From Hydrogenophaga sp. SL48 (GTDB taxonomy: Bacteria; Pseudomonadota; Gammaproteobacteria; Burkholderiales; Burkholderiaceae_C), in NCBI RefSeq assembly GCF_021729865.1, contig NZ_CP063400.1, positions 930,001 to 994,000 of the forward strand: a stretch of 64,000 nt of DNA. Direction: 5' to 3'. How positions within the stretch are numbered: position 1 is the stretch's first letter; every line of letters begins with the position of its first letter. The translations under genes were made by a program, and so were the position numbers. Below are positions 1-64,000 of this stretch, piece by piece. The notes under the pieces are model-generated. The model was not told the origin of the DNA, did not search any database, and saw nothing but the letters and a program-made list of their open reading frames with translations.

Positions 1-101
1 ATCACCGCCAGGCCTTTTTCCAGGCCGGCGATCCAGTCGCGTTTTTCGAGCGGGGTCTGGCTGGGGGCGGGGGGCGCGAGTGACACGGTGGGGTCTTTCA
101 T
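1..101 (-). CDS. IclR-family regulator, N-terminal fragment
   Basis: The minus strand opens with an ATG at 101 and stays open to the window edge (33 codons). It ends in the run RDWIAGLEKGLAVI, which resembles the start of the winged-helix domain in PcaR/PobR-type IclR regulators of aromatic catabolism. Only the N-terminus is here; the rest lies to the left of the window. It is divergent from the dehydroshikimate dehydratase pair, so the usual arrangement would make it that operon's regulator (inference). The short fragment limits confidence. Confidence 0.7.
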   Translation of the reverse strand, partial: MKDPTVSLAPPAPSQTPLEKRDWIAGLEKGLAV

Positions 102-140
102 GGGGGCTCAGGGGCGACGGTGAACGGGTCTCGGAAACCC

Positions 141-177
141 TGATATCGTGCGATCAACAGGTGATTGCGTGCGATTA
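141..177. promoter_or_regulatory. Candidate IclR operator between divergent genes
   Basis: The 189-bp space between the IclR start (101) and the HPPD-like start (291) holds two copies of CGTGCGAT, at 147-154 and 168-175, exactly 21 bp (two helical turns) apart. The first copy sits inside a TGAT...ATCA inverted arrangement (141-156). IclR regulators of the PcaU/PobR type are known to bind short repeats between divergent genes; assignment here is inference. Confidence 0.45.
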
Positions 178-290
178 TCGACCGGCTCGCGCTTCCCTTT
201 CCAGACCCCTGCCGGCTGAAACCTCTACAGTGCACGCAGTGCATTTCCGGGCCCGCCGCACCGGCACCGCCCGCCCCACGGAGACCTTTC

Positions 291-1214
291 ATGAGTGACC
301 TGCTGCTCAACACCCCCGACACCCGCGAACCCCTGCAAGCCTCGTTCAGCGACGCCGCCAACCCGCTGGGCCTGGACGGCATCGAGTTCATCGAATACGC
401 CACCACCAAGCCGCAGGCGCTGGGCCAGGTGCTGGAGATGATGGGCTTTCGCCCGGTGGCGCGCCACCGCTCGCGCGAGGTGCTGCTGTACCGGCAGGGC
501 GAACTCAACATCGTCGTCAACGCCCACCCCAGCGACACGCAGGGCGCGGGCCACGGCAGCGACGTGCCCTCGATCTCGGCCATGGCGCTGCGCGTGCGCG
601 ATGCCCGCGCCGCCTACCACTACGTGCTGGAGCGCGGCGCCTGGGCCGTGCCCACGCACGCCGAGGTGATGGAGCTGAACATCCCCGCCATCCACGGCGC
701 GGGCGGCAGCCGCATCTACTTCGTGGACCGCTACAAGGAGTTCTCGATCTACGACGTGGACTTCGTGCCCATCCCCACCGTGGACCAGCGCCCGCCCGCC
801 ACGGCCGGCATCCACTTCTTCGGCGTCGTGCAGTACATCGGCCCCGAGCGCAGCAACGACTGGATCGCGTTCTACGCCGAGCTGTTCGGCACCGAGCTGA
901 TTCCCGACGAGCAGCGCTTCGGCATCATGCCCAAGGGCACGCTGCTGCGCACGCCCGCGCTCGACCCGGCCAAGCGCTTCATGCTGCAGCTCGTGGAGCC
1001 GCCGCTCAACGTGCACGACGCCGACGAAAAGCTGCAACGCATCGGCCTGGGCGTGCCCGACGTGATCGCCGCCGTGAAGGCCTTGCGCGCGCTGGGCGTG
1101 GAGTTCGTCGAAACCGAAGCCGCCCACACCGAACAGCGCGGCGCCATCAGCAAGACCTACCTGGGCTCGGTGGTGTTCGAGCTGGTGCACAGCCAGCGCC
1201 GCAGCGGGGAGTGA
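291..1214 (+). CDS. HPPD-like VOC protein, separate C-terminal half of a QuiC-type 3-dehydroshikimate dehydratase
   Basis: 307 aa starting at ATG 291, with a GGAG ribosome site just upstream; longer in-frame starts lack one. It has two vicinal-oxygen-chelate halves like 4-hydroxyphenylpyruvate dioxygenase. Metal-ligand positions seen are H175 (GIHFFG) and E297 (FELVH), but the expected second histidine is R250 (LQRIGLG). The fold is therefore kept while the iron site looks incomplete. In QuiC-type 3-dehydroshikimate dehydratases an HPPD-like domain is fused behind a sugar-phosphate-isomerase domain; here that partner is the next gene, 4 bp away. I infer a two-subunit version rather than a true HPPD of tyrosine breakdown. 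A real HPPD remains possible but less likely. Confidence 0.75.
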   Translation: MSDLLLNTPDTREPLQASFSDAANPLGLDGIEFIEYATTKPQALGQVLEMMGFRPVARHRSREVLLYRQGELNIVVNAHPSDTQGAGHGSDVPSISAMALRVRDARAAYHYVLERGAWAVPTHAEVMELNIPAIHGAGGSRIYFVDRYKEFSIYDVDFVPIPTVDQRPPATAGIHFFGVVQYIGPERSNDWIAFYAELFGTELIPDEQRFGIMPKGTLLRTPALDPAKRFMLQLVEPPLNVHDADEKLQRIGLGVPDVIAAVKALRALGVEFVETEAAHTEQRGAISKTYLGSVVFELVHSQRRSGE

Positions 1215-1218
1215 GGCC

Positions 1219-2130
1219 ATGAGACCCAGCCCCGCCGCGATCAGCGAAGCCATTGCCGGTTTCGGCATGGACACCATCACCCTGGCCGGCCCGCTCGAAG
1301 CCAAGCTCGCCGCCATGAAGGCCGCCGGCTTCTCGCAGGTGATGCTCAAGGCCAACGACATCAACGGCCACCCCGGCGGCATCGAGGCCGCGGTGGCGGC
1401 CGTGAAAGCCAGCGGCCTGCGCGGCACCGGCTTCCAGGTGCTGCGCGATTTCGAGGGCCTCAGCGGCCACCTGCACCACTACAAGGTGGACATCGCCAAG
1501 GCCATGCTGGAGATGTGCGCCGCACTCGACTGCAAGGTCTTGCTCGCGTGCTCCAGCACCTCGGCCCACGCCAGCCAGGACCTCGACCACCTCGCGCGCG
1601 ACCTGCGCAAGCTCGCCATGCTGGCGCTGCCGCTGGGCATCAAGATCGCCTACGAAGGCCTGTCCTGGGGCCGCACGGTCAACGAGTTCACCACCGCGTG
1701 GGACGTGGTCTGCCGCGCCGACTGCCCCAACCTCGGCCTGGGCATCGACTCCTTTCATATCGTCGCGGCCAAGACCCCGCTGGAAGAGATCGACTACCTC
1801 GACCCGAGCAAGATCTTCCTGGTGCAGCTCGCCGACTTCATGTGGCAGGAGACCAAGACCTTTGAAGAGCGCATGAGCACCGCGCGCACCTTCCGCGTGT
1901 TCCCCGGCGAAGGCGTGCACAGCGAGCAGCTGGTGGAGCTGGTGCAGAAACTCGACCGCCTGGGCTACGACGGCGACTACAGCTTCGAGGTCTTCAACGA
2001 CGACTACCAGCAGATGCCGCTGCCCATGGTGGCCGAACGCGGCAAACGCGCCGCGCTGTGGCTGGCCGAGGACGTGCTGCGCCGCTCGGTGCCGCTGCCG
2101 AACCAGATGCGATTGAAATCGGTGGATTGA
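1219..2130 (+). CDS. quiC: 3-dehydroshikimate dehydratase, sugar-phosphate isomerase/epimerase (TIM-barrel) subunit
   Basis: 303 aa, starting 4 bp after the HPPD-like gene. It would convert 3-dehydroshikimate to protocatechuate in quinate/shikimate catabolism. The Xylose-isomerase-like TIM barrel spans nearly the whole protein. Putative divalent-metal ligands are E146 (AYEGLSW), D177 (LGIDSFH), Q203 (LVQLADF) and E257 (SFEVFND), the set expected in the dehydratase domain of QuiC. In many bacteria this domain is fused to an HPPD-like domain; here they are separate cistrons. A terminator follows directly. Context in the window (aroE, two aroQ, TRAP receptors) supports the assignment. Another sugar-phosphate isomerase role is the main alternative. 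Confidence 0.78.
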   Translation: MRPSPAAISEAIAGFGMDTITLAGPLEAKLAAMKAAGFSQVMLKANDINGHPGGIEAAVAAVKASGLRGTGFQVLRDFEGLSGHLHHYKVDIAKAMLEMCAALDCKVLLACSSTSAHASQDLDHLARDLRKLAMLALPLGIKIAYEGLSWGRTVNEFTTAWDVVCRADCPNLGLGIDSFHIVAAKTPLEEIDYLDPSKIFLVQLADFMWQETKTFEERMSTARTFRVFPGEGVHSEQLVELVQKLDRLGYDGDYSFEVFNDDYQQMPLPMVAERGKRAALWLAEDVLRRSVPLPNQMRLKSVD

Positions 2131-2153
2131 TCGCCAGGGCCTGACCCCCAAAG

Positions 2154-2193
2154 GAAACCCCCGCCAGCGTGTCGATGGCGGGGGTTTCTTTTT
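2154..2193 (+). terminator. Rho-independent terminator after the dehydroshikimate dehydratase pair
   Basis: A perfect 13-bp stem, GAAACCCCCGCCA (2154-2166) with TGGCGGGGGTTTC (2176-2188), has a 9-nt loop and is followed by TTTTT (2189-2193). It lies 23 bp after the stop codon at 2130 and before the convergent Bug gene, whose stop is at 2217. The T-run makes it strongest for the plus strand. Confidence 0.9.
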
Positions 2194-2216
2194 CAGCGGA
2201 CCGATGGCCGCTCAGC

Positions 2217-3203
2217 TCACTCGATCTCGACCTTGGCTTCCTTGACCAGCTTGCCGAATTTTTCGGTCTCGCTGGCGATCTGCTGCGCCATCTGGGCGCT
2301 GGTGTTGCCGATGGGTTCGGCGCCGATGTCGGCCATCTTGGCCTTGAACTCGGGCGACTGGATGATCTTGACCATCTCGGCGTTGAGGCGGGCCACGATG
2401 TCCTTGGGCGTGGCGGCGGGGGCCAGCACGCCGAACCAGGTGCCGATGTTGAAACCCTTGAGACCGGCTTCGTCCAGCGTGGGCACATCGGGCAGCGCGG
2501 CCGAACGCTTGGCCGTGGTGACGGCCAGCGGGCGCAGCTTGCCGGCCTTGATGTGCGGCAGCACCGGCGTGATGGTGTCGAAGCTCATCAGGATCTGGCC
2601 ACCCAGCAGGTCGGTGGAGAGCGGGCCGCTGCCCTTGTAGGGGATGTGGATCACGTCGGTGCCGGTGAGGTTCTGGAACTGCGTGCCGATCAGGTGCTGC
2701 GCCGTGCCGTTGCCGTTGGAGCCGAAGGCGTGTTTGCCCGGCGCCGGCTTGATCATGGCCACCAGTTCGGCCACGTTCTTGACCGGCGTGGTGGCGTTCA
2801 CCACCAGCACGTTGGGCACCAGTGCCACGGTGGTGATGGGCGCGAGGTCTTTGGAGAAGTCGTAGGGCAGCTTCTTGTAGACGCTGGAGGCGATGGTGTG
2901 GTGCACCGCGCCCATCAGCAGGGTGTGGCCGTCGGGCCTGGCCTTGGCCACGTAGTCCGCGCCGATGGTGGCGCCCGCGCCGGGCTTGCTTTCCACGATG
3001 ACCGGCTGGCCCAGGGCCTGCGAGAGCTTGTCGGCCAGCGCGCGGGCCAGCACGTCGGTGGTGCCGCCGGCGGCGAAGGGCACGATCAGGCTGACCGGCT
3101 TGCTGGGGAAGGCCTGCGCCATGGCGCTGCCACCGGACACGGCGAACGTGAGGGCGATGGCCTGCACCACGCTGCGGCGGCTGAAGAGGGAAGGGATGCT
3201 CAT
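2217..3203 (-). CDS. Bug/TctC-type tripartite tricarboxylate receptor, tartrate cluster
   Basis: 328 aa with a signal peptide of about 28 residues ending at AMAQA. The Bug-family opening FPSKPVSLIVPFAAGGTTDV and the PGAGATIG loop follow. Start chosen at ATG 3203, preceded by GGAGACAAGC. It is a periplasmic receptor that should bind a small carboxylate. It lies downstream of and in the same direction as pyruvate kinase, glycerate kinase and tartrate dehydrogenase, so a tartrate-like ligand is plausible (inference). No TctA/TctB membrane subunits are in the window. Confidence 0.88.
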   Translation of the reverse strand: MSIPSLFSRRSVVQAIALTFAVSGGSAMAQAFPSKPVSLIVPFAAGGTTDVLARALADKLSQALGQPVIVESKPGAGATIGADYVAKARPDGHTLLMGAVHHTIASSVYKKLPYDFSKDLAPITTVALVPNVLVVNATTPVKNVAELVAMIKPAPGKHAFGSNGNGTAQHLIGTQFQNLTGTDVIHIPYKGSGPLSTDLLGGQILMSFDTITPVLPHIKAGKLRPLAVTTAKRSAALPDVPTLDEAGLKGFNIGTWFGVLAPAATPKDIVARLNAEMVKIIQSPEFKAKMADIGAEPIGNTSAQMAQQIASETEKFGKLVKEAKVEIE

Positions 3204-3308
3204 GCTTGTCTCCAAAAAATGGCGCGGTCTGCGCTCTGGTGAACCGGACTGTAGGTGCCGGACGGGTCGCCGAATCACCTGAGAAGTGAATCCGGCGTGA
3301 ACTTCAAG

Positions 3309-4754
3309 TCAACAATTGGGCGCATTGGGGTCGTCTCCATCGACTTGTGCGATGCGCAGCAGGTTGGTGCTGCCCGGGGTGCCGAACGGCAGGCCGGCGG
3401 CGATCACGAGGGTCTGGCCCGGCTCGGCAAAACCCAGGCGCTTGGCGGTGTCCACGGCCAGGCGGGTCATGCGGTCCACGTCGGGCACGTCGGGGCTGAG
3501 CACGGGCATCACGCCCCACACCAGGCTGAGGCGGCGCGCCGTGCTCGCGCGTGGTGTGATGCCCAGGATGCTGGCGCGCGGGCGCTCGCGCGCCATGCGC
3601 AGGGCCGAGGAACCCGAGCTGGTGTAGGCCACCAGGGCCGCCACGTCCAGCAGACCGGCCACGGAGCGTGCGGCCCAGCCGATGGCGTCGGCCGTGTTGG
3701 CCGCGGGTGGTGTGTGCGAGGCGTCGATGGCCTCGCGGTACTGCGGGTCGGCCTCGGTGCGGGCGATGATGCGGTCCATCATCGCCACCGATTCCACCGG
3801 GTAGCGGCCCGAGGCGGATTCGGCCGAGAGCATCACGGCGTCTGCGCCGTCGTAGATGGCGGTGGCCACGTCGGAGGCTTCGGCGCGCGTGGGCACCGGC
3901 GCGCTGACCATCGACTCCAGCATCTGCGTCGCCACGATCACCGGCAGGCCGCGCTGGCGGCAGGCGCGCACGATGCGCTTCTGGATCGCGGGCACCTGTT
4001 CGGCCGGCATCTCCACGCCCAGGTCGCCGCGCGCCACCATCACCGCGTCGGTCACGTCGAGAATCGCGTCCAGGCTGTGGATGGCGGCGGGTTTCTCCAG
4101 CTTGGCCACGATGCCGGCGCGGCCCTGCACGATGGCCTTCACCTCCTCGATGTCGGCCGCGCGCTGCACGAACGAGAGCGCGACCCAGTCCACGCCGAGG
4201 TTGAGGCCGAAGTCCAGGTCGGCGCGGTCCTTGGCCGTCAGGGCCGAGAGCGGCAGCACCACCCCGGGCACGTTCACGCCCTTGCGGTCCGACAACAGGC
4301 CGCCGTTGAGCACGCGCGTCTCGGCAAAGTCCGGCCCGCAGCGCTCCACCACCAGGCGCAGCCGGCCGTCGTCGAGCAGCAGCTCGGCGCCGGGCTGCAG
4401 CGCGGCAAAGATCTCGGGGTGCGGCAGGGGCGCGCGGGTCGCGTCGCCCGGCGTGGCGCGGTCCAGGTCGAGCCGGAACGGTGCACCTTCCACCAGCGTC
4501 ACCGGCCCATGGGCAAACGTGCCCACGCGCAGCTTGGGGCCTTGCAGGTCGAGCAGCACGCCGATCGGGTGGCCCAGGTCGGCTTCGATGCTTCGGATGA
4601 GTTCGAGGCGCTGCCGGTGGTCGGCGTGCGTGCCGTGGCTGAAGTTGAGGCGGAACACGTCGGCCCCGGCGCGCACGAGGGCTTCGATGGTGGCGCGGTC
4701 GGCGCTGGCGGGGCCGAGCGTGGCGACGATCTTGGCGTTGCAGGGGCGTGGCAT
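3309..4754 (-). CDS. ttuE: Pyruvate kinase (TtuE-type)
   Basis: 481 aa, complete pyruvate kinase: PEP + ADP to pyruvate + ATP. Visible hallmarks are IVATLGPAS at the N-terminus, LDLQGPKLRVG, the active-site stretch KLEKPAAI, the metal-site run VMVARGDLGVEM, TQMLESM and a C-terminal allosteric domain. The ATG (4754) directly abuts the glycerate kinase stop codon (TGAATG), indicating translational coupling. Gene order tartrate dehydrogenase, glycerate kinase, pyruvate kinase matches the ttuC-ttuD-ttuE order of tartrate utilisation in Agrobacterium vitis. This is probably a pathway-dedicated isozyme rather than the housekeeping enzyme. Confidence 0.93.
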   Translation of the reverse strand: MPRPCNAKIVATLGPASADRATIEALVRAGADVFRLNFSHGTHADHRQRLELIRSIEADLGHPIGVLLDLQGPKLRVGTFAHGPVTLVEGAPFRLDLDRATPGDATRAPLPHPEIFAALQPGAELLLDDGRLRLVVERCGPDFAETRVLNGGLLSDRKGVNVPGVVLPLSALTAKDRADLDFGLNLGVDWVALSFVQRAADIEEVKAIVQGRAGIVAKLEKPAAIHSLDAILDVTDAVMVARGDLGVEMPAEQVPAIQKRIVRACRQRGLPVIVATQMLESMVSAPVPTRAEASDVATAIYDGADAVMLSAESASGRYPVESVAMMDRIIARTEADPQYREAIDASHTPPAANTADAIGWAARSVAGLLDVAALVAYTSSGSSALRMARERPRASILGITPRASTARRLSLVWGVMPVLSPDVPDVDRMTRLAVDTAKRLGFAEPGQTLVIAAGLPFGTPGSTNLLRIAQVDGDDPNAPNC

Positions 4755-6041
4755 TCAGGTGTTCTCGGGTTGTATGACGATGGCGCGGAAGTCGTTCACG
4801 TTGGTCAGCGTCGGGCCGGTGATCACCGCGTCGCCCAGGGCTTCAAAGAAGCCGTGGCCGTCGTTGGCGTCCAGCCGTTCGCGCGGGTTCAGGCCCAGCG
4901 CCCAGGCGCGGGCCAGGGTGTCGGGGGTGAGCAGGGCGCCGGCGATTTCTTCCTGGCCGTCGACGCCGTCGGTGTCGCCCGCCAGCGCGTGGATGCCGGG
5001 CTCGCCGTTCAGCGCCACGGCCAGCGCCAGCAGGAACTCCACGTTGCGGCCGCCGCGCCCTCTTGGCCCGTGCTCGCGCAGCGTGACCGTGGTCTCGCCG
5101 CCCGACAGCAGCACGCAGGGCCCCTGGAACGGCTGGCCCCGGCGGGCGGTCTGCAGCGCGATGCCGGCCAGCGCCTTGGCCACGTCGCGCGCTTCGCCTT
5201 CGATGGCGTCGCCCAGGATGTGGACTTGGAAACCCGCTTGTCGAGCGACAACGGCGGCGGCCTCCAGCGCCCCCTGCGGCGTGGCGATGAAGCGGGTGTC
5301 GATGCGCGGCAGGCGCGGGTCGCCGGGTTTGAGCGATTCGCCGTCGCCGCTCTCCAGCCAGGCCAGCGCGGCCGGCGGCACGCCGATGCGGTAGCGCCGC
5401 AGGATGGCCAGCGCGTCGGCGCAGGTGGTCGGGTCGGGCACGGTGGGGCCAGAGGCGATGTCGATCGGGTGATCGCCCGGCACGTCGGACAGCAGCAGGT
5501 TGAGCACCCGCGCCGGGTGGCAGGCGGCGGCGAGGCGCCCGCCCTGGATGGCGGACAGGTGGCGCCGCACGCTGTTCATCTCGGTGATGCTTGCGCCGCT
5601 GGCGAGCAGGGCCTGGTTCAGCGCCCGCAGGTCCGCCAGCGTGAGGCCGGGCGGCGGCAGCGGCAGCAGGGCCGAGCCGCCGCCCGAGATCAGGCACAGC
5701 ACCAGGTCGTCCGCGCTGAGGCCTTGCACGGTTTGCAGCAGGCGCTGTGCCGCCACCTCACCGGCCGCATCGGGCACCGGGTGCGCGGCCTCCACGATCT
5801 GAATGCGTTCGCAGGGCACACCGTAGCCGTAACGTGTGACCACCAGGCCGGACAGCGGGCCGGGCCAGTGGTCCTCCACCGCGCGCGCCATGGCGGCCGA
5901 CGCCTTGCCTGCGCCGATCACCACCAGCCGGCCTTGGGGCGGTGGCGGCAGCTGTGGCGGCAGGCACAGCGCGGGCTGCGCGGCGGCGATGGCGGCGTCG
6001 AACATCTGGCGCAGCAGGGCGCGGGTGTGTGTGGCGTTCAC
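4755..6041 (-). CDS. ttuD: Glycerate 2-kinase (GckA/TtuD, MOFRL family)
   Basis: 428 aa when started at GTG 6041, which has AGGA 6 bp upstream. A second GTG at 6062 would add seven residues without a ribosome site. The N-terminal DUF4147 domain carries LVVIGAGKASAAMA and the loop LISGGGSALLPLP; the C-terminal MOFRL domain has GDTDGVDG. It phosphorylates D-glycerate to 2-phosphoglycerate, feeding lower glycolysis and the adjoining pyruvate kinase. Older tartrate literature called this family hydroxypyruvate reductase (TtuD); the kinase assignment is better supported. A 136-bp gap separates it from tartrate dehydrogenase, so an internal promoter is possible. Confidence 0.88.
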   Translation of the reverse strand: MNATHTRALLRQMFDAAIAAAQPALCLPPQLPPPPQGRLVVIGAGKASAAMARAVEDHWPGPLSGLVVTRYGYGVPCERIQIVEAAHPVPDAAGEVAAQRLLQTVQGLSADDLVLCLISGGGSALLPLPPPGLTLADLRALNQALLASGASITEMNSVRRHLSAIQGGRLAAACHPARVLNLLLSDVPGDHPIDIASGPTVPDPTTCADALAILRRYRIGVPPAALAWLESGDGESLKPGDPRLPRIDTRFIATPQGALEAAAVVARQAGFQVHILGDAIEGEARDVAKALAGIALQTARRGQPFQGPCVLLSGGETTVTLREHGPRGRGGRNVEFLLALAVALNGEPGIHALAGDTDGVDGQEEIAGALLTPDTLARAWALGLNPRERLDANDGHGFFEALGDAVITGPTLTNVNDFRAIVIQPENT

Positions 6042-6177
6042 GGCAGGTCCTGGCAGCAACACGGGGCTTTCCTGAAGGCGGACGGGCGCCCGCCACCGGC
6101 GCGCACGGCGCCGGGAGGGAGACTTCAGGAAAAGGGGATCGGCCCGGCCGCCGCAGCGGCTTGCCGGGCCGCGGCCT

Positions 6178-7266
6178 TCAGGCGGCCAGGCGCTGCTGGC
6201 CGGCGCCGAGCAGATCGCACACGGCCTGCGTGACCTGGGCCGTGGTGGCCTTGCCGCCGAGGTCGCCGGTGTGCAGCGCGGGGTTGGCGGTGACCTGTTC
6301 GATCGCGGCCATCAGGCGCTTCGCAGCGTCGAATTCGCCCAGGTGTTCGAGCAACATCACGCAGCTCCAGAAGGTGCCGACCGGGTTGGCCAGGCCTTTG
6401 CCCATGATGTCGAAGGCCGAGCCGTGGATGGGCTCGAACATGCTGGGGTAGCGGCGCTCGGGGTCGATGTTGGCCGTGGGCGCAATGCCCAGGCTGCCGG
6501 CCAGCGCGGCGGCCAGGTCAGAGAGGATGTCGGCGTGCAGGTTGGTGGCGACCAGGGTATCGAGTGTGGCCGGGCGGTTCACCATGCGGGCGGTGGCCGC
6601 GTCCACGATTTCCTTGTCCCATTTCACGTCGGGGAACTCCTGCGAGATCTGCAGCGCGATCTCGTCCCACATCACCATGGCGTGGCGCTGGGCGTTGCTC
6701 TTGGTGATGACGGTCAGCAACTTGCGGGGACGCGATTGCGCCAGCTTGAAGGCGAAGCGCATCACGCGCTCCACACCGGCGCGGGTCATCATGGTCACGT
6801 CGGTGGCGGCTTCGATGGGGTGCCCCTGGTGCACGCGGCCGCCCACGCCGGAGTACTCGCCCTCGGAGTTTTCGCGCACGATGACCCAGTTCAGGTCTTG
6901 TGGCTTGCAGCGCTTGAGCGGCGCGTCGATGCCGGGCAGGATGCGCGTGGGGCGCACGTTGGCGTACTGGTCGAAGCCCTGGCAGATCTTCAGGCGCAGG
7001 CCCCAGAGCGTGATGTGGTCGGGGATGTCCGGGTCGCCGGCCGAGCCGAAGAGGATCGCGTCCTTGTGGCGCAGCGGCTCCAGGCCGTCGGCCGGCATCA
7101 TCACGCCGTGTTCGCGGTAGTAGTCACCACCCCAGTCGAAGTTTTCGAAATCGAAGCGGATGCCGCTGCTGGTGGCGGCAATCGCTTCAAGCACCTGTTG
7201 GCCGGCGGGCACGACTTCTTTGCCGATGCCGTCTCCGGGGATGGTCGCGATGGCGTAGGTCTTCAT
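6178..7266 (-). CDS. ttuC: Tartrate dehydrogenase / D-malate dehydrogenase (TtuC)
   Basis: 362 aa beta-decarboxylating dehydrogenase of the isopropylmalate/isocitrate family. Start at ATG 7266 (MKTYAIATIPGDGIGKEV) with GGAG upstream. Substrate and cofactor motifs are visible: VRENSEGEYSGVGG, TKSNAQRHAMVMWDE, and the metal-binding DILSDLAAALAGS. TtuC-type enzymes act on L(+)- and meso-tartrate and on D-malate with NAD and Mn/Mg, giving oxaloglycolate or D-glycerate. Glycerate kinase and pyruvate kinase follow on the same strand and a LysR gene is divergent, which is the ttu layout. D-malate as the true substrate cannot be excluded from sequence alone. Confidence 0.88.
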   Translation of the reverse strand: MKTYAIATIPGDGIGKEVVPAGQQVLEAIAATSSGIRFDFENFDWGGDYYREHGVMMPADGLEPLRHKDAILFGSAGDPDIPDHITLWGLRLKICQGFDQYANVRPTRILPGIDAPLKRCKPQDLNWVIVRENSEGEYSGVGGRVHQGHPIEAATDVTMMTRAGVERVMRFAFKLAQSRPRKLLTVITKSNAQRHAMVMWDEIALQISQEFPDVKWDKEIVDAATARMVNRPATLDTLVATNLHADILSDLAAALAGSLGIAPTANIDPERRYPSMFEPIHGSAFDIMGKGLANPVGTFWSCVMLLEHLGEFDAAKRLMAAIEQVTANPALHTGDLGGKATTAQVTQAVCDLLGAGQQRLAA

Positions 7267-7325
7267 GGTTTGTCTCCGTGTGGGGTGAATCGATGCCATG
7301 ACTGTAGGACCGGGACGGGGCGCGT

Positions 7326-7344
7326 ATTCACCGCTATAGTGAAT
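7326..7344. promoter_or_regulatory. LysR-type operator in the ttuC / lysR divergent region
   Basis: ATTCAC (7326-7331), seven bases, then GTGAAT (7339-7344) form a perfect inverted repeat in the 113-bp gap between ttuC (start 7266) and the LysR gene (start 7380). A further TTCAC half-site lies at 7351-7355. This is a palindrome of the T-N11-A type that LysR proteins bind; the link to this LysR is inference from position. Confidence 0.6.
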
Positions 7345-7379
7345 CCATTGTTCACTTGAATTCAATAGTGGAGCACCCC

Positions 7380-8309
7380 ATGAGCCACCCCATCCAGCCC
7401 GCCGACCTGGGCTTCTTCTCCGTGCTGGCCGGCGCCGGCAGCCTGAGCGCGGCGGCGCGTGAACTCGGCATCACCACGCCCGCAGTGAGCAAGCATCTGG
7501 CGCAGATGGAGGCGCGCGTGGGCGTGTCGCTGGTGAACCGCACCACCCGGCGCATGAGCATGACGCCCGAGGGTGAACTCTACCTGGAGCATGCGCGCCG
7601 CATCCTCGGCGAGATCGATGGCATGCAGGAACTGCTGGGCGTGTCCAAGGCCACGCCCAAGGGCCTGCTGCGCGTGAACGCCACGCTGGGATTTGGCCGC
7701 AGTCACGTGGCGCCGCTGATCTCGCGCTTCGTGCGCCAGTACCCGCAGGTGGAGGTGCAGCTGCAACTCTCGGTGAACCCGCCCGCGCTCACCGACGATG
7801 CCTTTGATGTCTGCATGCGCTTCGGCGCGCCGCCCGACGCGCGTGTGATCGCCCGCCATATCGCACCCAACCGGCGCCTGCTCTGTGCCTCACCGGCCTA
7901 CCTGAAGCAACACGGCACGCCCAAGGTGCCGAACGACCTGGTCAAACACAACTGCATCGGCATTCGCCAGGGCGAAGAGGCGTATGGCCTGTGGCGCCTG
8001 TCCAGCGGGCGCGGCAAGAACGCGAGCACCGAGGCCATCAAGACCCGCGGCAACCTCACCACCAACGACGGCGAGATCGCGGTGAACTGGGCGCTGGACG
8101 GCCACGGCATCCTCATGCGCGCCGAGTGGGACATCCAGCGCCACCTGGCCAGCGGGCGGCTGGTGCAGGTGCTGCCGATGTACTTCACCCCCGACGCCGA
8201 CATCTACGCCGTCTACCCGCAGCGCCACCAGCTCGCGGCGCGGGTGCGGGCGTTCGTGGACTTCGTGGCGCTGTCGTTTGCGCAGCAGCCGGGCGGCAGC
8301 AAGGGGTAG
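7380..8309 (+). CDS. ttuA: LysR-family regulator of the tartrate cluster (TtuA-like)
   Basis: 309 aa from ATG 7380, which has GGAG nearby; an in-frame TTG at 7356 would overlap the operator region and lacks a ribosome site. The N-terminal winged helix runs FFSVLAGAGSLSAAARELG and TPAVSKHLAQME (about residues 8-45). A LysR substrate-binding domain follows. It is divergent from ttuC with an inverted repeat between, so it probably activates ttuC-ttuD-ttuE in response to tartrate and controls itself (inference). Confidence 0.88.
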   Translation: MSHPIQPADLGFFSVLAGAGSLSAAARELGITTPAVSKHLAQMEARVGVSLVNRTTRRMSMTPEGELYLEHARRILGEIDGMQELLGVSKATPKGLLRVNATLGFGRSHVAPLISRFVRQYPQVEVQLQLSVNPPALTDDAFDVCMRFGAPPDARVIARHIAPNRRLLCASPAYLKQHGTPKVPNDLVKHNCIGIRQGEEAYGLWRLSSGRGKNASTEAIKTRGNLTTNDGEIAVNWALDGHGILMRAEWDIQRHLASGRLVQVLPMYFTPDADIYAVYPQRHQLAARVRAFVDFVALSFAQQPGGSKG

Positions 8310-8331
8310 CGGAGAGACCCGACGCGGGCGT

Positions 8332-8904
8332 TCAGGGCACCGACTGGCAGCCACCCTTGAGCAGGTACTCGGGAGAGCGGGGGCTGAACAGGCTGGCCGG
8401 GTGGTCCGTCATGTCCGTGATCTCGCGCCGGAGCGATTCGATCTCCCTGTCCGTCATCCACGCCTGGGGCTTCTGGAGGGTGTCCATCGTCGGGTAGTGG
8501 GCGTGGCCGGCATCGCCGAGCAAGGCCAGCAGGAAGGTGGTCCCTCGGCTCCGCTGGGCGGCGCGCAGGCTGCTGTCGGTGGCCGCGTAACGGTGCCAGA
8601 GGCCCATCTCGACCAGGGTCGGGGTGTCTTCAGGGCGGATGGGCAAGCGGCAGAACACGCGGGCGACGGTGTTGAAGGTGACCTGGAACGACGGCAGGCC
8701 GGGCATCGCGTGGCCAGTGCCTGCCCACTGCATCTCCTTTTCCATCGCCCGGCAGATCACCCTTGCGCGTTCGCTCTTTTCGCTGGTGCATTTCAGGTCC
8801 CGCTGCCAGAGCGGTGCCGCTGCGTGCGTGCCGCCGCTGACCAGGGCCAGGGTCAGAAGGCACAGGGTGGCGGAGGAAGCCGGGTTCGCGCGCATGCCCG
8901 GCAT
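8332..8904 (-). CDS. Hypothetical secreted protein
   Basis: 190 aa from ATG 8904, preceded by GAGG. The N-terminus is a signal peptide (hydrophobic stretch TLCLLTLALVSGG, cleavage near THAAA). The mature part has two cysteines near its start (KCTS, VICRAM), another further on (VFCRLP) and one near the C-terminus (GGCQSVP), which could form disulfides. I do not recognise the family. It ends 22 bp from the convergent LysR stop and is followed upstream by a separate Bug gene. The length of the open frame, good ribosome site and clear export signal support a real gene. Confidence 0.6.
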   Translation of the reverse strand: MPGMRANPASSATLCLLTLALVSGGTHAAAPLWQRDLKCTSEKSERARVICRAMEKEMQWAGTGHAMPGLPSFQVTFNTVARVFCRLPIRPEDTPTLVEMGLWHRYAATDSSLRAAQRSRGTTFLLALLGDAGHAHYPTMDTLQKPQAWMTDREIESLRREITDMTDHPASLFSPRSPEYLLKGGCQSVP

Positions 8905-9008
8905 TGTCGCCTCGACCGATGGCGCCCCGTTCCCGGGCCGCCTGCGTTGGCCGCCACCGCGGCCTGCGCGCCGCCATGGCGGTGTGATCTGGACCCGGGA
9001 ACGGGGTG

Positions 9009-9983
9009 TCAGTCGGCGTATTGCCCCGCCGCCTTGATGACGACCGACCAGCGGGCCATTTCGTCTTCCACAAACTTCTTGTGCCCGCCGGCCTCCAGAC
9101 GGCCGTCGTTCACCACCGACACGCCCAGCGCTTCCTGCTTCTTCACGAAGTCCGGATCTTTCAGGGCCGCTCGCAGCGCGCCATTGAGTTTGCCCAGCAC
9201 CGCGGCGGGCGTGCCCTTGGGCGCGTAGAGACCGTGCCAGATCGAGACGTTGAAACCGGGCAGGCCCGCTTCGCTCAGCGTGGGCGCGCTGGCAATGGCC
9301 GGCTGCTTCGAACGCTGTGCGCTGGTGACGGCGTACAGCTTCACCTTGCCGGCCTCGATCTGCGGCACCGCGTTGGTGGCCTGGTCGCACATGATGTCCA
9401 CCTGACCGCCCAAGAGATCGGTCATGGCGGGCGCCGTGCCCTTGTAGGCGATGGTGGTCATGTCCGCCTTGAGCGCGCTCTGCAGCATCAGGCCGCACAG
9501 GTGCGAGGCCGATCCCAGGCCCGCGTGCGCCAGGTTCACCTTGCCCGGATTGGCCGCGATCCACTGCCGCAACTCGCCGAAGTTCCTGGCCTCCATGGTC
9601 GGTCGTGTGATCACCGTGGACGGCGACTCGTTGATCAGCCCCAGGTACTCGAAGTCGTCCGGCATCTGGTAGCTGAGCTTGCGGTACAGCGCGGGCGCGG
9701 TGGCCATGCCGATGTGGTGCACCAGCAGGGTGTGGCCGTCGGCACTGGACCGGGCCACCTTGGCCACGCCGATGGTGCCACCGGCGCCCGCCGCGTTCTC
9801 CACGACCACGGGCTGCGGCAGGGTCTTGCGCATGGCCTCGGCCAGGTCCCGGGCGATCTTGTCGCTGGGGCCGCCGGCCGCGAAGGGCACGACCAGCACC
9901 ACCGGTTTGTCGGGGAACTCGGCCAGGGCGGCGGTGGACAGGGCCGCCAGCACGGCGACGGAACACAGTTGCTGAATCTTCAT
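9009..9983 (-). CDS. Bug/TctC-type receptor next to D-tartrate dehydratase
   Basis: 324 aa; signal peptide MKIQQLCSVAVLAALSTAALA, then the Bug opening FPDKPVVLVVPFAAGGPSD and the loop ENAAGAGGTIGVAKV. Start at ATG 9983 with GGAGACAACC upstream. It lies 30 bp downstream of the D-tartrate dehydratase on the same strand, so the two are almost certainly co-transcribed. A D-tartrate-type ligand is the natural inference. No TctAB permease is adjacent. Confidence 0.88.
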   Translation of the reverse strand: MKIQQLCSVAVLAALSTAALAEFPDKPVVLVVPFAAGGPSDKIARDLAEAMRKTLPQPVVVENAAGAGGTIGVAKVARSSADGHTLLVHHIGMATAPALYRKLSYQMPDDFEYLGLINESPSTVITRPTMEARNFGELRQWIAANPGKVNLAHAGLGSASHLCGLMLQSALKADMTTIAYKGTAPAMTDLLGGQVDIMCDQATNAVPQIEAGKVKLYAVTSAQRSKQPAIASAPTLSEAGLPGFNVSIWHGLYAPKGTPAAVLGKLNGALRAALKDPDFVKKQEALGVSVVNDGRLEAGGHKKFVEDEMARWSVVIKAAGQYAD

Positions 9984-10013
9984 GGTTGTCTCCTGCGGGT
10001 GGAACAGAACGAA

Positions 10014-11183
10014 TCAGGCGGAGAGCGCCTGCATTTCCTTGAACAGATCGGCCTTACCTTCAAAGCCGATGCCGGGCAGGTGGTCGGGCAGGGTGACGTG
10101 GCCACCCTCGACCTTCACGCCGTCCGGGAAACCGCCGAAGGGCTGGAACAGGTCGGGGTAGCTCTCGTTGCCGCCCAGGCCCAGGCCGGCCGCGATGTTC
10201 AGCGACATCTGGTGCCCACCGTGGGGGATGCAGCGGCTGGCCGACCAGCCGTGTTCCTTCAGCATGTCCAGCGTGCGCAGGTACTCCACGAGGCCGTAAC
10301 TCAGCGCGCAGTCGAACTGCAGCCAGTCGCGGTCGGGGCGCATGCCGCCGTAGCGGATCAGGTTGCGCGCGTCCTGCATAGAGAACAGGTCTTCGCCGGT
10401 GGCCATGGGGTTCTTGTAGTAGTTGCGCAGGGCCGCCTGCAGCTCGTAGTCGAGCGGGTCGCCCGGCTCTTCGTACCAGAACAGGTCGTACTGCGAAAGT
10501 GCCTTGGCGTACTGGATCGCGGTGTCCAGATCGAAGCGGCCGTTGGCGTCCACGCACAATTTCTGGCCGTCCTGCAGCACCTCCATGATCGAGTCGATGC
10601 GGCGCAGGTCTTCGTCGAGCGAGGCGCCGCCGATCTTCTTCTTGACCACGGTGTAGCCGCGGTCGATGTAGCTGCGCATCTCGTCTTGCAGCTTCTTGTG
10701 GTCCTGCCCCGGGTAGTAGTAGCCACCGGCGGCGTAGACGAAGATCTTGCGGTTGGCCTGGCCGTTGCCGTAGCGGTTGGCCAGCAGCTGGAACAGCGGC
10801 ACGCCTTCGATCTTGGCCACGGCGTCCCAGACCGCCATGTCGATGGTGCCGATGGCCACCGAACGCTCGCCGTGACCGCCCGGCTTTTCGTTCGTGAACA
10901 TGGTGTTCCAGATCTTGTGCGGGTCCAGGTTCTTGCCGCTGTCGTCGATCAGCGCATCGGGGTTGGCCTCCATCACGCGCGGGATGAAGCGCTCGCGCAT
11001 GAGCTTGCCCTGGCCGTAGCGGCCGTTGGAGTTGAAGCCGTAGCCGACCACCGGTTGGCCGTCGCGGATCACGTCGGTGATCACGGCCACCAGGCTCAGC
11101 GTCATCTTGCTGAAGTCGATGTAGGCGTTGCGGATGGGCGAGCTGATGGGCAGGGTTTTTTCTCTGATTTCAACGATTTTCAT
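10014..11183 (-). CDS. tarD: D(-)-tartrate dehydratase, enolase superfamily
   Basis: 389 aa, the length of characterised D-tartrate dehydratase (TarD of Bradyrhizobium). It removes water from D-tartrate to give oxaloacetate, using Mg. Enolase-superfamily residues are all present and offset by one from TarD: K181/K183 (VVKKKIGGA), metal ligands D212 (VDANGRF), E238/E239 (FWYEEPGD) and E264 (ATGEDLF), and the general base H321 (CIPHGGHQ). The N-terminal cap starts with ISSPIRNAYIDF, which is also characteristic. Co-directional with a Bug receptor and divergent from a LysR regulator. This is one of the most secure specific assignments in the window. Confidence 0.93.
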   Translation of the reverse strand: MKIVEIREKTLPISSPIRNAYIDFSKMTLSLVAVITDVIRDGQPVVGYGFNSNGRYGQGKLMRERFIPRVMEANPDALIDDSGKNLDPHKIWNTMFTNEKPGGHGERSVAIGTIDMAVWDAVAKIEGVPLFQLLANRYGNGQANRKIFVYAAGGYYYPGQDHKKLQDEMRSYIDRGYTVVKKKIGGASLDEDLRRIDSIMEVLQDGQKLCVDANGRFDLDTAIQYAKALSQYDLFWYEEPGDPLDYELQAALRNYYKNPMATGEDLFSMQDARNLIRYGGMRPDRDWLQFDCALSYGLVEYLRTLDMLKEHGWSASRCIPHGGHQMSLNIAAGLGLGGNESYPDLFQPFGGFPDGVKVEGGHVTLPDHLPGIGFEGKADLFKEMQALSA

Positions 11184-11279
11184 GAGGGGCTCCAGAAAGA
11201 AGAGGGCCTATGATTTCGGAATCCAAGCGCGCTGACCAATGCTGTTTTTCTCTGCTTCAATGCTTTCAAAGCACCGCCC

Positions 11280-12212
11280 ATGAACCTCTCCTGGCTGGAC
11301 GATTTCGGGGCCCTGGCGGCCACCGGAAATTTCTCCCGTGCGGCCGAAGACCGGCACATGACGCAGCCCGCGTTCAGCCGGCGCATCCGTGCACTGGAGG
11401 AGTGGCTGGGGGTTGAACTGTTCGACCGCAGCTCGCAGCCGGCGCGCCTGACCGAGGCGGGGGAATGGTTCAGGGGTGTGGCGCAAGGCCTGCTGGCGCA
11501 GGTGGCGCGCCTGCCGGGCGAGGCGCAGTCCATTGCCGAGGCCAGCGCATCCACGCTGAAGTTCGCAGCGACGCACGCGCTGTCGTTCACCTTCATGCCG
11601 GGCTGGTTGCGTGGCCTCGAATCGCAGCTGGCGGTGGGCCCGGTGCAGCTGGTGTCCGACGTGATGCACCGCTGCGAGTCGCTGCTGCAGGACAGCAAGG
11701 TGCACTTCATCCTGAGCCATGCCCACCGGGGCACCCGTGGGCCGCTGGAGACCGCCGGCTATCCGTCGCTGGTGGTGGGTAGCGACACCCTGGTGCCCGT
11801 GTCGGGCGTCGATGCCCAGGGACGGGTGGCCCATGCCCTGGAGCCGGACAGCGCGCGGGGCGCGCCGCTGCTGGCCTACAGCGACGAGTCGGGGCTGGGG
11901 CGGATGCTTCGCGAAGCCAGCGGGGAGCGGTTGGCGCACTTCAACCTGCAGACCACGTTCACCGCGCACCTGGCCTCGGTGCTCCGGACCATGGCCCTGG
12001 GCGGACGGGGCATCGCATGGCTGCCCATGACGCTGGTGGCCGATGACATGGCCGCCGGTCGTCTGGTGAAGGTGGGTTCAACCGAATGGGACTTGGCCCT
12101 GGACATCCGCCTGTTCCGGGACAAGCGGGCGCTCGGGCCGGCGGCCGAGGTGTTCTGGCACGCCGCGTCGCGGCAGGCCGATCCCACGCCGTCGGTCGCG
12201 CCGCAGGGGTAG
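11280..12212 (+). CDS. LysR-family regulator of the D-tartrate module
   Basis: 310 aa from ATG 11280. The N-terminal HTH is WLDDFGALAATGNFSRAAE...TQPAFSRRI; a variant LysR effector domain follows, with SFTFMPGWLRGLE near residues 97-110. It is divergent from the D-tartrate dehydratase with 96 bp between the starts, so local control of that operon by D-tartrate is the simplest reading (inference). Its gene converges with pirin, only 14 bp apart. Confidence 0.85.
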   Translation: MNLSWLDDFGALAATGNFSRAAEDRHMTQPAFSRRIRALEEWLGVELFDRSSQPARLTEAGEWFRGVAQGLLAQVARLPGEAQSIAEASASTLKFAATHALSFTFMPGWLRGLESQLAVGPVQLVSDVMHRCESLLQDSKVHFILSHAHRGTRGPLETAGYPSLVVGSDTLVPVSGVDAQGRVAHALEPDSARGAPLLAYSDESGLGRMLREASGERLAHFNLQTTFTAHLASVLRTMALGGRGIAWLPMTLVADDMAAGRLVKVGSTEWDLALDIRLFRDKRALGPAAEVFWHAASRQADPTPSVAPQG

Positions 12213-12226
12213 GACGGTCAGGCCGT

Positions 12227-13111
12227 TCAGGCCCGCGCCTCTTCGCCCAACCGCCCGTCGCGGAAGTCGTTCAGCGCCTGGTAGATCTGATCCTTCGTGT
12301 TCATCACGAACGGGCCGTACTGCGCGATGGGCTCGTTCAGCGGGCGGCCGGCGATCAGCAGGGCTTTCGCTTCGCTGCCGGCCTCGATCACCACGCCGTC
12401 GCTGCCGGCGGTGTTGGCGAGCAGGGCCATGCGGCCGGCCGGCACGCGCTGGCCGCCGATGCTCACTTCGCCCCGGTACACGTAGACGAAGGCGTTGTGC
12501 CCGGCGGGCAGGGCCTGCGCGAACGAAGCGCCGCTGGGCAGGTGCAGGTCCAGGTACACCGGCGCGGTGGTCTCGCGCGTCACGGCGCCGCCCACGCCAT
12601 GGCTGTCACCGGCGATCACGGTCACGCTCACACCCTCGGGCGTGGTGAACTGCGGCAGCTCGGTGTTCTTGAAATCGCGGTACCAGGGCGGATTCATCTT
12701 GTCGCGCCCGGGCAGGTTCAGCCAGAGCTGGAAGCCTTCCATCACGCCCGCTTCCTGCTGCGGAATTTCGGAGTGGATCACGCCCTTCGCCGCCGTCATC
12801 CACTGCACGCCGCCGTTCTCCAGCAGGCCCTCATTCCCGGCGCTGTCGCGGTGCAGCATGCGGCCCGCGATCATGTAGGTGATGGTCTCGAAGCCGCGGT
12901 GCGGGTGGTCGGGGAAGCCGGCGATGTAGTCGTCGGGGTTGTCGCTGCCAAAGGCATCGAGCATCAGGAACGGGTCGAGCCGGCGCTGCAGGTCTTGCGT
13001 GAGCACGCGGGTGAGCTTGACGCCCGCGCCGTCGGACGTGGGCTGCCCCGCGATCAGCCGCTCCACGCGGCGTGCTTGCTGGACGCTGGGGGTGATGAGG
13101 GTGGTGGTCAT
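12227..13111 (-). CDS. Pirin-family protein
   Basis: 294 aa from ATG 13111 with GGAGACTGCC upstream; upstream in-frame extension looks non-coding. The bicupin fold is signalled by FPDHPHRGFETITYMI (metal-binding histidines), the stretch GGVQWMTAAKGVIHSE and EGFQLWLNLP. Pirins of this type may have quercetinase or redox-sensing activity; the physiological role is unknown. The azoreductase gene is upstream on the same strand, separated by a repeat element. Adjacency with a quinone/azo reductase fits an oxidative or aromatic-stress role (weak inference). Confidence 0.9.
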   Translation of the reverse strand: MTTTLITPSVQQARRVERLIAGQPTSDGAGVKLTRVLTQDLQRRLDPFLMLDAFGSDNPDDYIAGFPDHPHRGFETITYMIAGRMLHRDSAGNEGLLENGGVQWMTAAKGVIHSEIPQQEAGVMEGFQLWLNLPGRDKMNPPWYRDFKNTELPQFTTPEGVSVTVIAGDSHGVGGAVTRETTAPVYLDLHLPSGASFAQALPAGHNAFVYVYRGEVSIGGQRVPAGRMALLANTAGSDGVVIEAGSEAKALLIAGRPLNEPIAQYGPFVMNTKDQIYQALNDFRDGRLGEEARA

Positions 13112-13199
13112 GGCAGTCTCCTTGTGAAGTGGGGGCGGGACGCGCAGCGCGTGCGGTGGGTCAGCAACCGCTCCGGCGCGAAATGGGTCCACCCAGAAC

Positions 13200-13273
13200 G
13201 CGGTGGAACCGGCTTTGCCGGGCCACTCGCGTTGCCCCCTTGAGGGGGGCGCGCGCAGCGCGGCGGGGGTGGG
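13200..13273 (-). repeat. Dispersed G+C-rich 3' repeat, copy A
   Basis: Starts directly after the azoR stop codon (13274 on the minus strand). It contains CCGGCTTTGCCGG (inverted repeat), then GCCCCCTTGAGGGGGG (inverted repeat) and a GC-rich block with GCGCAGCGC, ending GGGGGTGGG. Two related copies occur at 33040-33120 and 62642-62722. All three directly follow a stop codon and have the same orientation relative to the upstream gene. Confidence 0.75.
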
Positions 13274-13873
13274 TCAATTCAACGCCGCTTCGATGTCCTG
13301 TTCGGCTTGCGCAAAGCCCTTGGCAGCCGCTTCCGGGCCCATGTTCAGGCCTTCGGCGTAGATGAAGCGCAGGTCGGTCAGGCCCAGGAAGCCCAGCACG
13401 GCCTTCAGGTAAGGTACCTGCGAGTCGTTCGGCGTGTCGCGGTACAGGCCGCCGCGCGCCAGGGCGACATAAACGGTCTTGCCCTTGAGCAGGCCTTCGG
13501 GGCCGGTCGCGGTGTAGCGGAAGGTGGTGCCGGCGCGGGCAATCGCGTCGATCCAGGCCTTGAGCTGCACCGGCACGCCGAAGTTGTACATGGGCACGCC
13601 CAGCACGATGGTGTCGTGCGCCTGGATCTCGGCGATCAGCGCGTCGTCCAGCGCCACGCGGGCGGCTTGCTCGGGACTGCGCTGCTCGGCCGGGGTGAAC
13701 AGGGCGCCCAGGGCGGCTTCGTCCAGCACCGGGTGCGGGGTCACGGCCAGGTCGCGCAGGGTGAACGTGGCGGCGGGGTTCGAGGCCTTCAGGCGCTCCA
13801 CCACGCTGTTGGCGACCTTGGTGGAGTTGGCGCCTTCGCGGCGGGCACTGGCGTTGATTTGCAGGATGTTCAT
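13274..13873 (-). CDS. azoR: FMN-dependent NADH-azoreductase
   Basis: 199 aa flavodoxin-like fold from ATG 13873. It opens [21 protein letters not shown] (FMN phosphate loop SARREGANS), and has [32 protein letters not shown], the highly conserved AzoR core. It reduces azo dyes and quinones with NADH and FMN. It is divergent from a LysR gene, 72 bp apart, a common azoR/lysR arrangement. Its 3' end carries the dispersed repeat. Confidence 0.93.
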
Positions 13874-13927
13874 GGTGGATTCCTTGGAAGGGTGAGTCGA
13901 TGGAGTGACTTTAAGGCGCACCAATCA

Positions 13928-13946
13928 CCTTGAAAATCCCTTGAAA
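13928..13946. promoter_or_regulatory. Tandem CCTTGAAA repeat between azoR and lysR
   Basis: CCTTGAAA occurs at 13928-13935 and again at 13939-13946, 11 bp (one helical turn) apart, in the 72-bp azoR/lysR divergent gap. It abuts the first possible LysR start codon. Possible operator for the adjacent LysR; position is the only support for the regulator. Confidence 0.4.
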
Positions 13947-14902
13947 TGGATATGATTGTTGCCATGATGGAACAATCAAGCGCCGAAACCGGCATCGACC
14001 CCAACGACCTGCTGATCTTTGCGCGCGTGGCCGAACTGGGCAGTTTCAGCCGTGCGGCCGAGCGCCTGGGCCTGCCCAAATCCACCGTGTCGCGCCGGCT
14101 GGCCGCGCTGGAGCAGCGCATGGGCGAGCGCCTGCTGCTGCGCACCACGCGCCGCCAGACCCTCACCGAGTTCGGCCTGCAGCTGCTGGAGCACGCGCGC
14201 CAGGTGGTGGCCGAGCTGGACGCCGTGGGCCTGCTGCGCGAGCAGCGCCAGGCCGCGCCCAGCGGGCGGCTGCGCGTGTCCATGCCGGGCGACTTCGCCA
14301 ACATGGTGCTGGTGGACAGCCTGGCCGCCTTCATGGCGCTGCACCCCGCGATTTCGCTGGAACTGGACCTCTCGCCCCGGCGGGTGGACCTGCTGGGCGA
14401 GGGGTTTGACGTGGCGATCCGCATGGGCGACCTGGCCGACGACGCCTTGCTCGTGGCCAGCAAGCTGGCGGTATTCACCCACGGCCTGTACGCCTCGCCC
14501 GGCTACCTGGCCGAACACGGTGACCCGCAGACCCCGGACGACCTGGCCGGCCACGCGGCCGTGCGCCTGATGCGTGGCAACGGCGAAGCCGCCGGCTGGA
14601 CGCTGCTGCAGGGCGAGCAGCGCTGGACGGGTGTGCCCGCCGGCCGCGTCAGCGCCAACTCGCCCGAGATGCTGATCCGCCTGGCCAGCGCGGGCGCCGG
14701 CATCGCCGCTGTGCCCGACCACTATGCCGTGGCCGACGTGCGCGCCGGCGCGCTGCGCCGCGTGCTGCCCGGCTGGGACCTGCCCACCAGCACCGCCTGG
14801 GCGGTGTACCCGGGGCGCAAGCTCATGCCGGCCAAGACACGGGCGTTCGTCGACATGCTGCAGGTGGCGCTGCGGGGCTGCAGCGAGCCGCCGCTGGCCT
14901 GA
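13946..14902 (+). CDS. LysR-family regulator divergent from azoR
   Basis: 318 aa if started at the first ATG; ATGs at 13952, 13964 and 13967 are also in frame and none has a good ribosome site, so the start is uncertain within 21 bp. HTH: DLLIFARVAELGSFSRAAERLGLPKSTVSRRLAALE, typical of the DsdC/AaeR-like branch of LysR proteins. A C-terminal effector domain follows with ASPGYLAEHG and AVYPGRKLMPAKTRAFVD. Likely regulates azoR, and perhaps the pirin gene (inference). Confidence 0.87.
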   Translation: MDMIVAMMEQSSAETGIDPNDLLIFARVAELGSFSRAAERLGLPKSTVSRRLAALEQRMGERLLLRTTRRQTLTEFGLQLLEHARQVVAELDAVGLLREQRQAAPSGRLRVSMPGDFANMVLVDSLAAFMALHPAISLELDLSPRRVDLLGEGFDVAIRMGDLADDALLVASKLAVFTHGLYASPGYLAEHGDPQTPDDLAGHAAVRLMRGNGEAAGWTLLQGEQRWTGVPAGRVSANSPEMLIRLASAGAGIAAVPDHYAVADVRAGALRRVLPGWDLPTSTAWAVYPGRKLMPAKTRAFVDMLQVALRGCSEPPLA

Positions 14903-15109
14903 TCCGGCCGCCCTTCGCGGGCTCGGCGACGGGTATCCAGGGTGCCGTCACCGGGCGGGCATGGTGGGCATTTATATTGGGGTTGCCGTGTGCCGCCCCT
15001 CACGCCAGGGCCGGTGGGCCGCACACTGGCATCGCCCGCTCCCGCAGGCCCCCCATGACCCCCAATGGCCAGCGCCGCTGCCCGCCCTCAGGACGAACAG
15101 GACCCGACC

Positions 15110-16798
15110 ATGCCGCACAACATCTCCCTCATCAACACCATCGCCGCCGGCCTGGGCCTGGCGCTGATCTTCGGCTTCCTGGCCACGAAGCTGCGCCTGC
15201 CGGCGCTCGTGGGTTACCTGCTCGCGGGCGTGGTGATCGGCCCGTTCACGCCGGGCTTCGTGGCCGACGCAGCGATCGCGGCGCAGCTGGCCGAGATCGG
15301 CGTGATGCTGCTGATGTTCGGCGTGGGCCTGCACTTCTCGCTCGACGACCTGCTCTCGGTGCGCAAGATCGCGCTGCCCGGCGCGGTGGTGCAGATGGTG
15401 GTGGCCACGCTCATGGGCATGGGGCTGGCGGTCTGGTGGGGCTGGGGCATGGGGTCGGCGCTGGTGTTCGGCATCTCGCTGTCGGTGGCGAGCACGGTGG
15501 TGCTGCTGCGCGCGCTGGAAAGCCTGGGCATCCTGGACTCCTTCACCGGGCGCGTCGCGGTGGGCTGGCTGGTGGTCGAGGACCTGGCGATGGTGCTGGT
15601 GCTCGTGCTGCTGCCGCCGCTGGCGGGCTTTCTCGGCGGCACGCAGCCGGCCGGCAGCGACGTGTCGATCTGGCAGACCCTGGGCGTGACGCTGCTGCAG
15701 GTGGGCGGTTTCGTGGCGCTGATGCTGGTGGTGGGGCGGCGGCTGTTTCCCTGGGTGCTCTGGCAGGTCACGCGCACCGGTTCGCGCGAGCTGTTCACGC
15801 TGTGCGTGGTGGCGGCGGCGGTGAGCATCGCGTTCGCGTCGGCCGCGCTGTTCGGTGTGTCGTTCGCGCTCGGGGCCTTCTTCGCCGGCATGGTGCTGCG
15901 CGAGTCGGAGTTCAGTCACCGCGCGGCCGAAGAGTCGCTGCCGCTGCGCGACGCCTTCGCGGTGCTGTTCTTCGTGTCGGTGGGCATGCTGTTCGACCCG
16001 TCGGTCTTGGTCGAGCGGCCCCTGCAGGTGCTGGCCGTGGTGGCCATCATCCTGCTGGGCAAGTCGCTGGCGGCGGCCTTGCTGGTGATCGCGCTGCGTT
16101 ACCCGCTCAACACCGCGCTCACGGTCTCGGCCAGCCTGGCCCAGATCGGCGAGTTCTCGTTCATCCTGATCGGCCTGGGCGCCGCGCTCGGGCTGCTGCC
16201 GCCCGAAGGGCAGAGCCTGGTGCTGGCGGGCGCGCTGATCTCGATCGCGGTCAACCCGCTGCTGTTCAAGGCCATCGCGCCGGTTCAGGCTTTCCTGCGC
16301 GCGCGCTCCGGATTCGTCCGCCAGCTGGAGGAACGAGACGACCCGCTGGCCGAGCTGCCCACCGCCACGGAAGAGCGCTTCCTGTCGCGCCAGGTGGTGC
16401 TGGTCGGTTACGGCCGGGTGGGGCGCCGCATCGCGCAGGCGCTCACGCAGGCACAGCAGCCTTTCGTGGTGGCCGAACAGAACCGCGAGATCGTCGAGCG
16501 GCTGCGCGGGCAGGGCATTGCGGCGGTCTATGGCGATGCCGCCGACCCGGCGGTGTTGGTGCAGGCGCACGTGGCGCGCGCCCGCATGCTGGTGATCGCC
16601 ACGCCCGACACCATGGCGGCGCGGCCCATGATCGACACCGCGCGCACCCTCAACCCTGGCATCGAGGTCGCGGTGCGTTCGCACAACGAAGAAGAGGCGC
16701 AGCGCCTGCGCGACGACGGGGCCGGCCACGTGTTTCTCGGCGAGGCCGAGCTGGCCGAGGCGATGGTGCGCCACGTGATGGCGGGGCGCGGGGCCTGA
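15110..16798 (+). CDS. CPA2-family cation/proton antiporter with TrkA-N domain (YbaL/KefB-like)
   Basis: 562 aa inner-membrane protein from ATG 15110. Residues about 1-385 form 12 or so membrane segments of the Na/H-exchanger family (LPALVGYLLAGVVIGP, SLSVASTVVLLRALE, LGAFFAGMVLRESEFSH). A cytosolic Rossmann TrkA-N domain follows (VVLVGYGRVGRRIAQAL, with AVYGDAADP) at about 425-540. This is the layout of YbaL/KefB proteins, which exchange K+ or Na+ for protons under nucleotide control. Preceded by a 207-bp gap in which I see no gene. Confidence 0.9.
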   Translation: MPHNISLINTIAAGLGLALIFGFLATKLRLPALVGYLLAGVVIGPFTPGFVADAAIAAQLAEIGVMLLMFGVGLHFSLDDLLSVRKIALPGAVVQMVVATLMGMGLAVWWGWGMGSALVFGISLSVASTVVLLRALESLGILDSFTGRVAVGWLVVEDLAMVLVLVLLPPLAGFLGGTQPAGSDVSIWQTLGVTLLQVGGFVALMLVVGRRLFPWVLWQVTRTGSRELFTLCVVAAAVSIAFASAALFGVSFALGAFFAGMVLRESEFSHRAAEESLPLRDAFAVLFFVSVGMLFDPSVLVERPLQVLAVVAIILLGKSLAAALLVIALRYPLNTALTVSASLAQIGEFSFILIGLGAALGLLPPEGQSLVLAGALISIAVNPLLFKAIAPVQAFLRARSGFVRQLEERDDPLAELPTATEERFLSRQVVLVGYGRVGRRIAQALTQAQQPFVVAEQNREIVERLRGQGIAAVYGDAADPAVLVQAHVARARMLVIATPDTMAARPMIDTARTLNPGIEVAVRSHNEEEAQRLRDDGAGHVFLGEAELAEAMVRHVMAGRGA

Positions 16799-16988
16799 GC
16801 GGCGCGGTTCAGCGCCTGCGCATCCGCGTCGGTCGATCCACAGCACGGCCGCGCCGGCGTGGCCGATGCCGGCCAGCGCACCAAGCCGCGTCAGGTCGCG
16901 CCGCTCGGTGCGCTGCCGCCAGGCCAGGAAGGTGGTGAGGATGGGGATGGCTGCCACGGCGGCGGCCATGCGCACCAGCCCGTGCCAG

Positions 16989-17561
16989 TCAGCGGTCCAG
17001 ATCGGCCATCAGCACCCGGGCCTGCGGCCACGGGCCATGGCCCGAGGCGGGGTTGAGGTGACCCGCCTGTCCCAGGTCGACCACGCGGCTGCCCCAGTCC
17101 CGGGCCAGCTCCCGCACACGGTCCGGCCGGCCCAGCGGGTCGTTCTCGCTGAGTGCGACCCGGCTGGGGAATGGCAGCGGGGCGCGCGGCACCGGGAACC
17201 AGCCCGCGGCACGCAGCGCGGCCGTGTCCGGGTAGCCCTCGGGCATCGGGGTGTCGAAGTCCGGTGGCGTGGCCAGGAGGGCGCCCCTCACACGGGCCGC
17301 CCGCTGGGTCGTTGCGGCCCAGTGCGCCACGGTGATGCAGCCGCCGCTGTGCGCGACCAGCAGCACCGTGCCGTCGACCGAGGCCACCGCCGCTTCCAGC
17401 GCGTTCACCCGGGCCTGGCGGTCCAGGTTCTCACGCCCCATCGGCGCCACCGTGACGCAGCCGGGCAGCTCGGCCGCCAGCAGGGTCTGCCAGTGCTGCG
17501 CGACATGGTCGCGCAGGCCGGGCACGATGACGATGGTGGACCGGGCGTTGGCCTGCACCAT
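16989..17561 (-). CDS. Alpha/beta hydrolase of the RBBP9/YdeN type
   Basis: 190 aa from ATG 17561. The start is fixed by a TGATG overlap with the stop of the upstream gene, plus AGGA 8 bp upstream. IVIVPGLRDHVAQHWQTLL opens the fold; the nucleophile is S72 (VAHSGGC); the acid is the Asp in ENDPLGR and the base the His in GQAGHLN. RBBP9-type serine hydrolases have poorly defined substrates. It is the last gene of the six-gene operon running leftward from 21987, so it may hydrolyse an ester or lactone intermediate of that pathway (inference). Confidence 0.85.
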   Translation of the reverse strand: MVQANARSTIVIVPGLRDHVAQHWQTLLAAELPGCVTVAPMGRENLDRQARVNALEAAVASVDGTVLLVAHSGGCITVAHWAATTQRAARVRGALLATPPDFDTPMPEGYPDTAALRAAGWFPVPRAPLPFPSRVALSENDPLGRPDRVRELARDWGSRVVDLGQAGHLNPASGHGPWPQARVLMADLDR

Positions 17562-17983
17562 CACAGGGTTCCTGGGCATGGCCTTGCCGATGCCTTGGCC
17601 TGGTGGCGGGCCACTTCCTCCAGCAGCATGGGCGCACCCAGGCTGCTGGCATGCAGGCCGAGCACGCTCACGCCCTGGAGCACCGCCGCAATCTCCTCCT
17701 GGGTGGCTCCCAGCTCGAGCGCGCGGCGAATGTGGCGCCGTGTGCCCGGGCCGTACATGTGCGTGCAGGAGGCGTCCACCGCAATGGAAATGAACTCCCA
17801 GACCTTGGGTTCGATCAGGGCCTTGCGCATGGGGTGCATGGCCATGTCGAGGAATTTTTCGGTCCACAGCGGGTCGAGTTCGGCGAAGCTGTCCCACTCC
17901 GGGTTCCAGTAGCCACTGGCGCGCAGTTCGTCGCTGACCGGTGTGGCGCAGGAGGCCGGGGCGGCGGAGGTGGGGTGGCTCAT
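17561..17983 (-). CDS. Carboxymuconolactone decarboxylase-like (AhpD-fold) protein
   Basis: 140 aa from ATG 17983. The all-helical CMD fold is indicated by WEFISIAVDASCTHMYGPGTRRHIRRALELGATQEE..., a stretch that keeps the His (RRHI) but has one Cys where peroxidatic family members carry CxxC. It therefore resembles the decarboxylase or an uncharacterised subgroup rather than AhpD. It begins 8 bp after the Bug stop and overlaps the hydrolase start, so all three are tightly coupled in the AraC-controlled operon. Exact reaction unknown. Confidence 0.8.
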   Translation of the reverse strand: MSHPTSAAPASCATPVSDELRASGYWNPEWDSFAELDPLWTEKFLDMAMHPMRKALIEPKVWEFISIAVDASCTHMYGPGTRRHIRRALELGATQEEIAAVLQGVSVLGLHASSLGAPMLLEEVARHQAKASARPCPGTL

Positions 17984-17990
17984 GGGGGTC

Positions 17991-18989
17991 TCAAGCGGGC
18001 TTGTAGTTGATCGAACGCAGCATCCGGCCGGTGCTTTCGTTGTCTTGCCGGTGCGACTTCTCCAGCTCGGGAACGGTTTGAGCCGGGTTGCCAACCTCCA
18101 TGCCCAGGGCGCCGAACTGGCTCTTCACCGAGGGCGTCGTGATCGCCTTGATCAGCTCCTGGCGGAACCTGTCGCGGATGTCCTGTGGAACGTCGGGCGT
18201 GGACCAGATCGTGGTGCCCATGGTCTGGCTCAGCTCGGGGAAACCGGCTTCCGCCAACGTGGGCACGTCGGGCAGGTGGGGCGAACGCCTGGCCGAGGTG
18301 ACGGCCAGCGCGCGCACCTTGCCACTCTTGATCAGGGGCAACGAGGTGCCCATGCCGTCGAACATGAACTGCACCTGGCCGCCCATGAGATCCTGCAAGG
18401 CGGGCGGGGACCCCTTGTAACCCACGTGCTCCATGTCCAGCCCCGCGACCTTGCTGAACTGCATGCCCTTGAGGTGCGACAGCGTTCCCGGGCTGTAGGA
18501 CGCGTAGGAGGTCTTGCCCGGGTGCGCTTTCACGTAGGCCACCATCTCGCCGAGGTGGGTGACCGGCAGGGAAGGGTCGGCCACCAGCACCAGCGCGACG
18601 GAGGCCACCTCGGCGACCGGGGTCAGATCTTTGAAGGGGTCGAAGCGGAACTTGTAGCTGTGCGGGTTTTCCGTCACCAGGGAGTTGGGCGACAGCACGA
18701 AGGTGTGGCCGTCGCGGGGCGCACCCAGCATGCTCTCGACCGCCAGGATGCCGCCCGCCCCGGGCTTGTTGTCGACCAGGACCGTCTGGTTCGTGCTTTT
18801 GCGAACGCTCTCCGCCACGGTGCGCGCGATCATGTCGGACGCGCCGCCGGCCGGCGCGGGGACGACGATGCGGATCGGCCGGCTGGGCCACGCGCCTTGG
18901 GCCGCCACCTGGGCGCAGGGCAGGACCAGCAGCGAGGCCAGAAGCAGGGTCCGGCGAGGGAAAGATGAGGAAGTGGGTTTGAAGATCAT
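17991..18989 (-). CDS. Bug/TctC-type receptor in the AraC-controlled operon
   Basis: 332 aa from ATG 18989. Signal peptide with LLLASLLVLPCAQVAAQ, then WPSRPIRIVVPAPAGGASDM and the DNKPGAGGILAVESM loop of the Bug family. It sits between the beta-keto-acid cleavage enzyme (upstream, 59 bp) and the CMD-like gene (8 bp). Because it is embedded among catabolic genes it probably captures the pathway substrate. The Bug protein at 23264, driven by the matching promoter, shares the PAPAGG and P-F-D-P-L/F-K-D features and is likely a paralogue. Confidence 0.87.
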   Translation of the reverse strand: MIFKPTSSSFPRRTLLLASLLVLPCAQVAAQGAWPSRPIRIVVPAPAGGASDMIARTVAESVRKSTNQTVLVDNKPGAGGILAVESMLGAPRDGHTFVLSPNSLVTENPHSYKFRFDPFKDLTPVAEVASVALVLVADPSLPVTHLGEMVAYVKAHPGKTSYASYSPGTLSHLKGMQFSKVAGLDMEHVGYKGSPPALQDLMGGQVQFMFDGMGTSLPLIKSGKVRALAVTSARRSPHLPDVPTLAEAGFPELSQTMGTTIWSTPDVPQDIRDRFRQELIKAITTPSVKSQFGALGMEVGNPAQTVPELEKSHRQDNESTGRMLRSINYKPA

Positions 18990-19048
18990 GAGGGTCTGCT
19001 GAGGAGGTCTACAAAGGGTTTTGATCGGTCGATGCCGGTGGCACCGGC

Positions 19049-20107
19049 TCAGGCCACCTTGCGCAGGTAACCCTGCTGGCCGCCGTTGCGGTTGGGCGCG
19101 AAACCGTTGGCGGCCAGCGTCTCCTCCACGCTGTCGTAGAACACGCCGATCTTGCAGATCGCGCGCGCCTGCTGCGCCGTGGCGATGGGGCGGCCGAATT
19201 CGCGCGAGATGCGCACCAGCTGCTCGATCTGCGCCACGGTGCCGATCTTGGCGCTGCGGTCCTGGTTCCAGAGGTTGTCCTCCGTGCCTGTGCGCACGTG
19301 CAGGCCCATGGCAATGCCCATCATGTTGACGGGCAGCACGTTGAGCACCGAGCTTTCCACCGTCAGCATGGCGCCGTCGGGCACGGCGCGCACGAAGTTG
19401 GCCAGGCTGTAGATGTTGGGCACGTCCATGCCGCCGCCGATGGCCACCCAGTTCATCACCAGCGGACCCTTGTAGATGCCCCGACGCATCAGGCGCTCCA
19501 CCGACTCGAAGCTGTTGATGTTGTAGCACTGGAAGGCGCTCTGGATGCCGGCGGCCGAGAGGCGCCGGATGTGCTCCTCGGCCCAGCCAGGCTGGGCCGG
19601 CACCGTCATCTCCTTGTAGGCGTTGAAGACCACCGGGTCTTCCATCGACGAGCCCTGGATGTCGCGGAAGTCGAACTGCTCCAGGATGTTCATCTGCGAG
19701 GTGTTGATGGTCACCGTCACCTGGTCGGGCTTGGGGTCCAGCTCGGCCAGCATGTGGCGCGTGTCGTCGCTGAGCCATTTGGCGGCGGCGCCGTCGGTCT
19801 CGGGTGCGAAGCTGATCGAGCCGCCCACCTGGATGATCATGTCGGGCACGCGGGCGCGCACGCCGGCGATCAGCTCGTTGAACTTGGACAGGCGCTTGCT
19901 GCCTTTGCCATCGAGTTCACGCACGTGCAGGTGCAGCACGGTGGCGCCCGCGTTGTAGCAATCCACCGCTTTCTGGATCTGCTCCTCCATCGTCACGGCG
20001 ATCTCGCCCGGGAAGTCGGAGGGCAGCCACGAGGGTGCGTAGGGGGCGGCGGTGATGACCAGGGGTTGCTGGTTTTCGGGGAACAGGTGGCCGTCAAGGA
20101 AGTTCAT
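19049..20107 (-). CDS. Beta-keto acid cleavage enzyme (BKACE, DUF849)
   Basis: 352 aa TIM-barrel protein of the BKACE family, which condenses a beta-keto acid with acetyl-CoA and cleaves it to acetoacetate plus a new acyl-CoA, using Zn. Zn-ligand motif H59-L-H61 (ATVLHLHVREL) is present; GGGMDVPN and the C-terminal VEETLAANG are also family-like. It is longer than the roughly 280-310 aa of well-known BKACEs and has HVREL in place of HVRDP, suggesting a distinct specificity subgroup. It follows the dioxygenase by 31 bp in the same operon. Substrate not predictable from sequence. Confidence 0.85.
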   Translation of the reverse strand: MNFLDGHLFPENQQPLVITAAPYAPSWLPSDFPGEIAVTMEEQIQKAVDCYNAGATVLHLHVRELDGKGSKRLSKFNELIAGVRARVPDMIIQVGGSISFAPETDGAAAKWLSDDTRHMLAELDPKPDQVTVTINTSQMNILEQFDFRDIQGSSMEDPVVFNAYKEMTVPAQPGWAEEHIRRLSAAGIQSAFQCYNINSFESVERLMRRGIYKGPLVMNWVAIGGGMDVPNIYSLANFVRAVPDGAMLTVESSVLNVLPVNMMGIAMGLHVRTGTEDNLWNQDRSAKIGTVAQIEQLVRISREFGRPIATAQQARAICKIGVFYDSVEETLAANGFAPNRNGGQQGYLRKVA

Positions 20108-20138
20108 GGGGGGCTCCGCAAAAAAAGTTGAAGAAGGT

Positions 20139-20987
20139 TCAGAACGTGGGCGTGCCGACGATGCCGGCGCGCTCCATCTTTCGGTGGCAGGGCGGGTAGT
20201 CCATCACCGCGTAGTGCTGGGTGGTGCGGTTGTCCCAGATGGCGACGCTGTTGGGCTGCCAGCGCCAGCGCACCTGGTATTCGGGGATCGCGGCCTGGCT
20301 GATCAGGTACTGCAGCAGGCCCGAGGTGCCCTGCGTGAAGTCCTGCCCATAGCGCACGTTCTCCGGTGTGTGGTAGTTCGTGAAGTGGGTGGTGAAGCCG
20401 TTGACGAACAGCACCTTCTCGCCGGTCTCGGGGTGGGTGCGCACGACCGGGTGTTCGGCGTCGGGGAACTGGGCCTTGAGCGCCAGGCGGCGTTCGATCG
20501 GCATGGCCGCGCCGAAGCTGCATTCGATGCTGTGGCGTGCGCGCAGGCCGGCAATCTGCTGCTTGACCTGTTCGGGCAGGCGCTCGTAGGCCAGCGCCAT
20601 GTTGGCCCACATCGTGTCGCCGCCCACCGGCGGGCACTCCACGCAGCGCAACACGCAGCCCATGGCGGGCGCCTCGCGCCAGGTGCCGTCGCTGTGCCAG
20701 GAGTTTTCGTAGCGGTCGTTGGGCGCGTCGGGCGTCTTGTAGATGCGCACCAGGCCGGGGTGTTCCGGGTCGCTGCCGGCCACCGGGTGGTCTTCCAGCT
20801 CGCCGAAGCGGCGCGCGAAGGCCACGTGCTCGGCGCGCGAGATGTCCTGGTCGCGCAGGAACAGCACCTTGTGCCTGAGCAGCGCGGCCTTGATCTCTTC
20901 GTACAGCGCGTCGTCGCGCGCGGCGTCGGCCAGGCTCACGCCGCTGATCTGTGCGCCGATGGCGCAGGTGAGGGGTTCGATCTTCAT
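20139..20987 (-). CDS. TauD/TfdA-family Fe(II)/2-oxoglutarate dioxygenase
   Basis: 282 aa, the usual length of TauD. Iron ligands H98 and D100 (NSWHSDGTW) and H258 (WDNRTTQHYAVMDY), plus the 2-oxoglutarate-binding arginine in HRKMER, are all present. The enzyme should hydroxylate its substrate next to a leaving group, releasing sulfite if it is a sulfonate (taurine type) or an alcohol if it is an aryloxyacid (TfdA type). It is the second gene of the AraC-controlled operon. A UPF0324 exporter lies under the matching promoter, which favours a sulfonate (inference). Confidence 0.87.
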   Translation of the reverse strand: MKIEPLTCAIGAQISGVSLADAARDDALYEEIKAALLRHKVLFLRDQDISRAEHVAFARRFGELEDHPVAGSDPEHPGLVRIYKTPDAPNDRYENSWHSDGTWREAPAMGCVLRCVECPPVGGDTMWANMALAYERLPEQVKQQIAGLRARHSIECSFGAAMPIERRLALKAQFPDAEHPVVRTHPETGEKVLFVNGFTTHFTNYHTPENVRYGQDFTQGTSGLLQYLISQAAIPEYQVRWRWQPNSVAIWDNRTTQHYAVMDYPPCHRKMERAGIVGTPTF

Positions 20988-21006
20988 GGTGGTCTCCTCG
21001 GGCGGT

Positions 21007-21987
21007 TCAGATCACGAACACCGACGAGCCGGTGGTCTGGCGCGATTCGAGGTCGCGGTGCGCCTGTTGCGCGTCGGCGAGTGCGTAGCGCTGGTTCACT
21101 TCGATGCGGATGCGGCCGGCGGCCACGTGGCCGAACACCTCGGCCGCCAGCTCGGCCTTCTCGGCCGGGTCGGCGATGTAGTCGGCGAGCGCCGGGCGCG
21201 TCAGGTAGAGCGAGCCCTTCATGGCCAGCAGGTTGGGGTTGAAGCCGTCGATGGGGCCGCTGGCCGTGCCCACGCAGACCATCAGCCCGCGGCGCTTGAG
21301 CGAATCGAGCGAGGCCATGAAGGTGCTCTTGCCCACGCTGTCGAACACCACGTCCACGCCCTGGCCGCCGGTGAGTTCCTTGACCCGCGCGGCCACGTCC
21401 TCGTGGCTGTAGTTGATGGTGTGGGTGCAGCCGTGCGCTTTGGCGACTTCGGCCTTGGCGTCGGTGGACACGGTGCCGATCACGGTGATGCCCAGCAGCT
21501 GCGCCCATTGCGACACGATCAAACCCACGCCGCCCGCCGCCGCATGCAGCAGCAGCGTGTCGCCGGCCTTGAACGGGTGGATGCGCCGCATCAGGTAGGC
21601 CGAGGTCAGGCCGCGCATGGTCATGGCGGCGGCGGTCTCGAAGCCGATGCCATCCGGCAGCTGGATCAGCGGTGCGGCCGGAATCAGTCGCTCGGTGCTG
21701 TAGGCGCCCAGGGTGTTGAGGAAGCCGGTGTAGGTGACACGGTCGCCGACCGCCACGTTGTTGACATCGGGGCCGATGGCCTCGACCACGCCTGCGGCTT
21801 CCACGCCCATGCCGGCGGGCAGGGGCATGGGGTAGGTGCCGTTGCGGAAATAGGTGTCGGCGTAGTTCAGGCCGACGGCGGCGTGGCGCAGCCGGACCTG
21901 GCCCGGGCCGGGCTCGCCCACCTCGACCTGTTCGAGCTCCAGCACCTCGGGGCCGCCGGTGCGGTGCATGCGGATGGCAGTGGCCAT
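21007..21987 (-). CDS. NADPH:quinone oxidoreductase, MDR superfamily
   Basis: 326 aa zinc-less medium-chain reductase. The QOR signature is visible: GLNYADTYFRNGTYP, GMGVEAAGVV, then the NADPH site HAAAGGVGLIVSQWA and GSVSTDAKAE-like region. It reduces quinones or alpha,beta-unsaturated carbonyls. First gene of the six-gene leftward operon, 20 bp ahead of the dioxygenase, with GGAGACAACC before its ATG. Tandem AraC-type boxes lie 88 bp upstream of the start. Confidence 0.88.
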   Translation of the reverse strand: MATAIRMHRTGGPEVLELEQVEVGEPGPGQVRLRHAAVGLNYADTYFRNGTYPMPLPAGMGVEAAGVVEAIGPDVNNVAVGDRVTYTGFLNTLGAYSTERLIPAAPLIQLPDGIGFETAAAMTMRGLTSAYLMRRIHPFKAGDTLLLHAAAGGVGLIVSQWAQLLGITVIGTVSTDAKAEVAKAHGCTHTINYSHEDVAARVKELTGGQGVDVVFDSVGKSTFMASLDSLKRRGLMVCVGTASGPIDGFNPNLLAMKGSLYLTRPALADYIADPAEKAELAAEVFGHVAAGRIRIEVNQRYALADAQQAHRDLESRQTTGSSVFVI

Positions 21988-22041
21988 GGGGGTTGTCTCC
22001 TTCGTGTGTTCGGGGCGCCGGGTGTCCGGGCCATGGAACGC

Positions 22042-22105
22042 ATCGTAGGAGTCACCGCCATCCGCTGCTTGTCAAATTGGGACAATGGCTTGCGAATGTG
22101 GGACA
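22042..22105 (-). promoter_or_regulatory. AraC-type tandem operator and promoter of the qor operon
   Basis: Read on the minus strand: TGTCCCACA (22105-22097), 12 bp, TGTCCCAAT (22084-22076), 28 bp, then the -10-like TACGAT (22047-22042). The boxes repeat with a 21-bp period. The same boxes and the same 28-bp spacer to a -10-like TAGTAT occur in front of the Bug gene at 23264, so the two regions align over 64 bp with no gap. The likely binder is the AraC protein encoded between them. Confidence 0.75.
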
Positions 22106-22106
22106 G

Positions 22107-23147
22107 TCAGGGTTGACCCTGACGCACCGCCGCTTTCGCCTTTTCCTGCGTCCGCCAGGCCGTCACGCTGCAGCCGAAGGTGTGGCGGAACCAGTGCGAA
22201 AACGCGGCCGGTGCTGCGAACCCCAGCAGCTGCGCCACTTCGGCCAGCGGCAGGTCGCTGTCCCGCACCTGGCGCAGCACCAGCTCGGAGCGCACCGACT
22301 GCAGCAGCGTGGCGAAGCTCTCGCCTTCCTTCGCGAGATGGCGGTGGATGGTGCGGCGGTCCACGCCCAGGTGCTGCGCCACCTGCTGCGAGGTGCAGCG
22401 CCCGCCGGGCAGCAGCGCGGCGATCAGCTGGCGCACGGTGGCCTTGGTGCTCTGGTGCTGGCCCGAGAGCGCGCGGTCCAGGTACTCGCGGGCGAAACGC
22501 GCCATCTCCGGGTTGTGGCCCGCCATCGGTGCCTGCAGGTCGGCCGTGTGGCAGACGATGCCGTTGAACTCGCTGTTGAAGTCCACGGTGGTGCCGAAGA
22601 AGGCGCGGTGCGCCTTGGCGTCGCGCGGTGGCCGGTGGTTGAAACACACGCGCACCGCCTTCCACTGCAGGCCCAGCAGCTCGCGCAGGATGCGGAACAT
22701 CACGCCCACCGCCAGCTCCATCGACTGGCGCGTGCTGGCCGTCTGTTCGACCAGGATCTCTTCGCGGATCACCAGCCGGTCGCCGTGTTCCTCGATGCGC
22801 GTGAGCAGCGAGGCGTTGAGCAGGCGCAGGTAGCGGCACAGGGTGTCCAGCGCGGCGCGCGCCGTGGGCTCTTCCTTGAGCACCAGGCTGATCGGCCCGA
22901 GGTTGCTGAGCTGGCGCCGCGCGGCCAGCCGCAGCCCAAAATCTTCGACGCCGCTGGCCTGCGCGCTGTGCTCCATCAGCGCGCTCACGGCCACCGTGCT
23001 CAGCGGGGTTTCGGGGTTCTCCAGGCTGCGGGGAGACAGGCCGGCACGGCGCAACATGGCGTGGGCATCGAGGCCGACGGACTGGGCCAGGTCCAGGTAG
23101 CCGTTGAGGCTGGCGCTGCGCACCACGGGCACGTAGGGGTAATCCAT
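22107..23147 (-). CDS. AraC-family regulator
   Basis: 346 aa from ATG 23147. The N-terminal part matches the arabinose-binding-like domain of OruR/ArgR-type AraC proteins (LDAHAMLRRAGLSPRSLENPETPLS, FGLRLAARRQLSNLGPISLVL). The C-terminal double HTH has TSQQVAQHLGVDRRTIHRHLAKEG and LAEVAQLLGFAAPAAFSHWFRHTFG. It sits between its two predicted target transcription units. Tandem TGTCCCAAT boxes flank the gene on both sides; those at 23151-23180 begin 3 bp from its own start codon, implying autorepression (inference). Confidence 0.9.
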   Translation of the reverse strand: MDYPYVPVVRSASLNGYLDLAQSVGLDAHAMLRRAGLSPRSLENPETPLSTVAVSALMEHSAQASGVEDFGLRLAARRQLSNLGPISLVLKEEPTARAALDTLCRYLRLLNASLLTRIEEHGDRLVIREEILVEQTASTRQSMELAVGVMFRILRELLGLQWKAVRVCFNHRPPRDAKAHRAFFGTTVDFNSEFNGIVCHTADLQAPMAGHNPEMARFAREYLDRALSGQHQSTKATVRQLIAALLPGGRCTSQQVAQHLGVDRRTIHRHLAKEGESFATLLQSVRSELVLRQVRDSDLPLAEVAQLLGFAAPAAFSHWFRHTFGCSVTAWRTQEKAKAAVRQGQP

Positions 23148-23150
23148 GAA

Positions 23151-23214
23151 TGTCCCAATATCGAAAATCGCTGTCCCAATTAAGCAAGCAGAGACGGAGG
23201 GCGAATCCTAGTAT
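23151..23214 (+). promoter_or_regulatory. AraC-type tandem operator and promoter of the Bug-YeiH unit
   Basis: TGTCCCAAT at 23151-23159 and 23172-23180 (21-bp period), then 28 bp, then -10-like TAGTAT (23209-23214). The proximal box is 83 bp from the Bug ATG at 23264. Geometry and box sequence duplicate those ahead of the quinone oxidoreductase operon (22042-22105). Because the distal box touches the araC ribosome-site region, binding would also repress araC. Confidence 0.75.
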
Positions 23215-23263
23215 TTGCCCCAGGGTGCTAGCCATGGCCCGAGAACCACACTGGAGACAACAC

Positions 23264-24244
23264 ATGACGCGCTTTTCCTTCTCTCCCCTTCGCCGCACCG
23301 TGTGCGCCGCCGCCCTGGCGCTGGCGCTGCCCGCCGCCCACGCATGGACCGACAAGCCGGTGCGCATGGTGGTGCCTGCGCCCGCCGGCGGCACCATGGA
23401 CGTGGTGGCCCGCATCGTGGCCGAGCAGCTGGCGGCCGACATCGGGCAGCCGGTGGTGGTGGAGAACAAGCCTGGGGCGGGCGGCGCGATCGCGGTGCAG
23501 GCCATGCTGGCGGCGCCGGCCGATGGCAACACCATCATGATGACGGCGAGCAACATCCTGACCGAGATTCCGCATGTCATGAAGACGGCCTTCGACCCGT
23601 TGAAAGACGTGAAGCCCGTGACCGCCATCGCCCGCGCCAGCATGGTGCTGATCGGCGCGCCCAATGTGCCGGCCAAGGACCTCAAGGGTGTGATCGCCTG
23701 GGTCAAGGCCCACCCGGGCACGGTCAGCTTCGCCTCCTACAGCGCGGGCACCAGCTCGCACTACGCCGGCATGATCCTCAACCAGAAGGCGGGGCTGGAC
23801 ATGCAGCACGTGCCCTTCGCCGGCTCGCCGCCCGCGCTGGTGCAGGTCATGGGTGGCCAGATCCCGCTGATGTTCGACGGCATGGCGACGGCCAGGAAGA
23901 TGATCGAAGGGGGCAAGGTCCAGGCCTACGGCGTGGCGTCGAAGAAGCGCTCGCCGCACCTGCCCAACCTGCCCACGCTGGCCGAGCAGGGCTACCCCGA
24001 TCTCGACTTCAGCAACTGGGTCGGCATCATCGTGGCCACCAGCGTGCCGTCGGCCGTGGTGCAGAAGATCAACGCCGCGGTGGACAAGACCGCCGCCGCT
24101 CCCAAGGTCAGGGACCGCCTGCAGGGCGCGGGCTTCGACGCGGGCGGCGACGAGACCGCCGAGCAGATGGCGCAGTCGCTGCGCGCCGACTTCGAGCGCA
24201 ACGCGGCCATCGTCAAGAGCTTCGACATCAAGCTCAACCCGTGA
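23264..24244 (+). CDS. Bug/TctC-type receptor coupled to a YeiH exporter
   Basis: 326 aa from ATG 23264 (GGAGACAACAC upstream). Signal peptide with CAAALALALPAAHA, then WTDKPVRMVVPAPAGGTMDV and the ENKPGAGGAIAVQAM loop. The stop overlaps the exporter's GTG start (GTGA), so the two are translationally coupled. Its promoter matches that of the qor operon, which has its own Bug receptor. Two receptors in one regulon suggest a substrate pair, or redundancy from duplication. Confidence 0.9.
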   Translation: MTRFSFSPLRRTVCAAALALALPAAHAWTDKPVRMVVPAPAGGTMDVVARIVAEQLAADIGQPVVVENKPGAGGAIAVQAMLAAPADGNTIMMTASNILTEIPHVMKTAFDPLKDVKPVTAIARASMVLIGAPNVPAKDLKGVIAWVKAHPGTVSFASYSAGTSSHYAGMILNQKAGLDMQHVPFAGSPPALVQVMGGQIPLMFDGMATARKMIEGGKVQAYGVASKKRSPHLPNLPTLAEQGYPDLDFSNWVGIIVATSVPSAVVQKINAAVDKTAAAPKVRDRLQGAGFDAGGDETAEQMAQSLRADFERNAAIVKSFDIKLNP

Positions 24245-25296
24245 GCACCGCCGTGCCATCGGCCATGACACCGGGGGGCGACGGGCTCAAGGCCCAGGCG
24301 GCGCACTGGCTGCCCGGCGTGATCCTCAGCGCCACCGTGGCCGTGGCCGCCATGGCGCTGGCCAGCCACTACGGCGCGCCGGTGATGCTGTTCGCGCTGC
24401 TGCTGGGCATGGCGCTCAACTTCCTCTCGGCCGAGGGCCGCAGCGCCCCCGGCATCGACTTCACCGCCCGGCAGGTGCTGCGCCTGGGCGTGGCGTTGCT
24501 GGGGCTGCGCATCACGACCACCCAGGTGATGGCGCTGGGCTGGGAGCCGGTGGCGATGGTGGTGCTGGCCGTGGCGCTGACCATTGGCGTGGGCATCGTG
24601 CTCGCGAAGCTGATGGGCTTCCAGATGTTCTTCGGCCTGCTCACCGGTGGCGCTGTCGCGATTTGCGGCGCATCGGCCGCGCTGGCGCTGTCGGCCGCGA
24701 TGCCGGCGCACCCGCTGAAGGAGCGCGCCACGCTGTTCACCGTGATCGGCGTGAGCACGCTCTCCACGCTGGCCATGATCCTGTACCCGCCGATCACGCA
24801 CGCGCTCGGCCTCTCGCCGCTGGACGCGGGCACCTTCATCGGCGGCACCATCCACGACGTGGCCCAGGTGGTGGGCGCGGGCTACAGCCTGTCGCACGAA
24901 GCGGGCGACGCGGCCACGCTGGTCAAGCTCTTGCGCGTGGCGATGCTGCTGCCGGTGATCGCGCTGGCGGCCTGGCTGGCGCGCCGGCACCAGCGGGCGC
25001 AGGGTGATGGTGACGCCGGTGGCCCGCGCCCGCCGCTGCTGCCCTGGTTCGCCGTGGCCTTCGCGGTGCTGATGCTGCTCAACAGCACGGGCTGGTTGCC
25101 GGCGGTGGTGGTGGAGGGCGGCCAGAGCGCTTCGCAGTTCTTCCTGGTCGCGTCCATGGCCGCCATCGGCATGAAAACCCACCTGCGCGACATCGTCACC
25201 GTGGGCTGGAAACCGGTGGCGCTGATGGTGCTGGAGACCGTGTTTCTCGCTGCGCTGTTCTACGGGCTGCTTCTACTGAAATCGCAGGTGGGATGA
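24241..25296 (+). CDS. UPF0324/YeiH-family membrane protein (putative sulfite/sulfate exporter, CuyZ-like)
   Basis: 351 aa from GTG 24241, which overlaps the receptor stop; an in-frame ATG at 24265 is the alternative. About ten membrane helices with the family stretches RLGVALLGLRITTTQV, GAVAICGASAALALSAAMP and FIGGTIHDVAQVVGAGYSLS. The COG2855 family includes CuyZ, proposed to export sulfite released during cysteate/sulfonate breakdown. Pairing in one regulon with a TauD-like dioxygenase fits export of sulfite (inference). Transport direction and substrate are not proven by sequence. Confidence 0.85.
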   Translation: MSTAVPSAMTPGGDGLKAQAAHWLPGVILSATVAVAAMALASHYGAPVMLFALLLGMALNFLSAEGRSAPGIDFTARQVLRLGVALLGLRITTTQVMALGWEPVAMVVLAVALTIGVGIVLAKLMGFQMFFGLLTGGAVAICGASAALALSAAMPAHPLKERATLFTVIGVSTLSTLAMILYPPITHALGLSPLDAGTFIGGTIHDVAQVVGAGYSLSHEAGDAATLVKLLRVAMLLPVIALAAWLARRHQRAQGDGDAGGPRPPLLPWFAVAFAVLMLLNSTGWLPAVVVEGGQSASQFFLVASMAAIGMKTHLRDIVTVGWKPVALMVLETVFLAALFYGLLLLKSQVG

Positions 25297-25338
25297 CGGG
25301 CTGAGCCCCTACCCCGACCGCGTCGCTGAACCTGGCGG

Positions 25339-25408
25339 TTGACAGTGGTGTGTAGTCAAATTGGCATCAGTGTAGTCAAGTTGACTACGTCGTAGATAAA
25401 TCGTCTAC
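25339..25408 (+). promoter_or_regulatory. Operator array before the nucleotidyltransferase gene
   Basis: TGTAGTCAA occurs at 25351-25359 and 25371-25379 (20-bp period). The second copy is half of a palindrome GTAGTCAA-G-TTGACTAC (25372-25388). A further inverted pair, GTAGA (25392-25396) and TCTAC (25404-25408), follows. A TTGACA -35-like hexamer lies at 25339-25344 and TTGACT at 25381-25386. The array sits 9 bp before the ATG of a protein with an N-terminal winged helix, so autoregulation is likely. Confidence 0.6.
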
Positions 25409-25417
25409 ATTCGTGCC

Positions 25418-26017
25418 ATGAACGAACTGCAAATGGTGGAAGTGTTTGGCAGCGTGGGCCGCTTTCGAGCCCTGCGGGCCTTGTTTGCCGAGCCTGGCAG
25501 GGGCTTCGGGCAGCGTGAGCTGGCGGCTGAGGCGGACATTGATCCGGGCGGTGTGGCCAGGTTGCTCAAGCGCTGGGTGGCGGCTGGTCTGGTGACGCGA
25601 CGGCAGCAAGATGGCTTGCCTCGTTACTACGCTAGCACCGATCCAGCATTGAAGCCCTTGGTCACGCTCATGCTGCAGGACAGTGTGTTGGTCAGCACGC
25701 TGCGGGAGGCTCTGGCCACCGTGCCAGGGGTCGCTGTGGCCTTGGTTTTTGGTTCCGTGGCGCGGGGTGAAGCCGGTGCAGGCAGCGACGTGGATGTACT
25801 GGTGCTGGGCAATGCGTCCGAGCTGAAGGTGAACGCTGCCCTCAAGCCAGCAGGGCGAATCCTGGGCCGTGCGGTACACGCCACGGCCAGTACCATCAAC
25901 GCATTCATTGAACAGGTTCGCGGGGGAGAGAGCTTTGCACAGGACATCGTGCAGGGTCCGCGGATCGCCTTGCTGGGGAGCTTGGAAGATGCGGTCATTT
26001 CAAACATTGGCGGCTGA
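25418..26017 (+). CDS. Winged-helix-nucleotidyltransferase (MNT) protein, putative antitoxin
   Basis: 199 aa. Residues about 5-75 form a winged helix (FRALRALF...GFGQRELAAEADIDPGGVARLLKRWV...GLPRYY). Residues about 105-135 hold the minimal nucleotidyltransferase motif GSx10DxD: G112-S113 and D124-x-D126 (VFGSVARGEAG...SDVDVLVLG). MNT proteins paired with HEPN proteins can act as type VII antitoxins that AMPylate the toxin. The HEPN-like partner starts 45 bp downstream. Base composition is visibly less G+C-rich than in neighbouring genes, and repeats upstream suggest self-control; together these fit an acquired module (inference). Confidence 0.85.
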   Translation: MNELQMVEVFGSVGRFRALRALFAEPGRGFGQRELAAEADIDPGGVARLLKRWVAAGLVTRRQQDGLPRYYASTDPALKPLVTLMLQDSVLVSTLREALATVPGVAVALVFGSVARGEAGAGSDVDVLVLGNASELKVNAALKPAGRILGRAVHATASTINAFIEQVRGGESFAQDIVQGPRIALLGSLEDAVISNIGG

Positions 26018-26062
26018 GCCCGGTGCGCCGTTGAAGCGTCAGCCCGCCAATGGGCACGACGC

Positions 26063-26452
26063 GTGCATTGGCTCAAACAGGCCAGCGTGAAGCTGGAGGA
26101 CGCGAGGCAGACGGTGATTTCTGCCAGCACCCGAATGGACGCTGCGTGGGACGCCGTGCTGATGGCTTGCCTGGCTGTGGCGTGTGCCGAAGGTTGGCGA
26201 GCGACCAGCGACAAAGGTCATCACCAAGTGGTTCTGGAAGGCACTGCATCGTCCATTGGCCTGACTCAGGCGCGTATGGACGAGCTGGACACCTTGCGCG
26301 ACTGGCGCAACCGCAAGTACCGGGCAGGCTTCAACGTGGACCCTGAAGAACTTGACGAGGCCATCGCTTGGGTGTCCCCTTTTCTGGATGCGGTAGGGCG
26401 ATGGTTCAAAAGGGAAAAGGCGGCTCTGGTGAAACAGGGGCTGGCGCCATGA
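26063..26452 (+). CDS. HEPN-like partner of the nucleotidyltransferase, putative toxin or its remnant
   Basis: 129 aa if started at GTG 26063; no ATG is in frame after the upstream stop, and the 15 codons before 26063 also read like protein (SARQWARRV), so the true start is unclear or a frameshift has occurred. The four-helix HEPN pattern fits WLKQASVKLEDARQTVISA at the N-terminus and LRDWRNRKYRAGF near residues 79-90. The usual RNase motif R-x4-6-H is not intact: R82-N-R-K-Y86 has no histidine. It may be a non-nuclease HEPN or an inactivated toxin. Its stop overlaps a further ATG (26449). Confidence 0.6.
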   Translation: MHWLKQASVKLEDARQTVISASTRMDAAWDAVLMACLAVACAEGWRATSDKGHHQVVLEGTASSIGLTQARMDELDTLRDWRNRKYRAGFNVDPEELDEAIAWVSPFLDAVGRWFKREKAALVKQGLAP

Positions 26453-26749
26453 GCGGGGTCTCTGATGGGCGGTTGCATGGAACGGTCGCACAACCCGGTG
26501 ACGTGCTGTGGCACTGCATGCAGCTGCGCTTGTTGGCTCTGCTGGGCTGAGGACCCCGACCGCTGGTCCCCGAGTGATGGCTGATGTCGGCGGACGGCAA
26601 GCTGATCGAGGCGTATCTGGCTGAGTAGTGGGAAGTCCTGCCGACACGTGTGGCCAAGCCTAGCAGTGCAAGCCGGCCTCGCCCGACCTTTACACGCCAG
26701 ACACAAACCCTTCACCCCGGGTTGCATTCGACGGACCGAGAATGCGGCG
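26453..26749 (+). other. Gap of about 300 bp with degraded-looking sequence
   Basis: Between the HEPN-like gene and the DUF1800 gene. A 33-codon frame starts at ATG 26449, overlapping the HEPN-like stop, and ends at 26550; it resembles nothing I know. A 14-codon fragment at 26584-26628 (MSADGKLIEAYLAE) looks like the end of a broken gene. I see no promoter of note, no tRNA and no inverted repeat ends. Confidence 0.4.
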
Positions 26750-28117
26750 ATGAACGCTCCCGCGACAGCCCTGAACCGCTTTGGCCTCGGCGCCCGGCCC
26801 GACGAGCCACCACCGGACGACCCACCACGGTGGTTGTTGTCCCAGTTTGAAGAATACGAGCCGCTGCCGCCGGCCTGGCGGTCTGCCGAGCGCACACCGG
26901 CGCTCGTCGGTGCCTGGCTGGCGCAGCAGCGCGCGGTGCGCCTGGCGCCGGAAGGGCAACGCAGCGGCATCCGCGAAGCCTATTTGCGCCAGGGGCGGGA
27001 CGCGCATGTGATGGCGGTGGGTGCCCGGACCGACAGCGCACTGCAGACGGGCACACCGTTTGTCGAGCGGCTGGTGCACTTCTGGTCCAACCACTTCGCG
27101 GTGTCGGTGGACAAGCTGCTGGTGGTGGGGCTGGCGGGCGGGTTCGAGGCCGACGCCATCCGTCCGAACGTCTTGGGGCGCTTTGAAGACCTGCTGCTGG
27201 CCGCCGTGCGCCATCCGGCGATGCTGCTCTACCTGGACCAGGCCCAGTCGGTGGGCCCGGGCAGTGCCGCGGGCCAGCGCGCAGCGGCCCGGCAGCAGCG
27301 GGTTCGTGGCCTGAACGAAAACCTGGCGCGCGAAATTCTGGAGCTGCACACGCTCGGCGTGCGCAGCGGCTACACGCAGGCCGACGTGACGGAGTTCGCC
27401 CGCGCGCTCACCGGCTGGACACTGCCGGGCGACGAGCCTGGCGACGGCGCCGAAGCCACGTTCCGCTTCGCTCCCGCCCTGCACGAGCCGGGCCCACGCA
27501 CCGTGCTCGGCCGCCGTTACGCCGACGGCGGCGAGCAGCAGGCCCGCGCCATCCTCCACGACCTGGCCACCGCGCCCGCGACCGCCCGGCACATCGCCAC
27601 CAAGCTCGCGCGCCACTTCGTCGCGGACGACCCGCCGCCCGCGCTGGTGCAGCGGCTGGCCGACAGCTTCGTGCGCACCGGCGGCGACCTGACCAGCCTG
27701 TACCGGGCCTTGGTGGCTTCGCCGGAGGCCTGGGCGTCTGCGCAGGCCAAGTTCAAGTCGCCCTGGGAGTGGGGCGTGTCCAGCCTGCGCGCCATGGGCC
27801 GGCGGGAGCTGCCGCCCATGCAGGCCACCAATTTGATGACCCAGCTCGGCCAACCGGTGTGGCGGCCCGGGTCGCCCGCGGGTTACGCAGACCTGAGCGC
27901 CACCTGGGCGGCACCGGATGCGCTGATCCGCCGCGTGGAGGCCGCGCAGCGTTTCGCCCAGCAGGCGGGCGGCGCCCTCGATGCCCGGGCACTGGCGACA
28001 CGGGTGTTGCCGGGCGGCGCTCTCAGCGACGCCACGGCGGGCGCGATCGCCCGCGCCGACAGCGGGGGCACCGCCCTGGCGCTGCTGCTGGTGGCGCCCG
28101 AATTCCTGAGGAGGTAA
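26750..28117 (+). CDS. DUF1800-domain protein
   Basis: 455 aa from ATG 26750. Family stretches: ALNRFGLGARPDE, VERLVHFWSNHFAVSVDK, NENLAREILELHTLGV (with DVTEFARALTGWT), and KFKSPWEWGVSSLRA near the C-terminal third. No signal peptide is evident although many partners are exported. DUF1800 proteins are nearly always encoded next to DUF1501 proteins, as here (4 bp to the next ATG). Function unknown. Confidence 0.9.
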   Translation: MNAPATALNRFGLGARPDEPPPDDPPRWLLSQFEEYEPLPPAWRSAERTPALVGAWLAQQRAVRLAPEGQRSGIREAYLRQGRDAHVMAVGARTDSALQTGTPFVERLVHFWSNHFAVSVDKLLVVGLAGGFEADAIRPNVLGRFEDLLLAAVRHPAMLLYLDQAQSVGPGSAAGQRAAARQQRVRGLNENLAREILELHTLGVRSGYTQADVTEFARALTGWTLPGDEPGDGAEATFRFAPALHEPGPRTVLGRRYADGGEQQARAILHDLATAPATARHIATKLARHFVADDPPPALVQRLADSFVRTGGDLTSLYRALVASPEAWASAQAKFKSPWEWGVSSLRAMGRRELPPMQATNLMTQLGQPVWRPGSPAGYADLSATWAAPDALIRRVEAAQRFAQQAGGALDARALATRVLPGGALSDATAGAIARADSGGTALALLLVAPEFLRR

Positions 28118-28121
28118 GACG

Positions 28122-29261
28122 ATGGACCGACGCCGCTTCCTGGGCTCCGCCACATTGCTGGCGGCCCCCCGCATCCTGTTCGCGAAGGCCGCCACCGAGC
28201 GGCGCTTTGTCTTCATCATCCAGCGCGGCGCGGCCGACGGCCTGAACACGCTGATTCCCTACGCCGACCCGGCCTACGCGAGTGCGCGGGGCGCCCTGGC
28301 CATCGACCCGGCCAGCGCGCTGAAGCTGGACGGCAGCTTCGCGCTGCATCCCTCCCTGGGCCATCTGCGCACGCTGTATGCCGCCGGGCAGGCGACCCTG
28401 TTTCACGCCGTGGCCTCGCCGTACCGCGACCGGTCCCACTTCGACGGACAGAACGTCCTGGAAACCGGCGGCAGCGCGCCTTACCAGGTCAAGGACGGCT
28501 GGATGAACCGGCTGCTGGGCGTGTTGCCGCGCGAAGGCAAAGAGGCCATCGCGTTCTCGCCCGCCGTGCCGATGGCGTTTCGGGGCGCGGTTCCGGTGAC
28601 CTCCTACGCGCCCTCGGCGCTGCCGCAGGCCAACGAGGATCTGCTGATGCGCGTGGAACAGCTGTACGCCCGGGACGGCCAGCTGCACGCGCTGTGGTCG
28701 TCCGCGCTGGAGGCCCGCGGCATGGCGGGCGGCATGGGCGGTGGCGCCAACCGCCAGGACGCGGGCGCGCTGGGGCGCATGGCGGCCGGCTTTCTGGGGC
28801 GTGCGGATGGACCCCGCATCGCGATGATCGAGACCGGCGGCTGGGACACGCACAGCGGCCAGGCGGCGCGGCTGGCCGCGCAGCTCAGGAACCTGGACCA
28901 CATGCTGGCCGGCCTTCAGGAGGGACTGGGGCCGGTGTGGGACCAGACGGTGGTGCTCGTGGCCACCGAATTCGGGCGCACCGTGGCGGCCAACGGCACC
29001 GGTGGCACCGACCACGGCACGGGCGCGATGGCGATGCTGGTCGGGGGTGCCGTGGACGGAGGACGCACCGTGGCCGACTGGCCGGGTTTGTCGGCCGCCA
29101 ACCTGCTGGACGGTCGCGACCTGAAGCCCACCCTGGCGCTGGACGCGCTGATCACCGCCGCGTGTGCGGAGAGCTTTGCGCTGGAGCCGGAGCGGCTGTC
29201 GCCGGTGCTGTTTCCGCACGGCGGCAAGAGGCCGTTGGTGCCGCGTCTTCTGCGGTCATAG
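28122..29261 (+). CDS. DUF1501 protein, Tat-exported sulfatase-like
   Basis: 379 aa. A twin-arginine signal opens the protein (MDRRRFLGSATLLAAPRILFAKA), so it should be exported folded. Alkaline-phosphatase/sulfatase-like core motifs are seen: IIQRGAADGLNTLIPY, SHFDGQNVLETG, ETGGWDTHSGQ and ATEFGRTVAANG...GTDHGTG, the last holding probable metal-binding Asp/His. Paired with the DUF1800 gene just upstream; the pair functions together in many bacteria but the reaction is unknown. Confidence 0.9.
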   Translation: MDRRRFLGSATLLAAPRILFAKAATERRFVFIIQRGAADGLNTLIPYADPAYASARGALAIDPASALKLDGSFALHPSLGHLRTLYAAGQATLFHAVASPYRDRSHFDGQNVLETGGSAPYQVKDGWMNRLLGVLPREGKEAIAFSPAVPMAFRGAVPVTSYAPSALPQANEDLLMRVEQLYARDGQLHALWSSALEARGMAGGMGGGANRQDAGALGRMAAGFLGRADGPRIAMIETGGWDTHSGQAARLAAQLRNLDHMLAGLQEGLGPVWDQTVVLVATEFGRTVAANGTGGTDHGTGAMAMLVGGAVDGGRTVADWPGLSAANLLDGRDLKPTLALDALITAACAESFALEPERLSPVLFPHGGKRPLVPRLLRS

Positions 29262-29282
29262 CGGCGTCATGCCCAGCAGGCT

Positions 29283-30539
29283 TCACCCCCGCGAATAAGC
29301 CAGCCCCGACGCCACGCCCCCAAACAGATCCCCCTCGATCAGCGGCACGCTCGGGAACGCCGCGCGCAGCGTCTCTTGAAACGGACGCAGGGCCGACGAG
29401 CCGCCGGTGAGGTAGACCGCGTCGAGCTGTTCATCGCGCAGGCCGGCGCGCTGAACGCACTCGCGCGCGCAGGCCACGGTGCGCGCCAGCAGGTCATCCA
29501 GGTGCTCGCGCAGCGCGGCCGTGCCCAGGGGCGCGGTGAGCGCCGCCTCGACGATGGAGAGGTCCACGGTGGTGTCCGCATCGGCCATCGAGCAGCGGAT
29601 CTTGGCCAGCTCGACCTCGTGCGCGATGTGGTGGCCGTGTTTCTCGCGCAGCACGCGCATCAGCCGCTCGTGCAGCCGCGCGTCGCTGTAGTTGACGCGC
29701 AGCGCCTGCGCCTGGCTGATGGCGCGCGGCACATAGAGCCACTGGATCAGGTGCCAGGTCGAGAGGTCGAAGAACACGCGGCTGGGCACCTCGCGCCCCT
29801 GCGGGCCGAGCTGGCGGTAGCCCAGCAGCGGCATCACCTGCTCCAGGCTGAGGCGGTGGTCGAAGTCGGTGCCGCCGATGTGCACGCCGGTGGTGGCGAG
29901 CACGTCGCCCGAGCGATCGGCCAGCGCCATGTGCTGTGGGCCCAGGCGCACCACGGTGAAGTCGGAGGTGCCGCCGCCGATGTCCACGATCAGCACCACG
30001 GCCTCGCGGTCCAGCCGGCGCTCGTGGTCCAGCGCGGCGGCGATGGGTTCGAGCTGGAAGCTCACCTCGCGAAAGCCGGCCGCCTGCGCGGCCTCCAGCA
30101 ACGACTGCTGGGCCATGGCGTCGCGCTCGACGTCGTCGTCGACGAAGTGCACGGGCCGGCCCATGACCACGCGCTCGGGCGCGCTGCCCAGCGTCTGCGT
30201 GGCGCGCTCGCGCAGCTCGACCAGGAAGGTGGTCACGATCTCCAGGAAGCTGATCGAGCGGTGGTTGACCTCGGTGCTTTCGTTGATCAGCGGGCTGCCC
30301 AGCAGGCTCTTGAGCGAGCGCAGCAGCCGGCCCTCGGTGCCGGCCAGGTACTGGGCCACGGCGTCGCGGCCGAAGTGGGTGCGGTGGTCTTCGGCGTTGA
30401 AGAACACGGCGGTGGGCATGGAGACGGCGTCGCCTTCCAGCGGGATCAGGCGCGACAGGCCGTGGGGCGACGCCCAGGACATGGCGGAGTTGGACGTGCC
30501 GAAGTCAATGCCGAGGGTGCCGGCGGGGTGTTTTTGCAT
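29283..30539 (-). CDS. yegD: Hsp70-family chaperone-like protein (YegD type)
   Basis: 418 aa, the shortened Hsp70 form that has the actin-like ATPase domain but not the usual substrate-binding lid. ATP-site motifs: LGIDFGTSNSAMSW (phosphate 1), LIVDIGGGTSDFTVVRL (phosphate 2) and YLTGGSSALRPF (adenosine). GRPVHFVDDD is typical of YegD. Converges with the DUF1501 gene (21 bp). Client and role are unknown; the ATPase fold is certain. Confidence 0.9.
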   Translation of the reverse strand: MQKHPAGTLGIDFGTSNSAMSWASPHGLSRLIPLEGDAVSMPTAVFFNAEDHRTHFGRDAVAQYLAGTEGRLLRSLKSLLGSPLINESTEVNHRSISFLEIVTTFLVELRERATQTLGSAPERVVMGRPVHFVDDDVERDAMAQQSLLEAAQAAGFREVSFQLEPIAAALDHERRLDREAVVLIVDIGGGTSDFTVVRLGPQHMALADRSGDVLATTGVHIGGTDFDHRLSLEQVMPLLGYRQLGPQGREVPSRVFFDLSTWHLIQWLYVPRAISQAQALRVNYSDARLHERLMRVLREKHGHHIAHEVELAKIRCSMADADTTVDLSIVEAALTAPLGTAALREHLDDLLARTVACARECVQRAGLRDEQLDAVYLTGGSSALRPFQETLRAAFPSVPLIEGDLFGGVASGLAYSRG

Positions 30540-30623
30540 GGAGGGAGAAGGGAAAGGACGGCGGACGGGGCTGGGCCCGGGCGCACACGGGGGAGCGGCA
30601 TTCTCCCACCTCGCGCAAGGCGC

Positions 30624-31415
30624 TCAACCCTTGCCCAGCGGAGGGCGCCCAAACAGGCTGCTGGTGTTGCAGATCGGCCCGAGTTCGGCGGCCGCGGCCA
30701 GCAGGTCGGGCGCCATCTCGTGCATGCGCGCGGCGGTCAGGCGCTGGCGCGGGCCGGCCACGCTGATCACGCCGATGGCCTCGCGCCGGCGCAGCACCGG
30801 CACCGCGATGGCGCTCATGCCGGGCGCGAACAGCTCGTCGATCACGGCGTAGCCGCGCACCCGCGCCGCGTGCAGGAAGCCCAGCAGGGCTTTCACGGTG
30901 GTGGGCGCCTTGGGGCCGTACTCGGCGGGTTCGCCAAAGCCCTGCTGCGACACCAGCGCCAGCGCGCGCTCGTCGCTCATGGACAGCAGCCAGGCGTGGC
31001 CCGAGGCGGTGCACGAGAGGCGCGCGTCCTGCCCCATGTCGGGGTCGTAGCGCAGGCCCTTGCGCACGCCCTGCGCCTTGGCGATCCAGGTCAGGCGGTC
31101 GCCGTCGACGATGGACAGGCGCACCAGTTCGCCCGTGCGCTGCGCCAGCCGCTCCAGCAGCGGCTCGGCGATGTCCACGATGCCCGCGCCGCTGAGGTAG
31201 CCCAGCCCGAGCGAGACGATCTTGGTGGTGAGTAGGTAGTCGCCCTGGGCGCGCGCCTGCCGCACATAACCGCGCGCCTGCAGCGCGGCCAGCAGGCGGT
31301 GGCAGGCGCTGAGCGGCATGTCCAGCTCGTTGGCGAGTGAGGCCAGGGGCACGCCGTCGGGGTGGGCGGCGAGGTGTTCGAGCAGGGCAAGACCGCGGTC
31401 GAGGGCAAGGCTCAT
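30624..31415 (-). CDS. IclR-family regulator divergent from aroQ
   Basis: 263 aa from ATG 31415 (MSLALDRGLALLEHL); in-frame ATGs at 31469 and 31487 would lie within or beyond the operator. Winged helix: VPLASLANELDMPLSACHRLLAALQARGYV. A GAF-like effector domain follows with LSCTASGHAWLLSM and FAPGMSAIAVPVL. It is divergent from aroQ and dctP and so probably governs uptake and metabolism of quinate, shikimate or a similar compound (inference). Confidence 0.88.
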   Translation of the reverse strand: MSLALDRGLALLEHLAAHPDGVPLASLANELDMPLSACHRLLAALQARGYVRQARAQGDYLLTTKIVSLGLGYLSGAGIVDIAEPLLERLAQRTGELVRLSIVDGDRLTWIAKAQGVRKGLRYDPDMGQDARLSCTASGHAWLLSMSDERALALVSQQGFGEPAEYGPKAPTTVKALLGFLHAARVRGYAVIDELFAPGMSAIAVPVLRRREAIGVISVAGPRQRLTAARMHEMAPDLLAAAAELGPICNTSSLFGRPPLGKG

Positions 31416-31423
31416 GGGTGGTA

Positions 31424-31452
31424 TTTCTTGATATGAAACATCTTTCCAGAAA
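31424..31452. promoter_or_regulatory. IclR-type operator between iclR and aroQ
   Basis: TTTC-N7-GAAA (31424-31438) is followed 4 bp later by TTTCCAGAAA (31443-31452). Both are inverted repeats with TTTC/GAAA arms, a pattern reported for IclR binding sites. They lie just upstream of the iclR ATG in the 122-bp gap to aroQ. Confidence 0.5.
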
Positions 31453-31537
31453 GAAAAGTGTTTCTCCATCGGGTCCAAGAATGGCATGGCCGCGGGCCTT
31501 TTCAGGCGAGCGCAGCCACAGAGGAGACCAACACTGT

Positions 31538-32008
31538 ATGACCAAACACCCCGATACGGGCCAAGCCGCTGTCTATGTGCTCAACGGCCCCAACCTCAAC
31601 CTGCTGGGCCTGCGCGAGCCGCACCTCTACGGCAGCGACACGCTGGCCCAGGTGGAGGCGCTGTGCCGCCGCGTCTGCGCCGAGCTGGGGCTGGCCTGCG
31701 AATTCCGGCAGACCAATCACGAGGGCGTGCTGGTGGACTGGGTGCAGGAGGCGCGCGAACGCGGCGCGGCCATCGTCATCAACCCGGCGGGCCTGTCGTT
31801 CCGTTCGATCCCGCTGCTGGACGCGCTCAAGACCATCGACCAGCCGATTGCCGAGGTGCACGTCACCAACATCCACCGCCGCGACCCGATCTACCAGACC
31901 TCGCTGGTGTCGCTGGCCGCGAGTGGCGTGATCTGCGGCTTCGGCATCTTTGGCTACGAGATGGGCGTGCGCGCCGTGGCCCACCAGATGGCGCGGGCCG
32001 CCGCCTGA
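31538..32008 (+). CDS. aroQ: Type II 3-dehydroquinate dehydratase paralogue
   Basis: 156 aa from ATG 31538. Type II fold with [16 protein letters not shown] at the N-terminus. Active-site equivalents are R26, Y31 (HLYGS), N82 (VINPAG) and H108 (AEVHVTNIHRR). It would dehydrate 3-dehydroquinate to 3-dehydroshikimate. The loop that reads FRHHS in typical AroQ (present in the second copy at 62100) is IYQTS here, so this copy has diverged. Coupled to a TRAP receptor 40 bp downstream, it looks catabolic rather than biosynthetic (inference). Related dehydratase substrates are possible. Confidence 0.8.
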   Translation: MTKHPDTGQAAVYVLNGPNLNLLGLREPHLYGSDTLAQVEALCRRVCAELGLACEFRQTNHEGVLVDWVQEARERGAAIVINPAGLSFRSIPLLDALKTIDQPIAEVHVTNIHRRDPIYQTSLVSLAASGVICGFGIFGYEMGVRAVAHQMARAAA

Positions 32009-32048
32009 ACCCGTTCCCTTCACCGACCCCCACCCCAGGAGACACACC

Positions 32049-33038
32049 ATGAACAGCTCACTTCCCCGCCGTCACGTCCTTCAGATCGGTGCCTCGCTGG
32101 CCGCCGCCACCGTGCTGCCCGCCTGGGCACAGACGCCGCCCACGCTGCGCTTCGCGGCGGTGTTCTCCGAGCGCGACATCCGCGCCGACATGATCAAGAT
32201 GCTGGCCAAGTCGGTCGAGGCCGATTTCAAGATCGAGCCCTTCCTCAACAGCACGCTCTACAAGCAGGGCACCGAGCTGGTGGCGCTGCAGCGCGACAAC
32301 CTGGACATGGGCAACATCGGCCCGCAGGACATCTCCAAGCAGGTGCCTTCGTGGTCGCTGCTGGCCTCGGCCTACCTGTTCCGCGACGCGAACCACCTCA
32401 ACACCTTCTTTGCCAGCGAGCTGGGCGCGCAGATGAAGAAGACGGTCGAAGACCAGCTCAAGGTGAAGATCCTCGGCCCGACCTTCTTTGGCACGCGCCA
32501 GGTCGGCCTCAAGGGCAAGAAGAAGATCAACACGCCGGCCGATCTCGCCGGGGTGAAGCTGCGCATGCCGCCGGGCGAAACCTGGCAGTTGCTGGGCAAA
32601 TCGCTCGGCGCCAACCCCACGCCCATGGCCTACGCCGAGACCTACACCGGCCTGCAGACGGGCGCCATCGACGGGCAGGACAACCCGCTGCCCAATGTGC
32701 AGAACATGAAGTTCTACGAGGTGATGCAGCAGATCGTGTTGACCTCGCACCTGGTGGGCTACGACCTGCTGACCATCAACCTGAAGGTCTGGCAGGGCAT
32801 GTCGCCGGCGAAGCAGCAGGCCTTCCAGGCGGCGGCCGACAAGGCCATCGCCTGGAGCACGGCCGAGCACCTCAAGCGCGAGGCCGAGCTGGTGGCCGAA
32901 TTCAAGCGCGCGGGGCTGGAGGTGTACACCCCCGACCTCAACGCTTTCCGTGATCACGCCCAGAAGATCTACCTGGCCTCGGACCAGGCCAAGGACTGGC
33001 CTGCCGGCATGTTGCAGAAGATCAACGCATTGAAGTAG
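32049..33038 (+). CDS. dctP: TRAP transporter solute-binding protein (DctP family)
   Basis: 329 aa from ATG 32049 with AGGAGA upstream. A signal peptide with an RR pair (LPRRHVLQIGASLAAATVLPAWAQ) could use Sec or Tat. DctP features: FGTRQVGLKGKKKINTPADLAGVKLRMPP and AYTGLQTGAIDGQDNP, including the conserved Arg that binds the ligand carboxylate. No DctQ or DctM is adjacent, so it must use membrane subunits encoded elsewhere, perhaps those at the right edge of the window. Co-directional with aroQ; ligand probably a cyclic hydroxy acid (inference). Confidence 0.85.
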   Translation: MNSSLPRRHVLQIGASLAAATVLPAWAQTPPTLRFAAVFSERDIRADMIKMLAKSVEADFKIEPFLNSTLYKQGTELVALQRDNLDMGNIGPQDISKQVPSWSLLASAYLFRDANHLNTFFASELGAQMKKTVEDQLKVKILGPTFFGTRQVGLKGKKKINTPADLAGVKLRMPPGETWQLLGKSLGANPTPMAYAETYTGLQTGAIDGQDNPLPNVQNMKFYEVMQQIVLTSHLVGYDLLTINLKVWQGMSPAKQQAFQAAADKAIAWSTAEHLKREAELVAEFKRAGLEVYTPDLNAFRDHAQKIYLASDQAKDWPAGMLQKINALK

Positions 33039-33339
33039 ATCCCCCCCTGCGCCGCTTCGCGTCACCCCCCCCCAGGGGGGGCGGCACTGGCCGTCCGGCG
33101 GAGCCGGCCCGGCGGTGCCTCTGGGGGCGTTGTGGTCATCGTTGGGGCTTGCGCTCCGGCTCGGTCGAAAGCAGAGCAGGGGCCGGCGGGGCGGTTCAGC
33201 GGCGGGGCTTTGTCCCCACTGCGACGTGGGGCAAGGGTTTGCGAGCAGCGGGTGATTGCCCGCACTCGCTACATTGACTTTGCCCCCACGGGCGCGCGCA
33301 CCCAAGCCCGCGGCGACCACCACCACAGGAGACAACCCC
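33039..33339. other. 301-bp intergenic region with repeat and hairpins
   Basis: No gene seen. The left part is copy C of the dispersed 3' repeat (33040-33120). A further potential hairpin, CTTTGTCCCCAC (33208-33219) with GTGGGGCAAGG (33226-33236), lies upstream of iorA. The iorA promoter is presumably in the last 100 bp; AGGAGA stands just before its ATG. Confidence 0.6.
33040..33120 (+). repeat. Dispersed G+C-rich 3' repeat, copy C
   Basis: Begins directly after the dctP stop. Reading from the gene: a C-rich block with CGCCGCTTCGCG, then CACCCCCCCCCAGGGGGGG (inverted repeat), then CCGGCGGAGCCGG (inverted repeat). This is the same order of elements, relative to the upstream gene, as copies A (13200-13273) and B (62642-62722). 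Confidence 0.65.
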
Positions 33340-33807
33340 ATGCAGAACCTGACCGTCAACGGCCGGGCCGCGTCCATCGACGCCGAGCCCGACATGCCCT
33401 TGCTCTGGGCCATCCGCGAAGACCTCAAGCTCACCGGCACCAAGTTCGGTTGCGGCATGGCGCTGTGCGGTGCCTGCACCGTGCACCTCGACGGCGTGCC
33501 CGTGCGCTCCTGCTCCACGCCGCTCTCGGCCGCTGCGGGCAAGAAGGTGATCACCATCGAGGCCATGGGCGCCAGCAAGGCCGGCAAGGCCGTGCAGGCC
33601 GCCTGGGTCAAGCACGATGTGCCGCAGTGCGGCTACTGCCAGAGCGGCCAGATCATGAGCGCCACCGCGCTGCTGGCGGCCAACGCCAAGCCCAGCGACA
33701 AGGACATCGACGAGGCCATGAGCGGCAACATCTGCCGCTGCGGCACCTACAACCAGATCAAGGCGGCCATCAAGGACGCCGCGGTCGCACTGAGCAAGGC
33801 GGCCTGA
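33340..33807 (+). CDS. iorA: Molybdenum hydroxylase, 2x[2Fe-2S] small subunit (IorA type)
   Basis: 155 aa from ATG 33340. Plant-type cluster: [23 protein letters not shown]; second helical cluster: [12 protein letters not shown] and [11 protein letters not shown]. The two-subunit layout with the next gene matches isoquinoline 1-oxidoreductase and related periplasmic aldehyde/N-heterocycle oxidoreductases. Electrons pass from Mo through these clusters to an acceptor. Cytochrome c subunits that often follow are not present here. Substrate unknown. Confidence 0.9.
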
Positions 33808-33809
33808 TC

Positions 33810-35957
33810 ATGAACACCCCCCACACCCTCGACATCGACACCCCCTCGGGCACCACGCGCCGGGGCTTCCTGGCCGGCGCGGGCGCCGCGCTCGTGGTCG
33901 GCTTCACGCTGCCGCACGCCGGCCGCGCGCTCGCCGCCGAGGCCAGCTTCACGCCCAACGCCTGGCTGCGCATCACGCCCGACAACCGCATCACCGTGAT
34001 CTGCGGATCGGCCGAGATGGGGCAGGGCGTGCTCACCGCCATCCCGCAGCTCATGGCCGAAGAGCTGGACGCCGACTGGACCACCGTGCGCGTGGAGCAG
34101 GCGCCCGCCAACACCGCGTTCAACAACCCTGCCTTCGGCATGCAGGCCACCGGCGGATCGACCACGGTGCGTGGCCACTGGGACGTGATGCGCAACGCCG
34201 GCGCCACCGCGCGCGCCATGCTGGTGGCGGCCGCCGCCGAGCAGTGGACGGTGCCGGCCAGCGAGTGCCGCACCGAAGCCGGCCAGGTGATCCACGGCAG
34301 CAAGAAGCTGAGCTATGGCGCGCTCGCCGAAGCCGCCGCGAAGCAGAAGGCGCCCGAGAAGGTGGCGCTGAAAGACCCGAAAGATTTCAAGATCGTCGGC
34401 CAGCGCAAGGCGCGGCTGGACACCGTGGGCAAGACCGACGGCACGGCGATGTACGGCATCGACGTGAACCTGCCCGGCATGCTGGTCGCGGTGATGGCGC
34501 GCGCGCCGCTGCCGGGCGCCAAGGTGGCCAAGCTCGACGACAGCAAGGCCAAGGCGGTCAAGGGCGTGAAGCAGGTGATCAGCCTGCCCACCGGCGTGGC
34601 AGTTTTGGCCACCGGTTACTGGGCGGCGAAGAAGGGGCGCGACGCGCTGCAGGTGGACTGGGACCTCGGCGCCAACACCGGCCTGAACTCGGCCAAGGTC
34701 ACGGCGATGCTGACCGAGGCCGCGTCGGCGCCCGGCGCCGTGGCGCTGCAAGCCGGCTCGGCCGACGCCAAGGGCGCCAAGACCGTCGAGGCCACCTACG
34801 AAGCGCCGTACCTGGCCCACGCCTGCATGGAGCCGATGAACTGCTCCGCCTGGGTCAAGCCCGATGGCGTGGAGATCTGGGCCGGCACGCAGAGCCAGGG
34901 ACCGGTGCAGGGCATCCTCTCGCAGGTGGCGTCGGTCGACCCGGGCAAGGTGAAGGTCAACACCATGATGCTGGGCGGGGGGTTCGGCCGCCGCTTCGCG
35001 CCCGACTTCGTGATCGACGCGACCCTGCTTTCCAAGATCAGCGGCGCGCCGGTCAAGCTCATCTACACCCGCGAAGACGACATGGCCGCTGGTTTCTACC
35101 GGCCCGCGTCGGTGGCGAAGTTCAGCGGCGGCCTGAGCGCCGACGGCAAGGCCACCGTGTTGAATGCAGGCGTGGGTTCGCCCTCCATCATGGCGGCCTC
35201 CGGCTTCATGAAGATCCCCGACAACGGCGTGGACACGTTTGCCATGGAAGGCATTGCCGACCACCCCTACGACATCGCCAACCAGCGCCTCGCCTACGGC
35301 CGCAAGGAACCCGGGCCCAGCGTGTGGTTCTGGCGCTCGGTGGGCCACTCGCAGAACATCTTCTTCATGGAGAGCTTCATCGACGAGATGGCCGCCGCCG
35401 CCGGCAAGGACCCCTATCAGTTCCGCCGCGCCCTGCTCGACAAGCAGCCGCGCTACAAGCAGGTGCTCGAAGTGGCGGCCGAAAAGGCCGGTTGGGGCAA
35501 GCCGCTGCCGGCGGGCGTGTTCCGCGGCATCGCGGTGGCGCAGAGCTTCGGCAGCTACGTGGCCGAGGTGGTCGAGGTGTCGGTGAACGCCGACGGCAGC
35601 CCCAGGGTGCACCGCGTGGTCGCGGCCGTGGACTGCGGCATGACGGTCAACCCCGCGATCATCGAGCGCCAGATCGAAGGCGGCATCGTGTTCGGCCTCA
35701 CCGCCGCGCTCTACGGCAAGATCACCCTGAAAGACGGCCGCGTGGAGCAGGGCAACTTCCACGACTATCCCGTGCTGCGCCACAACGAGATGCCCAGGGT
35801 CGAGGTGCACATCGTCAAGAGCACCGAGAAACCGGGCGGCATCGGCGAGCCCGGCACGCCGCCCATCGCGCCGGCGGTGGCCAATGCGCTGTTCGCGGCC
35901 ACCGGCAAACGCCTGCGCAGCCTGCCGTTTGACACGGCGCAGCTGAAGAAGGCCTGA
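33810..35957 (+). CDS. iorB: Molybdenum hydroxylase, molybdopterin large subunit (IorB type)
   Basis: 715 aa, 2 bp after iorA. A Tat signal ([27 protein letters not shown]) places the complex in the periplasm. Molybdopterin-binding runs include [34 protein letters not shown] and [22 protein letters not shown]. The catalytic Glu is in [10 protein letters not shown]. The domain order matches IorB-type subunits rather than XdhB. The last 11 bp including the stop are duplicated in tandem (35947-35968), a neutral slip. Aldehyde, isoquinoline or other hydroxylation is possible. Confidence 0.9.
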
Positions 35958-35976
35958 AGAAGGCCTGAGCCGGGCC

Positions 35977-36900
35977 TCAGGGCACGGTCTGGCGGATCAC
36001 GGCCTCCAGTGCGGTCATCTCGTCGGTGGCCGCCTGGATGACCTGCTGGCCCCAGTCGTCCTGCATCTGGTGTTCGCCGCGCACCATCACCAGCCGGCTT
36101 TTCTGCTGGGTGCCGCCGATCCGCCGCAGTTTCACCTGCGGCGGCGCCATGGACGCGCACGAGGCGGGCACGATGGCCACGCCCAGCCCGCAACCCACCA
36201 TCGCGAGCACGCTCACGAACTGGCCGCCCGTGTGCCGCACGTCGGGGGTGAACCCGGCTTCTTCGCACAGCGCGGCAGTCTGGTCAAAGTAGTCGCTTTC
36301 CACGTAACGCGCGAAGCTCACGAAGGCCTGCTGGGCGACCTGCCGGAGCTGCACGGGACCGCGCCCCCGGGCGGCCGGCAGATCGCTGTGCAGCGCCAGG
36401 CAGTACGGGTCGTCGATGCTCACCAGTGCTTCCGGGGGCAGCTGGTTCTGTCCGGGGCGGATGAAGCCCAGGTCGATCTCGGCGTTGCGCAGCGCCTGCA
36501 GCTGCCGCGCGGACGGGATCATTTCCCGCGCCTCCACCGCGACCGTGGGATCGGCCTGCCGCAGGCGCTGCAGCAGGCCCGGCAGCAGGGTGTGGGTGGC
36601 CGACGGCATGAGTCCCAGCCGCAAGGTGCTGCGCTGGCCCGCCTGCCGCTCCCTTGCGCGCATCCCCGCCTGCTGCGCCCGCGCGAGGATCGCCCTCGCG
36701 TCCTCCAGAAACGACTGACCGGCGGGCGTGAGCCGCACGCCGCGGGGCAACCGCACCAGCAGGGCGGCGCCGACCTCCTCTTCCAGCTGCCGGATCTGGG
36801 CCGACAGCGGCGGCTGCGCCATGAAGAGCTTGACGGCGGCTTTGCTGACGCTGCCGAGTTCGGCCACGGTGACGAAATAGCGCAGGTGCCGGAGTTCCAT
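35977..36900 (-). CDS. LysR-family regulator divergent from an alcohol dehydrogenase cluster
   Basis: 307 aa from ATG 36900 (MELRHLRYFVTVAELGSVSKAA). HTH continues QPPLSAQIRQLEEEVGAALLVR. This is the BenM/CatM/CbbR-like branch of LysR. The upstream in-frame ATG at 36939 lies in the operator region. It probably controls the dehydrogenase-EthD-like-Bug operon that starts at 37005 (inference). Confidence 0.88.
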   Translation of the reverse strand: MELRHLRYFVTVAELGSVSKAAVKLFMAQPPLSAQIRQLEEEVGAALLVRLPRGVRLTPAGQSFLEDARAILARAQQAGMRARERQAGQRSTLRLGLMPSATHTLLPGLLQRLRQADPTVAVEAREMIPSARQLQALRNAEIDLGFIRPGQNQLPPEALVSIDDPYCLALHSDLPAARGRGPVQLRQVAQQAFVSFARYVESDYFDQTAALCEEAGFTPDVRHTGGQFVSVLAMVGCGLGVAIVPASCASMAPPQVKLRRIGGTQQKSRLVMVRGEHQMQDDWGQQVIQAATDEMTALEAVIRQTVP

Positions 36901-36914
36901 GGTGGCGTTCAATC

Positions 36915-36952
36915 CATACTCAAAAAATATGCGATTCATACTAAACCAGTAT
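36915..36952. promoter_or_regulatory. LysR-type operator region
   Basis: CATACTCAAAAAATATG (36915-36931) is an imperfect dyad with CATA/TATG ends and ATACT-AAACC-AGTAT (36938-36952) is a perfect inverted repeat. They fill the 104-bp gap between the divergent LysR and dehydrogenase starts and are notably A+T-rich compared with the surroundings. Confidence 0.55.
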
Positions 36953-37004
36953 TTGACGTATGTGATGGCGGCCTCGACACTCTCGCCACCCGAGCTTCAG
37001 AGAG

Positions 37005-38057
37005 ATGCCCATGACCGCCTTGCGAAAACGCCACCCCGGACAGGGGCTGTCCCTGGAGGACACCGCTCGCCCCGAGCCCGGGCCCGGGGAGGTGCTGATC
37101 GGTGTGAAGTTCGCCGGGGTCTGCGGCACCGACCTGCACATCGATGAATGGACGCCCAGCTACCACTTCATGCACGCCCACCTGCCCGTCACGATCGGCC
37201 ACGAGTTCAGTGGCGAGGTGGCGGCGCTCGGCGAGGGCGTGAGCGGTCTGCCCCTGGGTCAGCTGGTGACGGTGCGTCCCTCGGTGGTGTGCGGCCGGTG
37301 CGAAGCCTGCACGGCCGGCCGGTACGACGCCTGTGTCGCCCGGCGCGGCATCGGCGTGGCGCGCGACGGCGCGTTCGCCCGCTGGGTGCGCGTGCCGGCC
37401 CGCAACTGCGTGCCGGTGCCGGCCGGGGTGGACCCGGTGGTGGCGGCGCTGGCCGAGCCGCTGACGGTGAGCCTCGAATCCGTGCGGACGGGCGGCGTGA
37501 AGCCCGGCGACCGGGTGCTGGTGCTGGGGCCCGGCAACATTGGCCAGGGCATCGCCCTGTTTGCCCGCGCGGCGGGCGCTGCCCAGGTGGTGGTGGCCGG
37601 GCACGACGACGCGCCCCGGCTGGCCGTGCTGCGACAGCTGGGCTTTGCCGACCTGCTGGACTTTGCCGAGACGCCCATGGACCAGGCGCTGGCGCCCTAC
37701 CTCGCGCAGGGCAGGTTCGACGTGGTGATCGAGGCGACGGGAGCGCCTGCCGTGATCGCGCCGGCGCTGGCCGCGCTCAAGGTGCATGGTGTGCTGGTGG
37801 TCACCGGCATCCATCCGCGGCCGGTTCCCATCGACCTCACGCAGCTGGTGCGCCAGCACCAGCAGATCCGCGGCTCCTACCGCGCCCCGGAAAGCGCCTG
37901 GCCCGAGGTGGTGGCGTTCATGGGCACGCACCAGGCCGAGTTGCGCGCCATGATCACGCACCGCGTGCCGCTGTCGCGCGCGGTGGATGGCTTTGCGCTT
38001 GCCCGGGGCAAGCAGGCGACCAAGGTCATGGTCGAGCCGGATGCCGCGGCCGCATGA
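37005..38057 (+). CDS. Zinc-dependent alcohol dehydrogenase (threonine/sorbitol dehydrogenase-like MDR)
   Basis: 350 aa from ATG 37005 (second ATG at 37011). Catalytic-zinc motif GVCGTDLHIDEW and GHEFSGEV are present. The structural-zinc region has only part of the usual four-Cys set (VVCGRCEACTAGRYDACV holds all four in order C, C, C, C). NAD site: VLVLGPGNIGQGIALFARAAGA. Substrate probably a polyol or hydroxy acid. The stop overlaps the next ATG (ATGA). Being coupled to a Bug receptor, it likely oxidises the compound that receptor captures (inference). Confidence 0.85.
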   Translation: MPMTALRKRHPGQGLSLEDTARPEPGPGEVLIGVKFAGVCGTDLHIDEWTPSYHFMHAHLPVTIGHEFSGEVAALGEGVSGLPLGQLVTVRPSVVCGRCEACTAGRYDACVARRGIGVARDGAFARWVRVPARNCVPVPAGVDPVVAALAEPLTVSLESVRTGGVKPGDRVLVLGPGNIGQGIALFARAAGAAQVVVAGHDDAPRLAVLRQLGFADLLDFAETPMDQALAPYLAQGRFDVVIEATGAPAVIAPALAALKVHGVLVVTGIHPRPVPIDLTQLVRQHQQIRGSYRAPESAWPEVVAFMGTHQAELRAMITHRVPLSRAVDGFALARGKQATKVMVEPDAAAA

Positions 38058-38791
38058 GCACGCACCAGGCGGGCGCTTTTCTGGCGCTCTGGAACAGCAT
38101 CAGCGACCCGCGCCTGGCGCGCGAGCACGACACCTGGCACAGCGTCGAACACGTGCCCGAGCGGGTGGGGCTGCCCGGCTTCCTGGAGGCCCGGCGCTAC
38201 CGCTCTGTGGACGCGCCGCTGCGGTACTTCACCCACTACCGCCTGGACGCGCTGGCGGCACTGGACACGCCCGAGTACCGCGACGTGTTCGAGCACCCGA
38301 CACCCTGGTCCGCCCGCATGCGCACCGTCCTGCGCGATTTCCACCGCCAGCCCTGCGAGCTGCGGGGCACCTGGGGCAGCTCGTCGGCGCGCTGTATCGC
38401 CACCGTGTGCCTGCGGGCTGACGGCGACGCGCTGGCCGGGCCGCTGGACAACGCATTGCGGCAGACCGTGCTCGAGGCCGGTCTGTTGAGCGCCCAGTGG
38501 GGGTCGGCCCGCCCCACCAGCGCCTTTCCCATCGCCAATCAGCGGGCGGAGATCGCCGGGGCTGGCCAGACGCACGTGGTGCTGCTGCAGCATCCGGATC
38601 TGGCCCGCCTGCGCCAGTGCACGCAGTCGCTGCTCCAGGCCATCGCGCCGCTGGCCCGCGTGGAGACGGCGCCCGAGTTCCACGAATGGCTCACCTCGGT
38701 GAGCCGCGCCGACCTGCCCGACGCAGCGGCCGGCCGGCCGCCGCCCCGCACCGATCTGTTCACCCATTTCAACCCAGGAGACACACCATGA
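38054..38791 (+). CDS. EthD-like dimeric alpha-beta barrel protein
   Basis: 245 aa, with ATGA overlaps at both ends (dehydrogenase stop, Bug start). The N-terminal part FLALWNSISDPRLA...WHSVEHVPERVGLPGFLEARRYR resembles EthD/ferredoxin-like dimeric barrel proteins, with a second similar half (THVVLLQHPDLARLRQ...). Such proteins bind or degrade small aromatic or lactone compounds; no catalytic assignment is possible. The strict coupling says its product is needed in fixed ratio with its neighbours. Confidence 0.65.
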   Translation: MSTHQAGAFLALWNSISDPRLAREHDTWHSVEHVPERVGLPGFLEARRYRSVDAPLRYFTHYRLDALAALDTPEYRDVFEHPTPWSARMRTVLRDFHRQPCELRGTWGSSSARCIATVCLRADGDALAGPLDNALRQTVLEAGLLSAQWGSARPTSAFPIANQRAEIAGAGQTHVVLLQHPDLARLRQCTQSLLQAIAPLARVETAPEFHEWLTSVSRADLPDAAAGRPPPRTDLFTHFNPGDTP

Positions 38792-39783
38792 TTCCCCACG
38801 TTCAACGCCGCTTCTGGGCCCGCTTCGGGCTCCTCACGCTGGCCCTCTCGGCCCTGCACCCCAGCGCGGGCGCCCAGACCGCAGCCGCCTGGCCCAGCAA
38901 GCCGATCCGCATGATCGTGGGCTATCCCGCCGGTTCGTCGCCCGACATGCAGGCGCGCCTGCTGGTCGAGCCGCTGTCGCGCGCGCTGGGCCAGCCGGTG
39001 GTGATCGAAAACAAGCCGGGGGCCAGCGGCAACATCGGCGCCGACCTGATCGCCAAGGCCGACGATGGCCACACCATCGGCGTCATCGGCAACGGGCCGC
39101 TCACCAGCTCGCGTTTCCTCTACGCCAAACTGCCCTACAACCCCGAGACCGACTTCGCTCCGATCGCCCTCATCGGGACGGCGCCGCTGGTGTGGGTGAC
39201 GGCCAAGCCTGCCGCCGAACGCAGCCTGGCGGCCTACCTGGCCCAGGCGCGCACCGACGGTGACAAGCTCACCTACGGGTCCATCGGCGCGGGTTCCGGC
39301 GGGCACCTGGGCATGGAACTGCTCAAGCAGTCGCTGGGCATCAGGCCGATCCACGTGCCTTTCAGCGGCGGACCGGCCATCCTCAACGCGATCATCGGCG
39401 GCCATGTGCAGATGACCCTGCTGCCCGCGTCCACCGTCAACCCGCTGGTGCAGGCGGGCAAGCTCGATGCGCTGGCCGTGACCTCGGCCAAACGCAGCCC
39501 GCTGGCGCCCACGCTGCCGTCGATGGAAGACCTGGGTGTCAAGGGCGTCAGCATCGAGGTCTGGAACGCGGTCATGGCCCCGGCGCGCATGCCGGCGGCG
39601 CACCAGGCGCTGCTCAGCCGCGAGCTCGACAAGATCATCGGCGCGCGCGAGATGCGCCAGAAGCTCTTCCTGCAGGGCTGGAAGGTGGACGACACCAGCG
39701 CCAAGGGCCTCACGCAGCGCATCAAAGCCGACACCGCCACCTACCAGGCGGTGATCAGCAGCAACCACATCCGCATCGACTGA
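38788..39783 (+). CDS. Bug/TctC-type receptor coupled to dehydrogenase and EthD-like genes
   Basis: 331 aa from ATG 38788, overlapping the previous stop, with AGGAGA upstream. Signal peptide with [16 protein letters not shown], then [20 protein letters not shown] and the [15 protein letters not shown] loop. Periplasmic ligand receptor; ligand presumably the substrate of the two upstream enzymes (inference). Confidence 0.88.
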
Positions 39784-39828
39784 TCGCCTGTTCCTGTGGC
39801 AGGTCGGTCGCCGCCGTCCTGTTTCCGG

Positions 39829-39868
39829 GCCGACCGGTGCTCCACTAAACTCATGGACCCCGGTCGGC
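39829..39868. promoter_or_regulatory. Inverted repeat flanking a -10-like hexamer
   Basis: GCCGACCGG (39829-39837) and CCGGTCGGC (39860-39868) are perfect 9-bp inverted arms. They enclose TAAACT (39846-39851), a -10-like hexamer 39 bp before the YebC-family ATG. This could be an operator for that gene or a hairpin in the leader; no regulator is implied by position. Confidence 0.35.
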
Positions 39869-39889
39869 ACACAACACAAGGAACTCCCC

Positions 39890-40603
39890 ATGGGCGCGCA
39901 GTGGAAAGCGAAACACAAGGATCTGGCGGCCAACGCCAAGGGCCGGCTCTTCGGCAAGCTGGCCAAGGACATCATGATCGCCGCGCGCCACGGCGCCGAC
40001 CCGGCGGCCAACGCGCGCTTGCGGCTGGTGATGGAGCAGGCGCGCAAGGTGTCCATGCCCAAGGACACGCTGGACCGCGCCATCAAGAAGGGCGCGGGCC
40101 TGACCGGCGAGGCCGTGCACTTCGAGCACGTGATCTATGAAGGTTTCGCGCCGCACCGCGTGCCGGTGATGGTGGAGTGCCTGACCGACAACGTGAACCG
40201 CGCCGCCTCCGACATGCGCGTGCTGTTCCGCAAAGGGCAGCTCGGCACCAGCGGCACGGTGTCGTGGGATTTTGCCCACGTCGGCATCATCGAGGCCGAG
40301 GCCGCCGCCAAGGGTGCCGACGCCGAGGTCGCCGCGATCGAGGCCGGCGCGCAGGACTTCGAACCCGCCGACGAAGAGGGCGTGTGCGTCTTCCTCACCG
40401 ACCCGACCGACCTCGACCTGGTCAGCCGCGCGCTGCCGGCGCAGGGCTTCACGGTGCTGTCCGCCAAGCTCGGCTACCGGCCCAAGAACCCGGTCAACCC
40501 GGCGAGCCTGAGCGCCGAGGCGCTGGAAGAGGTGGAGGCCTTTCTCGCCGCCATCGACGAAAACGAGGACGTTCAGAACGTCTTTGCCGGGCTGGGCGGC
40601 TGA
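39890..40603 (+). CDS. YebC/PmpR-family DNA-binding regulator (YeeN type)
   Basis: 237 aa. Opens [19 protein letters not shown], the YeeN-like variant of the usual AGHSKW opening; continues [34 protein letters not shown] and ends with the [12 protein letters not shown] tail. Family members bind DNA as regulators and some act on ribosomes stalled on proline runs. Good ribosome site AAGGA. The stop shares bases with the next ATG (TGATG). Confidence 0.92.
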
Positions 40604-42066
40604 TGGCCGCGCGCGGCAGCGGCGGCACCTCGCGCTGGCACCCCTGGCGCGTCGTGCGCTGGATCGGCATCGTGCTGCTGGTGCTGGTGGTCGGCGTGCC
40701 GCTGCTGTTCTACGCCGCGTTCATGGGCATCCAGGAAGCGAGTGAGCGCCAGTGGCTGGGCCAGGCGCCGCAGCACGCGGCCATCGACGTGCGTTCGCGC
40801 AAGCCGCACCCGGTGGCGCTGCTCGACGTGGGTTTTGATTCGCTGGCCGTGCGCCTGCGCATGATCGAGGAGGCCCGCGAGTCCATCGAGCTGGAGTTCT
40901 TCATCTACGAGCTGGACGAAGCCAGCCGCCTCATCACGCAGGCGCTGGCGCGCAAGGCCGCGCAGGGTGTGAAGGTGCGCATCCTGGTCGATTTCGCGCT
41001 GCCCATCTTCAAGCTCGCGCCGCACTACGCGCGCACGCTGGAGGCGGCGGGCGTGCAGGTGCGCTACTACAACACCTCGGGTCTGGCGCGTTTCTTCGCC
41101 ATGCAGCACCGCACCCACCGCAAGCTGCTGGTGGTCGACCGCAAGGAGGCGGTGATCGGCGGGCGCAACATCGGCAACGACTATTTCGACCTCTCGCCGC
41201 ACTACAACTTTCTCGACAGCGACCTGCTGATCCGGGGCGAGATCGCCTCGGCCATCGTCGACAGCTTCGAGCTGTACTGGGCCTCGGACTGGGTGACCCA
41301 CCCGAAGGACCTGGCGGCCGACGCGGGCGCGGCGGGCCTCGATCTGCTCGCCCAGCCCACCGCCGCCGAAGACGCGCTGCGCGCCGAGCTGAAGGCGCAC
41401 AAGCCGCAACACAGCTTCACCACCTGCAACGACACGCACTTCGTCACCGACTACCCCGGCTCCGGCGTCGAGCGTCGCCGCGTCTACACCGCGATCGCGC
41501 AGCTGGTGAGCGAAGCGCGCCAGCGCGTGATCGTCGAGAGCCCGTACCTGGTGCTGCGCGACGACGGCGTCGGCTTGCTGCAGAGCGTGTTGCAGCGCGG
41601 CGTGAAGCTGCAGTTCCTCACCAACACCCTGCACTCGACCGACGCGTTTTACGCCGTGGCCAGCCTGTCCGATTCGCTGGACCGCCTGAACCTGCCCAAC
41701 CTGGAAATCTGGGGATACAACGGCCGTCCGCTGAAGCAGGGTGATCGCCCGCCCGCCTCCGAGCGCTGGGGCGTGCACGGCAAGCGCGCCGTGTTCGACG
41801 ACCGCACCGTGGTCGTCGGCACCTACAACATGGACCCGCGCTCGGCCAACCTCAACTCCGAGCTGATCGTGATCTGCCGCAACAACCCCACGCTGGCCGC
41901 GACCATGACGCAGAGCCTGCAGGCGCGCCTGAAACAATCGCGCCCCATCACCGGCACCGCCAACGCGGGCGGCTACAGCGCGCTGATCGAAGGCGCCGAC
42001 GCCGACGCGATCTTCCAGATGCGCATGGTCACGCCGTTCGCGAGCTTTCTCGACTTCCTGCTTTAG
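40603..42066 (+). CDS. Phospholipase D-like cardiolipin synthase (ClsC-like)
   Basis: 487 aa. One N-terminal membrane anchor (about residues 17-41, VVRWIGIVLLVLVVGVPLLF). Two complete HKD catalytic motifs: H172-x-K174-x4-D179 (THRKLLVVD) and H392-x-K394-x4-D399 (VHGKRAVFD), each followed by the usual Gly/Asn element (GGRNIGNDYF; GTYNMDPRSANLNSE). Overall plan matches ClsC/YmdC, which makes cardiolipin at the inner membrane. Its end overlaps the convergent amidohydrolase by 4 bp. Confidence 0.87.
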   Translation: MAARGSGGTSRWHPWRVVRWIGIVLLVLVVGVPLLFYAAFMGIQEASERQWLGQAPQHAAIDVRSRKPHPVALLDVGFDSLAVRLRMIEEARESIELEFFIYELDEASRLITQALARKAAQGVKVRILVDFALPIFKLAPHYARTLEAAGVQVRYYNTSGLARFFAMQHRTHRKLLVVDRKEAVIGGRNIGNDYFDLSPHYNFLDSDLLIRGEIASAIVDSFELYWASDWVTHPKDLAADAGAAGLDLLAQPTAAEDALRAELKAHKPQHSFTTCNDTHFVTDYPGSGVERRRVYTAIAQLVSEARQRVIVESPYLVLRDDGVGLLQSVLQRGVKLQFLTNTLHSTDAFYAVASLSDSLDRLNLPNLEIWGYNGRPLKQGDRPPASERWGVHGKRAVFDDRTVVVGTYNMDPRSANLNSELIVICRNNPTLAATMTQSLQARLKQSRPITGTANAGGYSALIEGADADAIFQMRMVTPFASFLDFLL

Positions 42067-43013
42067 GGCGGCCCGGCCAGACGCGGAAACAGCGCCTGCG
42101 CATTGCCGCGGTGGATGGCGTGGCGCAATCCGTCAGGCATCGGGTAGCCGTCCAGCATGCCCGCGAAGTACAGGCTGCGCTCCTTGGGCGCAAAGGGCCA
42201 GTCGCTGCCGAAGGTGATGTGGGTCGGGTCGGCAAACGCCAGCAGCGAGGGCAGTGCGTACGGGCTGCTGGAGAGCGCCGTGTCGAAATAGAACTGCCGC
42301 AGCCGCGCGATGCCGCCCGGGTTGAGCCCGTCGGGTGAGCAGATGCGCGCCACCCGCTCGGCCGCGTAGGGCAGAAACCCGCCCGCGTGCGACAGGATGA
42401 CCTTCAGGTCCGGGAAGCGCTCCAGCGACCCCGACTGGGCGTAGCGGATCGCCGCCCGGGTCGTGTCGAGCAGAAAGTCGGCCGCGAAGGGGGGAACCCC
42501 CGGAACCTCCGGGCAGGGCAGCGCGGACGGGTGCACGAACACGACCGCCTGGCGCTCGTTCAGCTCGGCCATCAGCGGTTCCCACGCCGGGTCGCCGAGG
42601 TAGATGCCGCCCGCGTTGGCCAGCATCAGCACGCCGTCGGCCTTCAGCACGTCCAGCGCGTAGCGGGCCTCGCTGATGGCCCCGTCCACGTCGGGCAGGG
42701 GCAGCGCGGCAAAGAAACCGAACCGTTCCGGGTGCCGCGCGGTCACCTCGGCGAGAAAAGTGTTGACCTGTCGCGCCATGTCGCGCGCCTCCGCGTCGTC
42801 GCCCATGTGCAGGCCGGGGGTTGAAATCGACAACACGGCGGTGGCGATGCCGGCCGCCTCCATCAGGTCGAAAGCACTCTCGGTGCTCCAGCTCGGAAAC
42901 TGCCGTCCGCCCGCGTGGTCGATGCCGTGCTGGTTCAGCCACCGGGCATAGAACGGCGGGACGACGTGCTGGTGGGTGTCGATGCGTGGGGGGGCGTTGG
43001 TGGGCATGGGCAT
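42063..43013 (-). CDS. Amidohydrolase-2 family metal-dependent hydrolase/decarboxylase
   Basis: 316 aa from ATG 43013, which overlaps the Bug stop (TGATG). TIM-barrel metal motifs: IDTHQHVVPP (HxH), the His in FVHPSALP, HAGGFLPY and the Asp in TFGSDWPFAP. This matches the ACMSD/5-carboxyvanillate decarboxylase group, which includes decarboxylases and lactonases. Coupled to a Bug receptor and under a LysR regulator; the two enzymes-plus-receptor arrangement suggests a small aromatic or ring-cleavage acid as substrate (inference). Confidence 0.85.
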   Translation of the reverse strand: MPMPTNAPPRIDTHQHVVPPFYARWLNQHGIDHAGGRQFPSWSTESAFDLMEAAGIATAVLSISTPGLHMGDDAEARDMARQVNTFLAEVTARHPERFGFFAALPLPDVDGAISEARYALDVLKADGVLMLANAGGIYLGDPAWEPLMAELNERQAVVFVHPSALPCPEVPGVPPFAADFLLDTTRAAIRYAQSGSLERFPDLKVILSHAGGFLPYAAERVARICSPDGLNPGGIARLRQFYFDTALSSSPYALPSLLAFADPTHITFGSDWPFAPKERSLYFAGMLDGYPMPDGLRHAIHRGNAQALFPRLAGPP

Positions 43014-44008
43014 CACTCGCGTTCGATCCTGGCGGCCTGCACCACATGGCTCCACTTGGCGCGTTCTTCTTTCACGAAGCGGTCGAAGGCGGCGGTCGTG
43101 CCGCCCAGCTCGAAGGTGCCCAGCGCACGCAGGCGGGCCACGTTGTCGGGCTTGGCCAGCACCGTGTTGACGTCGCGTGCCACGCGCTCGACGATGTCCG
43201 CCGGTGTGCCGGCGGGGGCCAGAAACGCCAACCAGCCCTGCATCACCAGCTCGACGCCCTGCTCACGTGCGGTGGGGATGTCTTCATGACCTGGCAGCCG
43301 TTGTGCGGTGGTCACGGCGAGGGGCCGCAGTTTGCCGTCGGTGCCGATGAATGGCGCCATCGGCGGCACGGCATCGATGTAGAGCTCGGTGCGCCCGGCG
43401 ATGGCGTCGACGGCCGCCTGCTGGCTGCCCTTGTAGGGGATGTTGAGCATGTCGATTTGCGCAACCTGGTTCAGGGTTTCGCCGACCAGATGGGGAATGT
43501 TTTTTGTACCCGAGGTCGCGAAGGACACCTTGCCCGGGCGTGCCTTGACGTAGGCCACCAGCTCCTTCAGGTTCTTGACGGGCACGCCCGGGTTGACCGA
43601 GATCACCATGGGGTTGACGCCGACGCGCACCACGGGATCGAAGTCTTTCTCGGAGTGGAACCCCGGGTTCTTGAAAAGGAACTGGTTCATCACCACCGGC
43701 GTCGCGTGGGCAAACCACAGGGTGTGGCCATCGGGCGCGGAGCGCGCGGCGGCCTGGGCGCCGAGGTTGCCGCCCGCGCCGGGGCGGTTCTCCACCACGG
43801 TGCCCTTGCCCCACATCTGGCCCAGCTGGTCGCCGATGAGGCGGGCGATGATGTCCGGCGCGCTGCCGGCGGCAGCACCCACGAAGATCTTCACGGGCTT
43901 GTCGGGCCAGGCCTGGGCATGAACCGCCAGAGGCGCGAGCAGTGCGGAGCAAAGGCAGAGCGCGGCGGCGCTGATGAAGCGGGTGGCGTGACGTCGGCTT
44001 GATGGCAT
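43013..44008 (-). CDS. Bug/TctC-type receptor coupled to amidohydrolase
   Basis: 331 aa from ATG 44008 with GGAGACATTC upstream. Signal peptide with AAALCLCSALLAPLAVHAQ, then WPDKPVKIFVGAAAGSAPDI and the ENRPGAGGNLGAQAA loop. Translationally coupled to the amidohydrolase by TGATG, so the receptor should deliver that enzyme's substrate or its precursor (inference). Divergent LysR gene 106 bp away. Confidence 0.88.
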   Translation of the reverse strand: MPSSRRHATRFISAAALCLCSALLAPLAVHAQAWPDKPVKIFVGAAAGSAPDIIARLIGDQLGQMWGKGTVVENRPGAGGNLGAQAAARSAPDGHTLWFAHATPVVMNQFLFKNPGFHSEKDFDPVVRVGVNPMVISVNPGVPVKNLKELVAYVKARPGKVSFATSGTKNIPHLVGETLNQVAQIDMLNIPYKGSQQAAVDAIAGRTELYIDAVPPMAPFIGTDGKLRPLAVTTAQRLPGHEDIPTAREQGVELVMQGWLAFLAPAGTPADIVERVARDVNTVLAKPDNVARLRALGTFELGGTTAAFDRFVKEERAKWSHVVQAARIERE

Positions 44009-44113
44009 GAATGTCTCCAGAGATGGCCTGCTCAAGTTGGCGGCCTGGGGCAGAGACTAGTGCCCGGCCACTGTTCTGAAAAGACGATCACGGCAATAAT
44101 CAAATTCAGCTTC

Positions 44114-45019
44114 ATGGATATCAGAAACGTCGACCTCAACCTGCTGCCCGTGCTGGACGCCTTGCTCCGGCACCGCAGCGTCACGCTCGCCGCGCGGGAG
44201 CTCGACATGAGCCAGTCGGCGGTGAGTACCGCCCTCGGGCGCCTGAGAGAGACCCTGGGGGACCAGCTTCTGGTGCGCACCGGGCGCGGCATGTTGCCCA
44301 CCCCTCGGGCGAGCCGCCTGGCCGAGCCGGTGGCGTCCATCCTCGACCAGGTGCGCGACCGGCTGCTCTCGGCCAGCGGCTTTGTGCCCGCCGAATCGGA
44401 GCGTGTGTTCTCGCTGTGCCTGTCCGATGTGGGCAGCTACGTGCTGTGGCCCCGCATCGTGAGTGCCGTCGCGCAGGAGGCGCCAAGGGTGTCGCTGCGC
44501 ATGCGCACCTTGATGCAGCCGATGATTGCGCCCGCACTCGAACACGCCGAGATCGACCTCGCGCTGGGCGCCTACCCCGAGCTGCCGGTCACGCTCTACC
44601 AGCGCCGCCTGTTCGAACGCAAGTACGTGGCCCTGGTGCGAACGGGCCATCGCCTGGCGGGCAAGCGCCTGACCATCCAGGCCTTTGCGCGCACCCCGCA
44701 AGCGGTCGTCCGGCTCGCGTCGGGCATCCAGGACAGCGTGGACGCAGCGCTGGCGGTCCAGGGCCTGAAGCGTGACCAGGTCCTGGAGATGCCTTCGTAC
44801 CTGATGCTGCCGCCCCTGCTGGAAGCGGGCGACCACCTGACGGTGATCCCCGGTCAGCTGGCCGAGGCGTTTTCCCGCCATGGGCATTTCGTCAGCCTGA
44901 AACTGCCCTTCGACCTGCCCGCCAGCGTCATCCGCATGCACTGGCACCGCCGCTTCCATGAAGACGCCGGCAACGTCTGGCTGCGCGGCCTGATCACACG
45001 GGTGTTTGATCGCGTCTGA
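44114..45019 (+). CDS. LysR-family regulator (NodD/PcpR-like)
   Basis: 301 aa from ATG 44114 (MDIRNVDLNLLPVLDALLRHRSVT). HTH: AARELDMSQSAVSTALGRLRETLGDQLLVRTG, the signature of the NodD/LinR/PcpR branch that senses aromatic compounds. Effector domain follows. Divergent from the Bug-amidohydrolase operon, which it presumably activates (inference). Confidence 0.88.
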   Translation: MDIRNVDLNLLPVLDALLRHRSVTLAARELDMSQSAVSTALGRLRETLGDQLLVRTGRGMLPTPRASRLAEPVASILDQVRDRLLSASGFVPAESERVFSLCLSDVGSYVLWPRIVSAVAQEAPRVSLRMRTLMQPMIAPALEHAEIDLALGAYPELPVTLYQRRLFERKYVALVRTGHRLAGKRLTIQAFARTPQAVVRLASGIQDSVDAALAVQGLKRDQVLEMPSYLMLPPLLEAGDHLTVIPGQLAEAFSRHGHFVSLKLPFDLPASVIRMHWHRRFHEDAGNVWLRGLITRVFDRV

Positions 45020-45068
45020 GGCCCCCGGGCGTTAGCATGGGTGCCGTTTGCCGCGAAGGAGCCGCCCC

Positions 45069-45692
45069 ATGCCACGCCAGAAGCCCGTGTCGCCCAACAA
45101 CCCCTGTCCCTTCCTCCGGGCCCTGGTGGCCCAGGGCCTGGTGCCCGACGACGTGGTGCCCATCGGTGAGCTGACGGACACGATCCTGGCCGTGGCCCGC
45201 ACCGGCGAGGGCGAGCCCACGCTGCCGGCCACCGCGATCCGCGCGGTGGCGCTGGCGGCGAATGGTTTGGGCCCGCTGCAACTGTTGCGCTCTGGCATGG
45301 ACGGTGTGGCGTTGAACGCGCTGCGCGACGGACCGCTGGACAAGAAGGGCGTGGGCTCGGGCATCCTGGACGCGACGGCGAACGTCGACGCGGAGCAACT
45401 CGACCGGCTCGATCGGTTCTCCAGCGACCACGTGAACGCCCGGGGCCGCAAGGAGCGCGGCCTCGACCAGGCCGCGCTGGACCGCATGATGGACGCCAAC
45501 GTCGAGCGCGCCGCCAGCCCGCGGCTGCTCGACCGCCAGCTCATGGACGGCGAATGGCCCATCCTGCTGCAGGTCATGGGCAAGGACGGCCGGGCGGGGC
45601 GTTACCTCAGCGTCAGGGAGGTGCGAGCGCTGTTCCTGCACCGGCGCTTTCCCCGGCGCATGGCCGCTGCGCTGAAGGCTCAGCGCGGCTGA
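45069..45692 (+). CDS. Conserved hypothetical protein with a PCP motif (possible heme-thiolate peroxidase relative)
   Basis: 207 aa from ATG 45069, with GAAGGAG upstream; an earlier in-frame ATG at 45048 lacks a ribosome site. Near the N-terminus NNPCPFLRALVAQGLVP has the P-C-P-x-L-x-x-L pattern found where chloroperoxidase-type enzymes bind heme through cysteine. A further conserved-looking stretch is DRFSSDHVNARGRKERG. No signal peptide or membrane segment. The similarity is short, so the heme suggestion is only a hypothesis; otherwise unknown. Confidence 0.6.
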   Translation: MPRQKPVSPNNPCPFLRALVAQGLVPDDVVPIGELTDTILAVARTGEGEPTLPATAIRAVALAANGLGPLQLLRSGMDGVALNALRDGPLDKKGVGSGILDATANVDAEQLDRLDRFSSDHVNARGRKERGLDQAALDRMMDANVERAASPRLLDRQLMDGEWPILLQVMGKDGRAGRYLSVREVRALFLHRRFPRRMAAALKAQRG

Positions 45693-45698
45693 TCGCCG

Positions 45699-46541
45699 TT
45701 AAGGCGTGGGCGCTGACAGCGTGACGTCCAGCGGCCCGTACCAGGCGGTCACGGTGGCGCCCGAGTTGTTCGAGTCGGTCATCAGGCCCAGGCCAATCAG
45801 CGCGCCAGGCGTTTCGCCGAAGGCCTTCTTGAAATCGGCCTCGATGTCGCGGTCGAAGTCCACCCACTGGTTCAGTCGCTCCGGCCCGGACTCGACCACG
45901 ATCTGGCGGATGCGGCTGGTGTAGGGGTTGGGGATCACGCTGCCGGCGGGGTAGCGGCTGTCCCACACGTACATGATCGACGCGTAGGGCAGCGGCTTGC
46001 CCGCGATCAGGCTGGACAGCTCGGACACGATGTGGTCGCGCGCCGTCCACTGCTTGCTGCGGTCGCCCTCGAAACTCAGGATCAGCCGCGCCACCGCGTC
46101 GTCTTCGCCCTTTTCCTTGAGGTTGAACGCCGGGTTCAGGGTCGGGACGAACAGCGAGAATTTGATGCGCTTGGGCAGCGCACCGGGCGTGGGGGCCAGG
46201 GGCAGGCTCAGTGTGCTGTTGGCGCCCTCGGCCTGGGCCATCACGGCCGGGCGGCCGGCGTGCTCGGTGGCGTTGTAGTGCGTGGGCCGGCGGTTCATGT
46301 AGACCTGATGCTCCCAGCGGGCGGTGGGCGCGGCGCTCTCGATGTGGTTGCGGCTCTGCCAGGCCGTGCCGTCCAGCACCACCGGGCGCGACTTGGCGCG
46401 GCCACCGTCTTCTTCCGACTCGTCGGCTTCGACCACATCCGTCGCATCGGGCTGTGGCCCGGCGCAGGCGGCGAGCACGGCGCACAGCAGCAGCGGCGCG
46501 AAACGGGTGATGACGGGGGAGGGGCGGGGCAGGAGCGTCAT
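45699..46541 (-). CDS. DUF3047 lipoprotein
   Basis: 280 aa. A lipoprotein signal is clear: hydrophobic PLLLCAVLAACAG with the lipobox L-A-A-C, so the mature protein is anchored by its N-terminal Cys. DUF3047-like features follow: KRIKFSLFVPTLNPAFNLKEKGEDD, RLILSFEGDRSKQW and LPYASIMYVWDSRYP. An acidic linker (VVEADESEEDGG) follows the anchor. Function unknown. Convergent with the PCP-motif gene. Confidence 0.8.
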   Translation of the reverse strand: MTLLPRPSPVITRFAPLLLCAVLAACAGPQPDATDVVEADESEEDGGRAKSRPVVLDGTAWQSRNHIESAAPTARWEHQVYMNRRPTHYNATEHAGRPAVMAQAEGANSTLSLPLAPTPGALPKRIKFSLFVPTLNPAFNLKEKGEDDAVARLILSFEGDRSKQWTARDHIVSELSSLIAGKPLPYASIMYVWDSRYPAGSVIPNPYTSRIRQIVVESGPERLNQWVDFDRDIEADFKKAFGETPGALIGLGLMTDSNNSGATVTAWYGPLDVTLSAPTP

Positions 46542-46717
46542 GGCGAACGGCGGTGAGGGCCTGGCCGGGTGCCGGGCCAGAAATCGGGCGAAAAATTGGG
46601 ACGTATTGTGCCGTTGCCCGCCTTAAGGGAGGCTTGCAGCACAGCGCCCCTTGCCTTCGGTTACCGGCCTCGCGGTCTGTTACGAATGGTCCGTGGCCGA
46701 GTTGAACTGGCGGGGTG

Positions 46718-47059
46718 TCAGGCCCGCGTGTCGAGCAGGGAGCCCAACATGCGGTCCTCCGTCTCGACCGTGCGCAGGTTGGCGGTGAAGCTGTAGACGC
46801 TCATGCGCTGCGCGACCAGGTCCTCGGCCAGGTGAGCGAAGTCGCCGCTCGCCGGCGTGCCCGCCGCGTCCTGCCCGATCTGCACATCCACCCCACCCAG
46901 ACCCGGCCGTGCCGTCTGCGTCACCACCTGTCGCTGGAAATCCGGCGTCTGCGCGTTGGCCACGTTGTGCGCGCTGGTGTCCAGCCGCAGCTGCGCCGCG
47001 CGCATGCCGCTCAGGCCGATGGCGGCGGCGGAGGAACCGGAGAGGGCGGAGATGGACAT
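46718..47059 (-). CDS. Orphan flagellar basal-body rod-domain protein
   Basis: 113 aa from ATG 47059. The N-terminal rod motif is clear: SSAAAIGLSGMRAAQLRLDTSAHNVANAQTPDFQRQ, as in FlgB/FlgC/FlgF/FlgG, and the C-terminal helix has VAQRMSVYSFTANLRTVETEDRMLGSLLD. It is far shorter than those rod proteins and no other flagellar gene lies in the window. It is divergent from the suf operon. Role unknown. Confidence 0.75.
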   Translation of the reverse strand: MSISALSGSSAAAIGLSGMRAAQLRLDTSAHNVANAQTPDFQRQVVTQTARPGLGGVDVQIGQDAAGTPASGDFAHLAEDLVAQRMSVYSFTANLRTVETEDRMLGSLLDTRA

Positions 47060-47227
47060 GGTGTGTGGCGACGGGGCAGGGGGCTTCTGTCGGGTTTTCG
47101 GTGAGTTCGCCAGAAACTGAAGGCGCGGGGCCCCGGTGTGCGACGAACGGCGGGCAAAGGGCGGGGCCACGCACGGACCCAATGACCCTGGCAAGCCCGC
47201 GGGCAACGCGGTTTTTGATGGTGACGG

Positions 47228-47262
47228 CTTTTAAAGAGGCATACAATGTGCATCTTTAAAAG
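47228..47262. promoter_or_regulatory. NsrR-like operator upstream of sufB
   Basis: A 35-bp dyad: CTTTTAAAGA (47228-47237) and TCTTTAAAAG (47253-47262) are perfect inverted arms. The inner 23 bp (47234-47256), AAGAGGCAT-ACAAT-GTGCATCTT, closely follow the known NsrR box AAGATGYATTTNAAATRCATCTT. It lies 62 bp before the sufB ATG. Similar 23-bp motifs stand ahead of nnrS and nsrR in this window. Confidence 0.7.
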
Positions 47263-47318
47263 AAGGTTCAGTTCGGTCTTCCATCGAAGCTGCACCCCAT
47301 CGCCGCAGGAGCCCCGCC

Positions 47319-48773
<1,455 letters not shown>

Positions 48774-48807
48774 ACCAACCCACACGATCCATCAGGAAAG
48801 ACCCACC

Positions 48808-49578
48808 ATGACCCATGCCGAACCCCTGTTGCAGGTGCGCGATCTGCGCGTTGACGTTGGCGGCCGCCACGTGTTGAAGTCGATCTCGCTCGATGTCCCG
48901 GCCGGTGCGCTGGTGGTGCTGATGGGCGCCAACGGCAGCGGCAAGAGCACCCTGGGCCTGACGCTGGCCGGCCATCCGCGCTACAGCGTGGTCGGCGGCC
49001 AGGCCCGCTTTGGCGGTCAGGACCTGCTGGCCATGAGCCCCGAGGCGCGCGCCCGCGCCGGGCTGTTCGTCTCGTTCCAGGCGCCGCCCGAGATCCCGGG
49101 CGTGAAGAACAACCTGTTCATCCGCACGGCCCTCAACGCCGTGCGCGAGGCGCGCGGCGATGCGCCGCTGGATGCCTTCGATTTTCTGGGCGACGCGCGG
49201 GCCACGGCCAGCCGTCTGGGCCTGCCCGAGGCGATGCTGGCGCGTCCCGTCAACGACGGCTTCTCGGGCGGTGAGCGCAAGCGCAACGAGCTGCTGCAGC
49301 TGGCCTTGCTGCGCCCGCGCCTGGCCATGCTCGATGAAATCGATTCGGGCATGGACGTCGATGGCACCCGCGCGGTGGTGGATCTGGTGCAGTCGCTGCG
49401 TGCGCAGGGCACCGCCTTTGTGGTGGTCTCGCACTACCTGCACCTGATCGAGTCGCTGCAGCCCGACGCGGTGCTGCGGCTCGACCAAGGCTGCATCGCC
49501 GAGACCGGCGATCTGGCGCTGGCCCAACAGATCGCGCGGACCGGCTTTGTGCGCGCGGCCGACGCGCTGGAGGCCTGA
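48808..49578 (+). CDS. sufC: Fe-S assembly ATPase SufC
   Basis: 256 aa ABC-type ATPase. Walker A MGANGSGKST, signature FSGGERKRNE, Walker B LAMLDEIDSGMD and the switch His in VVVSHY are present. QAPPEIPGVKNNLFIR is SufC-specific. It powers the SufBCD complex. Starts at ATG 48808 after AGGAAAG. Two bases separate its stop from the sufD start. Confidence 0.96.
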   Translation: MTHAEPLLQVRDLRVDVGGRHVLKSISLDVPAGALVVLMGANGSGKSTLGLTLAGHPRYSVVGGQARFGGQDLLAMSPEARARAGLFVSFQAPPEIPGVKNNLFIRTALNAVREARGDAPLDAFDFLGDARATASRLGLPEAMLARPVNDGFSGGERKRNELLQLALLRPRLAMLDEIDSGMDVDGTRAVVDLVQSLRAQGTAFVVVSHYLHLIESLQPDAVLRLDQGCIAETGDLALAQQIARTGFVRAADALEA

Positions 49579-49580
49579 GC

Positions 49581-50894
49581 ATGGACCACGCACGCGCCGA
49601 CATCCTGGCCGCCCGCCACCGGCTGCAAGACGCCGGCTGGGTCCCCCGCAACGCCGAGGCGTTTCGCCATCTGCCGCCACCGCCGGCCGCCGTCTGGCTG
49701 GGTGAAGCGCCCGAGGCCGAATCGGCCGGCTGTGACGCCCACCCGCTGAGCGGCGCCGGCTGGACGCTGCACCCGCTCGGCGACACGCCGCAGGGTCGCG
49801 TGGACGCCCGCTGGCTGGACGCCGCCGACCCGGCGCAGCGCCAGGAGCTGTTCGCCGGCCTGCCGTTGCCCATCCATCCCGATGGGGGGTCGGCCCCCGG
49901 CGACATCGCCCAGCACGATGCCGCGCCGTTTGCCTGGGTGCACCACGCGCTGTGCCGTCGCGGCCTGCGGCTGCGCATCGGCGGTGAACACGACAGCGGT
50001 CGCGGGGCCGGCGAGACGGTGTGGATACAGCTGCGGCACCAGCCACGCAGCGCGGTCGAAGCGCCGATGCTGGTGATCGAGGTGCAGGACGGCGTGCACT
50101 GCGTGCTGGTGGAAACCCATCACCGTCATCATGGCGAAGGGGTGGCCTGTGAACAGCCGGTGGTGCAGAACCTGCACACCCACATCCGGCTCGGCGCGGG
50201 CGCCACCCTGCAGCACCTGCGCAGCGTGCAGCCCGGTGCGGCCGACCGGGTCGCCCACCACCTGCAGCTGCAGCTCGGGGCTTACGCGCGCTACGAACAA
50301 GGCCTGATCGCCACCGGCAGCCGCTACCACCTGCAACGCCAGGTGGTCGAGCTGGCGGGGGACCGCGCAGAGGCCCGCAGCGCCGGCCTGCTGCTGGCGG
50401 CCGGCGCCGACCTCGAACAACAGGTGCGCATGCATCACACCGGCGAGCGCACCCGCAGCCACGTCGAGGCCCTGGCGCTGGCCAGCGGCGCGGCGCGCGC
50501 GGTGGTCAACGCCCACACCCGCATCGCACCGGGCGCGGCCGACGCCGAGGTGCGGCAGCGGCTGACCGGCGTGCCCACCGGCGGCCAGCCCAGGCTGGTG
50601 TTGCGGCCGCACCTGGAGATCCACCACGACCAGGTGCAGGCGGCACACGGCGCCACCTGGGGCGCCTTGCCCGAAGACGCGCTGTTCTACGCCCGCCAGC
50701 GCGGCCTGGACGAACGCAGCGCGCGCGGTCTGATCATCGAAGGCATGGCCAGCGCCTTGCTCGCGCGGGCCTTTGGTGATCCCCTGTTCATCGAGTCGCT
50801 GGACCTCGCGGGCCTGCTGAGACAGGCGGTGGCCCAACACCTGAGCGATGACCCCACCACCCCCACCACTCCGCAGGAGGCCACCCATGGGTGA
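49581..50894 (+). CDS. sufD: Fe-S assembly protein SufD
   Basis: 437 aa. The N-terminal half is weakly conserved; the C-terminal beta-helix is recognisable by VVNAHTRIAPGAADAEVRQRL, HLEIHHDQVQAAHGATWGALPEDALFYARQRGLDE and the closing RSARGLIIEGMASALL. Partner of SufB and SufC. The stop overlaps the sufS start by 8 bp, so translation is coupled. Confidence 0.92.
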   Translation: MDHARADILAARHRLQDAGWVPRNAEAFRHLPPPPAAVWLGEAPEAESAGCDAHPLSGAGWTLHPLGDTPQGRVDARWLDAADPAQRQELFAGLPLPIHPDGGSAPGDIAQHDAAPFAWVHHALCRRGLRLRIGGEHDSGRGAGETVWIQLRHQPRSAVEAPMLVIEVQDGVHCVLVETHHRHHGEGVACEQPVVQNLHTHIRLGAGATLQHLRSVQPGAADRVAHHLQLQLGAYARYEQGLIATGSRYHLQRQVVELAGDRAEARSAGLLLAAGADLEQQVRMHHTGERTRSHVEALALASGAARAVVNAHTRIAPGAADAEVRQRLTGVPTGGQPRLVLRPHLEIHHDQVQAAHGATWGALPEDALFYARQRGLDERSARGLIIEGMASALLARAFGDPLFIESLDLAGLLRQAVAQHLSDDPTTPTTPQEATHG

Positions 50895-52143
50895 CGCCCT
50901 TTTGACCGACCGCAGCGCGCTCGATACCGTGCGCTCGCAGTTTCCGGTGCTCGCGCAGCGCATCCACGGCGCCGAGCTGGCCTACCTCGACAACGCGGCC
51001 ACCACCCAGATGGCCCTGGCGGTGCAGGACGCGATGCGCGCCTTCGAACAGCACGACCGGGCCAACATCCACCGCGGTGTGCACACGCTGAGCCAGCGCG
51101 CCACCGACGCCTTTGAGCGCGCCCGCAGCGAGCTCAAGCGCTTTGTCGGCGCCGGACCCGACCACGAGCTGGTGTTCACCTCGGGCACCACCGACGCGCT
51201 GAACATGGTGGCCCATGGCCTCTCCACCACCGGCTTGCAGCCCGCCTGGCTGCAGGCCGGCGACGAGATCGTGGTCAGCGGCCTGGAGCACCACGCCAAC
51301 CTCGTGCCCTGGCAACAGGCGGCGCGGCGCACCGGCGCGGTGTTGCGCATGTTGTTGCCCGATGCCCAGGGGCGGCTGCATGCGGCCGACCTGCGCCGCC
51401 TGCTCAGCCCCCGCACCCGCGTGCTGGCGCTCACCGCCTGCGCCAACGCCACCGGCGAGCGCCCGCCCTACGAGGCCCTGCTCCAGCTCGCCGCCGACGC
51501 GGGCGCGCTGACCGTGCTCGACGCGGCCCAGGCGATGGCCCACGGCGGGCCCGACCTGTCGGCGCTGGCCTGCGACTTCATGGCCTTTTCGGGCCACAAG
51601 ATGCACGGGCCCATGGGCACCGGCGTGCTGGCGGGTCGGCGTGCCGCGCTGGAACGGCTGGAGCCCTTGCGCTACGGCGGCGACATGGTGGCCTGGGTCA
51701 GCGCCACCGAGGCCAGCTTTGCCGAACTGCCGGCGCGGCTGGAAGGCGGCACGCCCAACGTCGCGGGTGCGATCGGCATGGCGGCTGCGGCGAGCTTCAT
51801 TCAACAGATCGGGCGCGATCGCATCGACGCCCACCTGAGCGCGCTGCGCGAACACGCGGTGGCGGGGCTGGCCGCGCTGCCCGGCATCACGGTGCTGTCG
51901 GCCCACAGCCGCGCATCGGCCATCGTCTCGTTTGTCGCCGACGGCGTGCACCCGCACGACATCGGCACCGTGCTGGACCAGCTCGGCATCGCGGTGCGCA
52001 CCGGTCACCACTGTGCCCAGCCGCTGCTCGAACACCTGGGCCTGGGGCCCACCACGCGCGCCTCGTTCGCGCTCTACAACACCCACGCTGAAATTGAGCG
52101 CCTGCTCGCCGGCGTGGCGCATGCCCTAAAGGTGCTCAGATGA
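50887..52143 (+). CDS. sufS: Cysteine desulfurase SufS
   Basis: 418 aa from ATG 50887 with GGAGG upstream. PLP-dependent class V fold: AYLDNAATTQM, HANLVPWQ, the PLP-lysine in AFSGHKMHGP and the active-site C376 in RTGHHCAQPLL. It draws sulfur from L-cysteine as persulfide and passes it to SufU. Ends in an ATGA overlap with sufU. Confidence 0.95.
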   Translation: MGDALLTDRSALDTVRSQFPVLAQRIHGAELAYLDNAATTQMALAVQDAMRAFEQHDRANIHRGVHTLSQRATDAFERARSELKRFVGAGPDHELVFTSGTTDALNMVAHGLSTTGLQPAWLQAGDEIVVSGLEHHANLVPWQQAARRTGAVLRMLLPDAQGRLHAADLRRLLSPRTRVLALTACANATGERPPYEALLQLAADAGALTVLDAAQAMAHGGPDLSALACDFMAFSGHKMHGPMGTGVLAGRRAALERLEPLRYGGDMVAWVSATEASFAELPARLEGGTPNVAGAIGMAAAASFIQQIGRDRIDAHLSALREHAVAGLAALPGITVLSAHSRASAIVSFVADGVHPHDIGTVLDQLGIAVRTGHHCAQPLLEHLGLGPTTRASFALYNTHAEIERLLAGVAHALKVLR

Positions 52144-52613
52144 CCCCCGAAACCGCTGCCGAACTCGACCTCTACCAGGACGTGGTGATGGACCACAAGC
52201 GCGCGCCGCGCCACTTCGGCACGCTGGCCGCGCCGACCCACCAGGCGCGCGGCCAGAACCCGCAATGCGGTGACGACCTGCGGGTGGCCCTGGTGGTCGA
52301 CGACGGGCGGGTGCGCGACATCCGCTTCCACGGCCAGGGCTGCGCGATCTGCATCGCGTCCGCGTCCATGATGAGCGAGGCGGTGCTGGGGCAGGATGTG
52401 GCGCTGGCGCAGGCCTTGCAGGGCCGTTTCCGGGCCGTGCTCACCGGCCAGATGGAAGCCGAAGAAGCGCACCTGGGCAAGCTGATCAGCCTGGCCGGTG
52501 TGCGCCGCTACCCGGGCCGCATCAAATGTGCGCTGCTGGGCTGGCACGCGCTGATGCACGCGCTGGGCAGCGAAGCGGATCGCATTGACAACGCGACGGA
52601 GGCCAGGCCATGA
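52140..52613 (+). CDS. sufU: Sulfur-transfer protein SufU
   Basis: 157 aa. Zn/sulfur-transfer residues: C43 and D45 (NPQCGDD), C68 (GQGCAIC) and C130 (RIKCALLGWHA), with the longer insertion between the second and third Cys that marks SufU rather than IscU. C71 is an additional Cys where a Ser is common. SufU accepts persulfide from SufS. SufU-containing suf operons are typical of Gram-positive bacteria and are the minority type in proteobacteria. ATGA overlaps at both ends. Confidence 0.93.
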   Translation: MTPETAAELDLYQDVVMDHKRAPRHFGTLAAPTHQARGQNPQCGDDLRVALVVDDGRVRDIRFHGQGCAICIASASMMSEAVLGQDVALAQALQGRFRAVLTGQMEAEEAHLGKLISLAGVRRYPGRIKCALLGWHALMHALGSEADRIDNATEARP

Positions 52614-53155
52614 GTACAAAGCGCGAACGGGTCATGGTCACGCGCGAGGTGGCGGTGACCTGCGTGCCCGATGGTCGCCCCGCCGAATTGCCGGCCGGCA
52701 CGCTGGTGCAGATCACCCAGGCGCTGGGTGCCTCGTTCACCTTGCTGGTTGACGGCCAGCTGATGCGCCTGGCCGGCGCCGATGCCGACGCCATCGGCAA
52801 GCCGGTGCCGATCGCGCCGGTGCTGCCGGACGTGGCGGGGCCGGCCGGCCTGCGTGGACAGGTCTGGCAAATCCTCAAGACCTGCTACGACCCGGAGATT
52901 CCGGTCGACATCGTCGAGCTCGGGCTGGTCTATGTGTGCGACGTGCTGCCGATGGACGGCGGTGACTTCAGGGTGTCGATCAAGATGACCCTGACGGCGC
53001 CCGGCTGCGGCATGGGCGACATGCTGGTGGACGAGATCCATGAGAAGTTGCTGGCCTTGCCCCGCGTGGCCGAGGTGGACCTGGAATTCGTGTTCGATCC
53101 GCCCTGGGACCGTTCGCGGATGTCCGAAGCCGCGATGTTGTCACTCGGCCTGTGA
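52610..53155 (+). CDS. sufT: Fe-S maturation protein SufT
   Basis: 181 aa. An N-terminal part of about 80 residues (TREVAVTCVPDGRPAELPAGT...) leads into the DUF59/MIP18-like domain: LKTCYDPEIPVDIVELGLVYVC, TLTAPGCGMGDMLVDE and VFDPPWDRSRMSEAA. SufT assists Fe-S cluster delivery or repair. Last gene of the operon, overlapping sufU; a terminator follows. Confidence 0.93.
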   Translation: MSTKRERVMVTREVAVTCVPDGRPAELPAGTLVQITQALGASFTLLVDGQLMRLAGADADAIGKPVPIAPVLPDVAGPAGLRGQVWQILKTCYDPEIPVDIVELGLVYVCDVLPMDGGDFRVSIKMTLTAPGCGMGDMLVDEIHEKLLALPRVAEVDLEFVFDPPWDRSRMSEAAMLSLGL

Positions 53156-53171
53156 CGCGGCCCGGTGGCGG

Positions 53172-53193
53172 CCCCGGGTGCTTGCACCCGGGG
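53172..53193. terminator. Bidirectional hairpin between sufT and fdxA
   Basis: CCCCGGGTG (53172-53180), CTTG loop, CACCCGGGG (53185-53193): a perfect 9-bp G+C stem with a tetraloop. It lies 17 bp after the sufT stop and 6 bp before the fdxA stop on the other strand. There is no long T-run on either side, so termination strength is uncertain. Confidence 0.65.
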
Positions 53194-53198
53194 TGGTT

Positions 53199-53522
53199 TC
53201 AGCGTTCGAGCTGGTCGCGTTTGTCCTGCACCGCGCTCCACGCGTCGGCATCGGGCAGCGCGGGCTTGGTCCGGGTGATCGGCTTCCACACCAGCGCCAG
53301 CTCGGCGTTGAGCGGCGTGAAGTCCCGCTGATCCTTGGGCACGTCTTCTTCGGCGTAGATCGCCGAGACCGGGCACTCCGGGACACAGACCGCGCAGTCG
53401 ATGCACTCGGCGGGATCGATCACCAGGAAGTTCGGTCCCTCGCGAAACGCGTCGACCGGGCAGACGTCGACGCAATCGGTGTATTTGCACCGGATGCACG
53501 ATTCGGTCACCACAAAGGTCAT
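53199..53522 (-). CDS. fdxA: Seven-iron ferredoxin FdxA
   Basis: 107 aa with both cluster sites: C9 and C17 plus C50 for [3Fe-4S], and C21, C40, C43, C46 for [4Fe-4S] ([42 protein letters not shown]). C-terminal helix as in the Azotobacter-type protein. Cytosolic electron carrier. It follows the DUF2249 gene by 15 bp in the nnrS operon, which suggests an electron-transfer or Fe-S repair role under NO (inference). Confidence 0.95.
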
Positions 53523-53537
53523 GGCGCTGGCTCCCGG

Positions 53538-53834
53538 TCAGCCGCCGCAGGACCCGCAGCAGGAATCCACCCCGTGCACGGGCGGGCTGTCGGCCGGCTT
53601 GGCGATCTGCACGCGCCATTGTTCGGGTCCGCTTTCCAGTGGAGTCCAGCTGAAGGGGCCGTAGAGACCGCTCTCGAACTGCCCGCGCAGCGGCTGCGGG
53701 TTGTGGTCGTTGATCAGTTCCATGGCCGCGCCGGGTGGCAAGGCCTTGAAGGTGGAGAACACCAGCGAGTGGCGTTCGCGCGGCGCGATGGTGCGCAGGT
53801 CCACGGTGGGGGCGGGAGCGGTGGTGGTGTTCAT
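53538..53834 (-). CDS. DUF2249 protein with Cys-rich tail
   Basis: 98 aa from ATG 53834, AGGAA upstream. DUF2249 core: TVDLRTIAPRERHSLVFSTFKALPPGAAMELINDHNPQPL. The C-terminus ends DSCCGSCGG, a likely metal or thiol site. DUF2249 proteins accompany nitric-oxide and nitrite reductase genes. Sits between nnrS and fdxA. A second DUF2249 gene is at 55781. Confidence 0.85.
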   Translation of the reverse strand: MNTTTAPAPTVDLRTIAPRERHSLVFSTFKALPPGAAMELINDHNPQPLRGQFESGLYGPFSWTPLESGPEQWRVQIAKPADSPPVHGVDSCCGSCGG

Positions 53835-53901
53835 GAACAATTCCTGAGGTGGGTGAAAAGGGAGGGGTTGAAAAAAAAGCGGAGCGGGATGAAGAAAAGC
53901 G

Positions 53902-55119
53902 TCAGCCGTCCTTGCCGTCGAAGCGCGTCTGGAGCAGCCAGGGGGTGTAGATGAAGAGGTAGATCGCAAACGCCACCGACCAGGCCGCTGCCGCCACCAC
54001 CAGGGCCAGCGGCAGCCATGACGGCACGGCCAGCGGCGGCAGCACGCGGGTCGCCGCCGCCAGCATCACGAGCACGTAGGCCGTGATCTCCGGGCGGGAC
54101 ACCTGCAGCGCGCGCCCGGTGTGGCCGCGGGCGGTGCGGGTGATCATGCCGATGATGAGACCGGCGGTGGCACCGATCGCAAGCGCATGCACGCCCGCTG
54201 AAACGCCGACCCAGCCGAACCGGGCCGCGGCCAGCAAGGCCAGGCCGAAGGGAATCCAGGCGTAGGACACATGCAGGATCCACAGGATCGGGCGGTGCCG
54301 GGTCAACGCGGGCCGCCACTGCAGCAGCCGCCCCACCTGGGCCAGCGCCGCGAGCGAAAAGACCAGGCCACCGACCATGTTCCAGCCCGCCGAGGCCGGC
54401 GCCAACACCCACAGCAGCAAGGCCAGCGCCGTGAGCGCCAGCGCGGCGCGCTCCACCGGCGCGCGCACCTGGAGCTTCAGACCCGGGGTCGCGCTCATGG
54501 TGAAGGCCGGAATCACCCGCCCTGCGATCACGCACTCGATCATCACGATCAGGGCCAGGGCGGCGTACAACGGGGTCAGCGGGGAGACATCGATGGCGCC
54601 GATCACCCCCAGGTGAAAGACACCGTTGGCCAGCGCGAGCAGCATCAGCATCCCCGCCAGCGGCAGGTTGCGCCGGTTGCCCGCGCGCAGCAGCAGGCGG
54701 GTGAGCACCGCGGCCACCAGGGGCAGCAGCGCCAGGTCCAGCAGGGCGTACAGCGCGTAGGGCCCGGTCACGGCGGCCACCCGGGCCGCCAGCCACAACA
54801 GGGCAAGGGCCCCCAGAAAAGCGCCACGCGGCGTGGCCAGCCCCGTCCAGGCTTTGACCGCGGTCAGCAGGAAGCCCAGGATGACCGCGATCGCAAAGCC
54901 GAACAGCATGTCGTGCGCGTGCCACAGCAGCGGTGGCAGCGCCATCGTGAGGTGCCACTGGCCCAGAAACAGCCCCACCCAGAGGGGAATCGCGAGCAGG
55001 GCGAACACCGCAGCGCCCAGGTAAAAGGGCCGGAACCCCAGCCTCAGCAGCGGCCAGCCCGGGGGCTGTGGCGCGGCGGTGGGCTCGGGTGGCGAGACGT
55101 GCAAGGTGGGGAGGGCCAT
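53902..55119 (-). CDS. nnrS: NnrS family heme-copper membrane protein
   Basis: 405 aa from ATG 55119; ATG 55167 would add 16 residues but abuts the NsrR-like box. About twelve membrane helices with WHAHDMLFGFAIAVILGFLLTAV, GRVIPAFT, ALAIGATAGLIIGMITRTARGHTGRAL. Conserved His in HAHDM, HALAIG and GHTGR are candidate heme/copper ligands. NnrS relieves nitrosative stress. Leads the nnrS-DUF2249-fdxA operon, divergent from nsrR. Confidence 0.92.
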   Translation of the reverse strand: MALPTLHVSPPEPTAAPQPPGWPLLRLGFRPFYLGAAVFALLAIPLWVGLFLGQWHLTMALPPLLWHAHDMLFGFAIAVILGFLLTAVKAWTGLATPRGAFLGALALLWLAARVAAVTGPYALYALLDLALLPLVAAVLTRLLLRAGNRRNLPLAGMLMLLALANGVFHLGVIGAIDVSPLTPLYAALALIVMIECVIAGRVIPAFTMSATPGLKLQVRAPVERAALALTALALLLWVLAPASAGWNMVGGLVFSLAALAQVGRLLQWRPALTRHRPILWILHVSYAWIPFGLALLAAARFGWVGVSAGVHALAIGATAGLIIGMITRTARGHTGRALQVSRPEITAYVLVMLAAATRVLPPLAVPSWLPLALVVAAAAWSVAFAIYLFIYTPWLLQTRFDGKDG

Positions 55120-55167
55120 GGTGTGGTGGGCGTTGCAGGGACGGTCGGGTCGCTGCGAAGACCTCAT

Positions 55168-55190
55168 AAGAAGTATGTCGGATGAATCTT
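55168..55190. promoter_or_regulatory. NsrR-like box at the nnrS promoter
   Basis: AAGAAGTAT-GTCGG-ATGAATCTT, 23 bp, with the AAGA...TCTT ends and spacing of the NsrR consensus. It lies in the nnrS-nsrR divergent region, 48 bp upstream of the chosen nnrS start. Confidence 0.6.
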
Positions 55191-55208
55191 ATACCCAAAC
55201 CGCCTTCA

Positions 55209-55231
55209 AAGAAATATACTTCGTACCTCTT
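55209..55231. promoter_or_regulatory. NsrR-like box at the nsrR promoter
   Basis: AAGAAATAT-ACTTC-GTACCTCTT, 23 bp, weaker match to the NsrR consensus than the sufB site but with the same outer arms and length. It lies 11 bp before the nsrR ATG, a position suited to autorepression. Confidence 0.5.
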
Positions 55232-55242
55232 TAGGGGTTTCC

Positions 55243-55737
55243 ATGCGACTTGCCGAGTACACCGACTACACCTTGCGCGTGCTGATGTACTGCGCGGCCC
55301 GCCCGCAGCAGATGGTGACCATCAGCGAACTGGCCGAACAACATGGGGTGTCCCGCAACCACCTGATGAAGATCGTCACCGACCTGGGCCGCCAGGGCGT
55401 GCTGGAAACCACGCGTGGCCGCGGCGGCGGACTGCGCCTGCTGAAAGACCCGGCCCAGCTGCGCATTGGGGACGTGGTGCGCGCTTCCGAGACCGACTTC
55501 CGCCTGGTCGAGTGTTTCGACCCGGGCTCCAACCAGTGCGCGCTGTCGCCGACCTGCCGCCTGAAAGGCCTGTTCAACGCCGCGCTGGGGGCCTACTTCA
55601 AGGAACTCGACGGCATGACGCTGGCCGACATCGTCGAGCCCGTGCCGGCCAAAGGGCACGCGCTGTCGCCGGGACTGGCTCCGGTGGTGGCGCCCCGCAG
55701 CCTTCGCCAGCCAGCCAGCAAAGCCAAGCCCTCCTGA
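55243..55737 (+). CDS. nsrR: Nitric-oxide-sensing Rrf2-family repressor NsrR
   Basis: 164 aa. Winged helix of Rrf2 type: MRLAEYTDYTLRVLMYCA..., VSRNHLMKIVTDLGRQGVLETTRGRGGGL. Fe-S ligands C91, C99 and C105 (VECFDPGSNQCALSPTCRL) have NsrR spacing; IscR spacing differs. NO destroys the cluster and relieves repression. Divergent from nnrS with two NsrR-like boxes between. The C-terminal tail of about 20 residues after EPVPAKG is longer than usual and looks disordered. Confidence 0.93.
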   Translation: MRLAEYTDYTLRVLMYCAARPQQMVTISELAEQHGVSRNHLMKIVTDLGRQGVLETTRGRGGGLRLLKDPAQLRIGDVVRASETDFRLVECFDPGSNQCALSPTCRLKGLFNAALGAYFKELDGMTLADIVEPVPAKGHALSPGLAPVVAPRSLRQPASKAKPS

Positions 55738-55780
55738 CGCCCTGCGCCGGGTCCCTCCACCGTCCACTCAAGGAACCGAC

Positions 55781-56038
55781 ATGTCACAAGCTCACACACA
55801 CCTGTCACCCGACGCCATCTACCCGTTCGACGCCCGCGGCGTGGCCAAACGATTCCGGCACGCCGCCATCTTCGGAGCGCTCGACAGCCTGCAGCCGGGC
55901 GAGACCATGCGATTCGCCAACGACCACGACCCCCTGCCGTTGCTGTCGCAGATCGCGCAGCGCTACGGCGACCGCATCGGTGTGGCCTACCGGCAGCGCG
56001 AGCCAGGCGCGATCGTGATCGACTTCAGCGTGCTTTGA
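55781..56038 (+). CDS. DUF2249 protein
   Basis: 85 aa from ATG 55781 (AAGGAACC upstream). DUF2249 core IYPFDARGVAKRFRHAAIFGALDSLQPGETMRFANDHDPLPLL, ending GAIVIDFSVL. It follows nsrR by 43 bp and is probably co-transcribed. With its paralogue at 53538 it brackets the nnrS/nsrR locus. No Cys tail here, unlike the paralogue. Confidence 0.85.
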   Translation: MSQAHTHLSPDAIYPFDARGVAKRFRHAAIFGALDSLQPGETMRFANDHDPLPLLSQIAQRYGDRIGVAYRQREPGAIVIDFSVL

Positions 56039-56078
56039 GAGGCTCAGCGTTGCGGCCCGGCCCTCGGGCGCCGCAGCC

Positions 56079-56678
56079 CTAGCAGGGCGACGGAGGCGCC
56101 AGGAGCACGAGCAGAAACCGCCCCGAAGACACCTCACGGTCAGCGGTGCACAGAAGCCTTCGGCTGACACCGCCCTGTGGCAACAGCGGCAACTCGAAGG
56201 TCTCGGGCACAGCGCCACCCCGTGCCAGCGCGAGCATCTTCCGCAGCTGTTCGCCCCCGGCCGCCGAAAGCAAACTGGCCAGCGGTCGGCCCAGCACCTC
56301 ATTGCTCTCGGCACCCAGCAGCCGGGCGCCGGCGAGGTTGATTTCGAACAACACGGTGGCCTCGTCGACGACCAGAAAAGCGGCCGGCGCCCGCTCGATA
56401 TGGGCGGTCTGGCGGATCAGGTCGCTCTCCAGCTCGACACGGGAACGGCGCAGTTCCTCGTGCTGCATATCGACTTCGACCTGGTGGACCTGGAGTTCGT
56501 GCAGCAGGGCAAGGGCATCACCCGCTGTGGATGGCGAAGACGCGAGCTTGAACAACACCGCCATCGCCTCCGAGGTGCTGGCGCGCGAGAGATCGCTTCG
56601 CATGCCGTCCGTCAGTTTCGTGGTCGCCCGCTCGCGCAGGCCCGACAGATAGGAAGAGGTTTCAGCGAGGTTTGACAT
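56079..56678 (-). CDS. Coiled-coil PAS protein
   Basis: 199 aa from ATG 56678. Helical N-terminus, a coiled-coil stretch (LHELQVHQVEVDMQHEELRRSRVELESDL, about residues 65-95), then a PAS fold (APAAFLVVDEATVLFEINLAGARLLG...GRPLASLL). No output domain. It begins 43 bp after the CheB-CheR-PAS gene on the same strand and so is probably its partner or adaptor (inference). Confidence 0.78.
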   Translation of the reverse strand: MSNLAETSSYLSGLRERATTKLTDGMRSDLSRASTSEAMAVLFKLASSPSTAGDALALLHELQVHQVEVDMQHEELRRSRVELESDLIRQTAHIERAPAAFLVVDEATVLFEINLAGARLLGAESNEVLGRPLASLLSAAGGEQLRKMLALARGGAVPETFELPLLPQGGVSRRLLCTADREVSSGRFLLVLLAPPSPC

Positions 56679-56721
56679 GGATGCTCCCGATGTGTGGTGT
56701 CCCGGCCGGGATGTCTGCACT

Positions 56722-59280
56722 CTACCCCTTGCGCAGGCGGGCTTCGAGCTCTTTCGCTGCGGTGATGTCGATCAGGGTGATGACCACGCCCTGGATCAGG
56801 TTGGTCAGCGTTCGATACGGCTTGATGCGCACCAGAAACCAGAATCCATCGGTGGTCGTGATCTCTTTCTCCGTCAATGTCAGCGTCTTGAGCGTTTGCT
56901 GGGCGTCATCGTTGAGCGTGGGGTAGTTCAGCGTGCTGGCCAGGTCGGTGAGCGGCCGGCCAATGTCACCTTCTCGCAGGTGGATGATGCGGGTGATCTG
57001 CTCGGTGTAGCGGCGCACATTCAGCGCGCTGTCGAGGAACAGCGTGGCGATGTCCGTGCTGTTGAGCAGGTTCTGCATGTCACTCTGCGCCAGGGCAAGG
57101 TCGTCCAGCTTCGTCTGCAGCTCCTGGTTCAGCGTCTGAAGTTCCTCATTCATCGACTGCGACTCCTCCTTGGAAGTGGTCAGTTCTTCGTTGGCCGACT
57201 GAAGCTCCTCGTTGGTGGACTGCAACTCTTCGTTGGCCGCCTGCAGCTCTTCAGCGGAGGCGCCCATCTCCTGGCGCAAGGCGTGGATCTCGTCCTTGCA
57301 GCGCTGCAGTTCTTCGACCATGTGCGGGTCAGCCACACCTTCCGCGGCCCTGCGCCTGCGCTTGGCCGCAGAGGGCGCAGACACCTCGCGAAAGACGATC
57401 ATGACCAGGCCCGCCAGGAAATGGGGTTCCTGCATCACCTTGACGGTCACATCCAGCGAGGATGCCGCAGGCTCCTCACTCAGCCTGAGTCCGCGCACCT
57501 CCACGCGGCCCTTGTCCTGGATGGCCTGTCGCAGGGCCGCCGCAATCTGTGTCCTGATGCTGGGCCGGGCCATCACATGGATGTTCCAGTTCGCTTTCCC
57601 CGACGCTGGCTCCAGGTACCTGCCCACGCGGCCATTGATGAAGACGACGTCGCCCTGGTCATTGACCAGCACGGCGGCGGGAGAGAACTCCTGAAGCAGC
57701 GCCTGCTCGGCATGGGTCTGCAGATTGGGGGGAAGCGTGGCCGAAGGGGGCACCTTGAACTCCTGAGGAAGCCGGTTCATCGCCCGGGGAGGGCTGGTCG
57801 GAAAGTACACCGAGCCAGCGTTGACGGGGTTTTCGCTGCGCCAATAGAGCCGGGACTTCTGATGGATCGGCGTGAAGAGGGCATGCGAATGGCCGATGGT
57901 CTCCGAGCCGCCCAGCAACAGCGCACCACCCGGGCGCAAGCTGTAGCTGAAGAGCGGCATCAGGCGACTTTGCAGGGCCGCATTGAAGTAGATCATCAGG
58001 TTTCGACACGACAGCAGGTCCAGCTTGGTGAACGGCGGGTCGAGAATCACATCGTGCTGCGCGAACAGCACCATCTCCCGGATCTCGCTGTTGATCTGGA
58101 AGCCACTCCCCTGCGCCGTGAAGAACCTGCTCAGGCGCGTCCGATCCACCTCGTCCGAGACGCGTTGCGGGTAGTGACCTCTGCGAGCGACATTGATGGC
58201 ATCGGCGCTCAGGTCGGTGGCGAAAATCTGCAGCGAATGGCTCTCCGCGCCGGAAACCTCCGTCACCGCCTCCTTGAAGACCATGGCCAGGGAGTACGCC
58301 TCTTCGCCGGTGGAGCACCCCACGACCCAGGCCCGAAGGCGGGTGCCCTGCGGGCAGCGCGCCAGCAGGGCCGGCATGACCACGTCCTTGACATCCTGCC
58401 AGACCGAAGGATCGCGGAAGAAACTCGTCACGCCGATGAGCATCTCCTTGAAGAGCAGGTCCAGCTCCTGCGGGTTCTCCCGCACGAACCGTTCATACGC
58501 GTCATGGGTGGTGAGGCCGTGCACGCCGAGGCGCCGCTCGATGCGTCGGCGCAGCGTGCTGGGCTTGTAGTCCGAGAGGTCGTGTTTGCTGCGCTCTTTC
58601 AGCAAGCGCAGGATCGATCCGAGCGCCTGCGCACCGGCTTCGGCATCGTCCTCCTGCCACAGGGAAAGACCGTTCTTGTCTTCGATGACGCGGAGGATGC
58701 GATCGGGCAATTCAGCGGCCAGGTCGATGATGTCCACGCAACCAGCGGCGATGGCACTCTGGGGCATGGCGTCGAACTGTGCCGAATCGGGCAACTGCGC
58801 CAGCGTCAGACCGCCCTGCGACTTGATGGCCTGCAAGCCCAGGGTGCCGTCTGCCCCCATGCCAGACAGCACCACGCCAATCGACCGCTCTCCCTGGTCG
58901 CGCGCCAGCGATGAAAAAAACAGATCGATGGGCAGTCTCATGCCCCGGGGCTGAACAGGTTCTGCGAGGTGCAACAGCCCCCTCGCGACGGTCAGCTCCT
59001 TGTTGGGGGGAATGACGTAGACCACGTCCGGTTCCAGGCGCATTGTGTCGGTCGCCTCCCGCACCGGCATGGCCGTTGAGCGCTGCAGCAGTTCAACCAG
59101 CATCGCCTTCTGCGTGGGGTCCAGATGCTGGACAACGACATACGCCAGTCCGCTCGACGGTGGGACACGGGCCAGGAACTGCTCGAGAACGATCAGGCCC
59201 CCGGCCGACGCACCCAGACCCACGGCACGAACTGCACTCGAAGAGCGTGCGCCGATTCCGGCGCTGGGGGGGTGGCTCAT
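56722..59280 (-). CDS. CheB-CheR-PAS fusion protein
   Basis: 852 aa. CheB methylesterase domain (about 16-200): GASAGGL with S25, VVQHLDP with H52, SGMGADG. CheR methyltransferase domain (about 215-480): YKPSTLRRRIERR, VVGCSTGEEAYSLA, FATDLSADAINVARRG, CRNLMIYF. A PAS domain, then a long coiled coil rich in EELQ/NEEL repeats (about 640-725), then a second PAS near the C-terminus. There is no histidine-kinase or GGDEF output after the last PAS, whereas many relatives have one. It would modify methyl groups of a receptor or itself in response to PAS signals. Confidence 0.9.
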   Translation of the reverse strand: MSHPPSAGIGARSSSAVRAVGLGASAGGLIVLEQFLARVPPSSGLAYVVVQHLDPTQKAMLVELLQRSTAMPVREATDTMRLEPDVVYVIPPNKELTVARGLLHLAEPVQPRGMRLPIDLFFSSLARDQGERSIGVVLSGMGADGTLGLQAIKSQGGLTLAQLPDSAQFDAMPQSAIAAGCVDIIDLAAELPDRILRVIEDKNGLSLWQEDDAEAGAQALGSILRLLKERSKHDLSDYKPSTLRRRIERRLGVHGLTTHDAYERFVRENPQELDLLFKEMLIGVTSFFRDPSVWQDVKDVVMPALLARCPQGTRLRAWVVGCSTGEEAYSLAMVFKEAVTEVSGAESHSLQIFATDLSADAINVARRGHYPQRVSDEVDRTRLSRFFTAQGSGFQINSEIREMVLFAQHDVILDPPFTKLDLLSCRNLMIYFNAALQSRLMPLFSYSLRPGGALLLGGSETIGHSHALFTPIHQKSRLYWRSENPVNAGSVYFPTSPPRAMNRLPQEFKVPPSATLPPNLQTHAEQALLQEFSPAAVLVNDQGDVVFINGRVGRYLEPASGKANWNIHVMARPSIRTQIAAALRQAIQDKGRVEVRGLRLSEEPAASSLDVTVKVMQEPHFLAGLVMIVFREVSAPSAAKRRRRAAEGVADPHMVEELQRCKDEIHALRQEMGASAEELQAANEELQSTNEELQSANEELTTSKEESQSMNEELQTLNQELQTKLDDLALAQSDMQNLLNSTDIATLFLDSALNVRRYTEQITRIIHLREGDIGRPLTDLASTLNYPTLNDDAQQTLKTLTLTEKEITTTDGFWFLVRIKPYRTLTNLIQGVVITLIDITAAKELEARLRKG

Positions 59281-59429
59281 GCCCGATTATCGGGGCAGCA
59301 TCGCGGCGGAAGGAGCCGTCACATGCGCGGGCCCGGAGGGTTGGGCGGTAGTATCCAAAGGGCACCAAAAGGAATACAACCCCACCATCGCGCAGTGTGC
59401 CGCGACAACAGGCATTCGAGACCCACCCA

Positions 59430-60149
59430 TTGACCGATCCCGTCGACCCACGCCAGAACCAGCTGCTGGCTTCGCTGCCGGATGCCGACTGGCTTCGTTG
59501 GCAGCCTCAGCTGGAGCTTTGTGAGATGCCGCTGGGCAAGGTGCTGTACGAATCCGGTGCGTCTCTTCACTGCGTCTACTTTCCAGTCAACGCCATCGTT
59601 TCGCTGCTGTATGTTCTGGAGGACGGCTCCTCGGCGGAAATCGCGGTGGTCGGTCGGTAGGGCGTGGTGGGCATCGCCATCTTCATGGGCGGAGGTTCCA
59701 CGCCGAACCAGGCCGTGGTGCAAAGCGCGGGCATGGGTTACCGGATGCGCGCCGACGCCATCAAGGGTGAGTTCGAGCGCTCGATTCCGGTGATGCACCT
59801 GATGCTGCGATTCACCCAGGCGCTGATCACGCAGATGAGCCAGACAGCGGTGTGCAACCGGCACCATTCGGTGGACCAGCAGCTCTGCCGCTGGCTGCTG
59901 CTCAGCCTGGACCGCCTGTCCGGCAACGAGCTGGCGATGACCCATGATTTGATCTCCCACATGCTGGGCGTGCGCCGTGAGGGCGTCACCGAGGCGGCGC
60001 GCAAGCTGCAGGAGAGCGGCCTCATCAGCTACGCCCGCGGCCGGATATCGGTGCTGGACCGCCCGGGCCTGGAGCGCCGCGTGTGCGAGTGCTACGGCGT
60101 GGTCAAGAAGGAATACGACCGCCTGCTGCCCCATCGGGTGGCTGTCTGA
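59430..60149 (+). pseudogene. Crp/Fnr-family regulator interrupted by an in-frame amber codon
   Basis: The reading frame runs from TTG 59430 (or GTG 59397) to 60149, but has TAG at 59658-59660 in frame. Before it: cyclic-nucleotide-type beta roll (HCVYFPVNAIVSLLYVLEDGSSAEIAVVGR); after it: GVVGIAIFMGGGSTPNQAVVQSAG, then a C-terminal HTH (MTHDLISHMLGVRREGVTEAARKLQESGL). The stop falls where family members have Glu in VG-x-E-G-VVGI, so one G-to-T change (GAG to TAG) explains it. The rest looks intact, implying a recent mutation, a sequencing error or suppression. Confidence 0.85.
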
Positions 60150-60170
60150 ACCGGTCGCTTCGGTTGCGAC

Positions 60171-61043
60171 CTACCGCACCCGCACCCCCAGGCCGCCGCA
60201 CAACGCGATCAGCGCCACCCCCAGCACCGTCCACCCGTCGGGCGTGTGTCCGAACACCACCCAGCCCGCCAGCGTGGCAAAGGCGATCTGGGCGTACATG
60301 TAGGGGGTGATGAGCGACGCGGGCGCACGGTGGTAGGCCTGGATCATCAGGTAGTGGCCCAGCGAGCCGAACACGCCCATGAGCCCGACCAGCCCCCAGA
60401 GTTCCCAGGTCGCCATGGGGGCCCAGCTCCAGGGCAGGGCGACGGTGCCGAACACCAGGCCGGTGAGGCCGGTGTAGAAGTGCATGGTGCCCGGGTCTTC
60501 GGTCTTGACCATCTTGCTGGTCACGATCTGGTAGAGCGCGTTGATGAACACCAGCACCAGCGGCAGGAACATGGCGCCGTGCAGGCCGCCCGCGAAATCG
60601 GCGGTCTTGGGGCGGATCACGATCAGCGCGCCGATGAAGCCACCGGCCACGAGCGCCCAGGTGAGGGCGGACACGCGCTCGCGCAGCAGCGGGGCGGCGA
60701 GCACGGTGATTGCCAGCGGCACGAGCATGAGGATGGCGGTGAATTCACCCACCGGCACGTGCTGCAGCGCGAGGTAGGCGATGGTGCCCGAGGTGACCAT
60801 GAGCGCGCCGCGCAGCAACTGCCAGCCGGGTGCCTTGGTGATGAAGAGCGACCTGCCTTGGCTGGGGTAGAGCATGGCGGCGGTCATGCCGGTCTGCACC
60901 ATGAAGCGCAGCCACACGGCCATCATCACGGGCACCACGCCCCCCACGTATTGCGAGGTGGTGTCGAGCAGGGCGAAACAGGCTGTGGCGGCGACGGCCA
61001 GGGCGATGCCGAGGGCCGGGTGGGGGTAGCGGGGATCGGTCAA
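60171..61043 (-). CDS. EamA/DMT-family transporter
   Basis: 290 aa from TTG 61043 (GAAGAG upstream; no ATG in frame nearby). Ten predicted helices in two EamA repeats (FALLDTTSQYVGGVVPVMMAVWLRF; RGALMVTSGTIAYLALQHVPVGEFTAILMLVPL; second repeat with HYLMIQAYHRAPASLITPYMYAQI). Drug/metabolite exporter or importer. It lies 49 bp after aroE on the same strand, so it may move a quinate/shikimate pathway compound (weak inference). Confidence 0.88.
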   Translation of the reverse strand: MTDPRYPHPALGIALAVAATACFALLDTTSQYVGGVVPVMMAVWLRFMVQTGMTAAMLYPSQGRSLFITKAPGWQLLRGALMVTSGTIAYLALQHVPVGEFTAILMLVPLAITVLAAPLLRERVSALTWALVAGGFIGALIVIRPKTADFAGGLHGAMFLPLVLVFINALYQIVTSKMVKTEDPGTMHFYTGLTGLVFGTVALPWSWAPMATWELWGLVGLMGVFGSLGHYLMIQAYHRAPASLITPYMYAQIAFATLAGWVVFGHTPDGWTVLGVALIALCGGLGVRVR

Positions 61044-61092
61044 GCGGGGGCTCTTCGGGTCGGCGGCGGCGCGGCCCGACAGCGCGGCCAGG

Positions 61093-61926
61093 TCAGTAGC
61101 TGAGGCGGGCCACCGAGCGCAGCACGTCGGGTGTGGTGGTGGGGAAGCCGAAGTATTCCAGATACGCGGGAATCATTTCGAACAGCATGTCGGAACCCAC
61201 TTGCACGGGGCAGCCCCGGGCCTTCGCGGCGCTGAGGAAGGCGGTCATTTCGGTGCGCATCACGACCTCGCCCACGAAGGTGCGAGCGTCCAGGCGCGAC
61301 ACGTCCATGGGCAGCGGGTCGCCTTCGTTCATGCCCATGGGCGTGGCGTTGACCACGAGGTCGAAACCGGCCGGGTCGTTGCTGCCGGTGCTCACGGTGA
61401 TGGCCGGGTAGTTGTCGCGGATGCGCTGGCCCAGGGCTTCGGCCGAGGCGTTGTTCACGTCGAACAGGCTGATGTGGGCGATGCCCGCGCCGGCCAGCGA
61501 GGCGGCAATCGCGCAGCCCACCCCACCACTGCCCACCACCAGCACGCGCGCACCTTCGAGGTTCAGGCCTTTGCGTTGCACGCCACGCACGAAGCCGGCG
61601 CCGTCGAACTGGTCGCCGACCAGGCGGCCGTCGGGCAGGCGCTTCACCGCGTTGCAGGCGCCCGCGACCTTGACGGTGGGCGTCACCTCATCGAGCAGGC
61701 CCACCGTGACCACCTTGTGCGGCATGGTGATCAGCGCGCCGCGGATGTTGGTGAGCGTGAAGACGCTCTTGAGGAACGCCGGGTAGTCCTCGGGCTTGCA
61801 GCCGAAGGGCACCACGATCGCGTTCACCCCGACGTGCTCGAAATAGGGGTTGTAGATCGACGGCGACTTGAAGCTGTGCGTCGGGTAGCCGATGTGGGCG
61901 ATGAGTTCGGTGTGGCCGTTGATCAT
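61093..61926 (-). CDS. aroE: Shikimate/quinate dehydrogenase
   Basis: 277 aa from ATG 61926. Catalytic residues K71 (ITMPHKV), N92 (GACNAV) and D108 (GDQFDGAGF); nucleotide loop GSGGVGCAIA. The substrate-binding HSxSP element is HSFKSP (one residue longer than the AroE norm), which marks a subgroup that often serves catabolism. It interconverts shikimate and 3-dehydroshikimate, or quinate and dehydroquinate. Downstream of aroQ with a hairpin in between; TRAP genes are upstream. Confidence 0.85.
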   Translation of the reverse strand: MINGHTELIAHIGYPTHSFKSPSIYNPYFEHVGVNAIVVPFGCKPEDYPAFLKSVFTLTNIRGALITMPHKVVTVGLLDEVTPTVKVAGACNAVKRLPDGRLVGDQFDGAGFVRGVQRKGLNLEGARVLVVGSGGVGCAIAASLAGAGIAHISLFDVNNASAEALGQRIRDNYPAITVSTGSNDPAGFDLVVNATPMGMNEGDPLPMDVSRLDARTFVGEVVMRTEMTAFLSAAKARGCPVQVGSDMLFEMIPAYLEYFGFPTTTPDVLRSVARLSY

Positions 61927-62065
61927 GATCTGGACTCGTGCGGAGGGCGAAGACAAGCTGGGCGGGACTGTAGGAGCGTCGGCATGGAAGCGGGTCGTCT
62001 GGCCTGCTTGTCTTGTCTGTTGAACGGTCGTTTCTGTGCGTTTATCGCGCATTTCAGGGGTAAAC

Positions 62066-62090
62066 CCGCAGGCGTCGGTGACGCCTGCGG
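62066..62090 (-). terminator. Hairpin between aroQ and aroE
   Basis: CCGCAGGCGTC (62066-62076) and GACGCCTGCGG (62080-62090), an 11-bp perfect stem with a 3-nt loop (a 10-bp stem with a 5-nt loop is sterically likelier). On the minus strand it begins 10 bp after the aroQ stop and is followed by GTTTACC, a weak T-tract. It may end or attenuate the dctP-aroQ transcript before aroE. Confidence 0.6.
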
Positions 62091-62099
62091 TCGCTCAGC

Positions 62100-62576
62100 T
62101 CAGGGCTTCTGGGTGGCGGCGGAGTGGACGAATTTGCGCACCAGCCCGTCCATGGCGATCAGGTAACCGTCGACCCCGAAGCCGACCACGATGCCGGCGG
62201 CAGCGGGGGAGACCCAGGAGTGGTGGCGGAATGCTTCCCGCGCGTGCACGTTGGAGATGTGGCACTCGATGACCGGCATCGGGTCCACGCCCTTGATGGC
62301 GTCGTGCAGGGCGATGGAGGTGTGGGTCAGCGCGCCGGGGTTGATCACCACACCGAGCACTGCGCCCGCCTTGTGGAGCCGGCCGTACTCGTGGATCTTG
62401 TCGAGCAGCGCGCCTTCCCAGTTGCTCTGCAGGCACTCCACCTCGTAACCGATCTTCTCGCCATGCGCCTTGCAGAAGGCCTCCACGTCGGCCAGCGTGG
62501 TGTGGCCGTACTGCGCCGGTTCGCGCGTGCCCAGCAGGTTGAGGTTGGGGCCGTTGAGGATCAGGATCTTTTTCAT
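62100..62576 (-). CDS. aroQ: Type II 3-dehydroquinate dehydratase
   Basis: 158 aa. Complete type II motifs: [15 protein letters not shown] with R18, Y23 (AQYGH), N79 ([11 protein letters not shown]), H106 ([11 protein letters not shown]) and R113 with FRHHS. Slightly longer than the roughly 146-150 aa norm. Located between aroE and dctP; this is the canonical copy of the two in the window. It could serve aromatic biosynthesis as well as catabolism. Confidence 0.93.
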
Positions 62577-62641
62577 GGCGGACGGTTAAGGTGTGAGCGG
62601 TAGCGAGATTCGACCACAGGCGGTGTCTCTTCCAGCAATCA

Positions 62642-62722
62642 CGGCGGAACCGGCTCTGCCGGGCCGCTCGTGATGCCCCCTTGAGGGGGTGACGCGCCCG
62701 AAGGCGCGGCGCGGGGGTGGGC
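62642..62722 (-). repeat. Dispersed G+C-rich 3' repeat, copy B
   Basis: Directly follows the dctP stop (62723, minus strand). It contains GGCGGAACCGGCTCTGCCGGGC, close to copy A (GGTGGAACCGGCTTTGCCGGGC, 13202 onward), then GCCCCCTTGAGGGGG and a GC-rich block ending GCGGGGGTGGG. Same element order and same orientation relative to the preceding gene as copies A and C. Confidence 0.75.
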
Positions 62723-63721
62723 TTACTTCCGCGCTTTGGCGAGTTCGGCCAGCAGGTCGGTCACCGTCGCTTCGCCCACGTTGGCGGCGTGCTTGCCGAT
62801 CACCGGCTTCATCTTGTCGACCAGCTTGACCTGTTCGGCGGCGGGCAGCTCGGAGACGGTCATGCCGGCCTTCTTCAGGTTGTCCAGCGTGCTGGCGACC
62901 GACGCGCGGGCCTGGGCGCGCTGGAACTTGGCGGACTCGGCCACCGCGTCAGCCACGATCTTCTTCTCGTCGGCCGACAGCGCGTCCCAGAACTTCTTGC
63001 TGATCACCACCGACTGCGGGTTGTACTGGTGGTTGGTCAGGGTCATGAACTTCTGCACTTCGTGCAGCTTGGCGCCCCAGATCGTGGCGACCGGGTTCTC
63101 CTGGCCGTCGACGGCCTTCTGCTCCAGCGCGGCGTACAGCTCGGGGAAGGGCAGGGGGGTGGGGTTGGCGTCGAGCGCCTTGACCCAGTCCACGTTGATC
63201 GGGTTGGGGATCACGCGCAGCTTCAGGCCGGCGATGTCTTCCACCTTGGTGATGGCGCGCTTGCTGTTGGTGATGTTGCGGAAGCCCAGCTCGTAGTAGC
63301 CCAGACCGACCAGGCCCTTTTCTTCCAGCTTGGCGTGCAGCTTCTTGCCGAAGGGGCCGTCGACCACGGCGTCGGCTTCCTTGCCGTTGGCGAACATGAA
63401 GGGCAGGTCGAACACCGCGAAGTCCTTGACCTGGGCGGCGAAGATGCCCGAGTTCATCGAGGCCATCTCCAGCGTGCCGCCCTGCAGGGCCGAGACGTTG
63501 GCCTGGTCGCTGCCGAGCTGGCCGCCGGGGAAGACGTTGACCTTGATCTTGCCGCCCGACTTGGCCGCGACGATCTCGGCGAACTTCTCCATGCCCTGAA
63601 CGATGGGGTGGCCCGCCGCGTTCTGGTTGGCGAACTTGATGACCTTGTCCTGGGCGGCGGCGATGCCGACGGTGCTCAGGGCGGCCACGGCCACGAGGGT
63701 CTTGATGAAGGTGCGTTTCAT
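62723..63721 (-). CDS. dctP: TRAP transporter solute-binding protein (DctP family)
   Basis: 332 aa. Signal peptide MKRTFIKTLVAVAALSTVGIAAAQ. DctP hallmarks: KFANQNAAGHPIVQGMEKFAE, GYYELGFRNITNSKRAI, LRVIPNPINVDWVKALDANPTPLPFPELYAALEQKAVDGQENP, with the conserved ligand-binding Arg. Follows the permease subunit by 115 bp. Its neighbours aroQ and aroE suggest shikimate, quinate or a related ring acid as ligand (inference). Confidence 0.92.
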   Translation of the reverse strand: MKRTFIKTLVAVAALSTVGIAAAQDKVIKFANQNAAGHPIVQGMEKFAEIVAAKSGGKIKVNVFPGGQLGSDQANVSALQGGTLEMASMNSGIFAAQVKDFAVFDLPFMFANGKEADAVVDGPFGKKLHAKLEEKGLVGLGYYELGFRNITNSKRAITKVEDIAGLKLRVIPNPINVDWVKALDANPTPLPFPELYAALEQKAVDGQENPVATIWGAKLHEVQKFMTLTNHQYNPQSVVISKKFWDALSADEKKIVADAVAESAKFQRAQARASVASTLDNLKKAGMTVSELPAAEQVKLVDKMKPVIGKHAANVGEATVTDLLAELAKARK

Positions 63722-63836
63722 GGGTTTGTCTCCTGCAGACAGCTTGGGACGCGGTTTGAAAATGCCCTTGCCGTGGCGTACCCGATTCCGGGCAAGGGTG
63801 AGGTAACGGAGAGGTTCGGTGTGGGAAGCGGGGTGG

Positions 63837-64000
63837 TCAGTAGAACCAGCCCAGCGGAACCAGCACGATCTGTGGGAACAGCACCATGAGGAACATCAGG
63901 GCGAACTGGGCGATCATGAAAGGCCACACGCCGCGGGTCACCTCGTCCATGCTGATCTTGCCGACGCCGGCCACGGTGTTGAGCACCGTGCCCACGGGCG
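63837..64000 (-). CDS. dctM: TRAP transporter large permease subunit, C-terminal fragment
   Basis: The minus strand carries 53 codons and a TGA (63839-63837), running off the right edge. They read as the last helix of DctM: a PVGTVLNTVAGVGKIS loop, then ISMDEVTRGVWPFMIAQF and FLMVLFPQIVLVPLGWFY. The gene order is permease then receptor. Only the C-terminus is in the window. Confidence 0.85.
   Translation of the reverse strand, partial: PVGTVLNTVAGVGKISMDEVTRGVWPFMIAQFALMFLMVLFPQIVLVPLGWFY

Follow-up and report, generated by a model that had tools for sequence, protein, structure and literature searches.

The window analysed here is a 64,000-nucleotide stretch of the genome of Hydrogenophaga sp. 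SL48 (contig NZ_CP063400.1, positions 930,001 to 994,000), within which nine genes are organized in two arms between positions 16989 and 25296. Seven genes occupy the minus strand: an RBBP9-type serine hydrolase of 196 aa (16989-17579; Ser_hydrolase, PF06821, 149.5 bits), a CMD-fold protein of 140 aa (17561-17983; PF02627, 27.4 bits against a cut-off of 23), Bug/TctC solute receptor A (17991-18989; PF03401, 190.5 bits), a long BKACE variant of 352 aa (19049-20107; PF05853), a TauD-like Fe(II)/2-oxoglutarate dioxygenase proposed as the desulfonating enzyme (20139-20987), an MDR enzyme of the NADPH:quinone oxidoreductase type (21007-21987; NF008024, 369.7 bits against a cut-off of 348) and an AraC-family regulator with Arabinose_bd and HTH_18 domains (22107-23147). 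The plus strand carries Bug/TctC solute receptor B (23264-24244; PF03401, 202 bits) and a putative exporter of the UPF0324 family (24241-25296; PF03601). This nine-gene composition had been put forward in an earlier note on the same DNA, and all nine genes were recovered by gene calls and profile matches. The absence of a CxxC motif from the CMD protein was likewise borne out, as the motif was found in 0/16 CMD gene calls, the window's among them. The same note had described receptor B as fused in translation to the UPF0324 protein, but these are separate genes, which overlap by 4 bases if a GTG start is assumed. Even this overlap is uncertain, since the nearest database homologue of the UPF0324 protein is 343 aa long and would fit an ATG start eight codons downstream.

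That the two arms form a regulon was originally an assumption, and it is now supported by an identical double half-site, TGTCCCA-N14-TGTCCCA, which lies ahead of the quinone reductase gene of the left arm (22078-22105, minus strand) and ahead of receptor B in the right arm (23151-23178, plus strand). With zero mismatches, the 5.43-Mb genome contains exactly two such sites, one per arm promoter and none elsewhere; with up to one mismatch allowed, 0.02 sites would be expected in the window.

Dioxygenase residues, numbered as in E. coli TauD, were surveyed across 99 gene calls, with calls of ≤230 aa excluded and the duplicates L016/L067 and L018/L074 retained. The Fe and 2-oxoglutarate residues H99, D101, H255 and R266 were present in 99/99, and the sulfonate side was conserved in H70 (97/99), F159 (99/99) and R270 (99/99), of which we take H70 and R270 to be sulfonate-side residues of TauD; F206 was kept in 96/99. 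The amine site of taurine dioxygenase, formed by Y73, D94 and N95 according to the excerpted text of PMC3675115, was not retained by the set. Tyr was found at position 73 in 0/99 enzymes (A in 58, V in 32 and L in 6), N95 was replaced by Glu in 97/99, which counts against our main reading, and D94 was present in 58/99, the window enzyme included. The window enzyme also scored below the cut-off of the curated TauD model NF007104 (255.3 bits vs 313). Its close relative PDB 5vn6 (535.9 bits), which is labelled a taurine dioxygenase, shares Ala at position 73, and for this reason the label may be wrong. Judged from its sequence, the window dioxygenase is probably sulfite-releasing, and we regard it as a candidate enzyme acting on an organosulfonate.

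The long BKACE matched PF05853 with 193.9 bits (cut-off 24.8). Residues H59, H61, R272 and E276 were present in 146/146 BKACE gene calls and D277 in 145/146, duplicates L016/L067 and L018/L074 still being included in this number; by assignment from Kce, we presume these to be the metal and catalytic residues. A predicted model of the window protein (pLDDT 73.5, with 68/352 residues below 50) matched the Kce TIM-barrel fold in Foldseek (2y7f, E 2.0e-19, TM by target 0.83). The window BKACE fell short of every substrate-named NCBIfam equivalog, the best score being 121.5 bits vs a cut-off of 382. In some loci the long BKACE is adjoined by a short partner, bk2, which satisfied NF053538 in both cases scanned and suggested a phloroglucinol/triacetate pathway. 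This was rejected as the core function because bk2 was found near only 7/80 BKACE loci.

The putative exporter matched PF03601 with 226.6 bits (cut-off 24.5) and is the sole PF03601 match in the genome, and it scored 137.6 bits vs the cut-off of 232.6 for the YeiH subfamily TIGR00698. Phylogenetic inference placed it in a clade of 83 rows (support 99/99) that contains the 7 xsc-linked rows and 44/47 linked rows, with taurine-operon proteins among its members, whereas E. coli YeiH falls outside. Four taurine gene neighbourhoods carry UPF0324 proteins of 50-57 % identity, three of them between xsc and pta, and we infer that these xsc/pta-linked proteins are of the TauZ type. TauZ is described as a sulfate exporter that acts after sulfite oxidation (PMC5320631), and CuyZ is named a sulfite exporter (PMC4334477). 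The UPF0324 gene of locus L033 groups with YeiH of E. coli and may lie beside the set by chance, that of L155 lies on the opposite strand, and the proteins of L119 and L155 sit on long branches. Independent recruitment of distant UPF0324 proteins was considered and retained for Rhodococcus only.

The neighbourhood comparison of this BKACE subgroup proposed in the earlier note was carried out on 80 loci with flanks of at least 6 kb, drawn from 107 (27/107 were shorter on a side); the contig scan kept only the best 80 matches. Ten of the 107 loci were hand-picked from plasmids, and L118 (no BKACE), the duplicates L067 and L074, Ensifer L124, L172 and L173 were left out of the count. A TauD relative was found near 67 of the 80, AraC near 63, the quinone reductase near 62, the hydrolase near 33 and UPF0324 near 18, with paralogous loci of one genome counted separately and the loci not phylogenetically independent. 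All 18 UPF0324-bearing loci, including three of the hand-picked ones (L117, L119 and L155), also had TauD; the absence of UPF0324 near the other 62 counts against the main reading. In the reverse direction, 319 family genomes yielded 34 UPF0324 family hits, of which 28 adjoined TauD or BKACE (TauD 26, BKACE 21). By comparison, 0/34 scored control loci with other UPF0324 genes adjoined TauD or BKACE, while four adjoined xsc; a 35th control locus below the scoring cut-off also had no TauD or BKACE match, and control L296 has no scored row. Locus L263 of G111 (UPF0324 of 51 % identity, BKACE ~14 kb off) was counted neither among the 34 hits nor as a control. The association of this gene set is far beyond that of chance neighbours.

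Orthologous clusters lacking both the dioxygenase and the exporter, which the earlier note had named as grounds against its route, do occur: 13/80 BKACE loci have neither within 8 kb. One of them, L018, is an artefact that reduces the number to 12, as its TauD begins 7.5 kb away and is interrupted by the end of the stretch. A genome-wide search covered 11 of the 13 loci, the plasmid loci L153 and L156 being outside it, and TauD of 74-81 % identity was encoded in 9/11 genomes, including G255 (L018), while G434 and G645 had no TauD at E≤1e-60. The absence of TauD near BKACE is therefore often, though not always, merely local. At the same threshold, no TauD was found in genome G357, which the forward count excluded for its short flank, or in G824, although locus L253 of the latter has both UPF0324 and BKACE. 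A sulfite oxidase relative, searched for with one query, was detected near a single BKACE locus, L060 (36 % identity), itself without TauD nearby.

Similar sets of genes are found again in distantly related bacteria. A Novosphingobium plasmid keeps the core set, with an MFS gene listed and no Bug, and a Rhodococcus plasmid keeps the core in an operon that has a distant UPF0324 gene (36 % identity) and an MFS gene, again with no Bug. The annotated stretches of the Tsukamurella, Streptomyces NBC_00147 and Azoarcus sets, and of two sets on Caballeronia plasmids, contain no UPF0324. In Ensifer L124, a BKACE of 48 % identity is accompanied by CMD and SDR genes, with no TauD or UPF0324 annotated. 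One of the Caballeronia sets adjoins methylcitrate genes, which suggested propionyl-CoA as a product; this was rejected, as the sole methylcitrate-type matches near other BKACE loci were single and weaker (prpC-like in L092, acnD-like in L168). Glutarate hydroxylase (CsiD) was seen near four BKACE loci. Some genomes carry several copies, with three long BKACEs within ~17 kb in G294 and a Cupriavidus genome that encodes 13 TauD relatives.

Our preferred explanation, in which we have moderate confidence, is that the locus would be a single AraC-controlled regulon through which the cell grows on a non-amino organosulfonate: sulfite would be released and exported by UPF0324, and BKACE would cleave a beta-keto acid. 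The sulfonate route of the earlier note is upheld in part: association and residues favour a desulfonating dioxygenase, a taurine-type exporter and BKACE, but clusters without dioxygenase and exporter occur. The substrate would already bear, or gain, a carboxylate, and the two Bug receptors would deliver the anion to a permease. Hydroxylation of the sulfonate-bearing carbon by the TauD-like enzyme would lead to collapse into a carbonyl and sulfite, and the UPF0324 protein would expel the sulfite, or sulfate made from it. If the sulfonate is beta to the carboxylate, the product would directly be a beta-keto acid, R-CO-CH2-COO-, which the long BKACE would convert with acetyl-CoA to R-CO-CoA and acetoacetate. 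The acyl part would be processed by the hydrolase or by a CoA ligase, and the RBBP9-type protein is a possible acyl-CoA or ester hydrolase. For acetoacetate, the next step would be a CoA ligase or CoA transferase, followed by thiolase; such genes occur in some related loci (acetoacetate-CoA ligase in L024, L121 and L155; 3-oxoacid or acetate CoA-transferase in L160 and L263). We infer every one of these reactions, their order, the beta position and what the quinone reductase and the CMD protein do. That the quinone reductase has no obvious step in the pathway counts against this explanation.

The dioxygenase might instead be a type II alkyl sulfatase that releases sulfate from a sulfate ester for export by UPF0324, the remaining pathway being the same. 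The replacement of Y73 by Ala, Val or Leu in 96/99 enzymes resembles the hydrophobic Val or Ile of AtsK and Rv3406, the sulfate/sulfonate site is common to both enzyme groups (excerpt of PMC3675115), and UPF0324 genes carry the annotation putative sulfate exporter. However, alkyl sulfatases have Tyr where TauD has Phe159 (same excerpt), whereas all 99 enzymes have Phe, and the window sequence is nearer to TauD (3.3e-58) than to Rv3406 (~1e-44) or AtsK (~1e-42), making this alternative distinctly unlikely.

Also unlikely, though somewhat less so, is that the dioxygenase hydroxylates or dealkylates a sulfur-free carboxylate, for instance an aryloxy or alkanoic acid, and that UPF0324 carries an organic anion, perhaps with Bug. 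The TauD/TfdA family includes carboxylate oxidisers, Bug receptors are carboxylate binders, the UPF0324 function is putative, and a Bug gene directly adjoins UPF0324 on the same strand both in the window and in 8/30 reverse-set loci (those having a UPF0324 gene call). Against this, the direct neighbour is an acyl-CoA ligase gene in 16/30, and 12/30 have no Bug gene within the fetched stretch, which also weakens the view of UPF0324 as a Bug-dependent importer. The Novosphingobium and Rhodococcus sets, with MFS and no listed Bug, and the taurine-operon proteins in the clade of the window UPF0324 point the same way. Position 70 is His in the window enzyme, unlike RdpA (Val), SdpA and TfdA (also without His; one sequence each), a divider that is a difference seen in this analysis and not a published definition. 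Sulfur scavenging alone, with neighbours unrelated in purpose, has a precedent in E. coli TauD, which supplies sulfite for assimilation. It is highly improbable here, as the sulfur would be thrown away by an exporter that shares the operator and the dioxygenase is accompanied by BKACE, acetoacetate genes, and AraC with Bug or MFS.

Beyond the organosulfonate regulon favoured for the window, TauD-BKACE could tentatively be a general, unnamed catabolic cassette that converts R-CH(SO3-)-CH2-COO- to beta-keto acids and then to acyl-CoA and acetoacetate, a possibility we consider rather doubtful. If so, the repeated copies in G294 and Cupriavidus would be R-group-specific versions, and the cassette would extend across Proteobacteria and Actinomycetota, with transporters that can be exchanged and an exporter clade of its own. 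To our knowledge, most of what is known about the aerobic breakdown of sulfonates concerns a few C2, C3 and sugar sulfonates. No published description of the gene set was found among the matches listed, as judged by titles and the starts of abstracts and with subscription literature sparsely covered. Recurrence of a dioxygenase-BKACE-exporter set among soil and water bacteria would indicate that the breakdown of a class of sulfonates has gone unnoticed, would cast doubt on entries labelled 'taurine dioxygenase', 5vn6 among them, and would provide the UPF0324 family with a testable partner, and the enzymes are directly assayable.

Among known systems, the Advenella DTDP operon, as excerpted in PMC5373536, comprises Mdo, the Acd desulfinase, an AhpD-fold protein and two TctC receptors, and thus resembles the window in combining organosulfur catabolism with a CMD/AhpD-fold protein and two Bug-type receptors; its family III CoA transferase is counted as a further likeness. 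It differs in that sulfur leaves via Mdo and desulfinase, not TauD, and that excerpt names no BKACE. The deoxyribonate pathway of Pseudomonas simiae has BKACE and MFS transporters in a putative operon, and its acetoacetate needs activation and thiolysis, but an SDR makes the beta-keto acid, and the excerpted account names no TauD or exporter (PMC6365646). E. coli TauD shares with our enzymes the family, the Fe/2-oxoglutarate residues, F159, R270 and mostly H70 and F206; it differs at positions 73 and 95, and the setting here is carbon-catabolic and not tauABC. Taurine dissimilation by Xsc and Pta has a UPF0324 protein of the same large clade between xsc and pta, whereas the nine genes of the window include neither xsc nor pta and would desulfonate by a 2-oxoglutarate dioxygenase, followed by BKACE.

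Profile matches placed all nine genes of the candidate pathway in the families named in the earlier note, with the left arm (hydrolase to AraC) on the reverse strand at 16989–23147 and the right arm on the forward strand. The BKACE was 352 aa in length, and the sequence of the CMD protein lacked CxxC, as that note had stated. Its reading of the right-arm Bug receptor (23264–24244) and the UPF0324 exporter (24241–25296) as a fusion was not upheld, as these are separate genes with a 4-base overlap when a GTG start is taken for the exporter; a start 8 codons downstream of the GTG is equally likely. Within the single-contig genome of 5.43 Mb, of which the window forms bases 930001–994000, the exporter was the sole match to PF03601, the BKACE one of two to PF05853 and the dioxygenase one of four to PF02668. 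Directly behind the exporter (25418–26452, forward strand), a 199-aa ORF followed by a 129-aa ORF looked by eye like an MNT/HEPN-type pair, the former beginning like an HTH protein and bearing a GSxxxGxxxxxSDxD motif of nucleotidyltransferase type; two adjacent forward ORFs at 26648–29261 resembled, also by eye, the common DUF1800/DUF1501 pair.

A double TGTCCCA, its half-sites 21 bases apart, was found ahead of the left arm (22078–22105, reverse strand) and ahead of the right arm (23151–23178, forward strand). Allowing at most one mismatch, there were 2 such sites in the window versus 0.02 expected and 7 in the whole genome, compared with 3 for a reversed control pattern. Because the only mismatch-free sites in the genome were the two in the window, one at each arm, it is very likely that a single AraC-type regulator, binding this putative operator, controls both exporter and dioxygenase, which agrees with the earlier description of a regulon. 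The exact double half-site occurred in 16 of 298 loci, some being repeats of one place or of the SL48 genome, and in L233, a neighbourhood from the same genus, it was present at each of the two promoters.

Relatives of the BKACE (E≤1e-60) were found in 11 of 300 genomes of the order and 17 of 398 of the phylum, these sets overlapping, and a scan of genome contigs gave 77 distinct loci as the closest among the matches listed. A BKACE gene call was available in 107 loci, 80 of which were flanked by 6 kb or more of sequence on either side. Up to 8 kb from the BKACE in these 80, which are loci rather than events, from sampled genomes whose lineages were not dereplicated, we found TauD in 67, AraC in 63, quinone reductase in 62, MFS in 42, Bug in 37, hydrolase in 33, acyl-CoA ligase in 25, UPF0324 in 18 and CMD in 12. 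The dioxygenase lies near most of these BKACE genes and the exporter near a minority; clusters lacking both, which the earlier note named as a refuting condition, do occur. TauD was present in all 18 loci with UPF0324 versus 49 of 62 without it (Fisher p 0.034). It was scored as absent nearby in 13 loci, or 12 after correction of L018, where it begins 7.5 kb from the BKACE. The genomes of 11 of the 13 were searched, and 9 carried TauD at 74–81 % identity, while G434 and G645 had none at E≤1e-60; at this threshold, three further genomes gave one TauD in G950 and none in G357 and G824. By annotation, a Novosphingobium plasmid carries AraC-Qor-TauD-BKACE-hydrolase-MFS-UPF0324 and a Rhodococcus gordoniae plasmid a similar set with CMD, acyl-CoA ligase and UPF0324; UPF0324 was absent from the annotated stretches of the plasmid sets of Tsukamurella, Streptomyces NBC_00147, Azoarcus and two Caballeronia. 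An Ensifer locus with a 48 % BKACE had neither TauD nor UPF0324.

Several of these neighbourhoods showed other features. L016 and L017 (genome G294) hold three long BKACE genes in approximately 17 kb, at 75–88 % identity to that of the window, with several AraC genes. A CsiD-type glutarate hydroxylase gene lies 2–9 kb from a long BKACE in L031, L078, L098 and L099, adjoined in L031 by an FMN-dehydrogenase gene. In Caballeronia grimmiae (L157, 5737–11998), a Rieske protein and methylcitrate prpB, prpC, acnD and prpF stand directly behind a Qor-TauD-BKACE-MFS-hydrolase set.

Linkage was also examined from the exporter, independently of BKACE as a starting point. The window UPF0324 gave 34 matches (E≤1e-90) in 30 of 319 genomes of the family, and 28 of the 34, in neighbourhoods that include the window, L021 and L022, had TauD (>55 % identity; 26) or BKACE (>50 %; 21) within 9.5 kb. 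The six exceptions comprised one on a 4.7-kb contig, two in G950, where an 82 % TauD lies approximately 12 kb from one of them, and three at just 50–53 % identity. Among 35 other UPF0324 loci used as a control, the 34 scored (26–59 % identity to the window UPF0324) had no TauD or BKACE beside them and four had xsc, a taurine dissimilation gene; for the 35th, L296, which gave no scored row, neither TauD nor BKACE was matched at E≤1e-3. As the control proteins were by design less similar to the window UPF0324, the association with the dioxygenase is a property of this branch and not of UPF0324 at large. The link of the exporter to the dioxygenase was slightly tighter than that to the BKACE, as a sulfite-releasing dioxygenase would predict. 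SulP-type anion transporter genes were seen near sets of this kind in a Pseudomonas plasmid (L118, 1–1419) and in Caballeronia Sq4a (L173, 1–1598), followed in the latter by a phosphate acetyltransferase gene. A whole or partial DUF1302-DUF1329-YCF48-MMPL module lies near such TauD/UPF0324 genes in L118, L123, L241, L245, L249, L255, L262 and L263, and may indicate a hydrophobic substrate.

The window dioxygenase scored 255.3 bits against the taurine dioxygenase model, under the cut-off of 313, and PDB 5vn6 was a very close match. Numbered as in the E. coli enzyme, H99, D101, H255, R266, R270 and F159 were conserved in all 99 TauD gene calls taken from the loci, H70 in 97 and F206 in 96; in TauD, H70 and R270 bind the sulfonate. 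Y73 was conserved in none, and N95 was replaced by Glu in 97. His at position 70 was seen in none of RdpA, SdpA and TfdA (one sequence each). PMC3675115 assigns amine binding in TauD to Y73, D94 and N95. The residue pattern agrees with a substrate that is a sulfonate but bears no amino group. A sulfate ester could be the substrate instead, as the pattern is compatible with this too; the same paper describes a sulfate/sulfonate site common to TauD and alkyl sulfatases, and Tyr in the latter where TauD has F159. Around the dioxygenase genes, an alpha/beta-hydrolase fused to Cupin_7 lies between TauD and a Bug receptor in L022 (5831–7276) and L236 (4799–6211), with relatives in L235 and L166; in L242, L245, L246, L255 and L259, the gene ahead of tauD is not araC but one for a large LuxR-type regulator (LuxR domain confirmed in L246); and Cupriavidus numazuensis (G1073, the genome of L043) has 13 relatives of the window TauD at E≤1e-60.

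The zinc and catalytic residues of the BKACE, assigned from the enzyme Kce, showed little or no variation across 146 gene calls, and the predicted structure matches Kce and a Paracoccus enzyme; the window protein met no named NCBIfam equivalog. The BKACE products, according to PMC6365646, are acyl-CoA and acetoacetate, which then needs activation. Acetoacetate-CoA ligase genes lie 4–6 kb from BKACE in L024, L121 and L155, and a 3-oxoacid or acetate CoA transferase adjoins UPF0324 in L160 and L263 (approximately 15 kb from BKACE in the latter). As acetoacetate-handling genes were found in just these five among all loci examined, their support for the BKACE reaction is real but thin. Similar putative CoA-transferase genes were noted in L066, L236 and L260.

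With a sulfonate lacking an amino group as substrate, the dioxygenase would convert a beta-sulfo carboxylate to a beta-keto acid and sulfite, the BKACE would cleave the beta-keto acid and the sulfite would be exported. This would be the shortest chemistry, and the dioxygenase product would pass to the BKACE without any redox reaction in between; the quinone reductase, the CMD protein and the hydrolase cannot be given a firm place in it. An AhpD-fold protein, a family III CoA transferase and two TctC receptors occur together in an organosulfur operon described in PMC5373536, so it is not strange to find CMD protein and receptors together in the window.

A tree was built from 94 UPF0324 proteins, some of them unsurely placed because of long branches; on it, linkage to TauD or BKACE required 8 changes versus 31.7 in shuffles. 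An 83-row clade (support 99/99) held 44 of the 47 linked proteins and all 7 xsc-linked proteins, with E. coli YeiH outside. Four taurine neighbourhoods were seen, the fourth being a Polaromonas plasmid region bearing tauA; in the other three, a related UPF0324 is flanked by xsc and pta, with a sulfite oxidase alongside in one of them.
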